NCBI RefSeq assembly: GCF_021023085.1
Contig: NZ_PGCK01000007.1
Coordinates: 1-64,000 of the forward strand
Length of the DNA: 64,000 bases
Reading direction: 5' to 3'
DNA from: Methanooceanicella nereidis
GTDB taxonomy: Archaea; Halobacteriota; Methanocellia; Methanocellales; Methanocellaceae
Below the pieces are notes generated by a model. That model did no database searches. It was given only the letters and a program-made list of their open reading frames with translations, and was not told the origin of the DNA. The stretch's first letter is position 1. Each line of letters starts with the position of its first letter. Positions 1 through 64,000 of this stretch are shown piece by piece. The position numbers and the translations under genes were made by a program.

Positions 1-212
1 GGAAGGCAAACCCTCAGAGATATAAACACTTTTTAATCCCATAAAAAGAAAAATATCTCAACACAAGAGGAAAACGCCTTCCAACAAAAACACCGAACAA
101 CCACTCACACACCAACGGAACTACTGGAGCCCCTTGTGCGTGCCCATGGAAAACTTATGGATGGTCTTTTTAAAAATTATCATATAACATCCGTTCTGAG
201 ATCGATGTTCTG

Positions 213-865
213 GTGTTGTGCTTTTCGGATGGCAGGTAGACACATAACCTCACAGAATCACAGAAACACAAAAATTTTTATATGATTTTTTAAGGTCACG
301 AAAACCCTAAGAATTTACTCACTAAATCACGAAGGGCTCCAGTATCACCGTCAACGCGCTAAAGTCTCAAATGCTCGGCTTAATGCTCGAAGTGCCCTAA
401 TCCACTAACGCTAAAACAAGACCCGAACATTCTCCAAGGGCACGAAGGTTTAATATCCCGGTTTGTGTATCCCTGATCCATCAACAAGAGTATATCGATC
501 ATGTAAGCGTCAACCGTGCAATCAGACCTTCGTGCCCCTTGGAGAATGTTCGGGTCTTGTTTTAGCGTTGGTGACTTAGAGAGGTTAGTGCGTTGGGCCG
601 AGCGTTAGAGGTGTTAGAGCGTTGACGGTGATACTGGAGCCTTTGTGATTTAGTGAGTAAATTCTTAGTGCTTTTTGAGCTCTTAAAATATCATATAAAA
701 AAATTTTTGTGTTTCCGTGTTTCTGTGAGGTTATGTGTCTACCTGCCATCCGACAGGCACAACCATAAAAAACTTCATCTCAAAGACCGGGTAGTTACGA
801 CACGTTCTTTCATTATTAAAACCTGAGCAAGAACCCGCTCATCAAAGATTTCATGGTGAAAGTTC
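213..865. repeat. Large palindromic intergenic repeat, copy A
   Basis: Non-coding. From about 213 to 763 the sequence forms a giant imperfect hairpin. The left arm (about 213-470) and right arm (about 523-763) are inverted versions of each other, both containing ACCCGAACATTCTCCAAGG or its complement, the words CACTAAATCACGAAGG and TTAGTGAGTAAATTC, and the ends GGATGGCAGGTAG / CTACCTGCCATCC. The loop at about 470-522 is not symmetric and gives the element a direction. A ~100 bp flank (764-865) also belongs to the repeat, because the whole 213-865 stretch recurs almost unchanged and inverted at about 20995-21640. No open reading frame is supported inside, and the rest of 1-969 also shows no gene. 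Confidence 0.85.
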
Positions 866-940
866 AGCGGTCCTTATTCGACTTTGTGCGCTTTGTGGTG
901 AAAGCTAGTGTTCTATTGTGTCCTTTCGTGATGAATAAGT
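866..940. repeat. CACGAAGG-type repeat fragment
   Basis: Short AT-rich stretch with the words GACTTTGTGCGCTTTGTGG and TGTGTCCTTTCGTG. The same words occur in the right arms of the intergenic palindromes near 21.85, 25.1 and 44.05 kb. It directly abuts repeat copy A and looks like one arm of that element family without its partner. No function is apparent. Confidence 0.5.
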
Positions 941-969
941 GAACAGGATCTTTAACTTCAATCGCATCC

Positions 970-1854
970 TCATCGGAACATTTTTCTATATACCTTTAAT
1001 CCGGCATATGCCACCGTCACTATCGCTATGACGATCAGCACGGTGTTAGTCATAGGGGTGGGCATCGGTACCGATTCTTTTTCGGTATTATCAGAAGGCT
1101 GCACTGTAGCTCCGGAATTTGTCATCCCCGTGACGTACGGGACAGGCGTGGCAGCATCATCTATAAAATCACGTATTATGATGTCCCTGGTCAGCTCTTT
1201 TTCTATGCCATTAAATACGATGCTGCCAGTGTAACCATTCTTCTCGGCCACTATGTCGAATTTGCCTGTGCCGAGCGGGATGCCTTCTATAGAATATGTG
1301 CCCATGGGGGCGTTCGTGCCGTTACTTGAGTAAAACGGCTCTCCGTCACCTATATAGGAAGCCCATGTGCCGTCCTGAGAGTATACCTTAATGCTGGCAT
1401 TAAGGATAGTATTCGATCTGTCGTCTATGACATAACCGTTTATTGATCCCATATCTGTGATATTGATGTTCGTGCTTGTCATATGACGATCGGCAGAAGC
1501 CGTGATCTGTATAAGCAGTGGCAGATCTTTTCCAGAAATCTCATATCCGTCGGCAAGTTTCACAGATGCAAACGCCGAGCCGGTATCATCCGTTATGATC
1601 ATCAGCCTGTCGACCGAAATGGCATTTTCGTCCTTAAGCACTTTTAAAAAGATAGGCACATCGGCCATATTTACCCTTTCGTTTCCGTTCATCAGGGTCA
1701 CTGTGATCGTAAGGTTGTCATCCATGCCAGCCCTCAGGCAGGGCTGAGACGTATGGATGGCTAATTTATTATAGGCATTATCATCAGCTATGGCATTGGC
1801 GCTTAGTATAAGGATGGCCAAAAAACCAATTATTACCGGTACCGACTTATTCAT
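970..1854 (-). CDS. Secreted, membrane-anchored protein with carboxypeptidase-regulatory-like domain
   Basis: 294 residues. A hydrophobic signal peptide occupies about residues 1-23, and a C-terminal membrane helix (about 266-285) is followed by a basic tail, so the body should face outside and stay anchored. Residues about 135-230 (beginning GSINGYVIDD, then ASIKVYSQDG and GTYSIEGIPLGTGKFDIVAEKNG) fit a carboxypeptidase-regulatory-like beta fold. The middle is a beta-rich domain. A Thr/Pro-rich linker precedes the membrane helix, which lacks a PGF motif. The start has AGGGG five bases upstream. The specific function is not recognised. It stands alone between repeat copy A and a divergent DUF211 gene. 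Confidence 0.75.
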   Translation of the reverse strand: MNKSVPVIIGFLAILILSANAIADDNAYNKLAIHTSQPCLRAGMDDNLTITVTLMNGNERVNMADVPIFLKVLKDENAISVDRLMIITDDTGSAFASVKLADGYEISGKDLPLLIQITASADRHMTSTNINITDMGSINGYVIDDRSNTILNASIKVYSQDGTWASYIGDGEPFYSSNGTNAPMGTYSIEGIPLGTGKFDIVAEKNGYTGSIVFNGIEKELTRDIIIRDFIDDAATPVPYVTGMTNSGATVQPSDNTEKESVPMPTPMTNTVLIVIAIVTVAYAGLKVYRKMFR

Positions 1855-2026
1855 TCTATCCCCTGCACTGACTCCATAAGTTATTAACTTTCTGACTCTT
1901 AAATTTAAGTATGGATTTTTGGATTTTTTATTAGAATAATTACTAGTTCATAGCAAAAGTGATATACTGTCATAATCAAGTATAAAGAATATAAATTAAA
2001 TTCTAAAATTAAATGAATTGATAGAT

Positions 2027-2317
2027 ATGACGGGTATAAAGAGACTTGTCCTTGATGTTCTTAAGCCGCACCAGCCAACGATACTGGAACTGGCAAAGTC
2101 TTTGTCAAAATTGAACCATGTCACTGGCGTCAATCTTAGCCTCTATGAGGTCGACTCGCAGACCGAGAACATTAAGATTACTATAGAGGGAACGAACATA
2201 GATTTTGACGAGATCGAAAAGACTATCGAGGACATGGGTGCAGTGATACACAGCGTCGATGAGGTGGCCGCCGGAATAAAGCTGGTGGAAGAGGTTGAGA
2301 CGCTTCAGGATAGATAG
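2027..2317 (+). CDS. DUF211 family protein
   Basis: 96 residues, the usual size for this archaeal family of small ferredoxin-fold-like proteins of unknown biochemical role. The N-terminus ([15 protein letters not shown]) and the pattern [12 protein letters not shown]...[16 protein letters not shown] are characteristic. I chose the ATG at 2027 because family members begin just before the [11 protein letters not shown] block; a TTG at 2018 would add three residues. The next gene, a VIT-like membrane protein, begins 40 bp downstream on the same strand and may share its transcript. Confidence 0.85.
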
Positions 2318-2357
2318 GCCATTATTTTATCCGGATAAACTATAAACCAGGATAGAC

Positions 2358-2888
2358 ATGAATGATGATAGTGAGATAGGCAGGTACTTTATTCTGGGGA
2401 GCATTGACGGGCTGCTTGCCGTCCTCGGTATTATCGTAGGCGTGTCCACGACCAGCGCAAATGCTACCATAATAATAAAAGCAGCCCTCGGAGGCGGCAT
2501 AGCATTATGCCTGACCAATGGCATCGGAACATACCTTGCGGAAACTGCAGTTCAGTATGGTAAGATATCTGCAGTGGAAAAGGCCATTTTACAGGACCTG
2601 AGACATACTAAGATCGAACAGATCGCGAGGCGCAAGATCATCCGGGACTCTATTATCCATGGCGGCGCCAGCCTTATAGGGGCTATCGTCCCGATAACTC
2701 CTTTTTTACTCTTAGACAGGGGAATAGCGGTTTATGTGTCGGTAATATTGTCGCTTCTGGCACTGGTATTTTTAGGGGGATATTCAGGCAGGATATCAAA
2801 ACAGAGTTATCTTAGGTCGATAATTCGTATGGTGTCTCTGGGTGCGTTGATCGTGCTGATCTGCAGCCTTCTCGGGGTAAGCGGATGA
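2358..2888 (+). CDS. VIT/CCC1-like (DUF125) integral membrane protein
   Basis: 176 residues with about five hydrophobic segments. The opening (IGRYFILGSIDGLLAVLGIIVGVS) followed by a Gly/Ala-rich helix and LTNGIGTYLAETAV resembles the vacuolar iron transporter/CCC1 superfamily, in its short archaeal form. By family knowledge these proteins may move Fe(II) or Mn(II), but the acidic metal-binding region of eukaryotic VIT1 is not obvious here, so the substrate is unknown. A central cytoplasmic stretch is rich in Lys and Arg (about residues 75-95). It follows the DUF211 gene by 40 bp. Confidence 0.75.
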   Translation: MNDDSEIGRYFILGSIDGLLAVLGIIVGVSTTSANATIIIKAALGGGIALCLTNGIGTYLAETAVQYGKISAVEKAILQDLRHTKIEQIARRKIIRDSIIHGGASLIGAIVPITPFLLLDRGIAVYVSVILSLLALVFLGGYSGRISKQSYLRSIIRMVSLGALIVLICSLLGVSG

Positions 2889-3202
2889 TAATATCCATGC
2901 GCGATCTCATCTTTTAATGCTGTGCGTCATAGGCCTATCTGTTTATAATGTGAATAGGATCATGTCATGTTTTCCCTATCAGCGCATCATATCACTTTAC
3001 AGCGTGCCTGATAGTCATCGTTCGCGATCATATGCGGCAATTTTCATGGGATCAAACGAGCTAATGACCTGCTGTTCTTCTCATTTTTTTATTAATTTTC
3101 GGGACAAACTAAAATCATGGACTGGAAAAATTTCATAGAAGATGAGATATAAAATAAGATATAAAACGTAGTACCGCTATATACAACGTGGAAGTATCAT
3201 AG
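2889..3202. other. Intergenic region with rfcS promoter
   Basis: No convincing gene: a 73-codon frame here has no family resemblance and no ribosome site. The 3' end holds the likely rfcS promoter, with AT-rich AGATATAAAA near 3159 and a GGAAG ribosome site near 3191. Confidence 0.5.
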
Positions 3203-4165
3203 ATGGCAGAAGATGAGATTTGGACGGAAAAGTATAGGCCCAAAACGCTCGATGAAGTGGTCGGGCATGAACAGATCGTAAAAAGGCTAAAATCATATGT
3301 CAAGTCCGGAAATCTGCCTCACTTATTGTTCTCCGGTCCTCCCGGCGTGGGTAAGACCGCGTGCTCTATCGCTATCGCGAAAGAGCTATTCGGCGATACG
3401 TGGCAAAGCAATTTTACAGAGCTGAACGCATCGGATGAAAGAGGCATTGACGTAGTACGAAATAATATTAAGAATTTCGCCAGGACAGCTCCGCTGGGAT
3501 CGGCAAGTTTCAAGATAATATTCCTCGATGAGGCGGACGCCCTGACGTCAGACGCCCAATCCGCGTTAAGGCGTACCATGGAGAGATATACGGCGACTTG
3601 CCGGTTTATCATATCCTGTAACTATTCATCCAAGATAATCGAACCTATCCAGTCAAGGTGCGCAGTCTACCGATTCGGGGCCCTATCCTCAAAAGACATA
3701 GAAACCGGCTTAAAGAATATCGCAAAGAACGAAAACCTTGAGATAACAAAAGACGGCATGGAAGCTCTTATTTACATCTCAAAAGGCGATATGAGGCGGG
3801 CTATCAACGCCCTGCAGTCTTCGGCCACGGTCTCCTCCCGGATCACTTCCGAAGTCGTATATCAGACAACGAGCACGGCCAGGCCGGAAGAGATCAACGA
3901 GATGTTAAAGCTGGCGCTAAACGGCCAGTTCATGGACGCGCGGAACCGCCTTGATGACCTGCTGGTTACATATGGCCTTTCCGGAAGCGATATTATCGAT
4001 CAGATCTACCGGGCCACTTTTGAGCTTGGACTTGACGAGGACGTTCTCGTAGCTCTCGTAGACCGTATCGGCGAGGCCGATTTCCGTCTTACGGAGGGGG
4101 CCCACGAAAGGATCCAGATAGAGGCGCTGCTCGCCCATTATAAACTGCACGGAAAAAGTAAGTAA
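3203..4165 (+). CDS. rfcS: Replication factor C small subunit
   Basis: 320 residues, full length. This is a subunit of the clamp loader that opens the PCNA ring and places it on primed DNA, using ATP. Seen: the RFC-box start (IWTEKYRPKTLDEVVGHE), Walker A GPPGVGKT at residues 45-52, the Walker B/DEAD-like motif IIFLDEADAL near 110, the SRC arginine-finger motif (IQSRCAVYRF) near 155, and a sensor 2-type region around GDMRRAINALQS. The C-terminal collar helices are intact. The large subunit is not in this window. Its convergent neighbour is a surface transglutaminase-like gene. Confidence 0.97.
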   Translation: MAEDEIWTEKYRPKTLDEVVGHEQIVKRLKSYVKSGNLPHLLFSGPPGVGKTACSIAIAKELFGDTWQSNFTELNASDERGIDVVRNNIKNFARTAPLGSASFKIIFLDEADALTSDAQSALRRTMERYTATCRFIISCNYSSKIIEPIQSRCAVYRFGALSSKDIETGLKNIAKNENLEITKDGMEALIYISKGDMRRAINALQSSATVSSRITSEVVYQTTSTARPEEINEMLKLALNGQFMDARNRLDDLLVTYGLSGSDIIDQIYRATFELGLDEDVLVALVDRIGEADFRLTEGAHERIQIEALLAHYKLHGKSK

Positions 4166-4203
4166 GATGCGGATAAAGCCTTTTAAACAAGCAGGTTAAA
4201 ACA

Positions 4204-4239
4204 CCCGTTCATGACGGGCAAATATCCGGCATCTTTTTT
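4204..4239. terminator. Hairpin plus T-run between convergent genes
   Basis: Five-base arms CCCGT/ACGGG at 4204-4218 are followed by a run of seven T at 4233-4239, just downstream of rfcS and between convergent genes. T-runs are the main intrinsic termination signal in archaea, so this could end the rfcS transcript. Confidence 0.45.
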
Positions 4240-4252
4240 TCTTATTGCTAAT

Positions 4253-6184
4253 TTATCGAACTATTTTTTGTCTCCTGTAGCCCGCTATCATTATAGATAG
4301 CATCGCCATCAAGACCTCGAAACCCGGGATACTGACATTGAATTTGCCATCCGTGGATACCGGCGCACCATTGTTCTGCTTTTCCATGTTGATGATAATA
4401 TCTAAATCATTGCCGTTAACCGACAGATCCTTATTATGGTCTCCATATCCTTCAGCTACGACCTTTATGACATATGTGCCGTTGTTCACGCTAAAATTGA
4501 ACGAACCCGAATTGTCCGTAGTGAAAGACATATTGTCAAGGTAAATCACCGCGTTCATAATAGGGCCATTGTTCACCGAATCCATGACAAAGCCTGATAT
4601 TGAGTATTTGCTTATCCCGTTTTCAGGGACATTGCTCTGCCCGCCTGTGTAAGAATTATTGTCTTGAGATGCCGGATCAGGCGTAGCGGTCGGGGATACT
4701 GAAACGTCAGGCGTCGGGCAGGGAGTCGGCGTCGCAGTACGATTGATGACCGTCAGCAATATGTTCTGGCTTTCCGAGCCCGGATACCCTCCTGCTCCGC
4801 TCCACGATGCCTTAAAGTATTTTTGCCCCGGCTCATTCTGGGCATAGGAATAGGTATAGCGCCCCAATGACGGGCTGCCCGATGCGATCTCATCCCATGA
4901 GATGCCGTCAGCGCTCGATCTTATTGTTATCACTCCATCGGAGCGGGCGGGTGTGATAGATGCTGTTATTGATACTGGCGAGTTCACATACGTCCTATCG
5001 TTAGATAATGATAATGAAATGCCGGATTCCTTTATCGCCGAACTTTGCAGATCCCTGGATATCATGAACCCGCCTTCTGGCGATGTCTTTGTAGACACAT
5101 ACTGTAATCGAGGATCATCCTGCAGATCACTGATCGTCAATGAATTGCCGATGGATGCCTGCGCTCCCGGATTTATGTTTGTGACCAATAGTAAGCCCGG
5201 CTCGCCGTGTGTGGCAGTATTCTGGATGTTCCCGTCAACGCTCACGCCATATTTTATATGGCGGTTGTCTACGAACCCCTTGGTAAGATATGGATCATAT
5301 GGTACCCATACGCCTTTTTCCGCATAATATACCTCGATCCATGCATGCGGCCCGTGGTCCCAGTTAAATGTTCTCTGTGCGAGCCCTTCAGGCACTCTAT
5401 ACCATATCTCTATCGTATTATCGTATATCTGTCCGGATACGTATCTTGCAGGTATCCCGGCGCTTCTGATCAGCGCCAGCGCAAGGTGTGCCCTGTTGAC
5501 ACAATTGCCTCTATTGTCGTTCAGGGACGAGACTGCGTCCTTCGGACGGGTACTGTCATGAACGGGGATGTTTATCTTGACAAAATCAATTATCCTCTCC
5601 ACGGCCTCCGCCTGGGTTGATGCCCCTGCAAGCAGCTCATTCTTTTTACTTATAATGGCAGGATCGTTAGACTGCACCATAGCGGTCGGAACAGTGAACT
5701 GAGAATACGCCGAAGTCCCGATACTGTCTTTCATATCGACCGGGCTCGCATCCCCTGTGAGTATCGCATTGAACGATGTCGTGATCACAAACGTCATGCT
5801 TGACCCGGAGCCTGTGCCTATGTCCCACTCATAATGCCTGTAGCCGTTCCCGTAACTGTCCGTCATGTCCTGGTACCTTGATGGTGCCGGGCTTGCTGTC
5901 ATGCCGAATCCCGAAACTGATTGGGAGAACCCGTTTACCTGGTATGACGTATAGATTGGAGCATTATACGTGACCCTGGATCCGTTTGATAGGCCGGCAA
6001 GGTCTAAGCCGGATAATGTTATGGTCGTTCTTTCCGTGACGTGATTGTTTGCCGTGATAGATCCGTCGACAACGATCGTTTCGGCGTTCGCGTTTATATT
6101 AGACAGCGTAAAAAAAGGGAATATTAATATTATCAATATCAGTGCGCTTAATGATCTTATATTGTATCCGAGGAACTTCCGCAT
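4253..6184 (-). CDS. Surface transglutaminase-like protein with PGF-CTERM sorting signal
   Basis: 643 residues. A signal peptide lies at about 11-34. A transglutaminase-like papain-fold domain (about 165-310) shows the expected triad: Cys228 in GNCVNRAHLAL, His280 in GPHAWIEVYY and Asp297 in WVPYDPY. After this come an Ig-like beta domain, a Thr/Pro-rich linker, and a carboxypeptidase-regulatory-like domain (about 530-605). The last 25 residues are IPGF, a hydrophobic stretch and a basic tail, which is the PGF-CTERM signal cut by archaeosortase A; the archaeosortase gene is in this window at 8830-9699. The start is well supported by AAGGAG eight bases upstream. The role is probably in cell-surface processing or adhesion; the substrate is unknown. 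Confidence 0.85.
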   Translation of the reverse strand: MRKFLGYNIRSLSALILIILIFPFFTLSNINANAETIVVDGSITANNHVTERTTITLSGLDLAGLSNGSRVTYNAPIYTSYQVNGFSQSVSGFGMTASPAPSRYQDMTDSYGNGYRHYEWDIGTGSGSSMTFVITTSFNAILTGDASPVDMKDSIGTSAYSQFTVPTAMVQSNDPAIISKKNELLAGASTQAEAVERIIDFVKINIPVHDSTRPKDAVSSLNDNRGNCVNRAHLALALIRSAGIPARYVSGQIYDNTIEIWYRVPEGLAQRTFNWDHGPHAWIEVYYAEKGVWVPYDPYLTKGFVDNRHIKYGVSVDGNIQNTATHGEPGLLLVTNINPGAQASIGNSLTISDLQDDPRLQYVSTKTSPEGGFMISRDLQSSAIKESGISLSLSNDRTYVNSPVSITASITPARSDGVITIRSSADGISWDEIASGSPSLGRYTYSYAQNEPGQKYFKASWSGAGGYPGSESQNILLTVINRTATPTPCPTPDVSVSPTATPDPASQDNNSYTGGQSNVPENGISKYSISGFVMDSVNNGPIMNAVIYLDNMSFTTDNSGSFNFSVNNGTYVIKVVAEGYGDHNKDLSVNGNDLDIIINMEKQNNGAPVSTDGKFNVSIPGFEVLMAMLSIMIAGYRRQKIVR

Positions 6185-6222
6185 ATCTTAAACTCCTTAC
6201 CCGTTCCCCCCGCCGGCTCTTT

Positions 6223-6708
6223 TTATCCATGGTATGATTGTAGCTGTGTCTCTATAGTATTCGCTATCTCCTCGGGCAGCGTCCTGCCGTGGCCGTCAAC
6301 AAGCTTGACCTGTATGGTCAGGTCATCGCCCAGTATGGTGCGCACGAGGAAAACATCGCTCTTTAAGGTCATTTTTTGAAAATTCTCATCATAGTAAGAG
6401 TATCTTACCGTAACCCGGTAGTCGACAGTCCCGTCCTGCTCCAGCGTCGGCAGGACCCTGGTCAGGTTTTCCTGTGTCAATGGAATAAAGTCAATCTTTT
6501 TTTCTGTGACCTCCACGACAACATCCCTTCTTGCCTTTACTGTCCTGACATGCACATTTACGTTCGGGGCTACTGTCTCGAATTCCATCGACCCTGATCC
6601 ACCGTGAATGCTTGCCATTACCTTCATCAGGTATCTCATATCAGCATTAAAGCCATAATGGCGCTCAAAATCTATCTCCCTTGGGAAGTGATAATAGACC
6701 CTGCTCAT
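6223..6708 (-). CDS. Uncharacterised protein upstream of the transglutaminase-like gene
   Basis: 161 residues, no signal peptide and no membrane segment. It is rich in charged beta strands (NVNVHVRTVKARRDVVVEV, DYRVTVRYSYYDENFQKMTL) and ends with a short acidic helix. I do not recognise the family. The start is supported by GGAG nine bases upstream. The stop lies 38 bp before the start of the surface transglutaminase-like gene on the same strand, so the two are probably cotranscribed, but nothing in the sequence shows a shared job. Confidence 0.65.
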   Translation of the reverse strand: MSRVYYHFPREIDFERHYGFNADMRYLMKVMASIHGGSGSMEFETVAPNVNVHVRTVKARRDVVVEVTEKKIDFIPLTQENLTRVLPTLEQDGTVDYRVTVRYSYYDENFQKMTLKSDVFLVRTILGDDLTIQVKLVDGHGRTLPEEIANTIETQLQSYHG

Positions 6709-6928
6709 GAACTATACTCCTATTACTATGCGATTTTATAGTAGATTGAACGGATTGATTCGAGAAATAGTTTACGTACAATGGGATTGATTTTATACAC
6801 TTAATGGCTAAAAGGCGTGATAACCAGTTAATATACATGGCGTTATTACCGATTTTTTTGAATATTTTCGCTATAAACTCAGGTTGCTTTCTAGTACTTT
6901 AATGAATATTTGCATTTGAGGTACTGAT

Positions 6929-7183
6929 ATGATAAAAGTTGTGGAGTTAATGCTTGACGACGAGTTCGACGATGTCAATAAATTAAAAATGTGCTATCTC
7001 CACGGGTTAGAACAATACCTGTCCGAACGCGGCTACGAATTGATCCCTATCGACCATACTGAGTGGTATAGCTTCGAAAGGAAGATACTGGTCGATACTG
7101 ACGCGCCTTCTAACATGATAGACACGGCTCTTGACATGGAGAACAAAAAGCAAAAAAGCGCTATGGGCGTGCTTGTAAGCTAG
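6929..7183 (+). CDS. Small acidic hypothetical protein
   Basis: 84 residues, soluble and acidic (MLDDEFDDVNKLKMCYLHGLEQ and a Lys-rich C-terminus). No known domain recognised. The start ATG has GAGGT six bases upstream, which favours a real gene. It lies alone between a divergent hypothetical gene and rps8e. Confidence 0.55.
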   Translation: MIKVVELMLDDEFDDVNKLKMCYLHGLEQYLSERGYELIPIDHTEWYSFERKILVDTDAPSNMIDTALDMENKKQKSAMGVLVS

Positions 7184-7448
7184 ATTACCGGCAACCGGTC
7201 TTACATTAGTGATCGCATCGATCCATTATCATATTTTGTCTATCTTATTGATGATTACGGGAGCCGTATGTCCGGGTTCTGTCTCTTCCCTTAATAAACA
7301 TCCAATACTTATTTATACATCTTTTATACATTAACGGATATACTCTAGCGGATACTACCCGGATAAATCCTAAGTTTTATATGTTATGAAGGCATCTCTT
7401 GGGTGGTACATCGAGCAATGGTATCTTAAAATCATTGAGGTTAAAATT

Positions 7449-7826
7449 ATGAAGTATCAGGGAAAATCTATCAGGAAGGTCACCGGCGGCAGACTTAAAC
7501 TGAACCGCGGAAAGAGGAAATTCGAGCTTGGAAGGGACGTAACCCAGCCGATCCTCGGTGCCTCAAAGAATAAGGTCGTAAACGCCATGGGCAATGGCAT
7601 CAAGGTCAAGATCCTGAAAGAGGAGTTCGCGAACGTAACCGACCCGAAGACCGGAAAGACCCAGAAGGTCAAGATGCAGACCGTTACCGGAAACCCGGCA
7701 AACAAGAACTACGTCAGGCGTAACATCCTTACCAAGGGCGCAGTCGTCAACACCGAGCTCGGTAAGGCCAGGATCACAAGCAGGCCAGGCCAGCACGGCG
7801 AAGTTAACGCAGTGCTCGTAGACTGA
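7449..7826 (+). CDS. rps8e: Ribosomal protein S8e
   Basis: 125 residues, the archaeal length. The N-terminus (MKYQGKSIRKVTGGR) and the blocks GKRKFELGRDVTQP, NPANKNYVRRNILTKG and SRPGQHGEVNAVLVD are diagnostic of this 30S protein. The ATG at 7449 was chosen over an upstream in-frame ATG at 7386 because family members begin with MKYQG and a GAGGT ribosome site sits just upstream. A TATA-like TTTTATATG lies near 7374. It is followed by a long AT-rich spacer and a convergent gene. Confidence 0.96.
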   Translation: MKYQGKSIRKVTGGRLKLNRGKRKFELGRDVTQPILGASKNKVVNAMGNGIKVKILKEEFANVTDPKTGKTQKVKMQTVTGNPANKNYVRRNILTKGAVVNTELGKARITSRPGQHGEVNAVLVD

Positions 7827-7920
7827 ATTTTTTGATCAAGTGACTCTGTCACTTGACATTAATCATTTGTTTTCAGGTCTTTTTTAAAGATCATTTTAAT
7901 CTGTATTCTTTAAATCCATC

Positions 7921-8748
7921 TTAGATCAGTGCACTTATTGCCGAATATATCCCTGCGATGACCGCAAGGAGTATGGCCAGCGCTATGATGAAAAATAGCA
8001 GGCTGTATGCCGGAAGGAATAAAGAGCTTAATATGGATTTGATGAACCTGTTCTTGATATAATTATCACGGCTTTTATCGTATGCAAGCGGCAGGGGATC
8101 TTCAAGCTCTTTAAGGCTGAACACATCCAGCACCTTACCCCCTGCATAATAGCTTCCCACATCATTCGTATACCTGTATGCCTCGAGTATGCAAAGTATG
8201 CCTGGGATGTGTCTTCTTCCGGTCAGGATGACATATCTTTCGTGAGTTATGCCTGAGTCTTTCAGGGATCTCATAAGATCGATGAATTTTCCGGCCATAT
8301 ACTCGTCCCTCTCATAGATATACCTCCTTGTGTCATCTTCCGACCATCCGAACGTATAAAACCGGCCCGGAAATAATCTGTTATAAAGCCCGTGTAAATG
8401 GTCATATGATAAACTGGATGCAATGTTAAGGGGTAAACACGCGTATCTCATTATCTCTTCCCTTAAGAACACGCCCGGATCAGTCCCGCCCAGGTATCTT
8501 TTTACAGTGATGTCGATCGGCCTGTCTATGCCAAAAATCTTAGGATAGTACATACGCCTTATGTTTTCGATCTCGTGCGAGGTTGACTCCTGGTTCCTGT
8601 CGATCAATTCGATCGCAATGTAGCCTGGAGAAAAACGCTCGATCTCGTCAATTACACCGGGCACGTTCCTGTATAACGTATGGACGCTTCCGATGAGCAA
8701 GATGCCCATGTCCTCGACCGCAACCGTAACAACGGGGCGCTCTCTCAT
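7921..8748 (-). CDS. TraB/PrgY-like domain protein with C-terminal membrane helix
   Basis: About 275 residues. The N-terminus matches the TraB/PrgY pattern: GILLIGSVHTLYRNVPGVID followed by GYIAIELIDRN, a central helix with ERDEYMAGKFIDLMRSL, and a second His motif GRRHIPGIL near residue 190. The C-terminus has about two membrane helices (about 240-275). The biochemical role of archaeal TraB proteins is not established; relatives act on pheromones or Wnt. The ATG at 8748 is preferred over TTG at 8754. There is no clear ribosome site, so the mRNA may be leaderless. It sits 81 bp downstream of archaeosortase A on the same strand. Confidence 0.65.
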   Translation of the reverse strand: MRERPVVTVAVEDMGILLIGSVHTLYRNVPGVIDEIERFSPGYIAIELIDRNQESTSHEIENIRRMYYPKIFGIDRPIDITVKRYLGGTDPGVFLREEIMRYACLPLNIASSLSYDHLHGLYNRLFPGRFYTFGWSEDDTRRYIYERDEYMAGKFIDLMRSLKDSGITHERYVILTGRRHIPGILCILEAYRYTNDVGSYYAGGKVLDVFSLKELEDPLPLAYDKSRDNYIKNRFIKSILSSLFLPAYSLLFFIIALAILLAVIAGIYSAISALI

Positions 8749-8829
8749 GATCAATAATATGCGCGGCGTGATTTTTAAATTACACCCGGCAAGAACCTAA
8801 AATATAAAAAAGAATGTTCGGATAACCCA

Positions 8830-9699
8830 TTATTTTTCACGCGGTATGGGTATAGCCTCGGCGATCTCCTGCCCTTTTAACGATCTTTTCACATTTTCTA
8901 TATTTATTAATTTGAAGATATCCCTTATGTACGTTATAGTCTCAGGAAGCAGAGTGATGACCGCGTACGATATGAATATAAGTGCAATTATTGACCCAAG
9001 CTCAGCAAGCACGTTATGCGCCCAGAAAAAGCTTGCATAGCTTGCGGGCTCACCGGTCCATCCCACGATAGTCTCCGGTATTATCTGGAACCATTGGTTG
9101 CCGTATGCGGATATGACGAACGTGTTCCTCACGAAGTTTAACAGATAGATGACCGGCACCGATATCATGAAAGCCTTGACTTTTCTATCCAGCGGCGCTT
9201 TTATGCATCCTACGACACCGACGAACAGTGCCATGCTCTGTATGGCCGTGCATGCGAGTATTATCTGTACGGGAAAACCGTTAAGCATTATCATATCAAA
9301 GTCTGTCCTTAGCGCTCCCTGCCCAAACGCGTTTACCGATGCGATAGTGACGGATGTCGTGAAGTCTATCAGCCATCTGTTCAATTCAGGAATATTTGCG
9401 AAAGGGAAATAGAATATACTACTGATAGCGGCGCTTCTTGTAAGGATCATGAGCGACTCGCGCTCATATCTTACCATTATGTATGCCATGTACAGTGTGA
9501 CAGGTATAGCAAGGGCACATGCTATTGTATATAGGATATTATGCTCGTTAAAGTAAAAATCCGGCGTAAGCACGCCCCACCTGAAGCCGAACAATATCCA
9601 GCCTGCGGCCGCCACTTTAAATCCCTTGTCCTTTGGTAACAAAGCGCCTATGACAAAAAGTAGTAGCGAGGCCCACAGCATAATGTCAATGAATTCCAT
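8830..9699 (-). CDS. artA: Archaeosortase A
   Basis: 289 residues with about eight membrane helices. The three catalytic residues of exosortase/archaeosortase enzymes are in the expected order: Cys150 in ACTAIQSMA, Arg191 in NFVRNTFVI and His228 in FWAHNVLAELGS. By established knowledge this membrane protease/transpeptidase recognises the C-terminal PGF-CTERM tripartite signal of surface proteins and links them to lipid. A fitting substrate is encoded 2.6 kb away (4253-6184). The start has GGTGA seven bases upstream. A TraB-like gene follows on the same strand. Confidence 0.92.
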   Translation of the reverse strand: MEFIDIMLWASLLLFVIGALLPKDKGFKVAAAGWILFGFRWGVLTPDFYFNEHNILYTIACALAIPVTLYMAYIMVRYERESLMILTRSAAISSIFYFPFANIPELNRWLIDFTTSVTIASVNAFGQGALRTDFDMIMLNGFPVQIILACTAIQSMALFVGVVGCIKAPLDRKVKAFMISVPVIYLLNFVRNTFVISAYGNQWFQIIPETIVGWTGEPASYASFFWAHNVLAELGSIIALIFISYAVITLLPETITYIRDIFKLINIENVKRSLKGQEIAEAIPIPREK

Positions 9700-9870
9700 T
9701 TATCGTTCACCAGATATGATAGGTATGGTTAATGGCGCGACAGTTCATAGACTTTTCGATATTCTGATAAAATCATTTCTATGGCAGAATATTCCCAATT
9801 CTGATACTATTAAAATATACACGTAATTATCACAACAATGTTTATTAATTTATTATTTTAATTTTATATT

Positions 9871-12078
9871 ATGCGTTTAAAATCGATCCGGACCCGCACT
9901 ATGGCACTACTTATTCTCATATCTCTTCTCACGGTCTTAGTGCTTGGCGGTATCTGGCTCTATCAATCGCAAAAGAACATAAAGAATAATGTAGAGTTAT
10001 CCAGCCTTCAGGATGCCCGGTTTGTCGCAAATTATGTTTACATGTACACGGAAAACATCAGTACTACCGTAGATGTAGTATCTACTGACTATGAAACTGT
10101 AAAAGGCGTCCGCGAAAAAAATATTTCAATTTTGGAGAGGATCGCTGAAAACCTGTATATGAACGTGCCTCAGGTCCGGTTTATCCAGATAGTTGACGTT
10201 GACGGCAATATAATTTACACGACAAAACCCGCCGATATTAAGAATTTAAATGTATATGACTGGTTTAAAGATACGGAGAATAAAAACGTGTCTATTGTAA
10301 CAGGGCTTTATTACAGCTATGTGGAAGATGATTACGTATTCGCAATTGCATCACCTGTAAAAGAAAAAGATGATATATTGGGGCATATGGTAGTCACCGT
10401 GCTACCTGCTATGTTACAGGATAGCATTCAAAGCCAAAAGATAGACCCGAAGAGTAATCTCTTTCTTGTGGATAATAATGGCAGGATAATATCACACGAT
10501 AACAAGACCTATGTGGAAACACATGCCGATTTTTCACCGTATTTACCGGTACAGAATGTATTAAGGGGTGAGGAAGGGGTTATCGAGACCAGTAATACGT
10601 TCGATGAGCAATTGCGTATCGTTGCTTATTCCCCTGTCCCCGAGAACTTTTGGGGTATACTTATTTCAACACCTGTATACATCGCTTATGAGCAATTGAC
10701 AAAAGAGCTTGAACTGATATTCAAGGTCCTTTTACTGTTCATTGCCGGCATATTATTGTTCGGATATCAATTTTCGAAATATCTGACCGACCCCATAATC
10801 AGCCTGTCGGATACAATGCGAAAGTCCCCAAAGACCAACTATACTGTTAAGACCGACATCTCGCGTGATGATGAGATAGGCGACCTGGCTAACACATTCA
10901 ATAATATGATATCAGAGATAAAAACAAGAGAAGAACGGCTCAGGGTACTTGCATCTATTGTGGAGTCATCGGATGACGCCATAATAAGCGAAGATATGGA
11001 CGGGATAGTGACAAGCTGGAACCGCGGTGCAGAAAAGATCTATGGGTTTAGGGCGGATGAAATTATCGGGAATTCCATATTTATGATCATACCGCCGGGT
11101 CTTAAAGATGAAACCGCCAAAATACTTGAGACAATTAAAAATGGCGGGCACATAGAGCATTATGAGACTGTCAGAAAAAGAAAGGACGGTAAAGAGCTTT
11201 TCGTTTCATTGACAATATCCCCAATAATGGACTCGGACGGCAACATTATCGGCGCATCCGCTATAGCAAGGGACATCACCGAAAGCAAGCGTGCCGAGGA
11301 ATCTATCCGAAAAGCGCGCGACGAGCTCGAGATCCGTGTCCAGGAACGGACATCCGAGCTTAAAATAGCTAACGAAGAGTTGAAAGAGGCTAAAGCACAG
11401 GCAGAGCTCTATCTGGACCTCATGTGCCATGACATAAACAATATGAACCAGATCGGTATGGGATTCATAGAGCTGGCATTAAACACGCTGCACCTGGACG
11501 ATTATGGTAAAGAGCTGATATCCAAGCCTTTAGTCGCTCTCGAAAGCAGCAGGGACCTGATCAATAACGTGAAAAAGCTGCGGCAGGTGAAGGATAAGAG
11601 CGTAAGGTTCCATCCCATAGAGGTCTGCCAGATGATGGAGGAGATCGTACCCAGGTATTCCGAAATTATCAACAGGGACATTACGATCGACAAGAAATGC
11701 CCGAGTGTGTGCTATGTCAACGCTAACGACCTGCTATACGATGTCTTCTCGAACGTCCTAGGTAATTCGATCAAGCATAGCAAAGGCGGCCTTATCATAA
11801 GGATCGTGATCGATCAGATCACGATGGAAGAAAAGGAATTTTGCATGGTGTCTATAGAGGATAACGGTCCCGGTATACCCGATGAATTAAAGGATAAGCT
11901 ATTCACACTCTATCCAAAAGGAAAACCGAGGGTGAGCGGAAAAGGGCTTGGGATATATCTGATAAAAACACTGGTGGATGACTTTGGCGGCAAAATATCG
12001 ATCGAAGACCGGGTTCCCGGGGATCATACTAAAGGAGTAAGATTCATAATATTTATTCCTTCAATAAAAATAGAATAG
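9871..12078 (+). CDS. Membrane sensor histidine kinase (Cache-HAMP-PAS-HATPase)
   Basis: 735 residues. Order: membrane helix at about 10-30, extracellular double-Cache-like sensor (about 35-280), second helix (about 283-303), HAMP (about 304-356, with DEIGDLANTFNNM), PAS domain (about 360-480, GIVTSWNRGAEKIYGF), coiled coil, then kinase core. The phosphoacceptor His is probably H520 in LMCHDINNMNQ, a variant H-box common in methanogen kinases. ATPase motifs: NVLGNSIKHSKGG (N), DNGPGIPDEL (G1), GKGLGIYLIKTL (G2). No response regulator is adjacent, so the partner is elsewhere. No ribosome site is visible before the ATG, and an AT-rich TATA-like stretch abuts it. Confidence 0.9.
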   Translation: MRLKSIRTRTMALLILISLLTVLVLGGIWLYQSQKNIKNNVELSSLQDARFVANYVYMYTENISTTVDVVSTDYETVKGVREKNISILERIAENLYMNVPQVRFIQIVDVDGNIIYTTKPADIKNLNVYDWFKDTENKNVSIVTGLYYSYVEDDYVFAIASPVKEKDDILGHMVVTVLPAMLQDSIQSQKIDPKSNLFLVDNNGRIISHDNKTYVETHADFSPYLPVQNVLRGEEGVIETSNTFDEQLRIVAYSPVPENFWGILISTPVYIAYEQLTKELELIFKVLLLFIAGILLFGYQFSKYLTDPIISLSDTMRKSPKTNYTVKTDISRDDEIGDLANTFNNMISEIKTREERLRVLASIVESSDDAIISEDMDGIVTSWNRGAEKIYGFRADEIIGNSIFMIIPPGLKDETAKILETIKNGGHIEHYETVRKRKDGKELFVSLTISPIMDSDGNIIGASAIARDITESKRAEESIRKARDELEIRVQERTSELKIANEELKEAKAQAELYLDLMCHDINNMNQIGMGFIELALNTLHLDDYGKELISKPLVALESSRDLINNVKKLRQVKDKSVRFHPIEVCQMMEEIVPRYSEIINRDITIDKKCPSVCYVNANDLLYDVFSNVLGNSIKHSKGGLIIRIVIDQITMEEKEFCMVSIEDNGPGIPDELKDKLFTLYPKGKPRVSGKGLGIYLIKTLVDDFGGKISIEDRVPGDHTKGVRFIIFIPSIKIE

Positions 12079-12079
12079 T

Positions 12080-12706
12080 TCATGCATTGATATTCTGGAT
12101 TAAGGCTTTCAGTTCTTTTGTGGCTTTTTCAACATCTTCCTGGCTTACGACGGCCGATATGACCGCTACGCCGTCAACTCCTGTATCCAGAGTCTCTGTT
12201 AGATTATTCTTATTAATTCCGCCTATGGCCACTACAGGTATGGATACTCTGGACTTGATCTCTTTTAAAAGCCCGATGCCGCATACCGGGCCTGCGTCGA
12301 TCTTGGATGAAGTCGTATACACCGGCCCGACGCCAATATAGTCCGCGCCATCCTGTTCAGCTTTTATGGCTTCTTCGACCGTGCCTGTCGACACTCCTAT
12401 GATAAATCCCGGCGGTGCTATCTTCCTGGCCAAAACCGCAGGAATGTCATCCTGTCCCAGGTGCACGCCGCCGGCGCCGCTGATCAACGCTATGTCCAGC
12501 CTGTCATTTACGATAAATAGCACTCCGGCCTTTTTTGCGATGCGGCTTATCTCAAGGGCGTATCCCGTCAGTTCTTTTCCGCTTTTTTCTTTGTCTCTTA
12601 GCTGGATCACGTCTGCGCCGCCTGCTATGGCACGGCGGGCCAGCTCTACGTGGGATAACCCTCTTGATAATCTTTCATCCGTTATCACGTACAGGCCGTA
12701 TATCAT
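12080..12706 (-). CDS. thiE: Thiamine phosphate synthase
   Basis: 208 residues, the usual size. A TIM barrel that joins hydroxymethylpyrimidine diphosphate and thiazole phosphate to make thiamine phosphate. Diagnostic segments are YVITDERLSRG, ADVIQLRDKEKSGKEL, FIVNDRLDIALISGAGGVHLGQDD, GADYIGVGPVYTTSSKIDAG and VAIGGINKNN. It starts 3 bp after the thiM stop, with GAGGG upstream, so the two are cotranscribed and probably translationally coupled. Confidence 0.95.
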   Translation of the reverse strand: MIYGLYVITDERLSRGLSHVELARRAIAGGADVIQLRDKEKSGKELTGYALEISRIAKKAGVLFIVNDRLDIALISGAGGVHLGQDDIPAVLARKIAPPGFIIGVSTGTVEEAIKAEQDGADYIGVGPVYTTSSKIDAGPVCGIGLLKEIKSRVSIPVVAIGGINKNNLTETLDTGVDGVAVISAVVSQEDVEKATKELKALIQNINA

Positions 12707-12709
12707 AAC

Positions 12710-13510
12710 TTATATTACCCTCACTCTGGCATATTTTTCCAGGTCTTCCGGCGACAGCTTATATACCTCGTCGAAAAGGGATGTCTTGAACGAGAACGGG
12801 GCATAATTGTTAACGCCTGCTTTCTCACCTGCGATGCCAAATGCTGTCAGGGCTGCCGCTGTGGATGTGACGCTATCTTCAGTTACCGATGAAAAAGCGC
12901 CGCATATCGAGGCCGCCATGCATCCCGTGCCCGATATTTTTCCCATGAGCTCATGCCCGTTATCGATGAATATCGATTTTTTACCATCCGTGACGATGTC
13001 AGTCGCCCCGCTCATGGCAACCGTCAGGCCCAGGCTTGACGCCAGGCTTTTTGCAATGCTTAGCGGGTCGCCTTTCACTCCATGCGAGTCCACGCCTTTT
13101 ACAATGCCTTCTTCGCCCGCGAGTATCGCGATCTCCCCTGCATTCCCTTTTATGACCGATATCTTCAGGTCATGCAAAAGGCGATTAGCACACTCTGTCC
13201 TTAACCTGGTCGCCCCTGCGCCTACAGGATCAAGTATGATCGGAATGTTTAACTGGTTCGCTCTTTTTCCTGCTATGAGCATTGACTCTATCTGAGATTT
13301 GTCAAGCGTACCTATATTCAGCACTAAAGCTCCTGCCATCGAGACCATCTCGGCGACTTCCTCATGGGCATGTGCCATGACCGGTGCCGCTCCAATGCAA
13401 AGCGTGATGTTGGCGCAATCATTTACGGTCACATAGTTGGTGATGTGATGGACCAGCGGCCTCTTCTCTCTCAGGTTTGATAAAAGGCTGGAAAATGTCT
13501 TACAGTTCAT
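12710..13510 (-). CDS. thiM: Hydroxyethylthiazole kinase
   Basis: 266 residues. Salvage enzyme that phosphorylates hydroxyethylthiazole for ThiE. Seen: RPLVHHITNYVTVNDCANITL near the N-terminus, ILDPVGAGATRLR, VIKGNAGEIAILAGE, and the ribokinase-fold anion hole GTGCMAASICGAF with its catalytic Cys. The ATG at 13510 fits the family start (MNCKTF) and has AAGGGA just upstream; a codon at 13540 would add ten unmatched residues. First gene of thiM-thiE. I looked for a TPP riboswitch in the short upstream gap and saw none. Confidence 0.93.
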   Translation of the reverse strand: MNCKTFSSLLSNLREKRPLVHHITNYVTVNDCANITLCIGAAPVMAHAHEEVAEMVSMAGALVLNIGTLDKSQIESMLIAGKRANQLNIPIILDPVGAGATRLRTECANRLLHDLKISVIKGNAGEIAILAGEEGIVKGVDSHGVKGDPLSIAKSLASSLGLTVAMSGATDIVTDGKKSIFIDNGHELMGKISGTGCMAASICGAFSSVTEDSVTSTAAALTAFGIAGEKAGVNNYAPFSFKTSLFDEVYKLSPEDLEKYARVRVI

Positions 13511-13608
13511 ATTTTTCCCTTCAATGCTACACCTTAACACACTTTGATTCTTAATAAACGTTTCGAACTATAATTATTATTAGTGATTTTTTCAGCCATA
13601 AAAAATGC

Positions 13609-14967
13609 TTATCTACCGTATACAAGCACCAACCGGATATCACTGACATTGGTCCCGGTAGGCCCTGTAAATATCAGGTCATCCATTTTCTTGAAAAATT
13701 CATAGGAATTGTTATCGGATAAAAAAGAACTTATGGATAATCCTTCTTTTAGGGCGCGGTCAAGGGTCGTCTCGTCGGCTATGGCTCCGGCCGCATCGGT
13801 ATCCCCGTCAATGCCATCTGTATCCATTGACACTACAGTGATCCCGTCCCTGTACTCGCGTAAAAAGCCAAGCACAAATTCCTGGTTTCTCCCCCCTTTA
13901 CCGCTTCCGCTTATGGTCACCGTCGTCTCCCCTCCTGAGATGATAGCCGACGGTATCTTTACCGGATTACCCGAGTTTAAACATTCTTCGGCTATTCCGG
14001 CATGTACGAGCGCTACCTCTTTGCTTTCCCCTGTTATGCATGATCCCAGTATCACGGGATTGTATCCAAGCTCTTTAGCTTTAGACGAAGCTGCTTTAAG
14101 GGCGACTATGTTGCTTGAGATGATGATGTTAGTGACCTTGTTGAATAACGGGTCCCCGGTCTTTAGAGTATCGGGTATATCTCCTCTTATCCCCGCTTCA
14201 AGGTGCCTGATTATGCTCTTTGGCGATAGTTCTTCCAGTTTATGTTTTTTAATGATATTCATAGCATCCCTGTAAGTGGTATCATCGGGCGCTGTGGGTC
14301 CGGAAGCTATAAAGCTAACATTATCTCCTACCACGTCAGATACGATCAGGCTCAATACCCTTGAGCCGTTGACGTATCTTAAAAGCCTTCCTCCCTTTAT
14401 CATTGAGATATGCTTACGAACAGTGTTTATTTCAGAGATCTTTGCACCGCACTTGAGAAGAAGGTCGGTCATCTTTATCTTATCGTCAAGGCTGATACCC
14501 GGACCAGGGTAAGGAAGAAGCGAGGAGCCTCCGCCCGATATGAGAAATATTATAAGATCCCTTTCGGTAGTGTTTGATAGCATTTCGATCATGTCAAGTA
14601 CGCCGCGGAAGCCTTCCTCTGTCGGGAGCGGATGCCCTGCGCAGTTGACCTTTATTATGTTCGAGCATGATCTTGTCCCATACCTGTCGTTAACCAATCC
14701 AGAAGTTATCCTGTCCCCCAAAATGTTCTCTATCTCAACCGCCATCGTCGCAGATGCTTTTCCTCCTCCGGCGACGTAAATATTATCATATTTTGACAGA
14801 TCTATATTATGTCCTTTAATGACCAGCCTGTTCCCTGTAAGGCTGACCATGTTCTTTATGACGTTGCCGGGAAGGACCGCTTCTATACCCGATTCTATTA
14901 TTTCAAGAGCATCTCGCCTTCTTCCGTGTCCTCTTACAAGCTCTTCCCTGTTCTTTATGTCCATCAT
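13609..14967 (-). CDS. gck: Glycerate 2-kinase (MOFRL/DUF4147 family)
   Basis: 452 residues. Phosphorylates D-glycerate to 2-phosphoglycerate. The N-terminal DUF4147 domain shows IYVAGGGKASATMA and LISGGGSSLLPYPGPGISLDDK, followed by NTVRKHISMIKGGRL and LIVSDVVGDNVSFIASGPTAPD. The C-terminal MOFRL domain shows SGGETTVTISGSGKGGRNQEF and SMDTDGIDGDTDAAGA. Two in-frame ATGs (14967 and 14964) are possible starts. It lies upstream of thiM on the same strand with a 98 bp gap, so joint transcription is possible but not shown. Confidence 0.92.
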   Translation of the reverse strand: MMDIKNREELVRGHGRRRDALEIIESGIEAVLPGNVIKNMVSLTGNRLVIKGHNIDLSKYDNIYVAGGGKASATMAVEIENILGDRITSGLVNDRYGTRSCSNIIKVNCAGHPLPTEEGFRGVLDMIEMLSNTTERDLIIFLISGGGSSLLPYPGPGISLDDKIKMTDLLLKCGAKISEINTVRKHISMIKGGRLLRYVNGSRVLSLIVSDVVGDNVSFIASGPTAPDDTTYRDAMNIIKKHKLEELSPKSIIRHLEAGIRGDIPDTLKTGDPLFNKVTNIIISSNIVALKAASSKAKELGYNPVILGSCITGESKEVALVHAGIAEECLNSGNPVKIPSAIISGGETTVTISGSGKGGRNQEFVLGFLREYRDGITVVSMDTDGIDGDTDAAGAIADETTLDRALKEGLSISSFLSDNNSYEFFKKMDDLIFTGPTGTNVSDIRLVLVYGR

Positions 14968-15085
14968 ACTGAGACTTTTTTTGCGGCTGATAAATCTTTC
15001 CTGTTAAAAATCTGGTCGCAAAAAATAGATTTAATTTCAAATATTTGATAAATATTAAATATCAATAAAATGAAATAAAGTATTC

Positions 15086-16402
15086 ATGAATTATCGGGTA
15101 TATATTCTAGTATTTATTTTTACCATCATTCTGCTACCAGCAGAAAGCTGCTCCCTTAGCAATACTGTTGTGATCATCATAGACGGGCTGGGGTCTTCAT
15201 ACATTTACCCTGAAAGAACGGCCTATTATGCCGATGGCGGACTTATTGACCCTGTCGAGCTTATATCTCTTCAAAATGCTCAGGCAAAGTATGAGCTAAA
15301 AGCGCCGGTCCCGAAGACCGAGATCGGCCATGCCGTGCTTGTGACCGGATATTCCGAAGCTACGTCTGAAGTAGTATCATATTATGACGCTACGATATTT
15401 GATGCGGCCAAAAAGAACGGATATATCAATATCGCTATAATGGAAAAAGGTGATAGCGACGAGATACTGGGCGAGCAGGATATTGCGGTCAGGGAAAAGA
15501 ATAACTCTGTATTTAAGCCGCTTGTCGAATATGTTGAAAACGGCGGTAATGTTCCCGTTGAGTTATCCTATTTTATGAAAGGGTATCCGTATCTCGATAA
15601 CGTCAGGCCAGGAAAGGACCCGTATTTTGCCTATGTTAGATATAATTCCTGGGCATTACAATTCGGAGCCGATGTTGTGGCATTTATGAATGAGACGCTT
15701 CAAGACCAAAAGTATCTTCTTACGATCAATGCAGGCGGACTTGATTCAGCAGGACACAGCCTGGGATCCGACGGGTATCGTGCTGTCATCAGCGGCATGG
15801 ACATTGATATTCAGCGTCTTGTCGATATTTGTAAAAAGACAGATACCATACTTATCATAACCGGGGATCATGGTATGAGCTTTAAGCACGAAAGCTCAAA
15901 GGGGTCACATTCCTCGTTCGAAGTATGCTCAAGGGATGAAAGCGTTCTCGTCCCGTTCATTGTTTGTTCCGGCGGGGCATCGCCATGTATTGGGAATAAG
16001 CCTTACGGACAGGAATGCTTTGCACCTGCGATATTATCGCTGATGGGATGTCCGGATACCTTAAGCTTAAGTGATGGTGAAAAAATACCAGTCCTAAAAA
16101 GTCCTTCCATTTTTATCAATTCAAGGAGACCGGTTGAAATTACGGTCACGGGTCAGGATTATAGTAACACGGCTATTGTAGAGGGCATACATCGATTCGG
16201 CCCTCTCGAAAAAGGGATCTATACTATCCGGTATGGCGATGGACCGATCGTCATTGACCTGGCAAGCGATGAGCTTATCGATCTCGACAAGGTAAATACG
16301 GCTGAATACATTGAATCTCCATTGCCGGATTATCTGATACCTGCGATATTTTCCGGGATAGGTATCTTTATCGCCTTATTGGTGATACGTAAAAGGAAAT
16401 GA
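15086..16402 (+). CDS. Surface alkaline-phosphatase-superfamily protein
   Basis: 438 residues with an N-terminal signal peptide (about 1-21) and a C-terminal membrane helix (about 413-433) followed by basic residues, so the catalytic domain should lie outside the cell. Metal-site motifs of the alkaline phosphatase/phosphopentomutase/sulfatase superfamily are visible: VIIIDGLGSSY near residue 32, KTEIGHAVLVTG, DSAGHSLGSDGYR near 220 and ITGDHGMSFKHESSKGSHSS near 255. It is probably a phosphohydrolase or phosphodiesterase; the substrate cannot be told from sequence. It is divergent from the glycerate kinase gene and convergent with ADH synthase. Confidence 0.8.
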   Translation: MNYRVYILVFIFTIILLPAESCSLSNTVVIIIDGLGSSYIYPERTAYYADGGLIDPVELISLQNAQAKYELKAPVPKTEIGHAVLVTGYSEATSEVVSYYDATIFDAAKKNGYINIAIMEKGDSDEILGEQDIAVREKNNSVFKPLVEYVENGGNVPVELSYFMKGYPYLDNVRPGKDPYFAYVRYNSWALQFGADVVAFMNETLQDQKYLLTINAGGLDSAGHSLGSDGYRAVISGMDIDIQRLVDICKKTDTILIITGDHGMSFKHESSKGSHSSFEVCSRDESVLVPFIVCSGGASPCIGNKPYGQECFAPAILSLMGCPDTLSLSDGEKIPVLKSPSIFINSRRPVEITVTGQDYSNTAIVEGIHRFGPLEKGIYTIRYGDGPIVIDLASDELIDLDKVNTAEYIESPLPDYLIPAIFSGIGIFIALLVIRKRK

Positions 16403-16410
16403 CGCGCCTA

Positions 16411-17244
16411 TCATCTTAACGCCTCAATTTCTGCCCTGTGCATGCTCAAGACCGGGCCTATCAAATTTTCTTTTAGTATCTCGGATGCATCTTCGACAGA
16501 CACTCCGTCAACGATCAAAGACCTTAACGCCGCTGTCATAAGGTCCGGTGTCTCATGCTGGAAAATATTCCTTCCCAGCGATATGCCGATAGCTCCCGCC
16601 GTCATGGCATCATCTACCATACGTAATACGTCGATGTCGTCCTCACACTTAGGCCCGCCAGCTATCACCACGGGGACCGGGCATGAATCCACAACCAGCT
16701 TCATGGACTTGATGTCTCCCGTGTACGGGCACTTAACGATATCCGCTCCAAGCTCTCCCGCTACCCTTGCCGCATGTGCTATTTCGAGCGGTGACGACGT
16801 TACGTTTTTCCCCCTGGCATAAGCCATTACCAGCAGAGGCATACCTGTCGCGTCGCAATCATCCGCGATCTTTCCCAGCTCTTCCATCATATCCGGCTCG
16901 GAGGCGGACCCGCCTATATTGACATGCACCGAAAGCGCATCGGCTCCCAGCCTCACGGCCTGGTCCACGCACGATACTATCACTTTTTTATTTTTATCCT
17001 CGGCATATTTTGTGCCCGCCGATATATGCATTATCATGCCGCACGAAGGCGGTGTCTTAAGGGACCTTATTATGCCTTTATGTACCAGCACAGCACTCGC
17101 GCCACCCCTTTCCACCAGGGATACCGCTCTATTCATATCAATTATGCCTGCGATAGGGCCTTCGCTTACGCCATGGTCCATAGGGACGATGACGGCTTTA
17201 CCCGATCGCAATATTCTGTTCATTCTTACTGTCTTACCATCCAT
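16411..17244 (-). CDS. 2-amino-3,7-dideoxy-D-threo-hept-6-ulosonate synthase
   Basis: 277 residues. Class I aldolase-like TIM barrel of the archaeal ADH synthase/FbaB family, which condenses aspartate semialdehyde with a deoxyketohexose phosphate in the archaeal route to dehydroquinate and aromatic amino acids. Seen: VIVPMDHGVSEGPIAGI, ALSVHVNIGG, the Schiff-base Lys region ADIVKCPYTGD, VVIAGGPKCEDDID and AIGISLGRNIFQHETP. The ATG at 17244 has GGAG eight bases upstream; the GTG at 17253 would overlap that site. The alternative reading is a fructose-bisphosphate aldolase of the same family. The usual partner, dehydroquinate synthase II, is not adjacent. Confidence 0.88.
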   Translation of the reverse strand: MDGKTVRMNRILRSGKAVIVPMDHGVSEGPIAGIIDMNRAVSLVERGGASAVLVHKGIIRSLKTPPSCGMIMHISAGTKYAEDKNKKVIVSCVDQAVRLGADALSVHVNIGGSASEPDMMEELGKIADDCDATGMPLLVMAYARGKNVTSSPLEIAHAARVAGELGADIVKCPYTGDIKSMKLVVDSCPVPVVIAGGPKCEDDIDVLRMVDDAMTAGAIGISLGRNIFQHETPDLMTAALRSLIVDGVSVEDASEILKENLIGPVLSMHRAEIEALR

Positions 17245-17253
17245 ACCTGTCAC

Positions 17254-17609
17254 TCCTATCAGTTATGGCATGGCTGGCGCTGTACATTTTCAAAACATGA
17301 GGAACATGGCACGCAGGTCATGAAGACTTCGAAAATGAGAGCGCAGGAAGCCATGCTCCTTATCAGAAGCTAAACCAATAGCTAAAGCTAAAGTTAAAAG
17401 CAAATGCATTGTTCGCTTTTAGTGCTATTGGATACATCTATTACCAGATATCCTGCACCATCATTATAAAGATTACTACCTTGTTGTATGAACATTGACG
17501 TAGTCCGCATGATGTGAATGCCGTATAATTCCACATAAGCCCGAAGTATTAATGTGAAAAAGGCGAGGCATCGATTTTAATGTCCCGATATTTTATTTAT
17601 TTGATATTT
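17254..17609. other. Intergenic region with a possible Cys-rich mini-ORF
   Basis: No established gene. On the minus strand 17259-17354 is a 31-codon frame whose encoded peptide has a Cys-rich end (TCVPCSSC, PCHN) and whose stop lies just before the ribosome site of the ADH synthase gene. It is reported under findings. The rest is AT-rich spacer holding promoters for the two divergent genes. Confidence 0.35.
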
Positions 17610-18992
17610 ATGATCTTTGAGAGGATAAAGTCCGAAGGTCTCGCCCACAACTCTTATTTCATCAGTTCAGGCAATGAGGCGGCAGTGATCGACCCCCGGC
17701 GTGATATTGACATTTACACGGATATTGCCCGTCGAAATTGTACTTCTATTAAATATATTTTCGAAACACATCGTAACGAGGACTATGTGATCGGCTCCAC
17801 AGAGCTTAAAGCGGTGACGGGAGCAGCTATTTGCCACGGTAAAGGTCTTGATTTCAAATATGGTGACATATCGGTCAAAGAAGGAGATACTTTTGAGGTC
17901 GGAAGCTTAATGTTCAGATCCCTGGAAACACCAGGGCATACCCCCGAAAGCATAACCTATGTCCTTTATGAAAAGAGCGCTCCGAACTATCCGTTCATGG
18001 CCTTTACGGGTGACGTATTGTTTATCGGTAGTGTCGGAAGGACCGATCTCTGGAAGGATAAAGAGACCGCGTCCGGCATATTATATGATAGCATCATGAA
18101 TAAGGTCCTACCGCTCGGGGACAGTGTCATAGTATGCCCTGCTCACGGGGCCGGATCAGTGTGCGGGCCGGGAATAAGCTCCCGCGAGCAAAGCACTGTC
18201 GGCTATGAAAAAGCTACTAACCCGTACCTGAAACTGAGCCGTGAGGAGTTCGTGGCAAAAAAGGTCGCAGAGCCTCTTGACGTGCCATATTACTTCAAGC
18301 GTATGGAGGCCTATAATAAAGACGGGCCTCCCGTAACAGGAGGGCCGCCTGCATGCGCCCCGATGGGCCCGGAAGAATTTAAGAGTCTATCTTCCGAAGG
18401 CATTATCATCGATACGCGAATGCCGCATGACTATGCCGCCCATATAGCCGGATCCTATAATATATGGCTTAAAGGCATGGCTTTATTCCCCGGCTGGATC
18501 GTCGATCATGTTAAGCCGATTTATCTCGTGACCGGGAGAGACGATGACGTTTTTGAGGCTGTTAAATATCTTTACAGGATAGGGCTCGAAAATGTAAAAG
18601 GATACCTGTGCGGCGGATTTACTGAATGGGTCGAAAAAGGCTATGATATTGAGTATGTGGGACTATTATCGGTCGACTCGCTGGCCGTGATGCTGGGCAA
18701 AGGAGATGTCGGGCTGCTAGATGTCCGTAGCGATATAGAATGGAATACAGGGCATATTAGGGAAGCCAGGCATATCTTCGTGGGAGAACTTGAGAGCAGG
18801 ATCGGAGAAGTGCCTAAAGAAAAGCCGATAGCCTGTCTTTGCAGCACCGGCAGGCGTGCAAGCCTCGGCTCCAGTATCCTGAAAAGATCTGGCATCGGAT
18901 CCGTCTATACGGTACTTGGCAGCATGAAGGCGTGGATGAATAAAGACTACCCTGTTGTCAACGAAAAACTAATGGAAAGAAAAGGCAAATGA
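17610..18992 (+). CDS. MBL-fold/double-rhodanese protein, persulfide-dioxygenase-like
   Basis: About 460 residues. An N-terminal metallo-beta-lactamase domain (about 1-245) is followed by two rhodanese domains. The first metal motif reads THRNEDY instead of HxHxDH. His54, the GHT His (LETPGHTPES) and the GD Asp (FTGDVLFIG) remain, which are the positions that bind the single iron in ETHE1-type persulfide dioxygenases. The first rhodanese (about 245-345) has no Cys in its active loop (VTGRDDDV) and is probably inactive. The second (about 355-445) has CLCSTGRRAS and should be active. A role in persulfide or sulfur handling is likely. The start is uncertain: an ATG at 17580 would add ten hydrophobic residues. 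Confidence 0.82.
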   Translation: MIFERIKSEGLAHNSYFISSGNEAAVIDPRRDIDIYTDIARRNCTSIKYIFETHRNEDYVIGSTELKAVTGAAICHGKGLDFKYGDISVKEGDTFEVGSLMFRSLETPGHTPESITYVLYEKSAPNYPFMAFTGDVLFIGSVGRTDLWKDKETASGILYDSIMNKVLPLGDSVIVCPAHGAGSVCGPGISSREQSTVGYEKATNPYLKLSREEFVAKKVAEPLDVPYYFKRMEAYNKDGPPVTGGPPACAPMGPEEFKSLSSEGIIIDTRMPHDYAAHIAGSYNIWLKGMALFPGWIVDHVKPIYLVTGRDDDVFEAVKYLYRIGLENVKGYLCGGFTEWVEKGYDIEYVGLLSVDSLAVMLGKGDVGLLDVRSDIEWNTGHIREARHIFVGELESRIGEVPKEKPIACLCSTGRRASLGSSILKRSGIGSVYTVLGSMKAWMNKDYPVVNEKLMERKGK

Positions 18993-19328
18993 CAGGCTAA
19001 GCGGGGTGTCCCGTTTATTTGTTGGTTTAAATGATCATTGCCTTATCCGATAGTATGTGATATGACATGCTGTGCCTGAATGCGATGCATTCTCATCTCA
19101 AAGACTTAAAGAACACCTCAAAGAACTCAACGTTTCTCTTAAAATGCTTTGAGTCTTTTAGATGAACGTTAATTACACCAATGTACTGCCCGCTGGATCA
19201 TATCCTTAACTACCTGTCGTATGATCTACGATCGAATTTATGGGATACACAACTAAAAAAGGATTAAAAAACGTGCTCAGGAAATAAAATAATAAAAAAA
19301 ATATTGGCGCTGTTAATTCTTCGCCACC
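18993..19328. other. Intergenic region between convergent genes
   Basis: No gene seen. A short hairpin (CGGG/CCCG at 19002-19013) followed by TTTATTTG could end the upstream transcript. Around 19095-19170 there is a weak inverted pair (CATCTCAAAGACTTA and GAGTCTTTTAGATG) with repeated CAAAGA words, possibly a decayed small repeat. Confidence 0.4.
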
Positions 19329-19616
19329 TTATTTTTTTCTCCTTTCAAACTCTTCGCGTATCTTCGCCAGAGGAATATCCTTTGAAGCTAACAGTATCAT
19401 AGTATGGAATATAAGGTCCGCGCATTCGCTCACTATCTCTTCCTCTTTGCCGTTCTTGGCAGCTATGATGACTTCCGTCGCCTCTTCCCCTATCTTTTCA
19501 AGCACCTTATCCAGGCCTTTCCTGTGGTTGTATATAGACGATACGTATGAGCCTTCCTTCGGGTTCACCTTACGGTCATATATCACGGAGTATACTTCAT
19601 CAAGGACATCGGACAT
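19329..19616 (-). CDS. hisE: Phosphoribosyl-ATP pyrophosphatase
   Basis: 95 residues, all-alpha MazG-like fold. Second step of histidine synthesis: hydrolysis of phosphoribosyl-ATP to phosphoribosyl-AMP. Diagnostic: SYVSSIYNHRKGLDKVLEKIGEEATEV and ECADLIFHTMILLASKDI with the metal-binding Glu/Asp residues. The ATG at 19616 lies one base after the stop of the CBS gene (TAAG-ATG), so the pair is translationally coupled. A GTG at 19625 is also in frame. Other his genes are not in this window. Confidence 0.94.
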   Translation of the reverse strand: MSDVLDEVYSVIYDRKVNPKEGSYVSSIYNHRKGLDKVLEKIGEEATEVIIAAKNGKEEEIVSECADLIFHTMILLASKDIPLAKIREEFERRKK

Positions 19617-19617
19617 C

Positions 19618-20457
19618 TTATCCACTTTCCACGCTCTTCTTTTCTATTTCCTCTAATGACCCTTTACTCTCTCTCATCATGAGCCTTTCCGTTATCTCGA
19701 TGAGCGGATGCTTCGCATAGTCAAGTATCTCTATATCGTCCAGAGTCTTTAATCCTGCGTCCCTGGCAGACCTTTCCATGCCTAAAGGTATCTCTTTCGA
19801 AAGCTCAAGTATATAAGCGTCGATCTTTTTTACGCCTATCCGCTTTGCAGCGACGACCCTGTGATGCCCGTCGGCCAGTATCAAAACGTTACTTGGCTTC
19901 CGTATGACAATTATAGGCTCTGCAAGTCCCTTCTTAAGCTCGTATATCCTTCCTTCAAGCTCATCTGCGAAGACTTTGGATTGTGTCGGCTTGAGATCGT
20001 TGATGTCGACCTCTCCGCGAGTTACGGTGATACTTATATTATGCAGTGTCTCCAGCGTCTTTTTAAGCTTCCAGACCTTCTGCGGGTCCGCCCTCTCGAT
20101 CTGTGAGCGTATGACGTCCGAGTTGGTTATGATCCCTACTAGCACCCCCGAGTCGTCTACGACAGGTAATTTACTTACACCAAGCCTGAATATGACCCTG
20201 GCCACTTCGTTGATCTCCATGCTGGGATGCGCTACAATTAGATTTTTGCTCATTACGTTCTTTATGAGCTCATCCGACTCACAAAGAAGCATGTCCAGAG
20301 AAGAGATGTATCCTTCGACCTTTCCGTCCCTTGTAACTGGAAAACCGTCATGGCCCGTCTCTCTTGTCAGTTTTATGACGTCCATTACCGTGTCATCAGG
20401 GGAGACGGTGATGACCTTGCCGGTCATATAGTCGCCTACTCTGAGTTTATCAGTCAT
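19618..20457 (-). CDS. CBS-domain protein with C-terminal ParB-like domain
   Basis: 279 residues. Two CBS motifs form a Bateman pair (about 5-120: VGDYMTGKVITVSPDDTVMDVI and NVMSKNLIVAHPSMEINEVA), which usually bind adenine nucleotides or SAM. The C-terminal part (about 145-230) resembles ParB/sulfiredoxin-type domains, with the phosphate-binding motif ILADGHHRVVAAKRIG. This archaeal arrangement is recurrent, but its function is not established. It directly precedes hisE, which acts on an adenine nucleotide. That neighbourhood is suggestive but not proof of a link. Confidence 0.8.
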   Translation of the reverse strand: MTDKLRVGDYMTGKVITVSPDDTVMDVIKLTRETGHDGFPVTRDGKVEGYISSLDMLLCESDELIKNVMSKNLIVAHPSMEINEVARVIFRLGVSKLPVVDDSGVLVGIITNSDVIRSQIERADPQKVWKLKKTLETLHNISITVTRGEVDINDLKPTQSKVFADELEGRIYELKKGLAEPIIVIRKPSNVLILADGHHRVVAAKRIGVKKIDAYILELSKEIPLGMERSARDAGLKTLDDIEILDYAKHPLIEITERLMMRESKGSLEEIEKKSVESG

Positions 20458-20556
20458 GTTTTACCAGCATACTAATTGTTCTTATATGACATAATCTTAT
20501 TGACAATTTTCACCGTAAATAATATCATAATGCCACCAGATATTATAAGCGGTAAT

Positions 20557-20823
20557 ATGTTAGATAAAAAGAGAGTTTTGGAGATGAGGGGACAGGCAGC
20601 AAACATTGAACCTGTTACCCAGATAGGCAAAAACGGCATCACCCCCTCTATCATCGAAGAGATCACGCGTCAGCTAAAGGATAACAAGCTCATCAAGATC
20701 AAGTTGTTAAAGAGCGCGGTCGAAGCGATGCCGCGTGAGGAGATCGCAAAGGAACTGGCGGAAAAGGCCGGTGCCGAGCTTATAGAGGTAAAGGGCAACA
20801 CGGTCGTGCTGTTCAGAAGATAA
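20557..20823 (+). CDS. YhbY/CRM-domain RNA-binding protein
   Basis: 88 residues, a single CRS1-YhbY (CRM) domain. The core pattern is RGQAANIEPVTQIGKNGITPSIIEEI, then a Lys-rich helix LKDNKLIKIKLL, and EVKGNTVVLFRR at the end. Bacterial YhbY binds pre-50S ribosomal RNA, and archaeal members are also taken to be ribosome-assembly factors. The ATG at 20557 was chosen because upstream codons encode a hydrophobic stretch outside the family. It is divergent from the CBS gene and is followed by the 1.1 kb repeat region. Confidence 0.9.
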   Translation: MLDKKRVLEMRGQAANIEPVTQIGKNGITPSIIEEITRQLKDNKLIKIKLLKSAVEAMPREEIAKELAEKAGAELIEVKGNTVVLFRR

Positions 20824-20954
20824 AACCGTGTAAGGATACAAAAACGTTAAGGACAGACCATGTTGTCTGTCCCCAAATAATACTTCTATTTTGGGAAATG
20901 AATGGGGCAGAAATTTTTTTGATTACCATATAAAATATCTGAAATAAAAGTCCA

Positions 20955-20994
20955 TACTTTTATTGCCACGAAGGCTACAAAGGGTCCACTATTT
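20955..20994. repeat. CACGAAGG-type repeat fragment beside copy B
   Basis: Short stretch with CCACGAAGGCTACAAAGGG and CACTATTTTTCACCACG, the word set of the other intergenic palindromes. It directly abuts repeat copy B on the side corresponding to the 866-940 fragment beside copy A. Confidence 0.5.
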
Positions 20995-21640
20995 TTCACC
21001 ACGAAATCTTTGATGAGCGGGTTCTTGCTCAGGTTTTAAGAATGAAAGAACGTGTCGTACCTACCGGTCTTTGAGATGAAGTTTTTTATGGTTGTGCCTG
21101 TCGGATGGCAGGTAGGCACGTAACCTCACAGAAACACGGAAACACAAATATTTTTTTATATGATATTTTAAGAGCTCAAAAAGCACTAAGAATTTACTCA
21201 CTAAATCACAAAGGGCTCTAGTATCACCGTCAACGCTCTAACACCTCTAACGCTCGGCTCAACGCACTAACCTCTCTAAGTCACCAACGCTAAAACAAGA
21301 CCCGAACATTCTCCAAGGGGCACGAAGGTCTGATTGCACGGTTGACGCTTACATGATCGATATACTCTTGTTGATGGATCAGGGATACACAAACCGGGAT
21401 ATTAAACCTTCGTGCCCTTGGAGAATGTTCGGGTCTTGTTTTAGCGTTAGTGACTTAGAGCACTTCGAGCATTAAGCCGAGCATTTGAGACTTTAGCGCG
21501 TTGACGGTGATACTAGAGCCCTTTGTGATTTGGTGAGCATTTTTTGTGATTTAGAGACCTTAAAAAATCATATAAAAAATTTTTGTGTTTCCGTGTTTCT
21601 GTGAGGTTATGTGTCCACCTGCCATCCGACAGGCACAACG
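20995..21640. repeat. Large palindromic intergenic repeat, copy B (inverted relative to copy A)
   Basis: Near-identical reverse complement of 213-865, including the asymmetric loop, which here reads from TCTGATTGCACGG to CCGGGATATTAAA. It is itself a giant imperfect hairpin (arms about 21090-21340 and 21390-21640). Differences between the copies are scattered single bases. No open reading frame is supported. Together with copy A it brackets about 20.1 kb in inverted orientation. Confidence 0.85.
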
Positions 21641-21719
21641 CCAGAACTCGATCACAGAACAGATGTAATATGTCCATTTTAACTGAGACCATCTAAAAGT
21701 TTTTCATGGGAGCGCTCTA

Positions 21720-21900
21720 TGGGCTCGAGGGTCCACTATTTTTCACCACGAAGCGCTCTATGGGCTCGAGGGTCCACAAATTTTTTTTAAAAATATGATA
21801 GCATTTAAAAAGAAGTCCTTTGTGAACCCTCGAGCCCGTCGCGCCCTTCGTGGTGGAAGCTGGTGGTCCTTGTTCGCCTTTGTAGTAGACAGGTTCTTGC
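21720..21900. repeat. CACGAAGG-type intergenic palindrome
   Basis: Contains two direct copies of GGGCTCGAGGGTCCAC (near 21721 and 21763) in the left half, an AT-rich centre, then the inverted version (GTGAACCCTCGAGCCC) with CGCCCTTCGTGGTGGAAG in the right half. The outer parts carry TTTCACCACGAAGCGCTC and TTCGCCTTTGTAGTAG. It is separate from copy B but in the same gap, and has no coding potential. Confidence 0.7.
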
Positions 21901-21952
21901 AACTCGATTCTCCTGATAAGAAATTAGGATCGTTTTAAAAATATGGACTATA

Positions 21953-22567
21953 TCACTCTTTTACCAGTATCGCTCTCGCAGGCGCCCCGTCACCGTACTG
22001 TATCTTTAATGGCAGGCATGCGAGAGTATACTCCCCCGGCTCGATGTCAGTCAGGTTCAATCCTTCGATCACCGTTACTTTTCCGCCCAGCAGGATCTTA
22101 TGCACGGGCTCACCTGACTCAAAGCCGGCTATCGACAGATAATCAATGCCTACTGTCTTCACGCCATTATCGACCAGCCATGTTGCAGCGCTTTCATCGA
22201 TATAGACATAATCTTTTACGAATTCCTGAGACTTCCAGAGCCCGGAATTTTTTGTCTTGAGGAGAATGATCTTTGACCGCGTATCACGGAGGTCATCTTT
22301 AGATATCACTTTATCGATATGTGTCAGATCGACCACTTCGGCTTTTCCGTACAGGTGGTCGAGGGGTATATCGTCAACTGTATATCCCCCGTGTATAAAA
22401 TGTATCGGGGGGTCCACATGCGTCCCGGTATGGGTGCCCATGCACATCATGGATACGTTCGCCGGATCATCGGGCATCGACAGTATCCTTTTTATGTCGG
22501 GTGGCGGATCGCCCGGAAATACCGGCATCCCGTTATAATAGCTTACGGAGATGTCATAGATCTTCAT
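21953..22567 (-). CDS. Cyclase family protein (kynurenine-formamidase-like)
   Basis: 204 residues. The motif GTHTGTHVDPPIHF near residues 44-57 is the HxGTHxDxPxHF metal site of the cyclase/KynB family, which hydrolyses amides or lactones such as N-formylkynurenine. Also seen: VDLTHIDKVIS and TVGIDYLSIAGFESGEPVH near the C-terminal third. The true substrate is unknown, since the tryptophan-degradation genes that normally accompany KynB are absent here. The ATG follows directly on the TAG stop of the PfkB gene, so the two are cotranscribed. Confidence 0.85.
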   Translation of the reverse strand: MKIYDISVSYYNGMPVFPGDPPPDIKRILSMPDDPANVSMMCMGTHTGTHVDPPIHFIHGGYTVDDIPLDHLYGKAEVVDLTHIDKVISKDDLRDTRSKIILLKTKNSGLWKSQEFVKDYVYIDESAATWLVDNGVKTVGIDYLSIAGFESGEPVHKILLGGKVTVIEGLNLTDIEPGEYTLACLPLKIQYGDGAPARAILVKE

Positions 22568-23518
22568 CTATAATCCCTCATATCCCCTTTCCTTAAGGAA
22601 TGCGTTAACCTGGTCTCTTGTCGCGTATGTAGACCATCCTACGCCGCCGACCTTTAAGGCTGCAGTGGCGCTGCCTATTATCGCGCACATCCTGAGGTCT
22701 TTTCCGCTGATATATGCGCTTATGAACCCTGCGTTAAAGTTATCTCCCGCACCGGTCGTATCAACCACTTTAACATCGAATGCAGGCACCATCTCCATCA
22801 TGTCCTTACTGGCTATGAGGCTTCCGTTCCTCCCCATCTTGATGGCGGCGACCTTGATCCCCATACCAAGAAGTATATCGGCGACTTTCTCCGGCTTCAT
22901 CGTCTCTTTTACGCCCAGTATCTTTCTGGCTTCATCGATATTCGGCACGAATATGTCCGTCTTTGGAAGAATATCAAATAACGGCTCCGTAGTCTCCTTA
23001 ATAAATCCCATGGGGTCCCATCCCGTATCAAAAGACACCTTTATGCCTGCCCTGTGAAGCACATCTATAAGGCTGCTATAGTCCGGCCTCAGGCTTTCGA
23101 GCAAATAGTATGAGGGCAGATGGACAATGTCCGCCTCTATTTTTGAAATGTCTATGTCGTTTATGTTAAAAGTGCTGTTCTCTCCCCTGAAACTGATAAA
23201 CGATCTTTCGATACCCTCGACGATCGCTACAGTGACGCCAGTCTTATTATTTGTGAGCTTGACGTTCTTTGTGTTAACCTTGTTATCCTCTAATTCAATG
23301 AGGACATAGGAGCCGAAGACATCGTCGCCTACTTTTCCGAAAAGCCGGATGTCCATACCAAGCCTTGCACAGGATAATGCAAAGTTCGCAGAACAGCCTC
23401 CTCCGTGCACCTCAAAGTTGTCGGTCACGACCTGCTTTCCAAGAGCGGGCATTTTATCTATTCTGGTTATAAGGTCGACGTTAACGTCGCCTATAGTGGC
23501 TATCCTGGGTTTTGGCAC
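22568..23518 (-). CDS. PfkB-family carbohydrate kinase
   Basis: 316 residues, full ribokinase fold. The N-terminal signature is GGGCSANFALSCARLG with FGKVGDDVFGSYV, and the C-terminal signature is DTTGAGDNFNAGFISAYISG, with the catalytic Asp in GAGD. It transfers phosphate from ATP to a sugar or nucleoside hydroxyl; the substrate cannot be deduced. It is translationally coupled to a cyclase-family hydrolase, so the two may act in the same small catabolic route. Confidence 0.88.
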   Translation of the reverse strand: MPKPRIATIGDVNVDLITRIDKMPALGKQVVTDNFEVHGGGCSANFALSCARLGMDIRLFGKVGDDVFGSYVLIELEDNKVNTKNVKLTNNKTGVTVAIVEGIERSFISFRGENSTFNINDIDISKIEADIVHLPSYYLLESLRPDYSSLIDVLHRAGIKVSFDTGWDPMGFIKETTEPLFDILPKTDIFVPNIDEARKILGVKETMKPEKVADILLGMGIKVAAIKMGRNGSLIASKDMMEMVPAFDVKVVDTTGAGDNFNAGFISAYISGKDLRMCAIIGSATAALKVGGVGWSTYATRDQVNAFLKERGYEGL

Positions 23519-23628
23519 GTTTAATAATATATATTAAAAGAAAATAAATTTACCTGTGTTATTGTGATGATAAAATCAAAGAGATTATTCATTCATCTCT
23601 ATAATTTTTGGTTTTGCAAAAAGATCTT

Positions 23629-23708
23629 AACTCCCCATAAGGCCATCGCGCCTTCGACCCTCCCAAATCTCCGACGCTTTATTCGCATAAAAGGCCTTAT
23701 GAGGAGTT
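23629..23708. repeat. Long intergenic hairpin
   Basis: Sixteen-base arms with one mismatch, AACTCCCCATAAGGCC at 23629-23644 and GGCCTTATGAGGAGTT at 23693-23708, around a 48-base loop. It lies between the PfkB gene start and the stop of the small Cys-rich gene. It could be a terminator or processed RNA element for the Cys-rich gene, or a small mobile palindrome. Confidence 0.6.
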
Positions 23709-23763
23709 CTTATAATGGTGATAAGGCGAATTGCTCTTTGAATATAGATCTATACCGGGAACA

Positions 23764-23943
23764 TTATGTCTTAATGAATCTTACGACATAGAATGCTTCG
23801 CATTTACACTGGCACTTACAGTTCTCATCAGTGTTGCTGACACAATATGATCCGTCAATAAGTGGCACTATAGGCGAACTTATGGTCGCCGTCCTTATCC
23901 TGCCGCAGTCCCTGCACTGGATCTCCAATTCCATTGAAACCAT
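23764..23943 (-). CDS. Small Cys-rich putative zinc-binding protein
   Basis: 59 residues, read directly from the minus strand. The sequence has CRDCGR near residue 10, one Cys in DGSYCVSN near 34, and a dense cluster NCKCQCKCEAF near 42-51, then ends VVRFIKT. Eight-residue spacing and paired Cys suggest a zinc ribbon or Fe-S site. The ATG at 23943 has GAGGA about ten bases upstream; an internal ATG at 23934 is also possible. I do not recognise the family. It stands alone in a 640 bp gap, followed by a long hairpin at 23629-23708. Confidence 0.7.
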   Translation of the reverse strand: MVSMELEIQCRDCGRIRTATISSPIVPLIDGSYCVSNTDENCKCQCKCEAFYVVRFIKT

Positions 23944-24159
23944 CTGATCAATTCCTCTATAACGACATACTATTAAGTAGTAATTAATTATGTTGGTCTT
24001 AAGTTAATTATAAAAGCTGTATATATGGGAATTATCCTGCCGGGCCAGCGGATGATGATACGGCCGATCCTTAAATGTGCAAATAAGTAGCCCTTACTCA
24101 CTTATGGCTAACACTAATATATGGGCACTGACAATTATTGCGCTTATAAGGTGTTAAAA

Positions 24160-24789
24160 ATGGAGTATAATGTCTTACTATTATATCTATTAGGGTTCCT
24201 GGGCCCGTTATTGATATATCTTACACGGTATGTCGCAAGGGGCAGGACGAAAGACATGACAAGGCTTTGGTTTGTCACGTTCTTCGCGTTCATCATTTTC
24301 TACTGGCTTGCCGGAAATGACTATATCATCAGTAACGTTGAGCCTATAGGATATGCGCTTTTATGGCCTGTAGTAGCGATATTGTCCTTCTGGGCCGTAT
24401 TCAAGCTCACGGAAAAAGAGCCGTCTCCCATACCTTTCTTTGACTGGATGGTATCTTTCCTGATCGCCGCTCTGTTCGCTTTCCTGCTTGACGGCATCGC
24501 CGGAGCTATGGGATGGTACACGTATAATCCGGCCATGATAGACGCCACGGCCATTATGAACCCGATCAGCGGCACAAAAACGCCTGCTGTGATCCCGTTA
24601 ATGCTTGGAATATTATTAATGGGCGTCCACTTCCTTGCGATGAAATTCCATACGATCCTTAAGGAAAAGATGAAAGTAAGCGAATCCTCGACAACATTAC
24701 TTCTCTCAGGACTGGCAGTCATCCTCGGAGGGCTGTTGTGGATCGTTACGGAATTTGTGATGGGTGTGGCAAAAGAGATTTTCTTATAG
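24160..24789 (+). CDS. Uncharacterised six-helix membrane protein
   Basis: 209 residues with about six membrane helices and short loops. A WYTYNPAM segment lies between helices 4 and 5, and the final helix holds WIVTEFVMGV. No family recognised. The ATG at 24160 is preferred because AAGGTG lies seven bases upstream; an ATG at 24121 would add thirteen polar residues. It has its own AT-rich promoter region and is followed by a repeat-bearing gap. Confidence 0.7.
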   Translation: MEYNVLLLYLLGFLGPLLIYLTRYVARGRTKDMTRLWFVTFFAFIIFYWLAGNDYIISNVEPIGYALLWPVVAILSFWAVFKLTEKEPSPIPFFDWMVSFLIAALFAFLLDGIAGAMGWYTYNPAMIDATAIMNPISGTKTPAVIPLMLGILLMGVHFLAMKFHTILKEKMKVSESSTTLLLSGLAVILGGLLWIVTEFVMGVAKEIFL

Positions 24790-24974
24790 GTATCAATAAA
24801 CCTCAGGAAAGTCTTTTTTTCTTTTATTATTATCATCATCTAATCGCTGTTTTCTGAATTTGTGTTTACCTGTTCCTGAAAAAACTTCAGCTAAGTGCTG
24901 TGTTCCGTAATTTCTATAGCATATATGTAATTCATCTATGGTCAAATCCAATAAAAAGGCACCATGGGGCATTA

Positions 24975-25195
24975 TATTCTCACCACGAAGTGCTCTAAGC
25001 AACTACTGGGCTCGAAGGTCCACTATTTTTCACCACGAAGCGCACGAAGGCGAGTAAGATGCACAAATTTTTTTATGTATATGCTAATCCTCCTGAAAAA
25101 GTCCTTTGTGTTCCCTTGTGCTCCTTTGTGCGCTTTGTGGTGGAAGCTGGTGGTCCTTGCTCGCCTTTGTGCGCTTTGTGGTGGAAGAGACGATA
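24975..25195. repeat. CACGAAGG-type intergenic palindrome
   Basis: Imperfect palindrome. The left half has CACCACGAAGTGCTCTAAG, GGTCCACTATTTTTCACC and CACGAAGCGCACGAAGGCGA. The centre is AT-rich. The right half has CTTTGTGCGCTTTGTGGTGG twice, separated by AAGCTGGTGGTCCTTGCTC. No gene is supported in the rest of 24790-25343. Confidence 0.75.
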
Positions 25196-25343
25196 AAATA
25201 AAACTATGAACTAATAGGACACTTAACTAAGAACATTATCAAAGAAGCCAAAGACTAAAAGAGATTAGATAAATTATCTGAAGATAGGAAGAACAATAAA
25301 ATTAAAAGAAAGCCATGAGTTCCATACTATGGCTCAAAGCTAT

Positions 25344-26375
25344 CTATGCGATGTTATTTCTTTTTAGCTTTAATTTCCCGACCTTCTCGACGTCCTTCAT
25401 GCTGACGCCTTCCTGCGTCTCGACAAGGCCGACATCAACTGCCGCGTTGAACAACCCTTTTCCTTCCACGGTCCTTATTATGACAGTGCTCGAGCCGGGT
25501 TTGCTGCCGACGCTACCGACAGATATGTCAGAATACTTTGAAGTGAAATCGGCACATGCGTGGCATCCGGGTTTTATATGGTATGCAAGACTCTGTAATG
25601 GTATCGACTTCACGTCCCCGCCTCGTAAGGTGACGGTAAGCTTACCTTCGCCTGCATTCATTTTCTCGATGTCCCACGATGATATGCCAAGCTTCGAAAC
25701 TACTTCCGAGACCATTGAATCGCTGAATGACTCGAAACAGAATAAGCCGATAGTGAACCTTAGTTTTTTAGAGAACTTTTGAGCGTATTCATTTCCGGAC
25801 TTTCTTAAAAGTCCCATCGCTTCTATCGCGCACGGTGTTCCCACTAACGCCACGTTCCTTATGGACGGGTCTTCTGCTATCTCTTTAAATGATTCAATGA
25901 CAGCGTTGCTGTCATATTTGCTTCCTGCGGACCTTAAGACGTCATCTGCATCGTAGGCGACCATGGGATATGCTTTCTGCGCCCACCTGTCGCTTCCCAT
26001 TACCAGGGCGCAGTCAATGAAATCCTCCTCAAGGGCCGTTATCAATAAGGACGATACTACTCCGCCGTTTTGTGAACGCGAGTTCTCCAACAGGGACCTG
26101 GCGCTTAAAATATCGATATGATCCCCTATGATCTCCGGTGACCTTAATGCTGTCATGTTTGCCGGTGTTCTCGGGCATATGTCCATGCATACCTTACAGT
26201 CAACGCACGGGGTGATCTGATACGGCCTGTTCAGCTCTTCATCGTATGCGATCGTGTTTGATGGACATATGGTTAAACATGCACGGCATCCCGCGCACAC
26301 ATCCTTGTTCCATACAGTGTTCTCTAATTCCTGGACCGGGAGGATCACCGGTTTTGAAGAAGCATTTTCTAGCAT
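25344..26375 (-). CDS. F420 hydrogenase/dehydrogenase beta-subunit-like iron-sulfur protein
   Basis: 343 residues. Two N-terminal [4Fe-4S] motifs (CAGCRACLTICP near 27, CVDCKVCMDICP near 58) precede an FrhB-type domain that in relatives binds FAD and exchanges electrons with coenzyme F420. Markers are SQNGGVVSSLLITAL, VALVGTPCAIEAM and the Cys pair GCHACADFTSKYSDISVGSVG near residue 280. It probably moves electrons between F420 and ferredoxin or another partner, but no dedicated hydrogenase or dehydrogenase subunit is adjacent. The ATG at 26375 has AGGTGG just upstream; the GTG at 26384 overlaps that site. Confidence 0.88.
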   Translation of the reverse strand: MLENASSKPVILPVQELENTVWNKDVCAGCRACLTICPSNTIAYDEELNRPYQITPCVDCKVCMDICPRTPANMTALRSPEIIGDHIDILSARSLLENSRSQNGGVVSSLLITALEEDFIDCALVMGSDRWAQKAYPMVAYDADDVLRSAGSKYDSNAVIESFKEIAEDPSIRNVALVGTPCAIEAMGLLRKSGNEYAQKFSKKLRFTIGLFCFESFSDSMVSEVVSKLGISSWDIEKMNAGEGKLTVTLRGGDVKSIPLQSLAYHIKPGCHACADFTSKYSDISVGSVGSKPGSSTVIIRTVEGKGLFNAAVDVGLVETQEGVSMKDVEKVGKLKLKRNNIA

Positions 26376-26527
26376 TTGCGCCACCTTTAAATATGAATAC
26401 CGTAGGTAGTTCTATTCCTACTTGACTGTGTTGGTATATAATTCTTCGTATCATCAATGACCGTGTATTTTTAACTTATATGATCCGATGGGATACTGAT
26501 TCGGAAAACGCTCTCAGATAGTTCTCG

Positions 26528-26542
26528 GTAACTTGAAGTTAC
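26528..26542. promoter_or_regulatory. Perfect 15-base palindrome, possible operator
   Basis: GTAACTT-G-AAGTTAC, seven-base arms around one base, in the non-coding gap upstream of the FrhB-like gene and downstream of the small zinc-ribbon gene. The position fits a regulator site for the minus-strand FrhB-like gene, although it is about 150 bp upstream. Confidence 0.3.
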
Positions 26543-26644
26543 TTGATATGGCCTTTAATCATGATCGTTAATCTAAAATTAGCATTAAATGAGCAATTAT
26601 TTATGATCCTATTAATGTCAGCCCTTTCATTAGTAATAAATAGC

Positions 26645-26671
26645 GCACCAGGCCGGTCAGCGACCCGGTGC
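26645..26671 (-). terminator. GC-rich hairpin after the small zinc-ribbon gene
   Basis: A compact hairpin built from GCACC/GGTGC outer arms and GGTC/GACC inner arms around AGC, 19 bases past the stop of the 26690-26821 gene on its own strand and followed by an AT-rich stretch. It is unusually GC-rich for this gap. Confidence 0.5.
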
Positions 26672-26689
26672 CCGTATCCTCATACCTCT

Positions 26690-26821
26690 TTATTTGCTTC
26701 TGCAAACCTCAAGCTTTGCTCCGCAAATGTTGCATGTTCCCTGTTCAGTGCAGGATGGCTGATGCGGTACTTCTTTGCCACATATGCCACATTTTTCCAT
26801 TGAACCTTTTCTCTCTTTCAT
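26690..26821 (-). CDS. Tiny zinc-ribbon-like protein
   Basis: 43 residues, read from the minus strand. Two CxxC knuckles (KCGICGKEV and TCNICGAKL) plus extra Cys residues in PSCTEQ and EVCRSK give a plausible treble-clef or zinc-ribbon fold. An internal Met at 26797 would give a 36-residue form (MEKCGICG) with AAAGG upstream and may be the real start. A GC-rich hairpin follows the stop. Tiny single-zinc proteins of this type are common in methanogens but mostly unstudied. Confidence 0.65.
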   Translation of the reverse strand: MKERKGSMEKCGICGKEVPHQPSCTEQGTCNICGAKLEVCRSK

Positions 26822-27164
26822 ATTGCTCACACTCACCATAAATAGCCACAATTATGCTAATAAAACTTTAACACGATAATTTACGGGTTGTTTTTTTGTT
26901 TTACGTTGATTTATATGTTTAATTCAGGGCGTAATGATATAACAAAAATGAAGCGGGAATAATGGCCGGTGAGGCATGTATTAAGTGGAGTTATCCTCTC
27001 GGGCTTGACTCGAGGTTTGCTCTTCTTGTAAAATACCTATGGTATTATGACAATAACTGTTTATACTATTAGCCATTATGACCTTAATAATTGCCCGTCG
27101 CTAACATAAATGGCTACAGGAAAAGCCATTATCATGTTTACCGGGTGATCGGCAGGTAAAGTGT

Positions 27165-27815
27165 ATGGCAATGATGTTTGATCTTCTGGTGATAGGTGTC
27201 CTTGTCGGGTTTTTCATAGCGGCGCCGCTCGGGCCCATAAGCATAATCTGTATCCGCCGTACCCTTGCCGAAGGAAGGCTTTCGGGATTTGCGGCAGGAC
27301 TTGGGGTGGCTACTGCAGATACTATCTATGGCTGTATAGCCGGGTTCGGGATTACATTCATATCCGATCTTATTGTCACCGGGCACAGCGTACTCTATCT
27401 GATAAGCGCGATATTGCTATGCTATGTCGGGATAAGGATATTCACTTCATCACCGCCGGATATGGAAGCCGAGGTCAAGGGTAAAGGGCTGGCCAACGCT
27501 TATCTGTCGACGTTCTTGATAACGATCGTAAACCCCGTGACGATCATCGCTTTTCTGGCCGTGTTCGCCGGTATGGGGATTATCAATTCAAGTATGGACC
27601 ATATATCCACGGCCATGATATTAGCAGGGATCTTTATTGGTTCTTTATCGTGGTGGCTTATATTGAGCCTGCTCGTAGGATACTTCCGGACAAGGCTTGA
27701 TACCGGATGGCTTTTTAAATTAAACCGGCTGGCGGGCATGATAATCATAGGGTTCGGTATCGTCGCTTTCATCAGCATGTTCAACATTATGCCTCAACTT
27801 TCAAACCTTATTTAG
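27165..27815 (+). CDS. LysE/RhtB-type exporter
   Basis: 216 residues with about six membrane helices. The N-terminus (GVLVGFFIAAPLGPISIICIRRTLAEGRLSGF) is the LysE-family signature, with the conserved Pro-Gly-Pro-type turn and a following basic loop. The fourth helix contains ITIVNPVTIIAFLAVFAG. Family members export amino acids or related small molecules; the substrate is unknown. Starts at 27171 or 27174 are also possible. The methyltransferase gene follows by 82 bp. Confidence 0.85.
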   Translation: MAMMFDLLVIGVLVGFFIAAPLGPISIICIRRTLAEGRLSGFAAGLGVATADTIYGCIAGFGITFISDLIVTGHSVLYLISAILLCYVGIRIFTSSPPDMEAEVKGKGLANAYLSTFLITIVNPVTIIAFLAVFAGMGIINSSMDHISTAMILAGIFIGSLSWWLILSLLVGYFRTRLDTGWLFKLNRLAGMIIIGFGIVAFISMFNIMPQLSNLI

Positions 27816-27897
27816 GGTATAAGTTCTTTAGCGGCATGGAACTCATTAGCATGAAATCAACGGCAGCGATGTTGCCGGGGTCAATGGAACGATCTTT

Positions 27898-28533
27898 ATG
27901 GATATGGAGAATTACTGGGATGACAGGTTTTCCGGCGAAGGGAAAATATGGGGCGATACCCCCAGCAGGACGGCTGTCTATGCAAGAGATCTATTCATTA
28001 ACGATGATGTGAAAAGCGTTTTGGTACCGGGGGCGGGATATGGCAGGAACGCTTCTCTTTTCTATAATTCGGGATTTGACGTCACATGTATAGAGATCTC
28101 AAAAGAAGCCATAAATATGGGAAAAGAGGCATCTCCTGATCTTAAATTCATCCACGGCTCTGTGCTTGATATGCCTTGTTATGGCGTGCAATATGACGCG
28201 ATATATTGCTTTAACGTATTGCATCTTCTATACAGAGATGACCGGATGGCGTTTATTAGAAAATGCCTCGACACTTTAAACGATGGCGGTTCGGTATTCT
28301 TTACTGTGTTTTCCGAGAAAGAAGGGAGCTATGGAAAAGGGGCGGAGATCGAGCCGGACACTTTTGAAAGTAAGCCGGGAAGGCCGGTACATTATTTTAC
28401 CGACGACGACCTCAGGTCGCATTTTAAGGATTTCCGGGTATTAGAGACCGGCGTTATGGAAGACCATGAGGATCATGGCGAGGAAGGGCCTCATACTCAT
28501 ATACTAAGATATATCTATGCAAAGAGATCATAG
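27898..28533 (+). CDS. Class I SAM-dependent methyltransferase
   Basis: 211 residues. A Rossmann methyltransferase of the TehB/thiopurine type: WDDRFSGEGKIWG at the N-terminus, motif I VLVPGAGYGRNASLF near 41-55, the acidic residue in VTCIEISKEA, motif YDAIYCFNVLHLL near 100, and a His/Asp/Glu-rich end (EDHEDHGEEGPHTHILRYI). The His-rich tail could bind metal. The substrate is not known. It is the first of a closely spaced same-strand group with phzF-like and C_GCAxxG_C_C genes. Confidence 0.82.
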   Translation: MDMENYWDDRFSGEGKIWGDTPSRTAVYARDLFINDDVKSVLVPGAGYGRNASLFYNSGFDVTCIEISKEAINMGKEASPDLKFIHGSVLDMPCYGVQYDAIYCFNVLHLLYRDDRMAFIRKCLDTLNDGGSVFFTVFSEKEGSYGKGAEIEPDTFESKPGRPVHYFTDDDLRSHFKDFRVLETGVMEDHEDHGEEGPHTHILRYIYAKRS

Positions 28534-28592
28534 TTTAATATCTTAAGGGCCGACTTTTAAAAATGCCCTCAACGTACTATGGAGTGTCTGTT

Positions 28593-29492
28593 TTGAACGA
28601 TATGGCCGGAAAGTATCCTTTATACATTGTCGATGTGTTCGCCGAGAAAAAATATGCCGGTAACCAGCTGGCCGTCATCAGGAACGCAGGAACGCTTTCC
28701 GATGATATTATGCAGCGTATTGCGCAGGAGACAGGGTTTTCGGAGACTACCTTCATATTGTCGGATAAAAAAGAAAACGGCGGTTATAACGTGAGAATTT
28801 TTACCCCGGAAGAAGAGCTTCAGTTCGCAGGCCATCCGACGCTGGGAACTGCTTATATCATACGGGAACTCATCGAGGACGGCAAAACAGACCGTATATC
28901 GTTAAATATTAAAGTGGGGCAGATACCTGTCACTTTTATCCGGGATGATAATGGAGAAGAAATACTGTGGATGAAACAGATAGAGCCGGTGTTCGGCCAA
29001 AAATTCGCCCATAAAGTAATGAGCGAAGTACTGGGGCTAGATGAAGTAGAATTTGACGGGCGTTTTCCCGCAGAGGCTGTCTCGACCGGTTTACCGGTCA
29101 TAATAGTCCCGCTTAAGACGCTGGATGCGGTAAGGAAAACAAAGATCAATAAGGAAAAATATCGCGAGCTAATCGGTGATAATTGTCCCTGTCTTATACT
29201 TGTGTTCGCGCCGGAAACATATGCCAGCTCGAATCACCTCAACGTTCGTGTATTGACCGTATTCGAAAAGATACCTGAAGACCCTGCCACGGGAAGCGCT
29301 AACGGATGCCTTGCCGGTTATCTGGTAAAGCATGAATATTTTGGTAAAGAAAAGATCGACATCCGTGTGGAACAGGGATATGAGATAGGCCGGCCTTCAT
29401 TGTTGTATTTACGCTCGGAACGTGCCATGGAAAAAATTGATGTTAATGTAGGCGGAAAAGTAATATTCATCCTGAAAGGAGAATTGGTATAA
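28593..29492 (+). CDS. PhzF-family isomerase-like protein
   Basis: About 300 residues. Diaminopimelate-epimerase-like fold seen in the PhzF family, with N-terminal YIVDVFAEKKYAGNQLAVI, the catalytic Glu region GFSETTFIL, FTPEEELQFAGHPTLGTAYI and the C-terminal half motif FEKIPEDPATGSANGCLAGYL. Physiological substrates of most members are unknown. The start is uncertain: TTG at 28593 has GGAG eight bases upstream, ATG at 28602 fits the family, and ATG at 28563 lengthens it. Its stop overlaps the next start by one base (TAATG). Confidence 0.85.
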   Translation: MNDMAGKYPLYIVDVFAEKKYAGNQLAVIRNAGTLSDDIMQRIAQETGFSETTFILSDKKENGGYNVRIFTPEEELQFAGHPTLGTAYIIRELIEDGKTDRISLNIKVGQIPVTFIRDDNGEEILWMKQIEPVFGQKFAHKVMSEVLGLDEVEFDGRFPAEAVSTGLPVIIVPLKTLDAVRKTKINKEKYRELIGDNCPCLILVFAPETYASSNHLNVRVLTVFEKIPEDPATGSANGCLAGYLVKHEYFGKEKIDIRVEQGYEIGRPSLLYLRSERAMEKIDVNVGGKVIFILKGELV

Positions 29493-29947
29493 TGTCATAT
29501 ATTGCAGATAAAAATTGTCCGGAAGAAGCAGTCTCTACGTTTAATAACGGGTTTAATTGTGCCCAGGCAGTGATCTCCACGTACAGCGAGCGATACGGCC
29601 TTGAGAAGGAACTTGCTTTTAAGGTCTCATGCGCCTTCGGAGGCGGCATCTGCAGGACTGGGGATACATGCGGCGCAGTCACCGGCGCATTAATGGTACT
29701 GGGATTACAGTACGGCATGTCAAAAGCCGGGGACGATCAGAAGAAACAGGAAACCTATGCCCGGGCCGCAGAATTTATCGACCGGTTCAGGTCGCGGAAC
29801 GGCTCAATAGTATGCAGGGATCTGCTGGGATGTGACATAAGCAAGCCTGAAGGGTCTAAAGCCGCAAAAGAGAACCGCCTGTTCGAGACGATATGCCCGA
29901 AAATGGTCAGGGACGCGGCCGAGATACTTGACGATATGCTCAAATGA
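29492..29947 (+). CDS. C_GCAxxG_C_C family protein
   Basis: 151 residues. Conserved Cys pattern: FNCAQAVI near residue 23, SCAFGGGICRTGDTCGAVTGALMVLG near 46-72, and further Cys at CRDLLGCD and TICPKMV. The family is widespread in anaerobes, probably redox- or metal-linked, without a settled function. The ATG overlaps the stop of the PhzF-like gene, and an AAGGAG site lies upstream inside that gene, so translation is coupled. Confidence 0.88.
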   Translation: MSYIADKNCPEEAVSTFNNGFNCAQAVISTYSERYGLEKELAFKVSCAFGGGICRTGDTCGAVTGALMVLGLQYGMSKAGDDQKKQETYARAAEFIDRFRSRNGSIVCRDLLGCDISKPEGSKAAKENRLFETICPKMVRDAAEILDDMLK

Positions 29948-30035
29948 TCTTTTAATTTTTAAGATTTACATTTTTGTAATAAATCAGTATATATCATATT
30001 ATTTACTAATAACCAGGTAAACACAGGTGTTATTG

Positions 30036-30725
30036 ATGAGGTTACACTGTATACAGCATGTGCCTTTCGAAGGCCCCGCCAATCTTGAGCAATGGGCAAA
30101 AGCAAACGGTCATACATTCACAAAGACCGTACTGTATTATGACGAGGATTTCCCTAAGATGAACGAGTTCGACGTGCTGGCGATCCTCGGCGGTCCGCTT
30201 AACGTTTATGAGGAAAAGGATTATCCATGGCTGAAGAGGGAGAAAAAATTCATCAAGGACGCGATCGAATCGAAAAAGGCCGTTCTGGGAATATGCCTTG
30301 GAGCGCAGCTAATAGCCGATGCCCTGGGAGGAAAGATCACCGCCAATAAAGAAAAAGAGATCGGATGGTATCCTGTAACGCTTACCCCGGAGGCTAAAAA
30401 GTCGAAGGTATTCGGCAAGTTCCCGGAAAAGTTCATGGCGTTTCACTGGCATGGAGACACCTTCAGCATCCCGCCCGGCGCTGTCAGGATGGCACGGAGC
30501 GAAGCTTGCGAAAACCAGGCATTCGAGTATGGGGGTCATGTGTACGCTGTACAGTTCCACCTGGAGTCTTCGGATGACAGCATTAACAGGCTTGCGAAGA
30601 ATTGCAGCGATGAGCTGGTGGACGGCAAATACATCCAGAAGAAAGAGGAAATGCTTTCGCAGGATAAATATCTTGAAGGAATATACGGTCTTATGAAAGT
30701 CCTGCTGGAAAATATATCAAAGTAA
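30036..30725 (+). CDS. Class I glutamine amidotransferase domain protein
   Basis: 229 residues. GMP-synthase-like GATase: nucleophile elbow GICLGAQLIADALGG with Cys near residue 84, the oxyanion region LAILGGPLNVYEE, the catalytic His in AVQFHLESS near 172 and Glu two residues later, and a central FHWHGDTF. Stand-alone members of this family can be amide hydrolases or gamma-glutamyl peptidases. No synthetase partner is adjacent. The ATG at 30036 has AGGTG six bases upstream. Confidence 0.88.
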   Translation: MRLHCIQHVPFEGPANLEQWAKANGHTFTKTVLYYDEDFPKMNEFDVLAILGGPLNVYEEKDYPWLKREKKFIKDAIESKKAVLGICLGAQLIADALGGKITANKEKEIGWYPVTLTPEAKKSKVFGKFPEKFMAFHWHGDTFSIPPGAVRMARSEACENQAFEYGGHVYAVQFHLESSDDSINRLAKNCSDELVDGKYIQKKEEMLSQDKYLEGIYGLMKVLLENISK

Positions 30726-30896
30726 AATCCCTGGCCCGGCATCAATGTCGCAAAGCAAAGGATATTGATGTTGCCTGATTTTTTTAAACTTTTATCGGGT
30801 CGGATACTTTTACGAGGCTCTTTTTTATACCTCTCACCGAACTGGTTCGGCTAAATTTTTAATTCAACATATTTAATCATTATGTTGGTAATTCAA

Positions 30897-32078
30897 ATGG
30901 GTAACATATTCGCGGACAGGATGTCAACGGTCCATAAGTCATTCATAAGGGAGATACTGAAGGTCACAGAAGACCCGGAGATAATTTCTTTTGCGGGAGG
31001 GCTGCCGAACCCTGCGTCCTTTCCTGTAAAAGCAGTATCTGACGCCGCAATAAAGGTGCTGAAAGAGAGCGGAGAATCGGCTTTGCAGTATAGCACCACT
31101 GAAGGCCACTATCCGTTAAGGCAGTATATCTCTGAAAGATATGCTAAAAAAGGCGTAGAGGTCACTCCCGAGAATATCATGATCATCAGCGGCTCGCAGC
31201 AGGGCCTTGACCTTATCGCCAAGATCATGATCGATAAAGGCGATAAGATACTTGTCGAGCGCCCGACTTACCTGGCCGCGCTACAATCCTTCGGGATGTT
31301 CCAGCCCGAATTCCGCTCCGTGACATTGAACGAGGACGGCGTCGATACAGCGATGCTTGAAAAAGAGCTGAATGAGAACAGGATAAAGCTCTTTTACTCT
31401 GTCCCGAACTTCCAGAACCCGACCGGCATAACATACTCACGGCAAAAAAGGGAAGAAGTTGCCCGTATAATGCAAAGCCATGACACAATATTCGTCGAGG
31501 ATAACCCTTACGGGGAGATCAGGTTCATGGGCGAGGACCAGCCTTCAATGAAAACTTACCTGAAAGAAAAGACGATCCTGCTCGGCTCCTTCTCAAAGAT
31601 AGTATCGCCAGGCATGAGGCTTGGATGGATATGCGCAGAAAAAGATATCATGGATAAGCTTGTCACTGCAAAACAGGCATCAGACCTTCATACTAACTAT
31701 TTCACGCAAAGAGTGGTCTATCAATACCTTATCGATAATGATGTCGAAAGCCATATACAGATGATAAGGGGCCTATATAAAAAGCAAAGGGATTGCATGG
31801 TCTCCATGATAGAGAAATATTTCCCCGGGGACGTTAAGATCACAAGGCCCGAAGGCGGAATGTTCATATGGGCGACGCTTCCGGAAGGGATATCCTCAAT
31901 GGAGCTTTTTGACATCGCTATCAAGGAAAAGGTCGCGTTCGTACCCGGAAGAGCATTCTTCGCAGATGGTACCGGGGACAATACGATGCGCTTAAATTAC
32001 TCCAGCTCTAGCGAAGACAGGATAGAGGAAGGCGTTAAAAGGCTCGGCCTTTCAATTGAGCGTTTGCTGGCAAATTAA
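30897..32078 (+). CDS. PLP-dependent aminotransferase, 2-aminoadipate/aromatic type
   Basis: 393 residues, fold type I class I/II. Seen: EIISFAGGLPNPASFP at the N-terminus, ISGSQQGLDLIAKI, YSVPNFQNPTGITYS, the Asn/Asp/Tyr binding block FVEDNPYGEIRF, the Schiff-base Lys in LLGSFSKIVSPGMRLGW near residue 232, and the C-terminal Arg region NTMRLNYSS. It resembles LysN/Aro8-type enzymes that use 2-oxoglutarate with aromatic or aminoadipate substrates. The start ATG at 30897 fits the family; a codon at 30882 is also in frame. Confidence 0.88.
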   Translation: MGNIFADRMSTVHKSFIREILKVTEDPEIISFAGGLPNPASFPVKAVSDAAIKVLKESGESALQYSTTEGHYPLRQYISERYAKKGVEVTPENIMIISGSQQGLDLIAKIMIDKGDKILVERPTYLAALQSFGMFQPEFRSVTLNEDGVDTAMLEKELNENRIKLFYSVPNFQNPTGITYSRQKREEVARIMQSHDTIFVEDNPYGEIRFMGEDQPSMKTYLKEKTILLGSFSKIVSPGMRLGWICAEKDIMDKLVTAKQASDLHTNYFTQRVVYQYLIDNDVESHIQMIRGLYKKQRDCMVSMIEKYFPGDVKITRPEGGMFIWATLPEGISSMELFDIAIKEKVAFVPGRAFFADGTGDNTMRLNYSSSSEDRIEEGVKRLGLSIERLLAN

Positions 32079-32141
32079 AATGGTCAGGCCTCATCTGCTT
32101 CTATCCTGATGAGGCATGTATCTTTATTTTTGGGGTCAAGA

Positions 32142-32747
32142 ATGGAACTAATGGTAGAAAGCGATGACCTTAACGATTATCTTGCTTCATCGGATGTCGT
32201 CGATCATGACGATCGGGAGATACAGGCCCTGGCAAATATCCTTTCAAAAGGGTTGTCAGAGGATGAAGAGATAGTAAGATCCATTTATGGGCATATTCAG
32301 GAAAATATCTTACATTCTTTTGACATTCATGGAAAGGAAGTTACATGCAAAGCTTCCGAGGTCTTAAGGTCCGGGCACGGTACCTGCTATGCAAAGGCGG
32401 ATCTATTTGCCGCGCTTTTACGATACCTCGGCATACCTGTGGGGTTTTGTTACCAAAAATTCGTGATGGATGATGAAGATCCGTCAAGATATGTTTTACA
32501 CGGGCTGAATGCCGTATATTATAAAAGTACTAAAAAGTGGCTGCGAGTCGATGTCCGGAACAGGAAAGACGGTGTCGACCCGAAGTTTTATCCTGATATG
32601 GATTCCGGCATATATCCTTCCGATAAAGAGGCGGGCGAGTTCGATTATCCTTATGTTCAAGTCCATCCTTCCGATAAAGTGATCCGCGCTCTCAACACTT
32701 ACAGAGACCCGATAGAACTGGAAAATAACCTGCCGGAAGAGCTTTGA
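32142..32747 (+). CDS. Transglutaminase-like cysteine-peptidase-fold protein, cytoplasmic
   Basis: About 201 residues with no signal peptide. Transglutaminase-core motifs in order: SGHGTCYAKADLFAALLRYLGIP (Cys), LHGLNAVYY (His) and WLRVDVRNRKDG (Asp), so the catalytic triad looks complete. The rest is acidic. The function in this size class is unknown; peptidase or amide hydrolase activity is likely by family. It differs from the surface protein at 4253-6184, which has a signal peptide and sorting tail. The ATG at 32142 follows a GGGGTCAAG site; an upstream start at 32109 is possible. Confidence 0.8.
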   Translation: MELMVESDDLNDYLASSDVVDHDDREIQALANILSKGLSEDEEIVRSIYGHIQENILHSFDIHGKEVTCKASEVLRSGHGTCYAKADLFAALLRYLGIPVGFCYQKFVMDDEDPSRYVLHGLNAVYYKSTKKWLRVDVRNRKDGVDPKFYPDMDSGIYPSDKEAGEFDYPYVQVHPSDKVIRALNTYRDPIELENNLPEEL

Positions 32748-32932
32748 ATTATTTACGCAGCCATATTCTGTCGGATAAAGATCATTAGATCCTAACGGAT
32801 ACATTCGCGGATGCGAGCGATAGAACCAATCTTCACGGCATCATCAAACCGATTTTTCTTTTACTTTTCGATGATGGATTTTCGTTTAAAATATATGTAA
32901 CTTTAATTTTCAGGCGGGTCGAATCAACAATT

Positions 32933-33469
32933 ATGACAGATGCCGAAGGAGAGCCTTCGCAGCCCGGTATAGTTGAGCGCATAGCGAACATCATCTCAGA
33001 TATCCTTTTCTATATTATATCGGCATTATTTACTCTGTTAGCCCTATTTTTGATATTCTTAGCATTTTATCGCCTGTATTATACAATAATCTCGTTACCG
33101 GAAATCATGCTGGACGCATTATTCGAGAGCATAGGATTTACAACAGTGGCAGCTGCCGTATTTGAGCTCGCGAAAACCATCTATGAGGAGGACATACAGA
33201 GCAAGGTAAAAATGATAGCTCCCCGAAAGATACGCCGTTTCATTTCAAGGTTTATGACAGTCATCATAATCTCTCTGTCCATTGAGTTTTTAGCCATGGT
33301 CTTCAGGTATGCCCATAAGCCGGACGAGTTTGCCTATCTGACGAATTCCGCCGCGGTAGCCATAGGCATAGCGGCCATCTTTATCGCATGGTCTTATTAT
33401 AACAAGACGTCGCTACCGGCCGAAGTCATGGAGCATGAAATATTTGAAAAGGGGTCTTCTGAAAAATAG
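32933..33469 (+). CDS. Uncharacterised four-helix membrane protein
   Basis: 178 residues with about four membrane helices (about 20-50, 58-85, 105-125 and 138-158) and a short acidic N-terminus. The layout faintly resembles PsiE-type membrane proteins, but I see no decisive motif. A central loop (KVKMIAPRKIRRFISRF) is basic and should face the cytoplasm. It stands alone before a pseudogene. Confidence 0.6.
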   Translation: MTDAEGEPSQPGIVERIANIISDILFYIISALFTLLALFLIFLAFYRLYYTIISLPEIMLDALFESIGFTTVAAAVFELAKTIYEEDIQSKVKMIAPRKIRRFISRFMTVIIISLSIEFLAMVFRYAHKPDEFAYLTNSAAVAIGIAAIFIAWSYYNKTSLPAEVMEHEIFEKGSSEK

Positions 33470-33559
33470 TATCATTTTATTTCGGTTTTTATTTTTTTCA
33501 TAGCTGTTATCAAAATGTATTTATCATGAATACTTTAGCAGGGCTTGTGATGTATCCCG

Positions 33560-34055
33560 GACATTAAGATCGAGCTTATGGAGGATCCCGACCGGGATCA
33601 AGTATCAAGGGATCTATCTTGAAGGCATTGTCACGGGCAATGCGACTTTCGAGCATGAAGTCCACTCGCAGGAAAAGTGAGCAGCAGGGCACATTAAGGA
33701 ATGTAGTATAGTTGCCCGTCACGAGGATACCATCTACGGATGGGCTTCGTTGAGCCCTGTATTCCAGCAGGCGCGTCTATTCCTGCGTAGTCGAGATCAG
33801 CATATAGTCTGAAGTGAATTTCGCGGTATGGGGATCGGTTCCATGTTGCCGGATTCTCTGATCAATATCTCCGAGCGTCACGGGATATAGACTCTTCAGG
33901 CAGGCATATTCCCGGAGAACGTCGCCAGTGTATCACTGCATAAAAAGTGCGGTTTCCGCGAGGCGGGCAGGAGGGAACGCCCTGGAAAGCTGAATGGCAT
34001 CTGGCGGGATATCGTGCTTCTCAAGAGGAGAAGTGCTAAGGCAGGCATGGATTAA
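33560..34055 (+). pseudogene. Decayed GNAT acetyltransferase (phosphinothricin N-acetyltransferase type)
   Basis: One reading frame from about 33597 to the stop at 34055 matches the Pat-type N-acetyltransferase plan: IYLEGIVTGNATFE, VARHEDTIYGWASLSPV, EFRGMGIGSMLPDSLI, TLQAGIFPENVASVSLHKKCGF and a C-terminal WRDIVLL. It is broken by TGA at 33678 and TAG near 33888, both where the family has Trp (a single G-to-A change would explain each), plus a stretch around 33755-33815 that matches only in another frame, then a further stop. It is clearly non-functional as a single protein. Confidence 0.85.
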
Positions 34056-34151
34056 AACTATCGAGCAAGCGTCGCCTGCTTATTATTTTCTACCAGAATG
34101 GCCGATTATATTTATCTACTATTGCGTACACCATATTATGGGTATTGACAA

Positions 34152-34538
34152 ATGAAACTATCACTATCGATCCTGGATGAAACATTCGCCATATGCACCT
34201 TTCCGAAGGGTACGCCGATACCTGAATGGGTGATAGGAAGCGAATTTTATTCCGTGACAAAGACATATGACGAACTCTCCGTAGTCTGTCCTCAGAGAAA
34301 CATCCCGGAGGGAGTGAAGTACAATAAGGGCTGGAGATGTTTAAAGGTCCAGGGGCCGCTAGATTTCTCGCTTACGGGTATACTTGCCTCGCTGGCCATG
34401 CCGCTAGCATCAGCAGGGGTAAGCATTTTCGTATTTTCATCTTATGATACTGACCATATCATGGTCAAAGGGTATGACCTGGATAATGCAGTAAAAGTAT
34501 TGGCCGACGCAGGCCATACTATCGTAAGACAAAGCTGA
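34152..34538 (+). CDS. ACT-domain protein
   Basis: 128 residues. The pattern of the paired-ACT (CASTOR-like) family is clear: TFAICTFPKGTPIPEW, FYSVTKTYDELSVVCPQRNIPEGV, GWRCLKVQGPLDFSLTGILASLAMPLASAGVSIFVFSSYDTDHI. Family members are small ligand-binding regulators, probably sensing an amino acid. There is no ribosome site, and an AT-rich TATA-like stretch about 40 bp upstream suggests a leaderless mRNA. The MtaD-like gene follows. Confidence 0.9.
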   Translation: MKLSLSILDETFAICTFPKGTPIPEWVIGSEFYSVTKTYDELSVVCPQRNIPEGVKYNKGWRCLKVQGPLDFSLTGILASLAMPLASAGVSIFVFSSYDTDHIMVKGYDLDNAVKVLADAGHTIVRQS

Positions 34539-34638
34539 TCCATGAATTTTTTTATTCATGGTTTTCATACTCTTTTTTAATGGCCGTGCTCAAACCAGGT
34601 AAAAATATATTATTCATGAATCCTTTAGGCTTTAGTGT

Positions 34639-35811
34639 ATGCTCATTAAGAACGCCACATACTATGACGGCCAGAACATAAAAAAAGGCGACTTCAGGCA
34701 TGGCCTTTCGGACGAGGAGTTCGACGCCTCCGGGAAATTTGCCTTTCACGCTTTCCACAACGGTCACACTCACCTTCCGATGACGCTTATGAGAGGCGCA
34801 GGAGAGGGCGAGAAACTGCATGACTGGCTTAACAGGACCATATTCCCGATGGAAAAAAGGCTGACAGCCGATATAGTGTATAAGGGCGCAATGTTCGGAT
34901 TGCTGGAAATGATCAAGACCGGCACGTCATCCTTCATAGACATGTACTATTTTACTGATGAAGTGGCGAGAGCTGTCGAGAGATCGGGGATCAGAGGCCT
35001 TCTCGGTACGCCTATCACCGATTTCGGGACTGCATATTATAAAGACGCATATGACGCGCTTAACATCACTGAACAGCGGTTAAAAGACCGCAGGAGCGGC
35101 AGGGTAGATCTCTGTATCGCGCCTCACTCGATATATACCTGCTCAGAAGACGTGTTAATAAGATCAAAGGAACTTGCAAAAAGATATGGTGTCAGGTGGA
35201 CGACACATATCTCCGAGACTAGAAAAGAATGTGTTGACTGTCATAAAAAGACCGGTATGTGGCCAGTCGAATACCTGGAAAGCGCAGGGCTTCTCGATAA
35301 AAACACGATACTATTTCACGCGTCCTGGCTTACGAAAATGGAGATAAAGATACTGGCCGATAGCGGCGCTTCTGTCGTCCATTGCCCTGCATCCAATATG
35401 AAACTGGCTTCCGGTGGCGTCATGCCCTTGCCAGAGCTTCTTAGCGCAGGCGTTCCCGTAATGCTGGGGACCGACGGCGTATCGAGCAATAATTCGCTTG
35501 ACATGATGCAGGAGATGAAATTCGGCTCCCTGCTGCAGAAGTCTCACAGGTGGGATGCAACCGTGGCAAACGCCTATACTATGATGGGCATAGCGACAGC
35601 GGGAAGCAAAGACCTTGCTTTTGTAGAGCTTGACGATTTCCGGATGCTGCCGCATCACGACCTCATTGCCAACCTGGTATATTCGGGCGGCACAGTCACC
35701 GACATGATAGTCGATGACCGGCTGATAATGAAAGATCGCAATATACTCACTTTTGACGAGGGAGAGGTCAAGGAGGAATTTATGGAGGCAGCGGCGGAGC
35801 TATTAGGATGA
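34639..35811 (+). CDS. 5'-deoxyadenosine/methylthioadenosine/SAH deaminase-like amidohydrolase
   Basis: 390 residues. Metal-dependent amidohydrolase: HxH motif in HNGHTHLPMTLMRGAGEG, APHSIYTCS, zinc His in TTHISETRKE, FHASWL, HCPASNMKLASG and the catalytic Asp in LGTDGVSSNNSLDM. By family it deaminates adenosyl compounds such as S-adenosylhomocysteine, methylthioadenosine or 5'-deoxyadenosine (MtaD/DadD). This suits an organism using many radical-SAM enzymes. The Dph6-like gene overlaps its end by four bases (ATGA). Confidence 0.88.
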   Translation: MLIKNATYYDGQNIKKGDFRHGLSDEEFDASGKFAFHAFHNGHTHLPMTLMRGAGEGEKLHDWLNRTIFPMEKRLTADIVYKGAMFGLLEMIKTGTSSFIDMYYFTDEVARAVERSGIRGLLGTPITDFGTAYYKDAYDALNITEQRLKDRRSGRVDLCIAPHSIYTCSEDVLIRSKELAKRYGVRWTTHISETRKECVDCHKKTGMWPVEYLESAGLLDKNTILFHASWLTKMEIKILADSGASVVHCPASNMKLASGGVMPLPELLSAGVPVMLGTDGVSSNNSLDMMQEMKFGSLLQKSHRWDATVANAYTMMGIATAGSKDLAFVELDDFRMLPHHDLIANLVYSGGTVTDMIVDDRLIMKDRNILTFDEGEVKEEFMEAAAELLG

Positions 35812-36479
35812 GAATAGCAGCGCTATTTTCCGGGGGCAAGGACTCGAACTATGCACTGTTCTGTGCCCGTCATTTCGGATGGGATGTGACCCATCTTGTT
35901 ACAGTGTTCTCGCGATCTCAGGAGTCTTACATGTACCATGTACCTGCCATAGAGCTTACAAGGCTTGCAGCAAGTTCTATCGGCATCCCTCTTGTGGAAG
36001 TCGTCACTCCGCCGGAAAGGGAGGTCGAACTGATACCGCTCCGGGATACTCTCGCAAGCCTCAATGTGGACGGCATAGTATCAGGCGCCCTGGCGTCCGA
36101 ATACCAGCGGAGGAGGCTTGACCAGATATGCGAGGATATAGGCATAAAGTCATTTTCTCCGATCTGGCATAAAAACCCGCGGGATATGGTTCGAGAAATG
36201 GTTGACGAGGGCTTTGAGATCATGATAGCGGGATGTTATGCGGAGGGACTTGACGAGAGGTGGCTGGGCAGGATACTCGATGAAAAAGCTCTGGACGCAC
36301 TCGACAGGCTGCATGACCGTTACGGGATACATGTCGCCGGCGAGGGCGGAGAGTATGAGTCCGTCGTACTATATGGCCCGCATATGAGGCAGCGTATATG
36401 TGTGGATTATGAAAAGGACTGGAAGATCCATTCCGGCAAGATCATAGTAAAACGGGCATGGCTGGAAGATGCGAAATAA
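35808..36479 (+). CDS. dph6: Diphthine-ammonia ligase-like PP-loop ATPase
   Basis: 223 residues. The PP-loop motif SGGKDSNYALFCA sits at residues 8-20. The conserved blocks DGIVSGALASEYQRRRLDQICEDIGI, SPIWHKNP and HVAGEGGEYESVVLYGP are those of the archaeal Dph6 family, which amidates diphthine on elongation factor 2. The ATG overlaps the stop of the deaminase gene (ATGA), so the two are cotranslated. Enzyme identity is by family; no dph2 or dph5 gene is nearby. Confidence 0.85.
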   Translation: MRIAALFSGGKDSNYALFCARHFGWDVTHLVTVFSRSQESYMYHVPAIELTRLAASSIGIPLVEVVTPPEREVELIPLRDTLASLNVDGIVSGALASEYQRRRLDQICEDIGIKSFSPIWHKNPRDMVREMVDEGFEIMIAGCYAEGLDERWLGRILDEKALDALDRLHDRYGIHVAGEGGEYESVVLYGPHMRQRICVDYEKDWKIHSGKIIVKRAWLEDAK

Positions 36480-36572
36480 AACTATAGAAGGTCTTATAGA
36501 TCTTTCTATCAACGAGATAAAAACCGTTTTCTAAATTTGCATTATATGCCCGATCCTGTCACATTAAAAAAT

Positions 36573-36752
36573 TTAATATCCCTGCAGCTCTCTTTCGCCC
36601 GACAGTATGATATTCCTGAACCTGTCCGGCAGCTGTTCTAAGGACTCGGCATGCTCCACGGCGTTCTCGAATTTTTGTCTTTCGACCTTGCTAAGGTTCA
36701 AAAAAGCATCGGTCCGTGAAATGCGTTTAACTCTTTTGTCCAGTTTCGACAC
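36573..36752 (-). CDS. Small charged helical protein with perfect ribosome site
   Basis: 59 residues, read from the minus strand with a GTG start at 36752. The sequence AGGAGGT lies just upstream, a near-complete match to the 16S rRNA 3' end, and strongly favours a real gene. The protein is helical and charged (SKLDKRVKRISRTDAF, KVERQKFENAVEHAESLEQL, PDRFRNIILSG). I do not recognise the family. It lies about 100 bp downstream of map on the same strand, so it could be the last gene of the pepQ-map transcript. Confidence 0.72.
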   Translation of the reverse strand: MSKLDKRVKRISRTDAFLNLSKVERQKFENAVEHAESLEQLPDRFRNIILSGERELQGY

Positions 36753-36849
36753 TATATTACCTCCTCTTTACGGTCGTATAGTGAAGGAGATTAATAAATT
36801 AAAAGTTTATAAACTATATATGGCGAAAATAAATAAAAAAAATATGGTT

Positions 36850-37737
36850 TTAACGAGTAGTGACCTCGCAGCCGTCCTCGGTCACGATCATTGTATGCTC
36901 TGCCTGGGACACCAGACCTTTATCATGCTCGATCAGGACCGGATAAGAGTGTATAATGCCCTGTCTCATTAATGAGTATAGCGTCGTATCGAGCCTTTTT
37001 ATGTCCGAAAGCCATCTTCTGGCAAAGGGAAGGCCCTGGAATTTTTCTATGGACTTTAACAGGTCTCTCTCGGCTGGCATACGCACAGGCTTTACTCTTG
37101 AAACGCCAAATATCTCGGCCGACTGACCCTCCATGACAAGCCCGAGACCGTTAGTGGCAAAAGGCTCTATGGCGATGACCTGGCCTGCAGTCAATATATG
37201 GCCCTGGCTTATTTTTTTATTGGGTATGGGCGGAGGAGCATGCTGCACATACCTGTCAAGCCCGTGTCCCGTAAGGTTCGTTATAGGCTTCATTCCATAG
37301 CCCGTTATAGTCTCCTCGATGATCTCCCCGATCACTTCGGTGGAAACGCCCGCTTTTACTACCTTTATGGCTTCTTCCAGCGCGGCCTCGGATGCTTTTA
37401 CTATATCCGGGTTACCGGAAAGGTCAATGGTGATGGCGGTATCTGCTATATAGCCGTCAATATGCACGCCTATGTCCAGTTTCACCATGTCCTCGCCGAA
37501 TACTCTCTCGTCGTCGGGCGCGGCCGTGTCATGCGCCGCAGCCTCGTTCATGGATATATTCACCGGGAAAGCCGGTTTACCGCCCTTCCTGACAATGTTC
37601 GCCTCTATGGCCTCCGCGACGTCCAATATCCTTACGTCCTTTTTAACCATCAATGCCGCTTCTTTTCTAACTTCGCTAAGTATGGCGCCTGCCTGCCTGT
37701 ATTTTTCTATTACGCTATCGTCGACCATGATATTCAA
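36850..37737 (-). CDS. map: Methionine aminopeptidase, type II
   Basis: 295 residues with the archaeal/eukaryotic insert. Removes the initiator Met. Metal ligands are visible in [19 protein letters not shown] (two Asp), TGHGLDRY (His), IEPFAT (Glu) and SQAEHTMIV (Glu), with substrate-site His residues in [11 protein letters not shown] and [10 protein letters not shown]. Its start overlaps the end of the pepQ-like gene by four bases, so the two M24 enzymes are cotranslated. Confidence 0.95.
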
Positions 37738-38891
37738 ACCACCAGAAACTTCGGGAACTTTGTCAGATTTTCACATCCCTTTTCCGTCACGACCACTATG
37801 TCCTCGATCCTGACGCCTCCAATTTCGGGATCATATAGCCCGGGCTCAACCGTCACGACATTACCCGGTACCAGCGGCTCGGTACCAGCATCGCTGATCC
37901 CCGGGCCTTCATGTATCTCGAGCCCGACACCATGTCCGGTCGAATGGATAAAACCTGTCTTAGATCTCTGCCTAAGCGTACCATAGCCGTGCCTTTCAAA
38001 ACAATCGCTTACCATGTCGTTGATCTCTTTCCCGGTAACACCTGCCTTTATGGCTTTTAGGGCTCTATCCTGGGCTTCCAGGACGACATTGTACATGTTG
38101 AGCATTTCCTGGGTAGGCCGGCCTTTGACCACTGTCCTTGTCATATCAGCGAAATATCGCTCTTTCTTACTATACGGGAATATGTCGATGACTATCAATT
38201 GATTCGGGCCGATGACACCTTCTCCCGCATAATGCGGGTCCGCCGATCTCGGGCCTGCGGCTACGATCGTATCGTTCGCATCGCAGCCGTTCTTGATGAA
38301 AATCAGCTCTATCTCACGCTGCAGCCTTTCGGACGTCAGCGGCTCTCCGTCAAAGTACAGGGAATTACCTCTGGTCTCGGAACTTTTTATGATATCGATG
38401 GCCCTTTGCATTGCCTTTTCGTTGACATCCTGGGCGTGCCTGATCTTCTCTATCTCTTCCGCTGTCTTGACCTCTCTGTTCTTTTCGAATAATTTAGGGG
38501 CTACGTCGATCTCAAACCCTCTTCCCCTGAGATCATCTGCCATGAATACCGGGAAGTCCTTAGGCACTTTCAGGCTTTTTATACCCATCCCTGATAGTAC
38601 TGACGATACTGTATCACAGTATGCCCTGTCGGGGTTTTTAGTCTGCTGAAGCCTTTCAGTGTACCCGTGATCATCCAGTGATAAGATATTTTCGACCTTT
38701 GATTCTTTTCTTGCCCTTTCAAACTCCATCCGGGACACTAATATGTATTCCTTGCCGCCGGCACGGATATATGCGAACATGTCCGGCGCAAGAAAACCGG
38801 TCACATAATACATGTTGGCATTATGATAACTTTCGCCCACCATCAGGATAGGCTCATCGAATGCCAGTTTTGATAAATCGTTATCTGTCAT
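37734..38891 (-). CDS. pepQ: Xaa-Pro peptidase family (M24B)
   Basis: About 385 residues. The N-terminal creatinase-like domain (about 1-150, [15 protein letters not shown]) precedes a pita-bread catalytic domain. Metal ligands are in [19 protein letters not shown] (two Asp), [15 protein letters not shown] (His), [10 protein letters not shown] (Glu) and [11 protein letters not shown] (Glu). It cleaves Xaa-Pro dipeptides or N-terminal Xaa-Pro bonds. The ATG at 38891 has AGGA ten bases upstream; a codon at 38918 is also in frame. It is coupled to map by a four-base overlap. Confidence 0.9.
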
Positions 38892-38983
38892 TTCTATCAT
38901 TTCCTGAGCTATAAACAATAAATAATAAGATCGTCCTGTATTTTATTCCGTATATCTTAATCAGGCCTGTGTATGATATATTT

Positions 38984-40084
38984 TTACTCTTTTTCAGGCT
39001 CATCAGAATTCCTGTTTAGCCTGATGAGATTTTCTTTTCCTTTCTTTATCTTGATGATGACACCCTTTTCCTTAAGGTCGGAAAGCACCATGCTGAGCTT
39101 CGACTTAGAAAATGCCGTCTTTTTGACCAGGTCTGACTGGAACATTTGCCCTCCCGATTCTTCGAGATATTTAATGATCTTCTCTTCATCCGACATATAT
39201 CTCTCGTTATCTATCGGGCTTACCGTTGCCGGGGTTTCCTCTTCTTCCCGGGAATCGTTATAGTCGTGATCGAAATGCCTGTCTTCTATTTCTGGTATCT
39301 CGACGACGATGGGTTTTCTTTTCCCACGGAATAACATATAAGCGGAACCGAATCCGGCGGCGCAGAATATCAGTGCCACGGGTATCAATACCCACCAGTC
39401 AAAGCTGAAAACAGATGGCGATACTTTATTACGCATAGTGATGGACGGCTCTTCCGTTGAAAATAGCCTTATCATTGAGTTGGTGTTATTTTTCGAATTA
39501 CCGTTCCAGATCAACTGGGGGCGGTACGTATCCTTAAATTCGTCACATTGTGGCGAGACATGTGTTATATCGTATCCCTGTGGCAATATGAACTTTAACG
39601 AATCATTACGGCTTAATAAAAAGCCGTCCACAAAAGCGTCCCCGATCTCGATCATATCATTTTCGACAAGCGCGAACCCTGTCCATACGAACTCATATTT
39701 CAGCACTCCGTAAGTGACTGAATAATTACCGATTATCGCATAAGGCTGCGTCTTATCAAGCGTGACGTTAACGTTCTTTACCGTCATCTTCCTGCCGGTA
39801 TAGTTACTGATCTTATCCACGTACTCTTTCATGCGCTTTTCAAAATCCACACGATATTGCTCAGTGCCATAGGATGCACTAAGGTCCCATGCGTCAATAT
39901 CATCCTGGGTGTTCAATGGTATCGATTTTTCTGTTATCCACAGCGCGTCTCCATTCGGCTCGACCTCGACCCTTATCACCGTAGAGGATGGATCACTCTC
40001 CTGTGCCATGGCGGCAAATACGCCTGACAGGCACAATAGAACAGCTAAAATGATTATGATACATCTCGCATGGAAATTTTTCAT
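38984..40084 (-). CDS. Membrane-anchored winged-helix regulator with extracellular domain
   Basis: 366 residues. Signal peptide (about 1-27), extracellular beta-rich domain (about 35-225), a membrane helix (about 235-255), an acidic linker, and a C-terminal winged-helix domain (about 300-360: DEEKIIKYLEESGGQMFQSD, then SKSKLSMVLSDLKEKGVI and a basic wing KIKKGKENLIRL). The plan is that of a one-component transmembrane transcription regulator, common in archaea (MarR-like wHTH). Signal and targets are unknown. The gene is divergent from elp3. Confidence 0.8.
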   Translation of the reverse strand: MKNFHARCIIIILAVLLCLSGVFAAMAQESDPSSTVIRVEVEPNGDALWITEKSIPLNTQDDIDAWDLSASYGTEQYRVDFEKRMKEYVDKISNYTGRKMTVKNVNVTLDKTQPYAIIGNYSVTYGVLKYEFVWTGFALVENDMIEIGDAFVDGFLLSRNDSLKFILPQGYDITHVSPQCDEFKDTYRPQLIWNGNSKNNTNSMIRLFSTEEPSITMRNKVSPSVFSFDWWVLIPVALIFCAAGFGSAYMLFRGKRKPIVVEIPEIEDRHFDHDYNDSREEEETPATVSPIDNERYMSDEEKIIKYLEESGGQMFQSDLVKKTAFSKSKLSMVLSDLKEKGVIIKIKKGKENLIRLNRNSDEPEKE

Positions 40085-40246
40085 TGTCTTGCACCACTAT
40101 ATGAGATTTTTCTCTCTCCTATTTGAAGGTCGTTTATTTATTCATATATCTTTTGTTGATATTTAGATTATATGGCATGCACTAAGACTTAGATTTATGT
40201 ATCTTTTAGCGTCAGATGCATATGGAAAAATAGAATATCTAACAGG

Positions 40247-41863
40247 ATGTTAATGGTACAGGACATGAACGAGATGCAAATAGCCTGCCGGGAACTTGTG
40301 GAACTAATTATTTCCGGGGATGTGACGACTCAGGATGGTCTTAACAGCGCAAAGAAACAGGTTAGCATTGCGTATCATCTTCCCAAGCTTCCCAGAAATT
40401 CTGATATACTTGCGGCAGCGACAGACATTGAGCGGGAGACTATCATTAGCCTGCTCCAAAAGCGGCCTGTCAGGACGATATCCGGCGTCGCGGTCGTGGC
40501 AGTCATGACGTCTCCTTATAAGTGCCCGCATGGAAAATGCATACCATGCCCGGGCGGAGTCGATTCGGTATTTAACTCCCCGCAAAGCTATACGGGCGCC
40601 GAGCCTGCCGCGTTAAGGGCCATACAGGAGAATTACGACCCCTACAGGCAGGTCACTGCCAGGCTGACCCAGTTAAAACAGATCGGCCATGAGCTTGATA
40701 AGGTAGAGCTTATAATCATGGGCGGCACGATGACCGCCCGGTCGATAGATTATCAGGAATGGTTCGTCCGCAGGTGTTTCGAGGCGATGAACGATTTCGG
40801 CCTGCCCGGGCCTGTGGAACATACGGGCTTTATCGAGGATGCGCAGAAGATCAACGAGGACGCAGCAGTGAGGAACGTGGCGATGACGTTCGAGACGAGG
40901 CCTGACTGGTGTAAAGAGCATCATATCGATAGAATGCTGAACATGGGCGGCACAAAGGTCGAGGTCGGAGTACAGTCGATCTATGATTTTATACTAAAAA
41001 GGATCGAAAGGGGACATACTGTGGCTGATACTGCCGAGGCGAACCGCGCCCTCAGGGACTCAGGATTTAAGGTCGGGTTCCATATGATGCCGGGACTGCC
41101 CGGTTCGAGCTTTGAAAGGGACCTTCATATGTTCAGGGACCTTTTTAAGGACGAGCGTTTTTGCCCGGACTATTTAAAGATATATCCCACTCTGGTCACG
41201 CAGGGGACGAGGCTATACGAAATGTGGGAGAGAGGGGAGTATAAGCCATATTCCAGCGAAGAGGCGGCCAGGCTGATAGCGGGTATAAAGGAATCGCTTC
41301 CTAAGTGGGTCAGGCTGCAGCGCATACAGCGCGATATACCTGTCAAGCATATAGTCGACGGCGTCGTGAAAAGTAACATAAGGCAGATATCAGAGGAAAT
41401 CCTGAAAAGCGAAGGCAAAAAATGCAGGTGTATAAGATGCAGGGAGATAGGGCATAAATTGTTAAAAGGGTATAAAGCCGACCCTGGGTCCATCGTGATG
41501 GATATTGAAAGGTCCAGTGTCTGCGGCGGAACGGAGCATTTTATTTCCTTCGAGGACCGCAACATAGACGCTCTGATCGGCTTTTTAAGGCTCAGGTTCC
41601 CCTGTAAGCCGCATCGCCCCGAATTACAGAACGCCGCGATAGTCAGGGAACTCCATGTATATGGAAAAATGGTACCCATAGGAGAAAAAGGCGAATCATG
41701 GCAGCACAAGGGCTACGGGCTTGATCTTTTAAGAAAGGCCGAAGAGCTGTCCCGCGAGGCAGGATACGGAAAGATCGCGGTCATCAGCGGCGTCGGCGCA
41801 AGAAAGTATTACATGAAGCTTGGATATGGCTATGACGGGCCTTATATGTCCAGGCGTCTATAA
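40247..41863 (+). CDS. elp3: tRNA uridine-34 carboxymethyl/acetyltransferase Elp3
   Basis: 538 residues, full-length archaeal Elp3. Radical SAM iron-sulfur motif CPHGKCIPCPGG near 93-104, then GGTMTARSIDYQEWFVRRC, FETRPDWCKEHHID, VEVGVQSIYDFILKRIERGH and LPGSSFERDLHMFRDL. A zinc-site region CRCIRCREIG near 385 precedes a GNAT acetyltransferase domain (about 400-538) ending with GEKGESWQHKGYGLDLL and ARKYYMKLGYG. The enzyme adds a carboxymethyl group to wobble uridine. The start is uncertain among ATGs at 40247, 40253 and 40265. Confidence 0.95.
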   Translation: MLMVQDMNEMQIACRELVELIISGDVTTQDGLNSAKKQVSIAYHLPKLPRNSDILAAATDIERETIISLLQKRPVRTISGVAVVAVMTSPYKCPHGKCIPCPGGVDSVFNSPQSYTGAEPAALRAIQENYDPYRQVTARLTQLKQIGHELDKVELIIMGGTMTARSIDYQEWFVRRCFEAMNDFGLPGPVEHTGFIEDAQKINEDAAVRNVAMTFETRPDWCKEHHIDRMLNMGGTKVEVGVQSIYDFILKRIERGHTVADTAEANRALRDSGFKVGFHMMPGLPGSSFERDLHMFRDLFKDERFCPDYLKIYPTLVTQGTRLYEMWERGEYKPYSSEEAARLIAGIKESLPKWVRLQRIQRDIPVKHIVDGVVKSNIRQISEEILKSEGKKCRCIRCREIGHKLLKGYKADPGSIVMDIERSSVCGGTEHFISFEDRNIDALIGFLRLRFPCKPHRPELQNAAIVRELHVYGKMVPIGEKGESWQHKGYGLDLLRKAEELSREAGYGKIAVISGVGARKYYMKLGYGYDGPYMSRRL

Positions 41864-41930
41864 CATAATTCAATAAAAACTAATTAATTATATAATAAGT
41901 ATTAAATATATTTAATTTAATTTTATTAAT

Positions 41931-43856
41931 ATGCGAATATTAGAGGATGCCAGAGGATACTATAACGGGATCGTTTCATCGACCACTCTTCTAAATTTCC
42001 GCGAAGCATTTGTCATAACAGTTTTGGGCGGCTTGCTCGCCGTATCCGTCTATGAGATGTATACGTTCAGGACCTCCCTGGACCCGGCTGAAGCTAACGC
42101 TCTTTTAAATACTCTACTGATATGCGATATCCTCATTTTCTGTTTATCTTTTATCGCAATAATACTATCATGGCGAATATCATCCGCTAAAGGGATAGGT
42201 GTCCAGGCCAGTATATTCGGCTCCTTGAAATTCATTTTATTCGTCATAGTGATGCTTTCTCCGATCATATTTATAGGATGCCAGCTTTCATTTAAACCTG
42301 GATTTTTTAGCGAAGGTATGGAAGTTGACATCGCTATTGCTTTATCTGCCATCGGGGTAATTTCGCTTATGCCTTTGACCATCCTCATCATAAAGGGCAT
42401 GAGCTCGCTGCAGAACATCAAAGCATTTATCCGCGATATGAAAAGCGAGTATCTGGGTTCCGGAGAAGAATGCTCTCTTGAAGACCTTTCTATGTTAAAG
42501 CAAGTTTACAGGGGGACGATAGAGACCCGTCTCCTTTCGCAGCTTGCTCGCCTTTCCACTTCCGGGGATAGTATAACGCTTGAACTCGCTCTTGATGATC
42601 TAAAGGATACTTGCATTGACGCTAAGTCGGACGACCCACGGTCTATCGCTCTTGCATCGGGCATGGCCGGCTTACTTGCGGAAGCAGGCATAAACGCGGC
42701 AAAAGACGGTAACATTACAGTCGTCAGGATGGTCATAGACCGGTTATCAGAAATAACAAAACGATCCGGTAAGCCCGGAGTATCGTCGCTTGCGCTCCGG
42801 GGTATGGGTGCGATATACTTATCGTGCGAATCGAATATGGGCGAACAGGTCCCCAGGGTACAGATAAAGCTTGCCAGCACATACGCATCATTATATGACT
42901 CTACGGGAAAGCGCGAATGCCTTGAGCTTGCTATGAAAATGTCCGAGAAAGCTGTGGCGGCTTACGGGGAAAGCCAGCATTCTGACGAACTTATAGACGC
43001 GCTATTTGTTTCCGGCAGGATATACCGCATGGCTGCGGAACTTGAAAGCGATGAGTCCAGTGCCAGTATATCCATCGCCCGCCTTACCGAGGCGTTATCT
43101 TTGAAAAACGGTATCGCAAGCCCGTTAGACCAGGCTTTTATAAAGAATGAGCTCGGCAAAGCCTTTATTGCAATGGCCAAGATCCGAAACCCGATCAAAA
43201 GCTATAAAAGCGCCGTGTCGGCTTTTTCGGAAGCATCTGACCTGGTCACTCCCGGAATATCGAAATGGGACCATTCCCTGATACTGGCAAACTCGGGCTA
43301 TGCTTATACTATGCTGGCCGATGAATACTTTAAGATACGGAAATTCGATGAGGCGATAAGCTCGGCCCGAAGCGCAATATCCTCCTATTCCCTTCCTGTA
43401 CAGTTTTTTACTTTGAACCGGTCAGCAGAGGATCACGCAAGTATTATGTCCAATCTCGGCCTTGCACACACCGTCATAAGCGAGATATACTCGAAATCAA
43501 GGATGTTCGAAGAGGCGCTAAAACATGCGCATCAAGCCCTGGACTCCTATACTGACTCGATGTCCGCTTATTCAAAAATAAGCACTTCAAATGACCTCGC
43601 ATCAATTAAGACCAGCATAGGCCTTACTTATATGACCATCGCCGATATATGTTTCAGAGAAAAGAGGTACCAGGAGGCGATCTCTGCATGCGATAATGCC
43701 ATAGCCGCGTATAACGAGGCTGTGCGCATATATGATGAATCTGGAAGAGAAAAGCCTGCCAGCACGGTCAGGAAGTACCTTAAAGACGCTAATGACCTCT
43801 TCGGGACAATGATGAGGATAGGCAGCGGAGGCAAGAGCGGGAATATCATCGAGTGA
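41931..43856 (+). CDS. Membrane protein with tetratricopeptide-like repeats
   Basis: 641 residues. Four membrane helices (about 25-45, 60-83, 98-120 and 130-153) are followed by a long cytoplasmic helical-repeat region. TPR-like units with the A-x-x-Y-x-x-A pattern are clearest at about 455-500, 505-550 and 560-615 (for example KFDEAISSARSAISSY, MFEEALKHAHQALDSY, RYQEAISACDNAIAAY). It is probably a scaffold for protein contacts at the membrane. No enzymatic motif was seen, and no partner is evident nearby. Confidence 0.75.
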   Translation: MRILEDARGYYNGIVSSTTLLNFREAFVITVLGGLLAVSVYEMYTFRTSLDPAEANALLNTLLICDILIFCLSFIAIILSWRISSAKGIGVQASIFGSLKFILFVIVMLSPIIFIGCQLSFKPGFFSEGMEVDIAIALSAIGVISLMPLTILIIKGMSSLQNIKAFIRDMKSEYLGSGEECSLEDLSMLKQVYRGTIETRLLSQLARLSTSGDSITLELALDDLKDTCIDAKSDDPRSIALASGMAGLLAEAGINAAKDGNITVVRMVIDRLSEITKRSGKPGVSSLALRGMGAIYLSCESNMGEQVPRVQIKLASTYASLYDSTGKRECLELAMKMSEKAVAAYGESQHSDELIDALFVSGRIYRMAAELESDESSASISIARLTEALSLKNGIASPLDQAFIKNELGKAFIAMAKIRNPIKSYKSAVSAFSEASDLVTPGISKWDHSLILANSGYAYTMLADEYFKIRKFDEAISSARSAISSYSLPVQFFTLNRSAEDHASIMSNLGLAHTVISEIYSKSRMFEEALKHAHQALDSYTDSMSAYSKISTSNDLASIKTSIGLTYMTIADICFREKRYQEAISACDNAIAAYNEAVRIYDESGREKPASTVRKYLKDANDLFGTMMRIGSGGKSGNIIE

Positions 43857-43894
43857 TACTTTTTATTATACGGGACGACAAAAAAGATAGCGCA

Positions 43895-44105
43895 AGTATA
43901 CCACGAAGCGCACGAAGGCGATTAAGGTACACTAATTTTGTTAACCACGAAGCGCACGAAGGCGATTAAGGTACACAAAGGACTTTTTTAGAAGGTTAGC
44001 AAATATTTTAAAAAAGTTTAATGTTCCTTGTTTGCCTTTGTGCGCTTTGTGGTTAGCAGTTTAGTATTCCTTGCAGCCTTTGTGCCCCTTTGTGGTTACT
44101 AAGCG
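43895..44105. repeat. CACGAAGG-type intergenic palindrome with tandem arm
   Basis: The left arm holds two direct copies of ACCACGAAGCGCACGAAGG followed by CGATTAAGGTACAC, about 42 bp apart. The AT-rich centre (AAATATTTTAAAAAAG) is followed by the right arm with TTTGCCTTTGTGCGCTTTG and GCCTTTGTGCCCCTTTGTGG. The arms can pair over most of their length. It fills the gap between the TPR membrane protein gene and yjbQ. Confidence 0.8.
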
Positions 44106-44129
44106 GTTGAATAATACTATGCTCCCGGA

Positions 44130-44549
44130 TCATTCTCCCATGACCTGTACTACTAGCTGCCTGTTCCTGGGCCTGACGTCAAAATCCAGCAGAACGATCT
44201 GCTGCCACGTTCCCAGCATCAGGCGCTTATCCTGGAACGGCACAACGATGCCCGGCCCCATCAGCGAGGCGCGTACATGTGAATGTCCGTTCCCGTCACC
44301 CCATGTCATGTCATGGTCATAGCTTGCGTTCGACGGCGCGATCTTTTCGAGCGCGCGCGGGAAGTCTTTAATTAGCCCGGGCTCATATTCTATCGTAGTT
44401 ACCGAAGCCGTGCTTCCCGGAACGAATACGGTGACTATGCCATTGGATACATTTGCGGAAGAGACGATGCCCTGGACGTGGGATGTAATGTCTATCATCT
44501 GGCTTTTTCCCTGCGTCTCAAGGGAGAATTTTTGCGTGATGACGGCCAT
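44130..44549 (-). CDS. yjbQ: YjbQ (UPF0047) family protein
   Basis: 139 residues, beta-barrel-like fold. Conserved signature GDGNGHSHVRASLMGPGIVVPF near 85-106 and the end GTWQQIVLLDFDVRPRNRQLVVQVMGE. Some bacterial members can replace thiamine phosphate synthase in vivo, so a link to the thiM-thiE pair elsewhere in this window is possible, but the physiological reaction is not settled. It lies alone between a repeat element and a long AT-rich spacer. Confidence 0.92.
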   Translation of the reverse strand: MAVITQKFSLETQGKSQMIDITSHVQGIVSSANVSNGIVTVFVPGSTASVTTIEYEPGLIKDFPRALEKIAPSNASYDHDMTWGDGNGHSHVRASLMGPGIVVPFQDKRLMLGTWQQIVLLDFDVRPRNRQLVVQVMGE

Positions 44550-44988
44550 GATAATAACACCTTGACTGGATCATATACAATAATAATCCATTATTAAAGA
44601 TATTATAAAAATGCTTTTGCGACACTTGTTTTATAAGAAATAAAAAAATAAGAGCAAAATCTTAATGGAGGAAAAAGTCTTTTATTTCGGGCAACTGCTT
44701 TAGGTTTCAAACATCACCTCCGTGGAAAAGCATATTCCTCTTAATTATGGGGGTCTTATAGCTTAACAATTATATTATCGATATAATATAATTTAACTAT
44801 TATACATTCATATTGCGTAAATCAATAAGCACTTTCGTTAAGATAGCGACCAATTATTATCTAATATATAATGCCTGAATGATTTGACATACCTGATGCC
44901 ATTTTTTATGACGCTGATCATATCAGGGATAGATATCTAAGGCACCTCGCATAAGGTATTTAGCTTAACCGCGTTACTTTACTACAGG
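44550..44988. other. AT-rich intergenic region with a possible short ORF
   Basis: No established gene. On the minus strand, 44603-44710 is a 35-codon frame from TTG with a GGAGGTGATG ribosome-site match immediately upstream (see findings). The remainder is AT-rich, with many TATA-like words (TATATTATCGATATAATATA near 44770-44790), and holds the promoter of the 44989 gene. Confidence 0.35.
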
Positions 44989-46947
44989 ATGAGCGGGAGG
45001 AGACCTTTCGAGAACGCCCTCGACCATATTTTCTGGTGCGACGGGTGTAATGTGCCATTAATATCAGAAAACTGTGATACGTGCAAAGGTACTGGCAGGA
45101 AGGTACTTTTGTCCCCTCCCGGGGATGTACGCTTCTGTTCCCCTTACGAAAGAGAACTTATCAGGGATCTTTTTACAGGCACATATGGGTGCGATCCTGT
45201 AAAGGGCCGATTAATACTTTTAAATAAGATCCCCGGGGACGATAAGACTGACGAAGTGATAATTGACGGCCATACCATTGCTGTCGTTTCATATGACCTG
45301 AAGGACTCATGTTATAAGCTTGACCTCAGGCTTGAGGGAGCAAAGATCCTGATGCCATTGACGAACGCAAAGACTGTGGTCTTAGACGTTCCGAGAGGAA
45401 AGCACCTGAATGGCAAAGGCGTTAGCGGAAGGTCTGTCGTGTCGGCCTCGCCCGATATTAAAAAGGATGATATTATACTGCTCCGTGTCAGCGACACATT
45501 TAACGGCTACGGCGTGGCAAGGACAGACAGCGATGGCCTGAAGGACCCTTCCGAAAACACTATAAAGATCAGGAAGATCAGCAGCAACAATGTCATATTG
45601 AACGATAAGGCTAGTGATATACAGGATGCGGTCAACGCTAACCGGTCAAGGATAAGGGCGATGGAAAAGGACGCTGTCAATATCCTGAAGGGAATAACCT
45701 GCCAGGGAAAGAACCGCGAGCTTCCCGTCACCGTATCGTTCAGCGGAGGTAAAGATAGCCTGGTCGTCTTGAACCTTACCCGAAAAGCCGTTAAGAACTA
45801 CGAGACATTTTTCATAGACACAGGCCTGGAATTTCCGGAAACCGTAAAATTCGTCGAGGATTTTGCAGCCTCAAACGGAATAAACATCCAGATAGAAAAG
45901 GCCGGCAATGCTTTCCAGGAAAATTTCCCGGCATTCGGTCCTCCTGCAAAGGACTTCAGATGGTGCTGTAAGGTCTGTAAGCTCGGCCCGATAACCAGGA
46001 TATTGTCCGAACGTAAAAAGGGCTGTATAACCATCGACGGTAAACGCCGCTACGAATCCTTCCAGCGCGGCAACATAGGCACAATAGAGCGAAATCCATT
46101 CGTGCCGGGCCAGATGGGCATCTTCCCGATAAAGGACTGGAGGGCTATCGAGGTATGGCTGTACATACATCTTGAAAAGCTGCCATATAACGAACTTTAC
46201 GATATGGGCTTTGAAAGGATAGGCTGCTGGCTATGTCCTGCGGCGCTTCAGGCAGAATATGTGAGAATGAAAGAGATACACCCGGATAAATTCGAGGAAT
46301 GGCAGGATAAGCTTTACGAATGGGCGGGTAGGTCGGGGCTTTCCAGAGAATATGTGGACCTGGGGTTCTGGAGATGGAAATCCCATCCGAATAAGATGCT
46401 GAACATCGCAAAGGAAAAGGGCATAAGCTTAAAGGCTGAGGCTACCGGGGACAGCATGTCATTGAAGATCATACGGGGCATAAGTCCGTGCGTCAGCGGA
46501 GGCTTTAGCATCGAAGGCGTGCTCCGCCTGCCAGAACGCGCCCCTGTCGAGCATGTTTTAGAGATGCTAAAAACCATCGGCTCGCCCGTATACTCTGAAG
46601 ACCTGGACGTGACTCTGGTCAAGGCAGCCCGGGGCACAAGCAAATTATTCGCAGCCGGCCAGGTTTATGCATCCTCGGACGATAAGATGTATGCCCAGAG
46701 GCTTTTTGAGGACACTGTCAAACAGGTATTGCGCGCAGCCATGTGCACAAGGTGCGGTATCTGTGTAAAAGCATGCCCCAGAAGGGCCGTCAAGCTGGAT
46801 AAACACGTTAAGGTAGACTCAAACCGCTGTGACCAGTGCGGCCGCTGCACAGATGCATGCGTTGTCGCAAGGTACTATAATAAATTAACTTCCGAAATTA
46901 AAAATACTCCAAATAAACAGTTTATTTATGGTAAAAAGTCAAAATAA
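44989..46947 (+). CDS. Zinc ribbon-PUA-APS/PAPS-reductase-like-ferredoxin fusion protein
   Basis: 652 residues with four parts. An N-terminal zinc ribbon (CDGC...CDTC near 17-35); a PUA-like domain (about 75-185), usually RNA-binding; a PP-loop sulfonucleotide-reductase domain (SGGKDSLVVL near 249, DTGLEFPETVKF); and two C-terminal [4Fe-4S] motifs (CTRCGICVKACP, CDQCGRCTDAC). The reductase domain has Cys326-Cys327 and Cys413-x2-Cys416, the CC...CxxC iron-sulfur signature of APS reductases, but the C-terminal catalytic ECGLH-type Cys motif is not seen. It could reduce a sulfonucleotide or act in RNA thiolation; the PUA domain favours RNA. Related proteins occur in other methanogens. Confidence 0.82.
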   Translation: MSGRRPFENALDHIFWCDGCNVPLISENCDTCKGTGRKVLLSPPGDVRFCSPYERELIRDLFTGTYGCDPVKGRLILLNKIPGDDKTDEVIIDGHTIAVVSYDLKDSCYKLDLRLEGAKILMPLTNAKTVVLDVPRGKHLNGKGVSGRSVVSASPDIKKDDIILLRVSDTFNGYGVARTDSDGLKDPSENTIKIRKISSNNVILNDKASDIQDAVNANRSRIRAMEKDAVNILKGITCQGKNRELPVTVSFSGGKDSLVVLNLTRKAVKNYETFFIDTGLEFPETVKFVEDFAASNGINIQIEKAGNAFQENFPAFGPPAKDFRWCCKVCKLGPITRILSERKKGCITIDGKRRYESFQRGNIGTIERNPFVPGQMGIFPIKDWRAIEVWLYIHLEKLPYNELYDMGFERIGCWLCPAALQAEYVRMKEIHPDKFEEWQDKLYEWAGRSGLSREYVDLGFWRWKSHPNKMLNIAKEKGISLKAEATGDSMSLKIIRGISPCVSGGFSIEGVLRLPERAPVEHVLEMLKTIGSPVYSEDLDVTLVKAARGTSKLFAAGQVYASSDDKMYAQRLFEDTVKQVLRAAMCTRCGICVKACPRRAVKLDKHVKVDSNRCDQCGRCTDACVVARYYNKLTSEIKNTPNKQFIYGKKSK

Positions 46948-47142
46948 ATTTATAATTTATTAACTATACACTTAATACCACAGATTATTGCATTCGAAAG
47001 ATTTAAAAACGGTATGGATATAATAAGGACTAACACATTAAAGAATAACGGGAAAGATTATCTTTAATGAGTCCGTGATGATTTATATCGCATAAAACCG
47101 TAAGTATTAAGGCGGACGAAAAAATAAAATCAGTAAAAATGT

Positions 47143-47346
47143 TCAGTAGGACTTTGAGGCTACCTTAAAGCCTATGAAACACATAATGACCGTAAAGGCC
47201 AATAATATCGCTACATATGCTATGTTCGCCGATTCTCCAAAGATGTCCTTTGCAAGGGCCATGGATGCGATGAATATCAACAGGACCAAGAACGATAAGC
47301 CGACCTCGATAAACTTAATGTTAGCATTGCTCAAATTATACACCAT
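47143..47346 (-). CDS. Small two-helix membrane protein
   Basis: 67 residues with two hydrophobic helices (about 14-33 and 42-62) linked by KDIFGESANIAY, and a short basic end. Codon use and hydrophobic pattern look coding, but no family is recognised. An AGGAT sequence lies very close to the ATG. The gene is divergent from pdaD with only 60 bp between starts, so promoters must overlap. Confidence 0.5.
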   Translation of the reverse strand: MVYNLSNANIKFIEVGLSFLVLLIFIASMALAKDIFGESANIAYVAILLAFTVIMCFIGFKVASKSY

Positions 47347-47406
47347 ATCCTACTGGTGATTAATAAGACATATGCTTTACGATTAGCAAATGGGAGAAAC
47401 AAAAAA

Positions 47407-47907
47407 ATGAGACAGGCATTAGTACCAAAGAAAGTGTTTTTCACTTGCGGATCCGGGACTCATAAGGAAATGCTCGAATCGTTCGAAATGGCGTTGAGAG
47501 ACGCAGGGATCGAAAAATTTAACCTGGTGACCGTAAGTTCGATACTTCCTCCAAAATGTGAAATACTGGAGCGGGAGGAAGGATTAAAGGAGCTTACGCC
47601 TGGTGAGATCGTATTTACAGTAATGTCACGAAATTGCTCAAACGAGCCAAGCAGACGGATATCCGCTTCTATCGGCTGTGCCATCCCAAAGGACCAGCAA
47701 AAGAACTTTGGTTATCTGTCGGAGCATCATTCTTATGGCGAAACTGAAAAATATGCCGGAATGTATGCTGAAAAACTTGCGGAAAACATGCTTTTCACAT
47801 GGACCAAGGAAAAACCAGAGAAAACTATGAATATATCAAAGACAGCAGAAGTTGATGATGAAGGTAACTGGACGACAGTTATTTCTGCTGCAGTGTTTAT
47901 ACTATAA
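47407..47907 (+). CDS. pdaD: Pyruvoyl-dependent arginine decarboxylase
   Basis: 166 residues. Decarboxylates arginine to agmatine, the first step of polyamine synthesis in many methanogens. The proenzyme cuts itself within the conserved VSSILPP segment (near residues 45-51), turning the second Ser into the pyruvoyl cofactor. FFTCGSGTHKEML at the N-terminus and the conserved EHHSYG and Glu residues fit the family. The ATG at 47407 has GGGAG ten bases upstream; a codon at 47356 would add seventeen unmatched residues. A zinc-ribbon gene follows at once. Confidence 0.94.
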   Translation: MRQALVPKKVFFTCGSGTHKEMLESFEMALRDAGIEKFNLVTVSSILPPKCEILEREEGLKELTPGEIVFTVMSRNCSNEPSRRISASIGCAIPKDQQKNFGYLSEHHSYGETEKYAGMYAEKLAENMLFTWTKEKPEKTMNISKTAEVDDEGNWTTVISAAVFIL

Positions 47908-47922
47908 ATGGTGATACAAAAT

Positions 47923-48429
47923 ATGCGTTGCCCAGGATGCGGTGAAGAGACATTCGAAGAGGAACTGATAATGGGCAAGTGTCCGCTATGTGGCACGAAA
48001 ATAAAGGACGCGCCCGAGAGCGTTACCAGCTCTGCGTCCGAGCCCTTCATACGCTGTACTTCCGAGTATGAGGAGTTACCGTTCGACATGATGGGCGCAT
48101 CTGTCCGGGACATGATAACGGATATATTTGGAGATATTTTCAGCGGGGTGGAGAGAACTCTTCTCATAAGCTATATGGCCTATGATATATCCCAGAATAC
48201 CGGACTTGAGTTAAAACAGGCGCGTAATGTTGCGCGTCAGGTGGTCGACCAGGAAGAGGCCACGTTCGAATTTGATATCACCCCTGCATGGTATGACGAG
48301 TTCAAGATAAAGAAATGCGCCCGCTGCGGTAGACTGCACTTAATGGTCGGAAAGAAACTATTGAAGGGCAGGATCGAGGAAGGGATCGGCGAATATGATG
48401 TAGATTACGTCTGCCGCCGATGCATTTAA
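47923..48429 (+). CDS. Zinc-ribbon protein with C-terminal second zinc site
   Basis: About 168 residues. The N-terminal zinc ribbon is CPGCGEETFEEELIMGKCPLCGTK. An acidic helical middle (about 55-120) follows. The C-terminal site is CARCGRLHLMVG...VCRRC. The family is not recognised. The ATG at 47923 has GGTGAT seven bases upstream; the ATG at 47908 abuts the pdaD stop. Either way it is cotranscribed with pdaD. Confidence 0.75.
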   Translation: MRCPGCGEETFEEELIMGKCPLCGTKIKDAPESVTSSASEPFIRCTSEYEELPFDMMGASVRDMITDIFGDIFSGVERTLLISYMAYDISQNTGLELKQARNVARQVVDQEEATFEFDITPAWYDEFKIKKCARCGRLHLMVGKKLLKGRIEEGIGEYDVDYVCRRCI

Positions 48430-48536
48430 TTTTTTTCTTATTTTCATAAATTTTATTAAAACAATCTATAATTCCAGTTGCTCTTTTAATATGGTCATTA
48501 TAATTCATGACCGGGGCCCTGTCCTTAAACCTATCT

Positions 48537-49472
48537 TTAAATATTTTTATCCAAGGCCATTTGGATCTTTCTATCCTTCGATAATGTCAGAGCTGCCAGA
48601 TATATGATGGCGACTATCATCAATGAGCTAATATATTGTTCAAGTATCAGTGTCGATATCGATGCGACCAAACCCATCGATATTAATGATATAAATGCTA
48701 ATATGGTCGTTTTTTTATCCGTCATCATATCTTTGGCAGCTATAATGATCACAATGAAAAGCATGGTCAGTATCGTTATGATCATTCCGTATTCGTCTAT
48801 CATGGACATTATCATGGACATTATTATTCCTGTACCTAAAAGAAGATAGGTCAGTCCGAATTTATGGTATATATACCGGTCATCCGATCCGGCTATCGGC
48901 TCGTCGCCATCTCTGGATCCATTCTTGAATAACGCTTTACGCATCCGTGTTTCTTTCCCGTGTATGCCCAGGGAATATATCAAATGATTCACCATCAGCC
49001 CCATCACTATACCCAGTAACGCTCCCGCGATCACGTCTGACGGGTAATGGACTCCGAGATGTATCCTGCTAATGCCTACAATGGAGGCCAGGCCATAACC
49101 GATCAACCGATACCTTGTTTCCAGGAACGATCCTATAATGACGGCTATTAAAAACGATGCCTGAGAATGGCCGCTGGGGAAGGAATAGCCTGAGGAGAAC
49201 AGAAACAGGGAATTATAGCTTCCTTCCGGCCGGGGCCGTTCTATAGCCTCTTTAATATCGTCGACAACGACAATGCTGAATATCAAAGATATGGCCAGGA
49301 TCGCTGCTATCTTCTTTTTATCGCCGAATATCAGGTAGACCGCTGTAATGAATAACCATACATAAGGGTTACCAAGCTGGGTGAGAATTAAAAAGAATGA
49401 CCTTGAGTCGGTTGTAGCAATATCAGTTATTGCTGTAAACAAATACTGGTCATAAGAGCTTAGCCCCTGCAT
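48537..49472 (-). CDS. PAP2-superfamily membrane phosphatase
   Basis: 311 residues, about eight to nine membrane helices. The three acid-phosphatase motifs are intact: KEAIERPRP near 75, PSGHS near 98 and SRIHLGVHYPSDVI near 135-148. By family it dephosphorylates a lipid phosphate or isoprenoid diphosphate, for example polyprenyl diphosphate recycling in glycan assembly. The C-terminal half (about 205-300) adds four helices of unknown role beyond the usual core. Confidence 0.88.
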   Translation of the reverse strand: MQGLSSYDQYLFTAITDIATTDSRSFFLILTQLGNPYVWLFITAVYLIFGDKKKIAAILAISLIFSIVVVDDIKEAIERPRPEGSYNSLFLFSSGYSFPSGHSQASFLIAVIIGSFLETRYRLIGYGLASIVGISRIHLGVHYPSDVIAGALLGIVMGLMVNHLIYSLGIHGKETRMRKALFKNGSRDGDEPIAGSDDRYIYHKFGLTYLLLGTGIIMSMIMSMIDEYGMIITILTMLFIVIIIAAKDMMTDKKTTILAFISLISMGLVASISTLILEQYISSLMIVAIIYLAALTLSKDRKIQMALDKNI

Positions 49473-49633
49473 ATTAAGAATCGACTCTCCGTTTCCAAGT
49501 TTTTAACACAATAATGATAAATATATCCGATATATTATCCAGTACGCTGACCATACTTAATTCTGTTATTATTAACTAAAGGTAATGAAATTATATGATA
49601 AAAGATTAGTGTTATATAGAAAGTTTTATATGT

Positions 49634-49790
49634 CGGAAGATAATATCCTACTTCCGGTAGTAATTACACCAGGACCTACCAGGTGATGAAATAATTAAAT
49701 GGCACCCCCGTGCGAAGTGCGAAAGATGGTTTCACCAAACACATCCTTTTTAGCGCGGGGGCGTCACACCACTTATTTTTAATAAGCCTG
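49634..49790 (+). ncRNA. Candidate structured non-coding RNA
   Basis: A GC-rich fold sits in an AT-rich gap. GGCACCCCCGTGC (49701-49713) pairs with GCGCGGGGGCGTC (49753-49765) over 12 of 13 positions, counting three G-U pairs. Inside, GATG/CATC and GTTT/AAAC form an upper hairpin around CACC. ACA follows directly after the lower stem. Upstream, CGGAAG/CTTCCG and CTAC/GTAG hairpins overlap and exclude each other. A TATA-like TTATATA at 49612-49618 would place a start near 49640, and a CTTATT/AATAAG palindrome follows. The strand is inferred from the TATA box. H/ACA-like geometry is possible, but no kink-turn is visible. Confidence 0.45.
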
Positions 49791-49795
49791 AAACA

Positions 49796-50509
49796 TTACT
49801 CAATTTTACTTAATATCTCTTTTGGCCGCCTGAATATTATGACTGATTCCATCTCAGAGAGCATCTTAGTATTTCTTGAGTCCACTTTCCTTATCTTTAA
49901 GGGGACCGCTTCCCCGCCTGATATCGCTCCGTTCCTGCATAGTTCGACGCAAGATCCGCATCCCTTACATCTCAGAAGGTCTATCTGGTCGGTTATTGCT
50001 TCATTCGGGCAGGAATCCCCTGGCGGGCAGTCCTCACAGGACAGGCATTTTGACCTGTCTATCGTATACGGCATCTCGGAAGTGACATCGCTGTCCCAGT
50101 CTACCGGCACGACATATGTCGGGACGCCGCTTTTCATTGCCTGGGCGGCACAGTTCGTGACCAGCGTATCTGCTATCCCGAATACTATCTTTGCCACAGT
50201 ATTAGAAGTGGCCGGAGTCAGTATAAAAAGGTCATATCGTCCGACGTTGAACCTTCCTATCTTCGGGAAGCTTGAGCCCTGGTTGGAGTCCAGGTATATC
50301 TCGTTCAGGTAGCTGCCGTCGGATATCTCGTTCAGTGAATCGAACAGCCCGTACATCTTCGATACTTCTTCACCTGCTCTCGACAGGAACGTCGTAATGG
50401 AGTGGCCTCTGTCCTTTAGCTCTTTCATTACGCCATATGATTCCCTGAGGTAATGTCCTGCTCCGGTTATCCCCCATGCTATGCGAAGATATCTGTCATT
50501 CGGGCTCAT
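49796..50509 (-). CDS. Dihydromethanopterin-reductase-like flavoprotein with ferredoxin motifs
   Basis: 237 residues. The N-terminal flavoprotein domain (IAWGITGAGHYLRES, then LFILTPATSNTVAKIVFGIADTLVTNCAAQAM, then VVPVDWDSD) resembles the FMN-binding Dfp/UbiX-like fold of the archaeal dihydromethanopterin reductase (acceptor) family. The C-terminal half has two iron-sulfur motifs (CLSCEDCPPGDSCPNEA and CKGCGSCVELC). The likely role is reduction of a dihydropterin in tetrahydromethanopterin synthesis, or a related flavin/Fe-S reduction. The GTG at 50518 is an alternative start. Confidence 0.8.
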   Translation of the reverse strand: MSPNDRYLRIAWGITGAGHYLRESYGVMKELKDRGHSITTFLSRAGEEVSKMYGLFDSLNEISDGSYLNEIYLDSNQGSSFPKIGRFNVGRYDLFILTPATSNTVAKIVFGIADTLVTNCAAQAMKSGVPTYVVPVDWDSDVTSEMPYTIDRSKCLSCEDCPPGDSCPNEAITDQIDLLRCKGCGSCVELCRNGAISGGEAVPLKIRKVDSRNTKMLSEMESVIIFRRPKEILSKIE

Positions 50510-50634
50510 GCTCAACACAAAATGATTTTATTGTATTTGCATCTTGTAGTTTATATCTTTATTGATAAGGCTGCATCTCCCGCTTAAATTTCAGAATCAT
50601 TAAATATGGATAAAAATATAATTAATATTTTGCA

Positions 50635-51369
50635 ATGAAAATATTCGACACCGTCAACGTGAAAATAATCAGGAAGGAGAATTCAGTCGTAATATGTTTA
50701 CCCTTAGAGTACGCCTCTCTTGAAAACTTTGACGCGGTACTGTCCGCGGGCGTTGACGGTGATGACTTTGTTTTTATGGTCAAGCCCGACATTAAGCCCG
50801 TCGTTAAGGATACGATCAATTCGCTCTGGAGCGACATGCGCGTATTGTTCTCAAAGATCAATGACATCGGCGAGACTCCGCCATGGGATGACATCGATCT
50901 TGTATGGCAATCACCGCATTCCTATGAAAAAAAGATACCTATCTCTTCGGAAGAGGTACTTGAATACTGGAGGATAAGGTCTGCAGTTGAAGAAAAAGGG
51001 TATATGGAAGGCAGTGAGGAAGACGTGCGAAAGGGCATTCACGATACTTTCACAAAACTCTGCGAAATGGCTTCGAGGAAGCTTGGTTTTAAGGATAAGT
51101 TTTTCCAGGCGGCTTTTGGGGATGCCGTTGCCAATAAATATTCACTGATAAGCTGTATGTATGGCACTTACGACGTCGTCTGCGAAATATTCTCGGAAGA
51201 GTTCGTAAAGGTCAACGATGACCGGTTCTGGTCATTGACATCGGAAAAGGCGCAGGATGCTGTACAGGCCGCATTCGAACGGATAAAATACCTGGAATCC
51301 GACAGGGAGGAGTTTGAAAAAGAAAGAGCACGGGTGCAGGAAAAATGGGGGTTTCCCTTGAGGGCATAA
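50635..51369 (+). CDS. Uncharacterised protein
   Basis: 244 residues, soluble, acidic and mostly helical in its C-terminal two thirds, ending in a charged coil (FERIKYLESDREEFEKERAR). The N-terminus is beta-like (TVNVKIIRKENSVVICLPLEY). Trp-rich segments (LWSDMRVLF, PPWDDIDLVWQ) stand out. No family recognised. It is divergent from the flavoprotein gene, with an AT-rich promoter region between. Confidence 0.65.
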   Translation: MKIFDTVNVKIIRKENSVVICLPLEYASLENFDAVLSAGVDGDDFVFMVKPDIKPVVKDTINSLWSDMRVLFSKINDIGETPPWDDIDLVWQSPHSYEKKIPISSEEVLEYWRIRSAVEEKGYMEGSEEDVRKGIHDTFTKLCEMASRKLGFKDKFFQAAFGDAVANKYSLISCMYGTYDVVCEIFSEEFVKVNDDRFWSLTSEKAQDAVQAAFERIKYLESDREEFEKERARVQEKWGFPLRA

Positions 51370-51399
51370 TAGAATGTTATTTTGGGCTCGATAAAAAGC

Positions 51400-52209
51400 T
51401 TATTTGACGTTTATCTTTTTTAATAATCTTTCATGAAATCTATCGCTGGCGGACCCGGCTATAGATATGCCTCCAATGGTGACTGGCAGATCATCCAGGG
51501 ACTCTCCTGATATTCGTGATATGACTCCGCCTGCCTCCTGAAGTATCAGGCCCGACGCAATGATATCATATGCGCTTACTTTGTTCCTGGAGTCTATCAC
51601 GGCATCAAATGAGCCGCAAGCTACCATGCAGATGTCCAGTGCGATACTTCCGATAGTCCTGACGACACAATTTTCTTCCTGAATAGCGACGATACTGTTC
51701 GGTATTTTACCCGAACCATAAGCATATATTGCGTATCTTGGCTTTGCCTCGCTTACTGTAGTGCTGATCTTTTTACCGTCATGGAATGCGCCTTCACCCC
51801 TTGCAGCATAAAAAGTTCCCGATGAAACGCTGGCTACGGCCCCGGCGTCGATATCCTTAAAAGTAGCGTTGTATGCTTTTTTAGAAATGGCCAGGGATGC
51901 GCAAAAATAGGGTATTCCCATTATTACATTATTAGAGCCGTCGACGGGGTCGAAAACAAGGGTATGGTCAGGGACCTTACCTTCCGGAAGTATCCTTTCC
52001 CCGAGCTCTTCAGATATCACTCTCGCAGCGATGCCTTCTCTTAAAATAGCCTCGTTAAGCGCTTCTTCGGCGACCATATCTATCTTTCGGGTAGTGTCGG
52101 TCAGGCGGTATTTCAATATTTCACTATAGTCTTCATGTGAGGCGATATATTCTTTTGTGGCGTGCATGACACTTTCCGCCATTCGCCTGACAAGATCATG
52201 ATCGCTCAT
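51400..52209 (-). CDS. Inositol-monophosphatase-superfamily phosphatase
   Basis: 269 residues. Metal-site motifs of the IMPase/FBPase/CysQ group: EELGERI near 66, FDPVDGSNNVIMGIPYF near 84-100, and SAYDIIASGLILQEAGGVI near 215. Archaeal members often act on both inositol monophosphate and fructose-1,6-bisphosphate, and CysQ-type members cleave 3'-phosphoadenosine phosphate. The start overlaps the end of the APS-kinase-like gene by 14 bases, and a CysQ-like partnership with that kinase is an inference from this arrangement. Confidence 0.87.
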   Translation of the reverse strand: MSDHDLVRRMAESVMHATKEYIASHEDYSEILKYRLTDTTRKIDMVAEEALNEAILREGIAARVISEELGERILPEGKVPDHTLVFDPVDGSNNVIMGIPYFCASLAISKKAYNATFKDIDAGAVASVSSGTFYAARGEGAFHDGKKISTTVSEAKPRYAIYAYGSGKIPNSIVAIQEENCVVRTIGSIALDICMVACGSFDAVIDSRNKVSAYDIIASGLILQEAGGVISRISGESLDDLPVTIGGISIAGSASDRFHERLLKKINVK

Positions 52210-52753
52210 CAGTCATCCCGAACCTTTTAATAATTGCTTCCGCGGCGACGATGCCTGCTTTATTGGGCTTCATGATCTCCGTATCCACGGTCACTATAGG
52301 ATCCGCCGGCTCCTCATAAGGGACGTTCACACCGGGTACGGTGGCGCTTTTACCTGTAAGTCCTTTTTTGTATATGTCGCGGGGCGCATACTTAGCATGC
52401 CTGACCTTTTCCCTTTCCATGCATATCTCGATGGGGCATTTAATATAGACCTCGCCAAACTGCGGTATCAGCTTCCTGGCAGCATCACGGTATTTTCTCA
52501 AATTCGCCGTCGCGTCGATGATAACGTTGACATTCTCTTCTACAAGGAGCTTTGCCATATAAGCGAGAGCCGCGTAGGCCATGTCCCGCTCCTCCTGTGT
52601 ATATTTCGGTTCCGGCGTCATTACCTTTCTTACTTTGTCAAGCTCCAGCACCTTCACACGAATACCTTCGGCCGATAATCTCTTCGCCGTCTGGCGCGCC
52701 ACAGAAGTCTTTCCGCTTCCGGGCAGTCCCGTCATCCATACTGCCCATGCCAC
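52196..52753 (-). CDS. APS-kinase-like (CysC) P-loop kinase
   Basis: 185 residues. Walker A GLPGSGKTS near residues 9-17, VKVLELDKVRKV in place of the usual LDGDNVR, IDATANLRKYRDAAR, YIKCPIEICMERE, and PYEEPADPIVTVDT near the end. By family it phosphorylates adenylyl sulfate to PAPS, but the changed acceptor loop leaves room for another substrate. It is sandwiched in a tight operon: one base after an aminoglycoside-phosphotransferase-fold gene and overlapping an IMPase-like gene. No sulfate adenylyltransferase is in the window. Confidence 0.85.
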   Translation of the reverse strand: MAWAVWMTGLPGSGKTSVARQTAKRLSAEGIRVKVLELDKVRKVMTPEPKYTQEERDMAYAALAYMAKLLVEENVNVIIDATANLRKYRDAARKLIPQFGEVYIKCPIEICMEREKVRHAKYAPRDIYKKGLTGKSATVPGVNVPYEEPADPIVTVDTEIMKPNKAGIVAAEAIIKRFGMTDERS

Positions 52754-52754
52754 G

Positions 52755-53846
52755 TTACTTCCTCATAAAGTACTGGTTCACGTTCTTATGGTCGAATCTA
52801 TCGCCAGCAAGCACGTTATCTATAAAATTGAATAGCTTGATCCGGACTTCCGGGTCCAGGTTCGGATACCATAGCGGGCTGGCCACAACCAGGGCCCTGA
52901 AAGCATAAAAAGGCTGTATACAGCTTAGTATATACTCATCTTCGGTCCTGTCCAGGTAATTCTGCATGAAGCTGTCATAGAGCTTTTTAAAATTACCCTG
53001 AAGCCTGCCGTGTTTTTGAAGCGAGTAAAAGATATAGTTCAGGCTCATGCATGATACGTCATCCGCAGCTTCTCCGTATTCGCCCCTGCTCCTGTCCAGC
53101 ACCGAAAAATCGATACCGTTCCTGAACATGATGTTCCACGGGTGGAAGTCTCCGTGGACGACGCAAAGCCTTTTTACGTTAGGGCGGATCTTCCAGCGCC
53201 ATTTTACGCATTCCTTTTCCATTCTCTCAAGATCATCACGGGAATAATACTCAAAATCTTCGGGATAGCTATCAGCGAGCCCCATTATGCACTCGCCGGA
53301 GCCTATAAGCTCCCTTATTCTCCGGTGGTAAAGGACGGGGTCATCATGTTTCCTTGAATGGATCTCAACAAGATAATCCGATAACGCCACAGCCCGGTCT
53401 ATGTCGAGCCTGCTGAATATGTCCGCATCCCTGATACGGTTCAGGTCCCGGAAATATTCGGTGCCGCTGATAAGCTCCATTAAAATAAAATATTCGTCGG
53501 CATCTCCGGCACTCTTGAGTTTTCCGGACTTTGTAAAGTATCCGACGTCCAGCGAACGCGCATGTCGCGGCAGCCTTTCATACGCATAGTTCTGCCAGAG
53601 CATCAACGCTGCCCTATCCGCAAAAGTATCGTGCCCGAAACCTTTCTGGACACGCATCGATGACAGGACGGCCGACCTTTCTTCCCCGCCCAAAATGAAG
53701 TCTATAAGGTATGGCTTACCGTATCCGAACCCCTTTAGCTCCGTTTCTTCTCCGTCGCCTCCAAGTTCGACAACTCTTATTACCGATACAGGCTTCCCAT
53801 AGACTTCTTCAAGGTAACTCTCAACGTTTTGGATACTATCCGTCAT
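52755..53846 (-). CDS. APH-fold small-molecule phosphotransferase
   Basis: 363 residues. Aminoglycoside/choline-kinase-like fold: catalytic loop VVHGDFHPWNIMF near 240 with the Asp and Asn in place, and the metal Asp in FSVLDRSRGEYGEAADDVSC about 18 residues later. The N-terminal ATP-binding lobe is present but divergent. It probably phosphorylates a sugar, amino alcohol or lipid head group rather than an antibiotic. It leads a three-gene operon with an APS-kinase-like and an IMPase-like gene. Confidence 0.8.
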   Translation of the reverse strand: MTDSIQNVESYLEEVYGKPVSVIRVVELGGDGEETELKGFGYGKPYLIDFILGGEERSAVLSSMRVQKGFGHDTFADRAALMLWQNYAYERLPRHARSLDVGYFTKSGKLKSAGDADEYFILMELISGTEYFRDLNRIRDADIFSRLDIDRAVALSDYLVEIHSRKHDDPVLYHRRIRELIGSGECIMGLADSYPEDFEYYSRDDLERMEKECVKWRWKIRPNVKRLCVVHGDFHPWNIMFRNGIDFSVLDRSRGEYGEAADDVSCMSLNYIFYSLQKHGRLQGNFKKLYDSFMQNYLDRTEDEYILSCIQPFYAFRALVVASPLWYPNLDPEVRIKLFNFIDNVLAGDRFDHKNVNQYFMRK

Positions 53847-53876
53847 TTTGATGCCCGATTATTTGTTAAACTCCCA

Positions 53877-54782
53877 TCAAAATGAAACTATGTCCTGGAA
53901 CATCATATATCTATTGAAGATGTCGTCTTTTGTAATGTTCCTGAGCTTGTTAAGGCTGAAATCCTCAGCGTTATACGATGCTATGGCGCTTCCGAACACG
54001 ACCGCCTTACGCATGTTTCTCTGGCTCATGTCGCCTGTCTTCGCCAGCCATCCAATAAAACCGCCCGCGAACGAGTCTCCGGCTCCCGTCGGGTCGACGA
54101 CCGCCTCAAGCGGGAATCCCGGCGCGCTAAAGCAGGAATCCCTGGTGAACAGTAAAGCGCCATGCTCGCCTTTCTTGATGATCGCTGCCTTCGGGCCCAT
54201 ATCAAGGAATGAGCGCCCTGCTTTGATCAGGTTCGGCGTCTCGAAAAACTGGCGGGCCTCGCCCTCGTTTGTAAGGACGACGTCCACCTTCTCGATCATC
54301 TTTTCAAGGGAGTCTCTTTTACTCTCTATCCAAAAGTTCATCGTGTCCATCATGACGAGCTTAGGCTTGCGCATCTGCCTGAACACGTTCATCTGTATTT
54401 CCGGGTCGGTGTTAGCCAGGAACACGTATTCGCTGTCCCGGTAAGCATCGGGTATGGTGGGGTTGAACTCGGCAAGCACGTTAAGCTTTGTATCGAGCGT
54501 GTGCGCCTGGTTCATATCGTACTCGTAATAGCCTTTCCACCTGAACGTCTCGCCGTTCTCTTTGACTTCAAGACCTTCCGTGTCGACGCCTCTTTGCCTT
54601 AAAAAGTCGATATGGTGATCAGGGAAGTCTTTTCCGACGACCCCTACTATACCCACTTTCGAGAAGTTGCTCGCGGCGATGGATGAGTATACCGCCGAGC
54701 CTCCAAGAGTTTCGACTACCTCGCCGAATGGCGTCCTTACCGTATCAAGCGCTACCGTACCTACGACTATAAGATCTACCAT
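53877..54782 (-). CDS. PfkB-family kinase, probable adenosine/nucleoside kinase
   Basis: 301 residues, ribokinase fold: VGTVALDTVRTPFGEVVETLGGSAVYSS at the N-terminus, VGVVGKDFPDHHIDFL, TNEGEARQFFE and VDPTGAGDSFAGGFIGWLAKTG with the catalytic Asp. It lies 16 bp downstream of ahcY on the same strand. AhcY releases adenosine, so adenosine phosphorylation is the most economical role; this is inference from context. The ATG at 54782 has GGTGA five bases upstream; a GTG at 54791 is an alternative. Confidence 0.85.
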   Translation of the reverse strand: MVDLIVVGTVALDTVRTPFGEVVETLGGSAVYSSIAASNFSKVGIVGVVGKDFPDHHIDFLRQRGVDTEGLEVKENGETFRWKGYYEYDMNQAHTLDTKLNVLAEFNPTIPDAYRDSEYVFLANTDPEIQMNVFRQMRKPKLVMMDTMNFWIESKRDSLEKMIEKVDVVLTNEGEARQFFETPNLIKAGRSFLDMGPKAAIIKKGEHGALLFTRDSCFSAPGFPLEAVVDPTGAGDSFAGGFIGWLAKTGDMSQRNMRKAVVFGSAIASYNAEDFSLNKLRNITKDDIFNRYMMFQDIVSF

Positions 54783-54798
54783 ACCCTTCACCTGGTAA

Positions 54799-56061
54799 TT
54801 ATGTACCCATGCTCCAGGAGCTCAAGTATTTCTCCTGTTCTTTGGTCAGCTTTTCCAGCTTGATGCCCATGGATTCCAGCTTCATCTCGGCCACTCTGGT
54901 GTCGATCTCTTCCGGTACCTTATAGACATCATTCTTAAGCTTCTTGTGATTCTCGGCTATATACTTTACACATAAAGCCTGGTTCGCGAAGCTCATGTCC
55001 ATGACCTCGGGCGGGTGACCGAAAGCACAGGCCAGGTTTACAAGCCTGCCTTCTCCCAGGACATATATCCTGTTACCGCCCTTGAGCAGATACTCGTCTA
55101 CATCCGCCTTAACGGTCGTTACGCTCTTTGACATCTTCTTTAGCTCGTCCAGCGCAAGCTCGACGTTGAAGTGTCCGGAGTTGCAGACTATCGCCTGGTC
55201 TTTCATAAGCTTGAAGTGCTCGCCGCGAATGACCGCTATGTCCCCGGTGACGGTAATGAAGATGTCTCCGACCTTTGCAGCCTCTTTCATGTCCATGACC
55301 TGGAAACCATCCATTGCGGCTTCTAGAGCTTTGCGTGCGTTGATCTCTACCACGACGACGTTCGATCCCATTCCCTTCGCTCTTGAAGCGCAGCCGCGTC
55401 CGCACCATCCGTAGCCTACTACGACCACAGTCTTTCCGGCAAGCAGTACGTTAGTCGCGTTGATTATGCCGTGAAGGGTGCTCTGTCCGGTGCCATACCT
55501 GTTGTCGAACATCATTTTGGTTTCCGCATCGTTGACCGCTACTACCGGGTACTTTAACGCCTTGTCCTTTGCCATGGCCCTGAGGCGTATAACGCCGGTG
55601 GTTGTCTCTTCGCATCCTCCGTATATGGACTTAAGATATTCCTTGTGCTTTGAGTGCACCGTAGCTATGACGTCTGCGCCGTCGTCAAGGGTGATGTTCG
55701 GCTTAATCTTTAATGCGGACTCGATGTTCTCATAGTACTGTTTCTCGTCCTCTCCCCTGATAGCGTATACCTTGACCCCTTTCTTTGCGAGGGCTGCGGC
55801 AACGTCGTCCTGCGTGGATAACGGGTTGGAAGCAGTCAAAGCGACATTCGCGCCTCCTGCTATCAATGCCTCGATCAGGTTCGCAGTCTCTACTGTGACG
55901 TGTAAGCATGCGATGACATTGACGCCTTTCAAAGGCTTTGCCTTCTCGAACTCTTCCTTGATCTTACCAAGTACGGGCATATGCCTTCTTGCCCACTCTA
56001 TCCTTTCCTGGCCCTGCTTTGCCAGCTTTATATCCTTGACCGCGTAATCTTTCTCTTTCAT
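54799..56061 (-). CDS. ahcY: Adenosylhomocysteinase
   Basis: 420 residues. NAD-dependent hydrolysis of S-adenosylhomocysteine to adenosine and homocysteine. Seen: [40 protein letters not shown], the NAD site [21 protein letters not shown] near 210-230, [13 protein letters not shown] and [21 protein letters not shown]. The C-terminus lacks the long KYRY-type tail of eukaryotic enzymes, as usual in archaea. It is cotranscribed with the PfkB kinase. The gene is divergent from an Lrp-type regulator across 231 bp. Confidence 0.97.
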
Positions 56062-56214
56062 GGTATCACCATATAAGCATGATGTAAAATATTTTTTATC
56101 TTTACTTTACATAATTGACAAAAATAGTATTTGTATTTTTCTTATTGTTATCAAATTGAGTGAAATTATATCTATTTTGTTAACACGATGGAAAAGGTAT
56201 ATAGCGGAAAAACG

Positions 56215-56230
56215 CCAACGATATTGTCGG
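56215..56230. promoter_or_regulatory. Imperfect palindrome upstream of the Lrp gene
   Basis: CCAACGATATTGTCGG has six of eight symmetric pairs, in the divergent promoter region of ahcY and the Lrp-type gene. It may be a second regulator site. Confidence 0.25.
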
Positions 56231-56259
56231 AGGTTTTACCCCGAGTTATGTTTCGGTAA

Positions 56260-56278
56260 AAATATCTCTGAGATATTT
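56260..56278. promoter_or_regulatory. Perfect palindrome, likely Lrp operator
   Basis: AAATATCTC-T-GAGATATTT, nine-base arms around one base, 20 bases before the ATG of the Lrp-type regulator. Lrp proteins bind such AT-rich dyads and often repress their own genes. It would overlap the transcription start region. Confidence 0.55.
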
Positions 56279-56298
56279 AACCCGGTGTAAAATTGACA

Positions 56299-56772
56299 AT
56301 GGCCGAGCGAGCGATCGATGAAATAGATATGAAAATAATATCGGAGCTGTCGAGAGACTCTAACATCTCTCATACTGAACTGGCATCTTTATGCGGGATA
56401 ACCCGCCAGACAGTAGCTTCGCGGATAAAGAACCTGGAAAGGGAAGGGGTCATAAAAAATTTCCGGGCTGTAATAGACTATACTAAAATAGGCTTCGGAG
56501 CGTTCTTTTTATTGTTCCTTAAGCTTGACGTCACTGATCAAAAGCTGACCCGCGAGTTCATAAATAAATTAAAGGATGATCCGAACGTGCTGATGGACGT
56601 CTCTATTACGGGAGAGTGGGACGTCATGCTGTTGCTGGCATTCCACGATGTCCGGGAATATGAGACCTATATCAATGAAATGAGGATACGGATGGGCCCG
56701 ATATTAAAAGATACCAAGAGCCATGTCATATTGAATTTCTATAAAAGCCTGGACGATTACGTGCCCCGGTGA
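56299..56772 (+). CDS. Lrp/AsnC-family transcriptional regulator
   Basis: 157 residues. N-terminal winged helix (DEIDMKIISELSRDSNISHTELA, then SLCGITRQTVASRIKNLEREGVI) and a C-terminal RAM/ACT-like ligand domain (LLFLKLDVTDQKL, DVSITGEWDVMLLLAFHDVREYETY). Octamers of this family bind an amino acid and AT-rich operators. A 19-base perfect palindrome lies 20 bases upstream. The ATG at 56299 was chosen over a TTG at 56293. It is divergent from ahcY, which may be a target, but that is inference. Confidence 0.93.
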   Translation: MAERAIDEIDMKIISELSRDSNISHTELASLCGITRQTVASRIKNLEREGVIKNFRAVIDYTKIGFGAFFLLFLKLDVTDQKLTREFINKLKDDPNVLMDVSITGEWDVMLLLAFHDVREYETYINEMRIRMGPILKDTKSHVILNFYKSLDDYVPR

Positions 56773-56797
56773 TCCCGGCGTTCAAAAAAATGATATC

Positions 56798-57478
56798 CTA
56801 AACCTCTACAGGCACTCCGCTTTCAAGGATTATCACTTCAGCGTCGGTCTGGTCTTCCACCATTCTCTGGAATTTACCGACGTCAGCCTTGATCACGTCA
56901 AATGTGTTATAGTGCATAGGAATCACTAGTTGCGGCTTGATCAATTTCACAGCCAGAAGAGCACCTTCTATGTCCATTGTAAACCTGCCTCCGATGGGCA
57001 GCATCGCTACTTTAGGCCTGTAAAGCTCATGTATGAGGGTCATATCGTTAAATATGGCTGTATCCCCTGCATGGTATATTGACACTCCGTCCCTGACCAC
57101 TATGCCCGCAGGGCTACCTGCGTCCCACCCGAAACCAGCCTCATCGATGCCGTTCGAATGCATCGCGGGTACAAAAGTATATTTCGTATCCTCGATCTCT
57201 ATGGTGCCGCCGATATTCGCTCCGATGGCGTCGATGCCTCGTGTCTGCAAATATTTCGCCAGCTCGTTCACCGCGACGACTTTACATTCTGTCGACTTCG
57301 CGATGCTTATCGTATCTCCCAGGTGGTCCGAATGTCCGTGGGTGACGGCTATCACGTCAGGGTCGATGTCTTCCCATTTGATCTCAGCCATCCTGTTACC
57401 CAGAATGAACGGGTCAATAAATGTCAAAAGGCTATCCTCTATCTCAAAAGCCGAATGGCCATGCCAGGTTATTCTCAT
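56798..57478 (-). CDS. UPF0173 metal-dependent hydrolase
   Basis: 226 residues, metallo-beta-lactamase fold. [14 protein letters not shown] at the N-terminus, the zinc motif [10 protein letters not shown] near 46-55, [19 protein letters not shown] near 135, [12 protein letters not shown] and IPMHYNTF with the final His. These are the marks of the UlaG/UPF0173 group, whose substrates in archaea are not known. It is convergent with the Lrp gene. Confidence 0.9.
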
Positions 57479-57548
57479 TTAAGACCTCATATAAATATTG
57501 ACTTTATGATATTTATATTTTTAATGACAGTGCCTTGATTTTTACTTA

Positions 57549-58739
57549 TCACGCAGCGGCTTCGACCCTGAACTGATGGCCGCCATCAGGTATCTTTTCA
57601 TACATAGGAGTATTCGCTGCATACTTTACGAATGTAGGAAGCTCAAAGACCGGGCCTCTCCTTAACAGCCCTAAATTTTCACCGGGGATAATCTCTTCAA
57701 CTTTTGAGCTTATAGCAAAGACATCAAAACCCCTTATCTTTCCCATGCCATCCTCTTCCCCGAGCTTTAAGAAATACTGGTCTGCGTATGAATCAAGGAA
57801 CTCTTCGTCAGGGATATGATCCAGTTCCATCAGGCGGTATTCCGCATAGCTCCTTAAGAAGTCGGGCGAAAATCCCATATAATAGCTCTCGGCGGCATCG
57901 ATAGTCGCAGGGTTGTTTACCGACGCCATTATGATGTTCTCCTGCCTTGGCATTGCAGGCTTATAAAGCGGTCCGTCACCCTCACCTGAAATGATCCCTT
58001 CAATGACACATATCTCGTCTATTCCTATGTGCCTGAAAACCGCGTCATGTACCTGCACGAACGTCTCGCATAACAGCTTATATCCCCTGGCCATGTCACG
58101 CCTTGATATATCCGCCCACAGTGGATCTGCGCAATAGTGTCCTTCGGATCTTCTGTTGGCAGGCTCCAGCGCACCGTACATGTTCTTTATGCATCCCGTG
58201 ACAAGGGAATTACTGTGCGACTTCAATTTTGCCATGTTTATGATCACGTTGACTTCCGTGTATTTTTTATTCACTTCGATCTCCGCGAAATCCTCATTCC
58301 AGACCCTGGACGGATAGACAACGGCACGCTCTTCCTGAGAATTCGTAAGCAGGTCAAATAGCTTAACGTCGATCTCCTCAAGCAGCGTCTCACACCCCTG
58401 GTGAAGAAAAACGCCCTGCGTCTCCCCGGGCCATTTTGTGCTCTCTGCGACAAATACTTCCCCTCCATGCTCCAGAATAAAGTCGCAGGCGGCTTTTATG
58501 GAGAAAGGGTCGGTACATACGTGATTATGTACTGTAAGGTCTGTCTTTCTTGGCCCGAATTTAAGAGACGGGTTCGGAGGCTGTGTGAAATTTGGCTTTA
58601 TCATCACTTTACCGTCCAGCATCAAGTTATCCAGCTGCCCGTCCTGTTCAAGCATTATTAACGCTTCCATAGTGTTATTATAAGCAGCGGTACCAAGCTT
58701 CGGGTACTCCTTACTTATCGCGACCACGTCGAATTTCAT
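57549..58739 (-). CDS. DUF362 domain protein
   Basis: 396 residues. Characteristic DUF362 start (VMIKPNFTQPP near 47), DPFSIKAACDFILEHGG, and the conserved MAKLKSHSNSLVTGCIKNMYGA near 170-190. The family is frequent in anaerobes, often with ferredoxin domains, which are absent here. The function is unknown. Its ATG overlaps the stop of the upstream zinc-finger gene (ATGA), so they are translated together. Confidence 0.88.
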   Translation of the reverse strand: MKFDVVAISKEYPKLGTAAYNNTMEALIMLEQDGQLDNLMLDGKVMIKPNFTQPPNPSLKFGPRKTDLTVHNHVCTDPFSIKAACDFILEHGGEVFVAESTKWPGETQGVFLHQGCETLLEEIDVKLFDLLTNSQEERAVVYPSRVWNEDFAEIEVNKKYTEVNVIINMAKLKSHSNSLVTGCIKNMYGALEPANRRSEGHYCADPLWADISRRDMARGYKLLCETFVQVHDAVFRHIGIDEICVIEGIISGEGDGPLYKPAMPRQENIIMASVNNPATIDAAESYYMGFSPDFLRSYAEYRLMELDHIPDEEFLDSYADQYFLKLGEEDGMGKIRGFDVFAISSKVEEIIPGENLGLLRRGPVFELPTFVKYAANTPMYEKIPDGGHQFRVEAAA

Positions 58740-58963
58740 TTTAAGCCCCCGGGGATCTCTTTACTGACATCACATCCTTTTGAACGGTACTGAAAAGTAA
58801 GCTCTTCATAATGTTTTGGACAGTAATTTTTGCCTCTGATCGTCCTTATCTCCTCATGGCAGAGCTGCTTACCGCATACCTCGCATTTTATATTTTCGTC
58901 TATGGCCCTGTCACATACTGAGCATTTTTTAGGGTCGATGTTTTCCATCCCTGATAGGTTCAT
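58736..58963 (-). CDS. Small LIM-like zinc-finger protein
   Basis: 75 residues. Zinc ligands in two knuckles: CSVCDRAIDENIKCEVCGKQLC and IRTIRGKNYCPKHYEEL. A start at 58948 (MENIDPK) is also possible. It is translationally coupled to the DUF362 gene by a four-base overlap and may act as its partner. Confidence 0.78.
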   Translation of the reverse strand: MNLSGMENIDPKKCSVCDRAIDENIKCEVCGKQLCHEEIRTIRGKNYCPKHYEELTFQYRSKGCDVSKEIPGGLK

Positions 58964-59049
58964 TATGTCTTTATATTAATTTTAGGCGCGAAGCGGGCGG
59001 ATAATTTGCTAATTTTGATATGTGTCTGATTATCTTTTAGAATAAGTGG

Positions 59050-59440
59050 ACATTTTACCACAAAGGCTACTAAGGTACACTATTTTTCACCACTAAGTAC
59101 ACGAGGGTAACTAAGGAACACTAGCTTAACCACTAAGTACACGAGGGTAACTAAGGAACACTAGCTTAACCACTAAGTACACAAGGGCAACCAAGTAACA
59201 CAATATACTTTTCGATAATGGATTATCCTATTTTCTATTATTTAACCATCCATATCTATGTATAATTGTCATCATTTTAGATTTATAAAAAATGATAACA
59301 TCAAGAAAATATAAATTTAAAAAATTGTGTTACTTAGTTACCCTTGTGTACTTAGTGGTTAAGCTAGTGTACCTTGGTTATCCTTGTGTACTTTGTGGTT
59401 GAGCTTGTGTTACCTGGTTGCCTTTGTGTGTTTTATATTG
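59050..59440. repeat. Large CACTAAG/CACGAGG-type palindrome with 40-bp tandem units
   Basis: The left arm has two exact 40-bp tandem units (59091-59130 and 59131-59170), each beginning CACTAAGTACACGAGGG and ending CTAGCTTAAC, plus a diverged third unit. The AT-rich centre spans about 59210-59320. The right arm has about three inverted units (TTAGTTACCCTTGTGTAC, then TTGGTTATCCTTGTGTAC, then CCTGGTTGCCTTTGTGTG). It is a diverged relative of the other intergenic palindromes. No gene was seen elsewhere in 58964-59595. Confidence 0.8.
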
Positions 59441-59484
59441 TGGATTGGCGACCATCGATTTATTGACCGGATTTAAACTAAACA

Positions 59485-59561
59485 GCGATAAAGACCGGCT
59501 CGAATAACAAGCTATAAGGTACGATCAATGTTTTTCAATGTAAAAGAGCCAGTTTTATCGC
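59485..59561 (-). terminator. Long hairpin downstream of the KaiC-like gene
   Basis: GCGATAAA...GGCTC (59485-59501) pairs with GAGCC...TTTATCGC (59546-59561), with a small internal mismatch, around a 44-base loop. It lies 35 bases past the stop of the minus-strand KaiC-like gene and may end that transcript. Confidence 0.45.
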
Positions 59562-59595
59562 CGGCAATAAAAAAGAAGAGATCGGTTAAGATATT

Positions 59596-60297
59596 TTAAC
59601 CGCTAAGGAATGGCTTCAGGTTTGTAACGATGATGCCGTTTTCCTGTATCTCTATGGCCCGCTTGTTCATATCGTGGCTTGTGCCGCGCATCTTCTTGAC
59701 CTGGATGTACCTGACGACATCCTCCCTGGTCTCGATTATGCCGAGCTCTAGGACACCGTCGACCACGAACTCCATGAAGTCGGTCGGCTCGAATACCTGG
59801 TTCTCGAATATCAGTATTGTGGTGCATCCGAGGCTCTCGAGTATTCCTATAAGGTTATTGAGCTCTCTTCTAAGCGGCTTTTTGTTCTCATATTGCTGTA
59901 CGAAGGCAGTTATGGAGTCAAATACCACTCTCTTTATGCCTTTGTTTTTAACGTAATGCTTAACTAGATAGATGAGGCCGCCAAGATCGAACTTTTCGCT
60001 CTCGACGACTATTTCGTCAGGCTGAGGCCTGGTACTGAACGGGACGATGTCGCCCTTGTCTATGTACTCTTTTAAGTCCCAGAAAGGCATTTGCTTTATA
60101 AGCTTATCCACGGACACCTCACTGGAAATGTAAAGTCCCTTCTCGCCTATCTGAGCGCCCTTGACAAGGAATTCCATGGAAAATATACTTTTTCCGGAGC
60201 CCGGGCCGCCGGTAACGCCGTACGTCTGTCCTGCGAAGAACCCGCCGTCAAGTATCTCATCAAGCCCCGATATCCCTGATCTTACCCTTTCGCTCAT
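59596..60297 (-). CDS. KaiC-like RecA-superfamily ATPase
   Basis: 233 residues, a single RecA-fold domain. The start VRSGISGLDEILDGGFFAGQ leads to Walker A GGPGSGKS near 30-37; the Walker B region is RVVFDSITAFVQQ near 125, and the catalytic Glu pair lies in YISSEVS. The C-terminus has ENQVFEPTDFMEFVVDGVLELG and VKKMRGTSHDMNKRAIEI, typical of single-domain archaeal KaiC relatives. Such proteins are linked to signalling or motility control; the exact role here is unknown. Confidence 0.88.
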   Translation of the reverse strand: MSERVRSGISGLDEILDGGFFAGQTYGVTGGPGSGKSIFSMEFLVKGAQIGEKGLYISSEVSVDKLIKQMPFWDLKEYIDKGDIVPFSTRPQPDEIVVESEKFDLGGLIYLVKHYVKNKGIKRVVFDSITAFVQQYENKKPLRRELNNLIGILESLGCTTILIFENQVFEPTDFMEFVVDGVLELGIIETREDVVRYIQVKKMRGTSHDMNKRAIEIQENGIIVTNLKPFLSG

Positions 60298-60607
60298 TGT
60301 TTACACCTCGATAATCGTCATAGTAATGCCAAAATGCGGCGGTACTTCCGGGCAATTCACCTGCCTGGATCATACTCCTGATTAATTGCGTTAGACGTAT
60401 GTATACTTGTCCATGGTAGTAAATTAATCTATCGCAATATGTGCAAGCTGTTAATACTAATCGATACCCGATCATATCCTAAAGCCCGAAACATCCGGTA
60501 AAGGAAATAGGGCTTCGTGTAGTTTTATTCTCCGCATATTCGCAATCTCCGAAAGTAATATAAACAATTAAAAAACTAAGTGATTTACCTACTACAGGAG
60601 ATAATAA
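60298..60607. other. Divergent promoter region
   Basis: No gene seen. The plus-strand aminotransferase has a TATA-like AGTAATATAAAC near 60554 and GGAGA seven bases before its ATG. The minus-strand side serves the KaiC-like gene. Confidence 0.5.
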
Positions 60608-61750
60608 ATGGCAAATGAACCGTTACTAATGATACCGGGACCGGTATTGTTGCACCCAAGAGTGCTGCAGGCAATGTCCAAGCAGATGATCAGCCACAGG
60701 GATAAGGCATTCTCTGCCATATACGACGAATGCAGATTTACTGTCAAAGACATCTTAAACACGAAAAATGATACCTATGTTATCTCCGGTTCAGGCTCTT
60801 CGGGAATGGAGGCGGCGATCTCAAATCTCGTAAAAGGGGACAGGATTATCACCATCGTCAGCGGCAAGTTCGGAGAAAGGTTCAGGGACATCGGAAAGCG
60901 CTACGGCCAGGTCACCAGCCTTGAGTTCGAGTGGGGTACGCCCTTAGACCTCGGTAAGATCGAGGAAGAGCTCGCGAAAGGTGCTAAGGTCATCGCAATG
61001 GTCCACAACGAGACCTCTGCGGGTGTCAAGAACCCTGCCGAAGAAGTAGGCAAGCTGGCAAAGAAATATGATGCTTTATTCGTCATGGATACGGTCACTT
61101 CCGCGGGCGGAGACCTTGTGGAAGTCGATAAGTGGGGCGTGGACATAGCTGTCACCGGATCCCAGAAGTGCCTCGGTGCTCCGTCAGGACTTGCGACGGT
61201 CTCCGTCAGCCAGAAGGCATGGGACAGCATGGTAAGCAACCCGCCATACTACCTTGACCTGAAGAAGTACAAGAAGTCGGCGGAAAAGGAAAGGGCAGAG
61301 ACACCGTACACCCCTGCCATAACCTTATTCTACGGTATGCAGGAAGCTATGAAGATCATCAAGGAAGAAGGAATGGAGAACCGCATAGCAAGGCACGTGC
61401 AGGGCGCAAAGGCGGTCCGCGCGGCAGCCGCTGCGATAGACCTTGAGCTGTTCCCGGTCACGGACAAGTACACGGTACTCTCCAACACTGTCACCGCGAT
61501 AAAGACCCCGGCAGGTATCACCGATAAGGACCTTCGCGGAACGATGAAAGCAAAAGGCGTCCAGATATCCGGCGGCCAGGACAGGCTCGACGGTAAGATC
61601 TTCAGGATACCCACGATGAACGCTTTCACGCAGGAACAGCTTGAAAAGACGTTCGACGTGCTTGAAGAGACGCTGATACAGTTCAACGTCCTCGACGCCT
61701 CAAAGAAGGGCGCCGGAGTCGAAGCATTAAGAAAAGTTTATAAAAATTGA
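60608..61750 (+). CDS. Class V aminotransferase (alanine-glyoxylate / serine-pyruvate type)
   Basis: 380 residues, fold type I. Seen: LLMIPGPVLLHPRVLQAM, ISGSGSSGMEAAI, MVHNETSAGVKNP, FVMDTVTSAGG with the PLP Asp, and the Schiff-base Lys in VTGSQKCLGAPSGLATV near 190. The C-terminal Arg region is KIFRIPTMNAFTQEQLE. Methanogen members can transaminate aspartate or alanine with glyoxylate or oxoglutarate; the substrate is unproven. The ribosome site is GGAGA. It is followed within 40 bp by ribC. Confidence 0.92.
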   Translation: MANEPLLMIPGPVLLHPRVLQAMSKQMISHRDKAFSAIYDECRFTVKDILNTKNDTYVISGSGSSGMEAAISNLVKGDRIITIVSGKFGERFRDIGKRYGQVTSLEFEWGTPLDLGKIEEELAKGAKVIAMVHNETSAGVKNPAEEVGKLAKKYDALFVMDTVTSAGGDLVEVDKWGVDIAVTGSQKCLGAPSGLATVSVSQKAWDSMVSNPPYYLDLKKYKKSAEKERAETPYTPAITLFYGMQEAMKIIKEEGMENRIARHVQGAKAVRAAAAAIDLELFPVTDKYTVLSNTVTAIKTPAGITDKDLRGTMKAKGVQISGGQDRLDGKIFRIPTMNAFTQEQLEKTFDVLEETLIQFNVLDASKKGAGVEALRKVYKN

Positions 61751-62251
<501 letters not shown>

Positions 62252-62295
62252 ACAAGATCTATGATTGATATTGATCGTTCAACAGGTTTGATATT

Positions 62296-62724
62296 ATGGC
62301 AGCAGCAAAGCAAGAAATAAACATCGGTTTCGTTGTCGCGGAGTTTAACCGTGACCTGACATGGCAGATGGAATTACTCGGAAAGGAACATGCGTCGTTC
62401 CTGGGTGCAAAGGTTACAAAGGTATTTTACGTCCCGGGAGTCTATGACATGCCCCTTGCCGTAAAAAAGATGGCCGAGGACAAGAGCATCGATGCTATTG
62501 TTACCATAGGAAGCGTTATCGAAGGCTCCACGGACCATGACCAGGTAGTTGTGGCTCAGGCGACCAGGAAGATAACCGACCTTTCCCTCGAGTATAATAA
62601 GCCCATCGCGCTGGGCATAGCAGGCCCGGGCATGACCAGGCTTGAAGCCCACGATCGTATCGACTACTCTAAGAGAGCGGTCGAAGCAGTCGTCAAAATG
62701 GTACGCAGGATCAGAGAATACTGA
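62296..62724 (+). CDS. ribH: 6,7-Dimethyl-8-ribityllumazine synthase
   Basis: 142 residues. Condenses the ribitylaminouracil and dihydroxybutanone phosphate intermediates. Seen: IGFVVAEFNRDLTWQM, FYVPGVYDMPLAVKKM, IGSVIEGSTDHDQVV with the catalytic His, and PIALGIAGPGMTRLEAHDR. It forms a two-gene riboflavin unit with ribC. The aspartate aminotransferase gene starts 14 bp downstream. Confidence 0.95.
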   Translation: MAAAKQEINIGFVVAEFNRDLTWQMELLGKEHASFLGAKVTKVFYVPGVYDMPLAVKKMAEDKSIDAIVTIGSVIEGSTDHDQVVVAQATRKITDLSLEYNKPIALGIAGPGMTRLEAHDRIDYSKRAVEAVVKMVRRIREY

Positions 62725-62738
62725 TACGAAAGATAGTT

Positions 62739-63866
62739 ATGTCCTCAAGGCTGGATCAGGTCGAGGAGTCGGCAACTCTGCGCATAGCCGACCTCACTAA
62801 CGAGCTAAAAAAGCAGGGCAAGGACATCATCAGCTTCAGTCTGGGCGAGCCGGACTTCGACACTCCGAAGCATATCATAGATGCGGCGAAGAAGGCGATG
62901 GACTCTGGCAAGACACATTATGCCCCTTCACTGGGCATACCCGAGCTAAGGGATGCTATCGCCGAGAAGCTGAGGACCGAGAATAAGATAGACGTTAAAG
63001 GTAAAGATATAATCGTGACGCCAGGAGCCAAGCATGCTGTCTTCGAAGCATGCTTTGGCATGCTTGAGGAAGGCGACGAGGCGATCCTTCTTGAGCCGGC
63101 ATGGGTGTCCTATGACGCGTGCATCAAGATGAGCGGCGCAAAGACCGTATGGGTAAAATCGAACGAGGACGGCTCGATACCCGAAGACCTTTCTTCACGC
63201 ATAACGAAAAAGACAAAACTTATAATAATCAACAGCCCGAATAACCCGTCCGGCACAGTCCTCGGGGCCAAAGACCTGAAAAAGGTGGCTGACATCGCCG
63301 TCGATAATGACCTCTACGTACTGTCGGATGAGATCTATGAAAAGATAATCTACGGCGTAAAGCATATCAGCATAGGCTCGATGATACCCGAGAGAACCAT
63401 AACCATCAATGGATTCTCTAAGGCATACGCGATGGCCGGATGGAGGATCGGTTATATCACCGGCCCGAAGGAAATATTCCAGAAAATGGTCAAGGTACAG
63501 CAGCATACGATCTCAAGCCCGACCACATTCGTCCAGTACGGAGCCCTTGAGGCTTTAAGGGGCCCGCAGGACTGTGTGGAAGAGATGAGAAAGCAGTTCG
63601 AGGCCAGAAGGGAAGTCGTGATAAAAGGCTTTAAGGATATGGGACTTCACTGCCCGACACCTGAAGGCGCTTTCTATGCGTATCCCCGGGTCGAGGGCAA
63701 TTCCGAGATCATCGCGGAAAAGCTGCTTGAGGCAGGCGTAGGCCTTACGCCGGGCTCGGCTTTCGGACCGGAGAGCAATGACCATCTCAGGATGTCATAC
63801 GCTTCTTCCATGAAAGACATTGAAACTGGTCTTGAGCGTATGAAGAAGGTATTCGGAGGAGTCTGA
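62739..63866 (+). CDS. aspC: Class I/II aminotransferase (aspartate aminotransferase type)
   Basis: 375 residues. Seen: DIISFSLGEPDFDTPKHI, VTPGAKHAVFEACFG, INSPNNPSGTVLGAKDL, YVLSDEIYEKIIYG, the Schiff-base Lys in INGFSKAYAMAGWRIGYI near 230 and the C-terminal Arg in HLRMSYASS. It fits the archaeal aspartate/aromatic aminotransferase group. It follows ribH by 14 bp, and its stop lies inside the apparent start of an endonuclease III gene. Confidence 0.92.
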   Translation: MSSRLDQVEESATLRIADLTNELKKQGKDIISFSLGEPDFDTPKHIIDAAKKAMDSGKTHYAPSLGIPELRDAIAEKLRTENKIDVKGKDIIVTPGAKHAVFEACFGMLEEGDEAILLEPAWVSYDACIKMSGAKTVWVKSNEDGSIPEDLSSRITKKTKLIIINSPNNPSGTVLGAKDLKKVADIAVDNDLYVLSDEIYEKIIYGVKHISIGSMIPERTITINGFSKAYAMAGWRIGYITGPKEIFQKMVKVQQHTISSPTTFVQYGALEALRGPQDCVEEMRKQFEARREVVIKGFKDMGLHCPTPEGAFYAYPRVEGNSEIIAEKLLEAGVGLTPGSAFGPESNDHLRMSYASSMKDIETGLERMKKVFGGV

Positions 63867-64000
63867 CGGCACGCGATAAAAAAACAGAGGAAATAACGCG
63901 CCGTTTAATAAAACGTTATGGCGAATATGACGTGACCAGGGGCAGCCCTTTTAACGTCCTTATCGCCACCATCCTTTCTCAAAACACTAATGACAGAAAC
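63863..64000 (+). CDS. nth: Endonuclease III (N-terminal part, cut by window end)
   Basis: The first 46 codons are visible: RRLIKRYGEYDV, then GSPFNVLIATILSQNTNDRN, the start of the HhH-GPD glycosylase fold. The enzyme removes oxidised pyrimidines from DNA and nicks the backbone. The frame is open upstream inside aspC but holds no ATG, GTG or TTG close to the expected start. A CTG at 63863 overlaps the aspC stop (CTGA) just after GGAGGA and matches the expected length. Confidence 0.85.
   Translation, partial: MTARDKKTEEITRRLIKRYGEYDVTRGSPFNVLIATILSQNTNDRN

Follow-up and report, generated by a model that had tools for sequence, protein, structure and literature searches.

Locus, neighbouring genes and synteny

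The window, that is, the whole 64,000-nucleotide stretch of DNA analysed here, comes from a genome belonging to the Methanocellales and contains a gap at 49473-49795 that, as the initial annotation had held, carries no gene and is flanked on both sides by genes on the minus strand. The features of this region are as follows.

48537-49472, minus strand: gene for a PAP2-family membrane phosphatase (PF01569, 78.6 bits)
49620-49631, plus strand: BRE and TATA box of the predicted RNA gene (GAAAG TTTTATAT; GAAAGTTTTATAT), assigned from sequence and relatives
49624-49656, plus strand: conserved promoter block, from the TATA box to the predicted start
49656-49697, plus strand: variable 5' leader of the predicted RNA (about 42 nt)
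49699-49768, plus strand: conserved hairpin and adjoining ACA of the predicted RNA, assigned from folding z, BLAST and pair changes in the stem
49726-49741, plus strand: apical part with the loop UUCACCAAAC, the proposed pairing site
49796-50518, minus strand: gene for a dihydromethanopterin reductase (acceptor)-type flavoprotein with a 4Fe-4S domain (TIGR02700, 305.7 bits, above the cut-off)

The flavoprotein gene, which lies outside the RNA gene, and the PAP2 gene are synteny markers: their order is the same in relatives, and the flavoprotein orthologues share 73-79% identity. Four Methanocellales genomes were compared, namely the source genome, M. paludicola, Methanocella sp. PtaU1.Bin125 and one further Methanocella genome, similar in size to that of M. 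arvoryzae. Using a 201-bp query from the gap, BLAST recovered the hairpin (E 9.2e-11) and the promoter block (E 5.5e-4) in PtaU1.Bin125 and the promoter block (E 1.3e-8) in M. paludicola, in both cases adjoining the orthologues of the flavoprotein and PAP2 genes, with no other credible match among 60 genomes; matches in one family, f14 (E 7e-4 and 0.016), lack the hairpin. The promoter block and the hairpin form a syntenic single-copy unit in three of the four Methanocellales genomes. In the fourth, the same two genes are only about 90 bp apart, and both the promoter block and the hairpin are missing.

Elsewhere in the window, a short tandem TCATGGACATTA repeat within the PAP2 gene (48800-48830) produces a short Met/Ser/Ile repeat in the protein, and the plus-strand gene at 44989-46947 encodes a protein of 652 aa with, by eye, a PAPS-reductase-like domain and C-terminal ferredoxin-type cysteine motifs. 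At 50635-51369 on the plus strand lies a gene for a 244 aa protein with no Pfam or NCBIfam match; a similar gene adjoins the same flavoprotein in PtaU1.Bin125 (locus L031, 625-1380, minus strand), making this protein a conserved unknown beside a methanopterin enzyme.

Conserved promoter block and hairpin

The TATA-like box proposed by the initial annotation, whose range was 49634-49790, is present and starts before that range, with TTTTATAT at 49624-49631 and an A-rich BRE (GAAAG) immediately upstream. In both relatives, the box reads TATATAT and is likewise preceded by an A-rich stretch. From the TATA spacing, the RNA is predicted to start near 49654-49656; for comparison, the predicted BRE/TATA promoters of Methanolobus stand about 19-22 nt away from their starts (PMC5378194). 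Between the TATA box and the start, the promoter block holds an imperfect inverted repeat, CGGAA..TTCCG, with a wide spacer, which suggests a possible operator or regulator site. The block is a single occurrence in its own genome, where a search allowing up to three mismatches found no second copy. A regulon sharing the repeat was considered and rejected, the source genome having a single site and exact 12-base matches elsewhere lying in unrelated contexts.

Downstream of the variable leader, the hairpin is built as the initial annotation described it and lies at the place given there. The lower stem pairs GGCACCCCCGUGC (49701-49713) with GCGCGGGGGCGUC (49753-49765) over 13 positions, including one A.C mismatch and two G.U pairs; above it stands an upper hairpin with a one-base bulge, and ACA (49766-49768), present in three species, follows directly 3' of the lower stem. 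The hairpin is GC-rich and folds at -29.5 kcal/mol compared with a shuffle mean of -18.5 kcal/mol (z -3.98, with none of 200 shuffles equal), the wider stretch around it gives a folding z of -3.83, and the homologous hairpins in the two relatives give -4.58 and -4.11. The overlapping alternative hairpins that had been proposed upstream (49656-49697) can indeed fold, but they are not conserved, only 9 of 60 columns in this leader being invariant, and the length of the leader varies between species.

Across the three sequences, conservation is organised in blocks. Invariant columns number 6 of 27 upstream of the TATA box and 28 of 33 from there to the predicted start, fall to the low value of the leader, and then rise again in the 5' arm of the lower stem (11 of 12) and in the apical part (13 of 17), with the 5' internal loop (1 of 19), the 3' upper and internal part (6 of 15), the 3' arm plus ACA (12 of 17) and the downstream sequence (4 of 38) completing the profile. 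Read from the sequences, this pattern is the one expected of a regulated promoter followed by an RNA that depends on its stem and loop but not on its leader or internal loop.

Base pairing in the stem is well preserved, the 15 stem pairs being formed in 95.6% of cells as opposed to 42-63% for slid partners. Of the paired stem changes that the initial annotation named as support, two are found, one pair going from C-G to U-A and the other from G-C to A-U, but with three sequences only they do not reach significance, 113 of 500 shuffles attaining the observed value. We therefore treat covariation as supportive only.

The covariance-model search that had been suggested recovered the hairpin in three Methanocellales genomes, at 88.8, 87.5 and 77.3 bits, scores that are high by construction because the same three sequences built the model. 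Nothing convincing was found in the fourth Methanocellales genome or in the remainder of the 295 genomes of the phylum, and the source genome has a single copy. Weak matches in other families had E values of 0.018 and above; the five best of these were rejected as distant homologues, since by eye they look protein-coding or low-complexity. Comparison with Rfam left the element unmatched as well, with no match over the gathering threshold in the 64 kb window and nothing plausible at the element in a relaxed scan of the loci. As a separate observation, a region upstream of the flavoprotein gene in the fourth genome (locus L030, 966-1349) gives sub-threshold matches on both strands to several microRNA families of plants and animals, and looks repetitive and of low complexity rather than like RNA genes.

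Direction of transcription and alternative readings

Taken together, we read the locus, with a probability of about one half, as an intergenic gene that encodes a small regulatory RNA of the Methanocellales. Judged by its sequence, the candidate has its own promoter in an intergenic region, as is asked of an intergenic sRNA. The RNA would lie on the plus strand, measure about 115-130 nt and have its 3' end just past the hairpin. The A-rich BRE, by its side of the TATA box, gives plus as the direction of transcription, and conservation runs from the TATA box to about 25 bp downstream, ending where the start is expected. The promoter block and hairpin are both kept in two relatives and both gone from the third, in line with the independent transcript with its own promoter proposed by the initial annotation, a reading that is probably right. 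Its other suggestion, a regulatory leader, is unlikely because no plus-strand gene follows the hairpin before 50635. We found no T-run common to the three species that would mark the 3' end of the RNA.

Because the hairpin folds equally well on both strands, the chief rival is a role on the minus strand, in which the hairpin would serve as a 3'-UTR structure that terminates the flavoprotein messenger or makes it more stable, and the block at 49624-49656 would be an independent element, such as a distal promoter or operator for the PAP2 gene. In all three species, the hairpin begins about 5-30 nt past the flavoprotein stop codon, the minus-strand folds are as stable or nearly so (-28.8, -29.1 and -30.3 kcal/mol), and some pairs that are broken on the plus strand become wobbles on the minus strand. 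Each strand, however, has wobbles and mismatches of its own, and wobble pairs leave the strand undecided. Against the minus-strand role, the BRE direction and the TATA spacing indicate the plus strand, and the PAP2 gene has no need of the 49624-49656 block as its promoter, since in M. paludicola it has its own, nearer TATA-like box (GGAAATTAGTTATATG) close to its ATG. The fourth genome would also have to lack two unrelated elements at once, a terminator or stability hairpin needs no conserved loop of about 10 nt, and PtaU1.Bin125 lacks a T-run after the hairpin on the minus strand. We consider a minus-strand role unlikely.

Less likely still is a plus-strand RNA whose main role, as a cis-antisense or convergent transcript, is to control the flavoprotein messenger at its 3' end, with the GC-rich hairpin stopping read-through from both sides. 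The predicted RNA does lie tail to tail with the flavoprotein gene, with the hairpin at the junction in three species, but termination in archaea depends mainly on U-tracts and not on hairpins, and the conserved loop would be left unexplained.

The single hairpin with its ACA had been likened to an H/ACA pseudouridylation guide, which would direct rRNA modification. It shares with archaeal H/ACA guide RNAs an internal loop between two stems and an ACA, kept in three species, right after the lower stem; it differs from them in several other respects, and we regard this assignment as very improbable. In archaeal H/ACA RNAs, the upper stem has a K-turn or K-loop built on sheared G.A pairs (PMC7991803). 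Here, neither is found, the apical parts GGUUUCACCAAACACAU of the source genome and GGCUUCACCAAACUCAU of PtaU1.Bin125 having no GA at all, which confirms the missing kink-turn that the initial annotation itself had pointed out. The guide positions are the least conserved of the element, as the 5' guide stretch (the internal loop counted above) illustrates. We scanned the pocket registers of the three species against 16S and 23S rRNA, with the 16S rRNA of the source genome standing in for that of PtaU1.Bin125, whose own was not found; the best matches differ between species and give no common site. The family rule asks for 7-9 pairs in the lower stem and a distance of 14-16 nt from the ACA to the upper stem (PMC4652768); the stem seen here has 13 positions, and the spacing in the fold is more than 14-16 nt and fits only if the top four stem pairs open. 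The H/ACA lead is wrong, and the element should not be classed as H/ACA.

A box C/D guide (C = RUGAUGA, D = CUGA, with conserved spacing) was also rejected: the GUGAUGA of the leader is not present in M. paludicola, and a match to sR42 in the PtaU1.Bin125 locus (L031) scores only 16.9 bits against a cut-off of 38. A small protein gene is barely credible, because the open frame that overlies the hairpin in the source genome (ATG at 49699, MAPPCEVRKM..., 27 codons, with the ribosome-site-like GGTGATG upstream) runs for only 5 codons in M. paludicola and 8 in PtaU1.Bin125 before a stop, and these relatives do not conserve the ribosome-site-like sequence.

Proposed function of the loop and known regulatory RNAs

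For the small regulatory RNA that we favour, we propose the following course of events. RNA polymerase would start near 49656 on the plus strand and make an RNA that ends just past the hairpin. A regulator would bind the inverted repeat between the TATA box and the start, and therefore the RNA might be made only in certain conditions. By means of its rigid stem, the RNA would then present the loop, whose consensus in three species is UUCACCARAC, to messenger RNAs and pair with them in trans, probably where they have GGUGA-type ribosome-binding sites, thereby blocking translation or changing messenger stability. By analogy with sRNA154 and sRNA41, the loop would most likely act by pairing with ribosome-binding sites.

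The loop contains UCACC, which is complementary to GGUGA and is the anti-Shine-Dalgarno core of the 16S rRNA 3' end (GGATCACCTCCT). GGTGA-type sites are the commonest among the window genes with a recognisable ribosome site (14 of 54). Part of the loop in M. paludicola may pair into a small side hairpin. Other places in the genomes with an exact complement of the 10-nt loop (GTYTGGTGAA) are not ribosome-binding sites, and TTGGTGA before ATG is enriched, including in the genome that has no copy of the RNA. The search with GTYTGGTGAA and TTGGTGA-N-ATG found no conserved target, a result of little power given the many TTGGTGA sites, compared irrespective of orthology. Pairing of the loop to the 5' end of 23S rRNA (GUUUGGUGGA, nt 20-29) was rejected, since 38 of 150 shuffled loops do equally well and PtaU1.Bin125 has a different best site. 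A further-reaching idea, tentative and on balance unlikely, is that UUCACCARAC serves as an anti-Shine-Dalgarno element of a broad translation regulator in Methanocellales, with a dedicated regulator on CGGAA..TTCCG as its switch.

Archaeal regulatory RNAs with known targets are few, and the worked examples that we found come mainly from Methanosarcina and haloarchaea. Methanocellales are important methane makers of rice fields, for which a conserved RNA gene with its promoter would offer a compact test case, and its absence from one Methanocella genome provides a natural comparison.

Among known systems, the closest in description is sRNA154 of M. mazei, compared here by its description. Loop 2 of sRNA154 masks a ribosome-binding site (PMC5867862), and the operator reported for its gene is GGTA-N6-TACC, bound by NrpRI (PMC3177094). 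That operator is not present as such at our locus, where a wide spacer separates the halves of the repeat CGGAA..TTCCG, so that NrpR control was rejected; there is also no known link to nitrogen here. Shared with sRNA154 (PMC5867862, PMC3177094) are a gene that stands alone in a methanogen's intergenic region, an operator-like inverted repeat in the promoter, stable hairpin loops and a loop directed against ribosome-binding sites. M. mazei sRNA41 masks ribosome-binding sites by short complementarity and has defined targets, the acetyl-CoA decarbonylase/synthase messengers (PMC5867862); in contrast, no conserved target was found for the candidate RNA, which, again by description, resembles sRNA41 in the masking proposed for it. 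Of the "new class" considered in the initial annotation, the restriction to one order and the lack of an Rfam match stand, but the kind is that of the archaeal intergenic regulatory RNAs already known; what is new here is an order-restricted candidate RNA with an unusually well conserved promoter.
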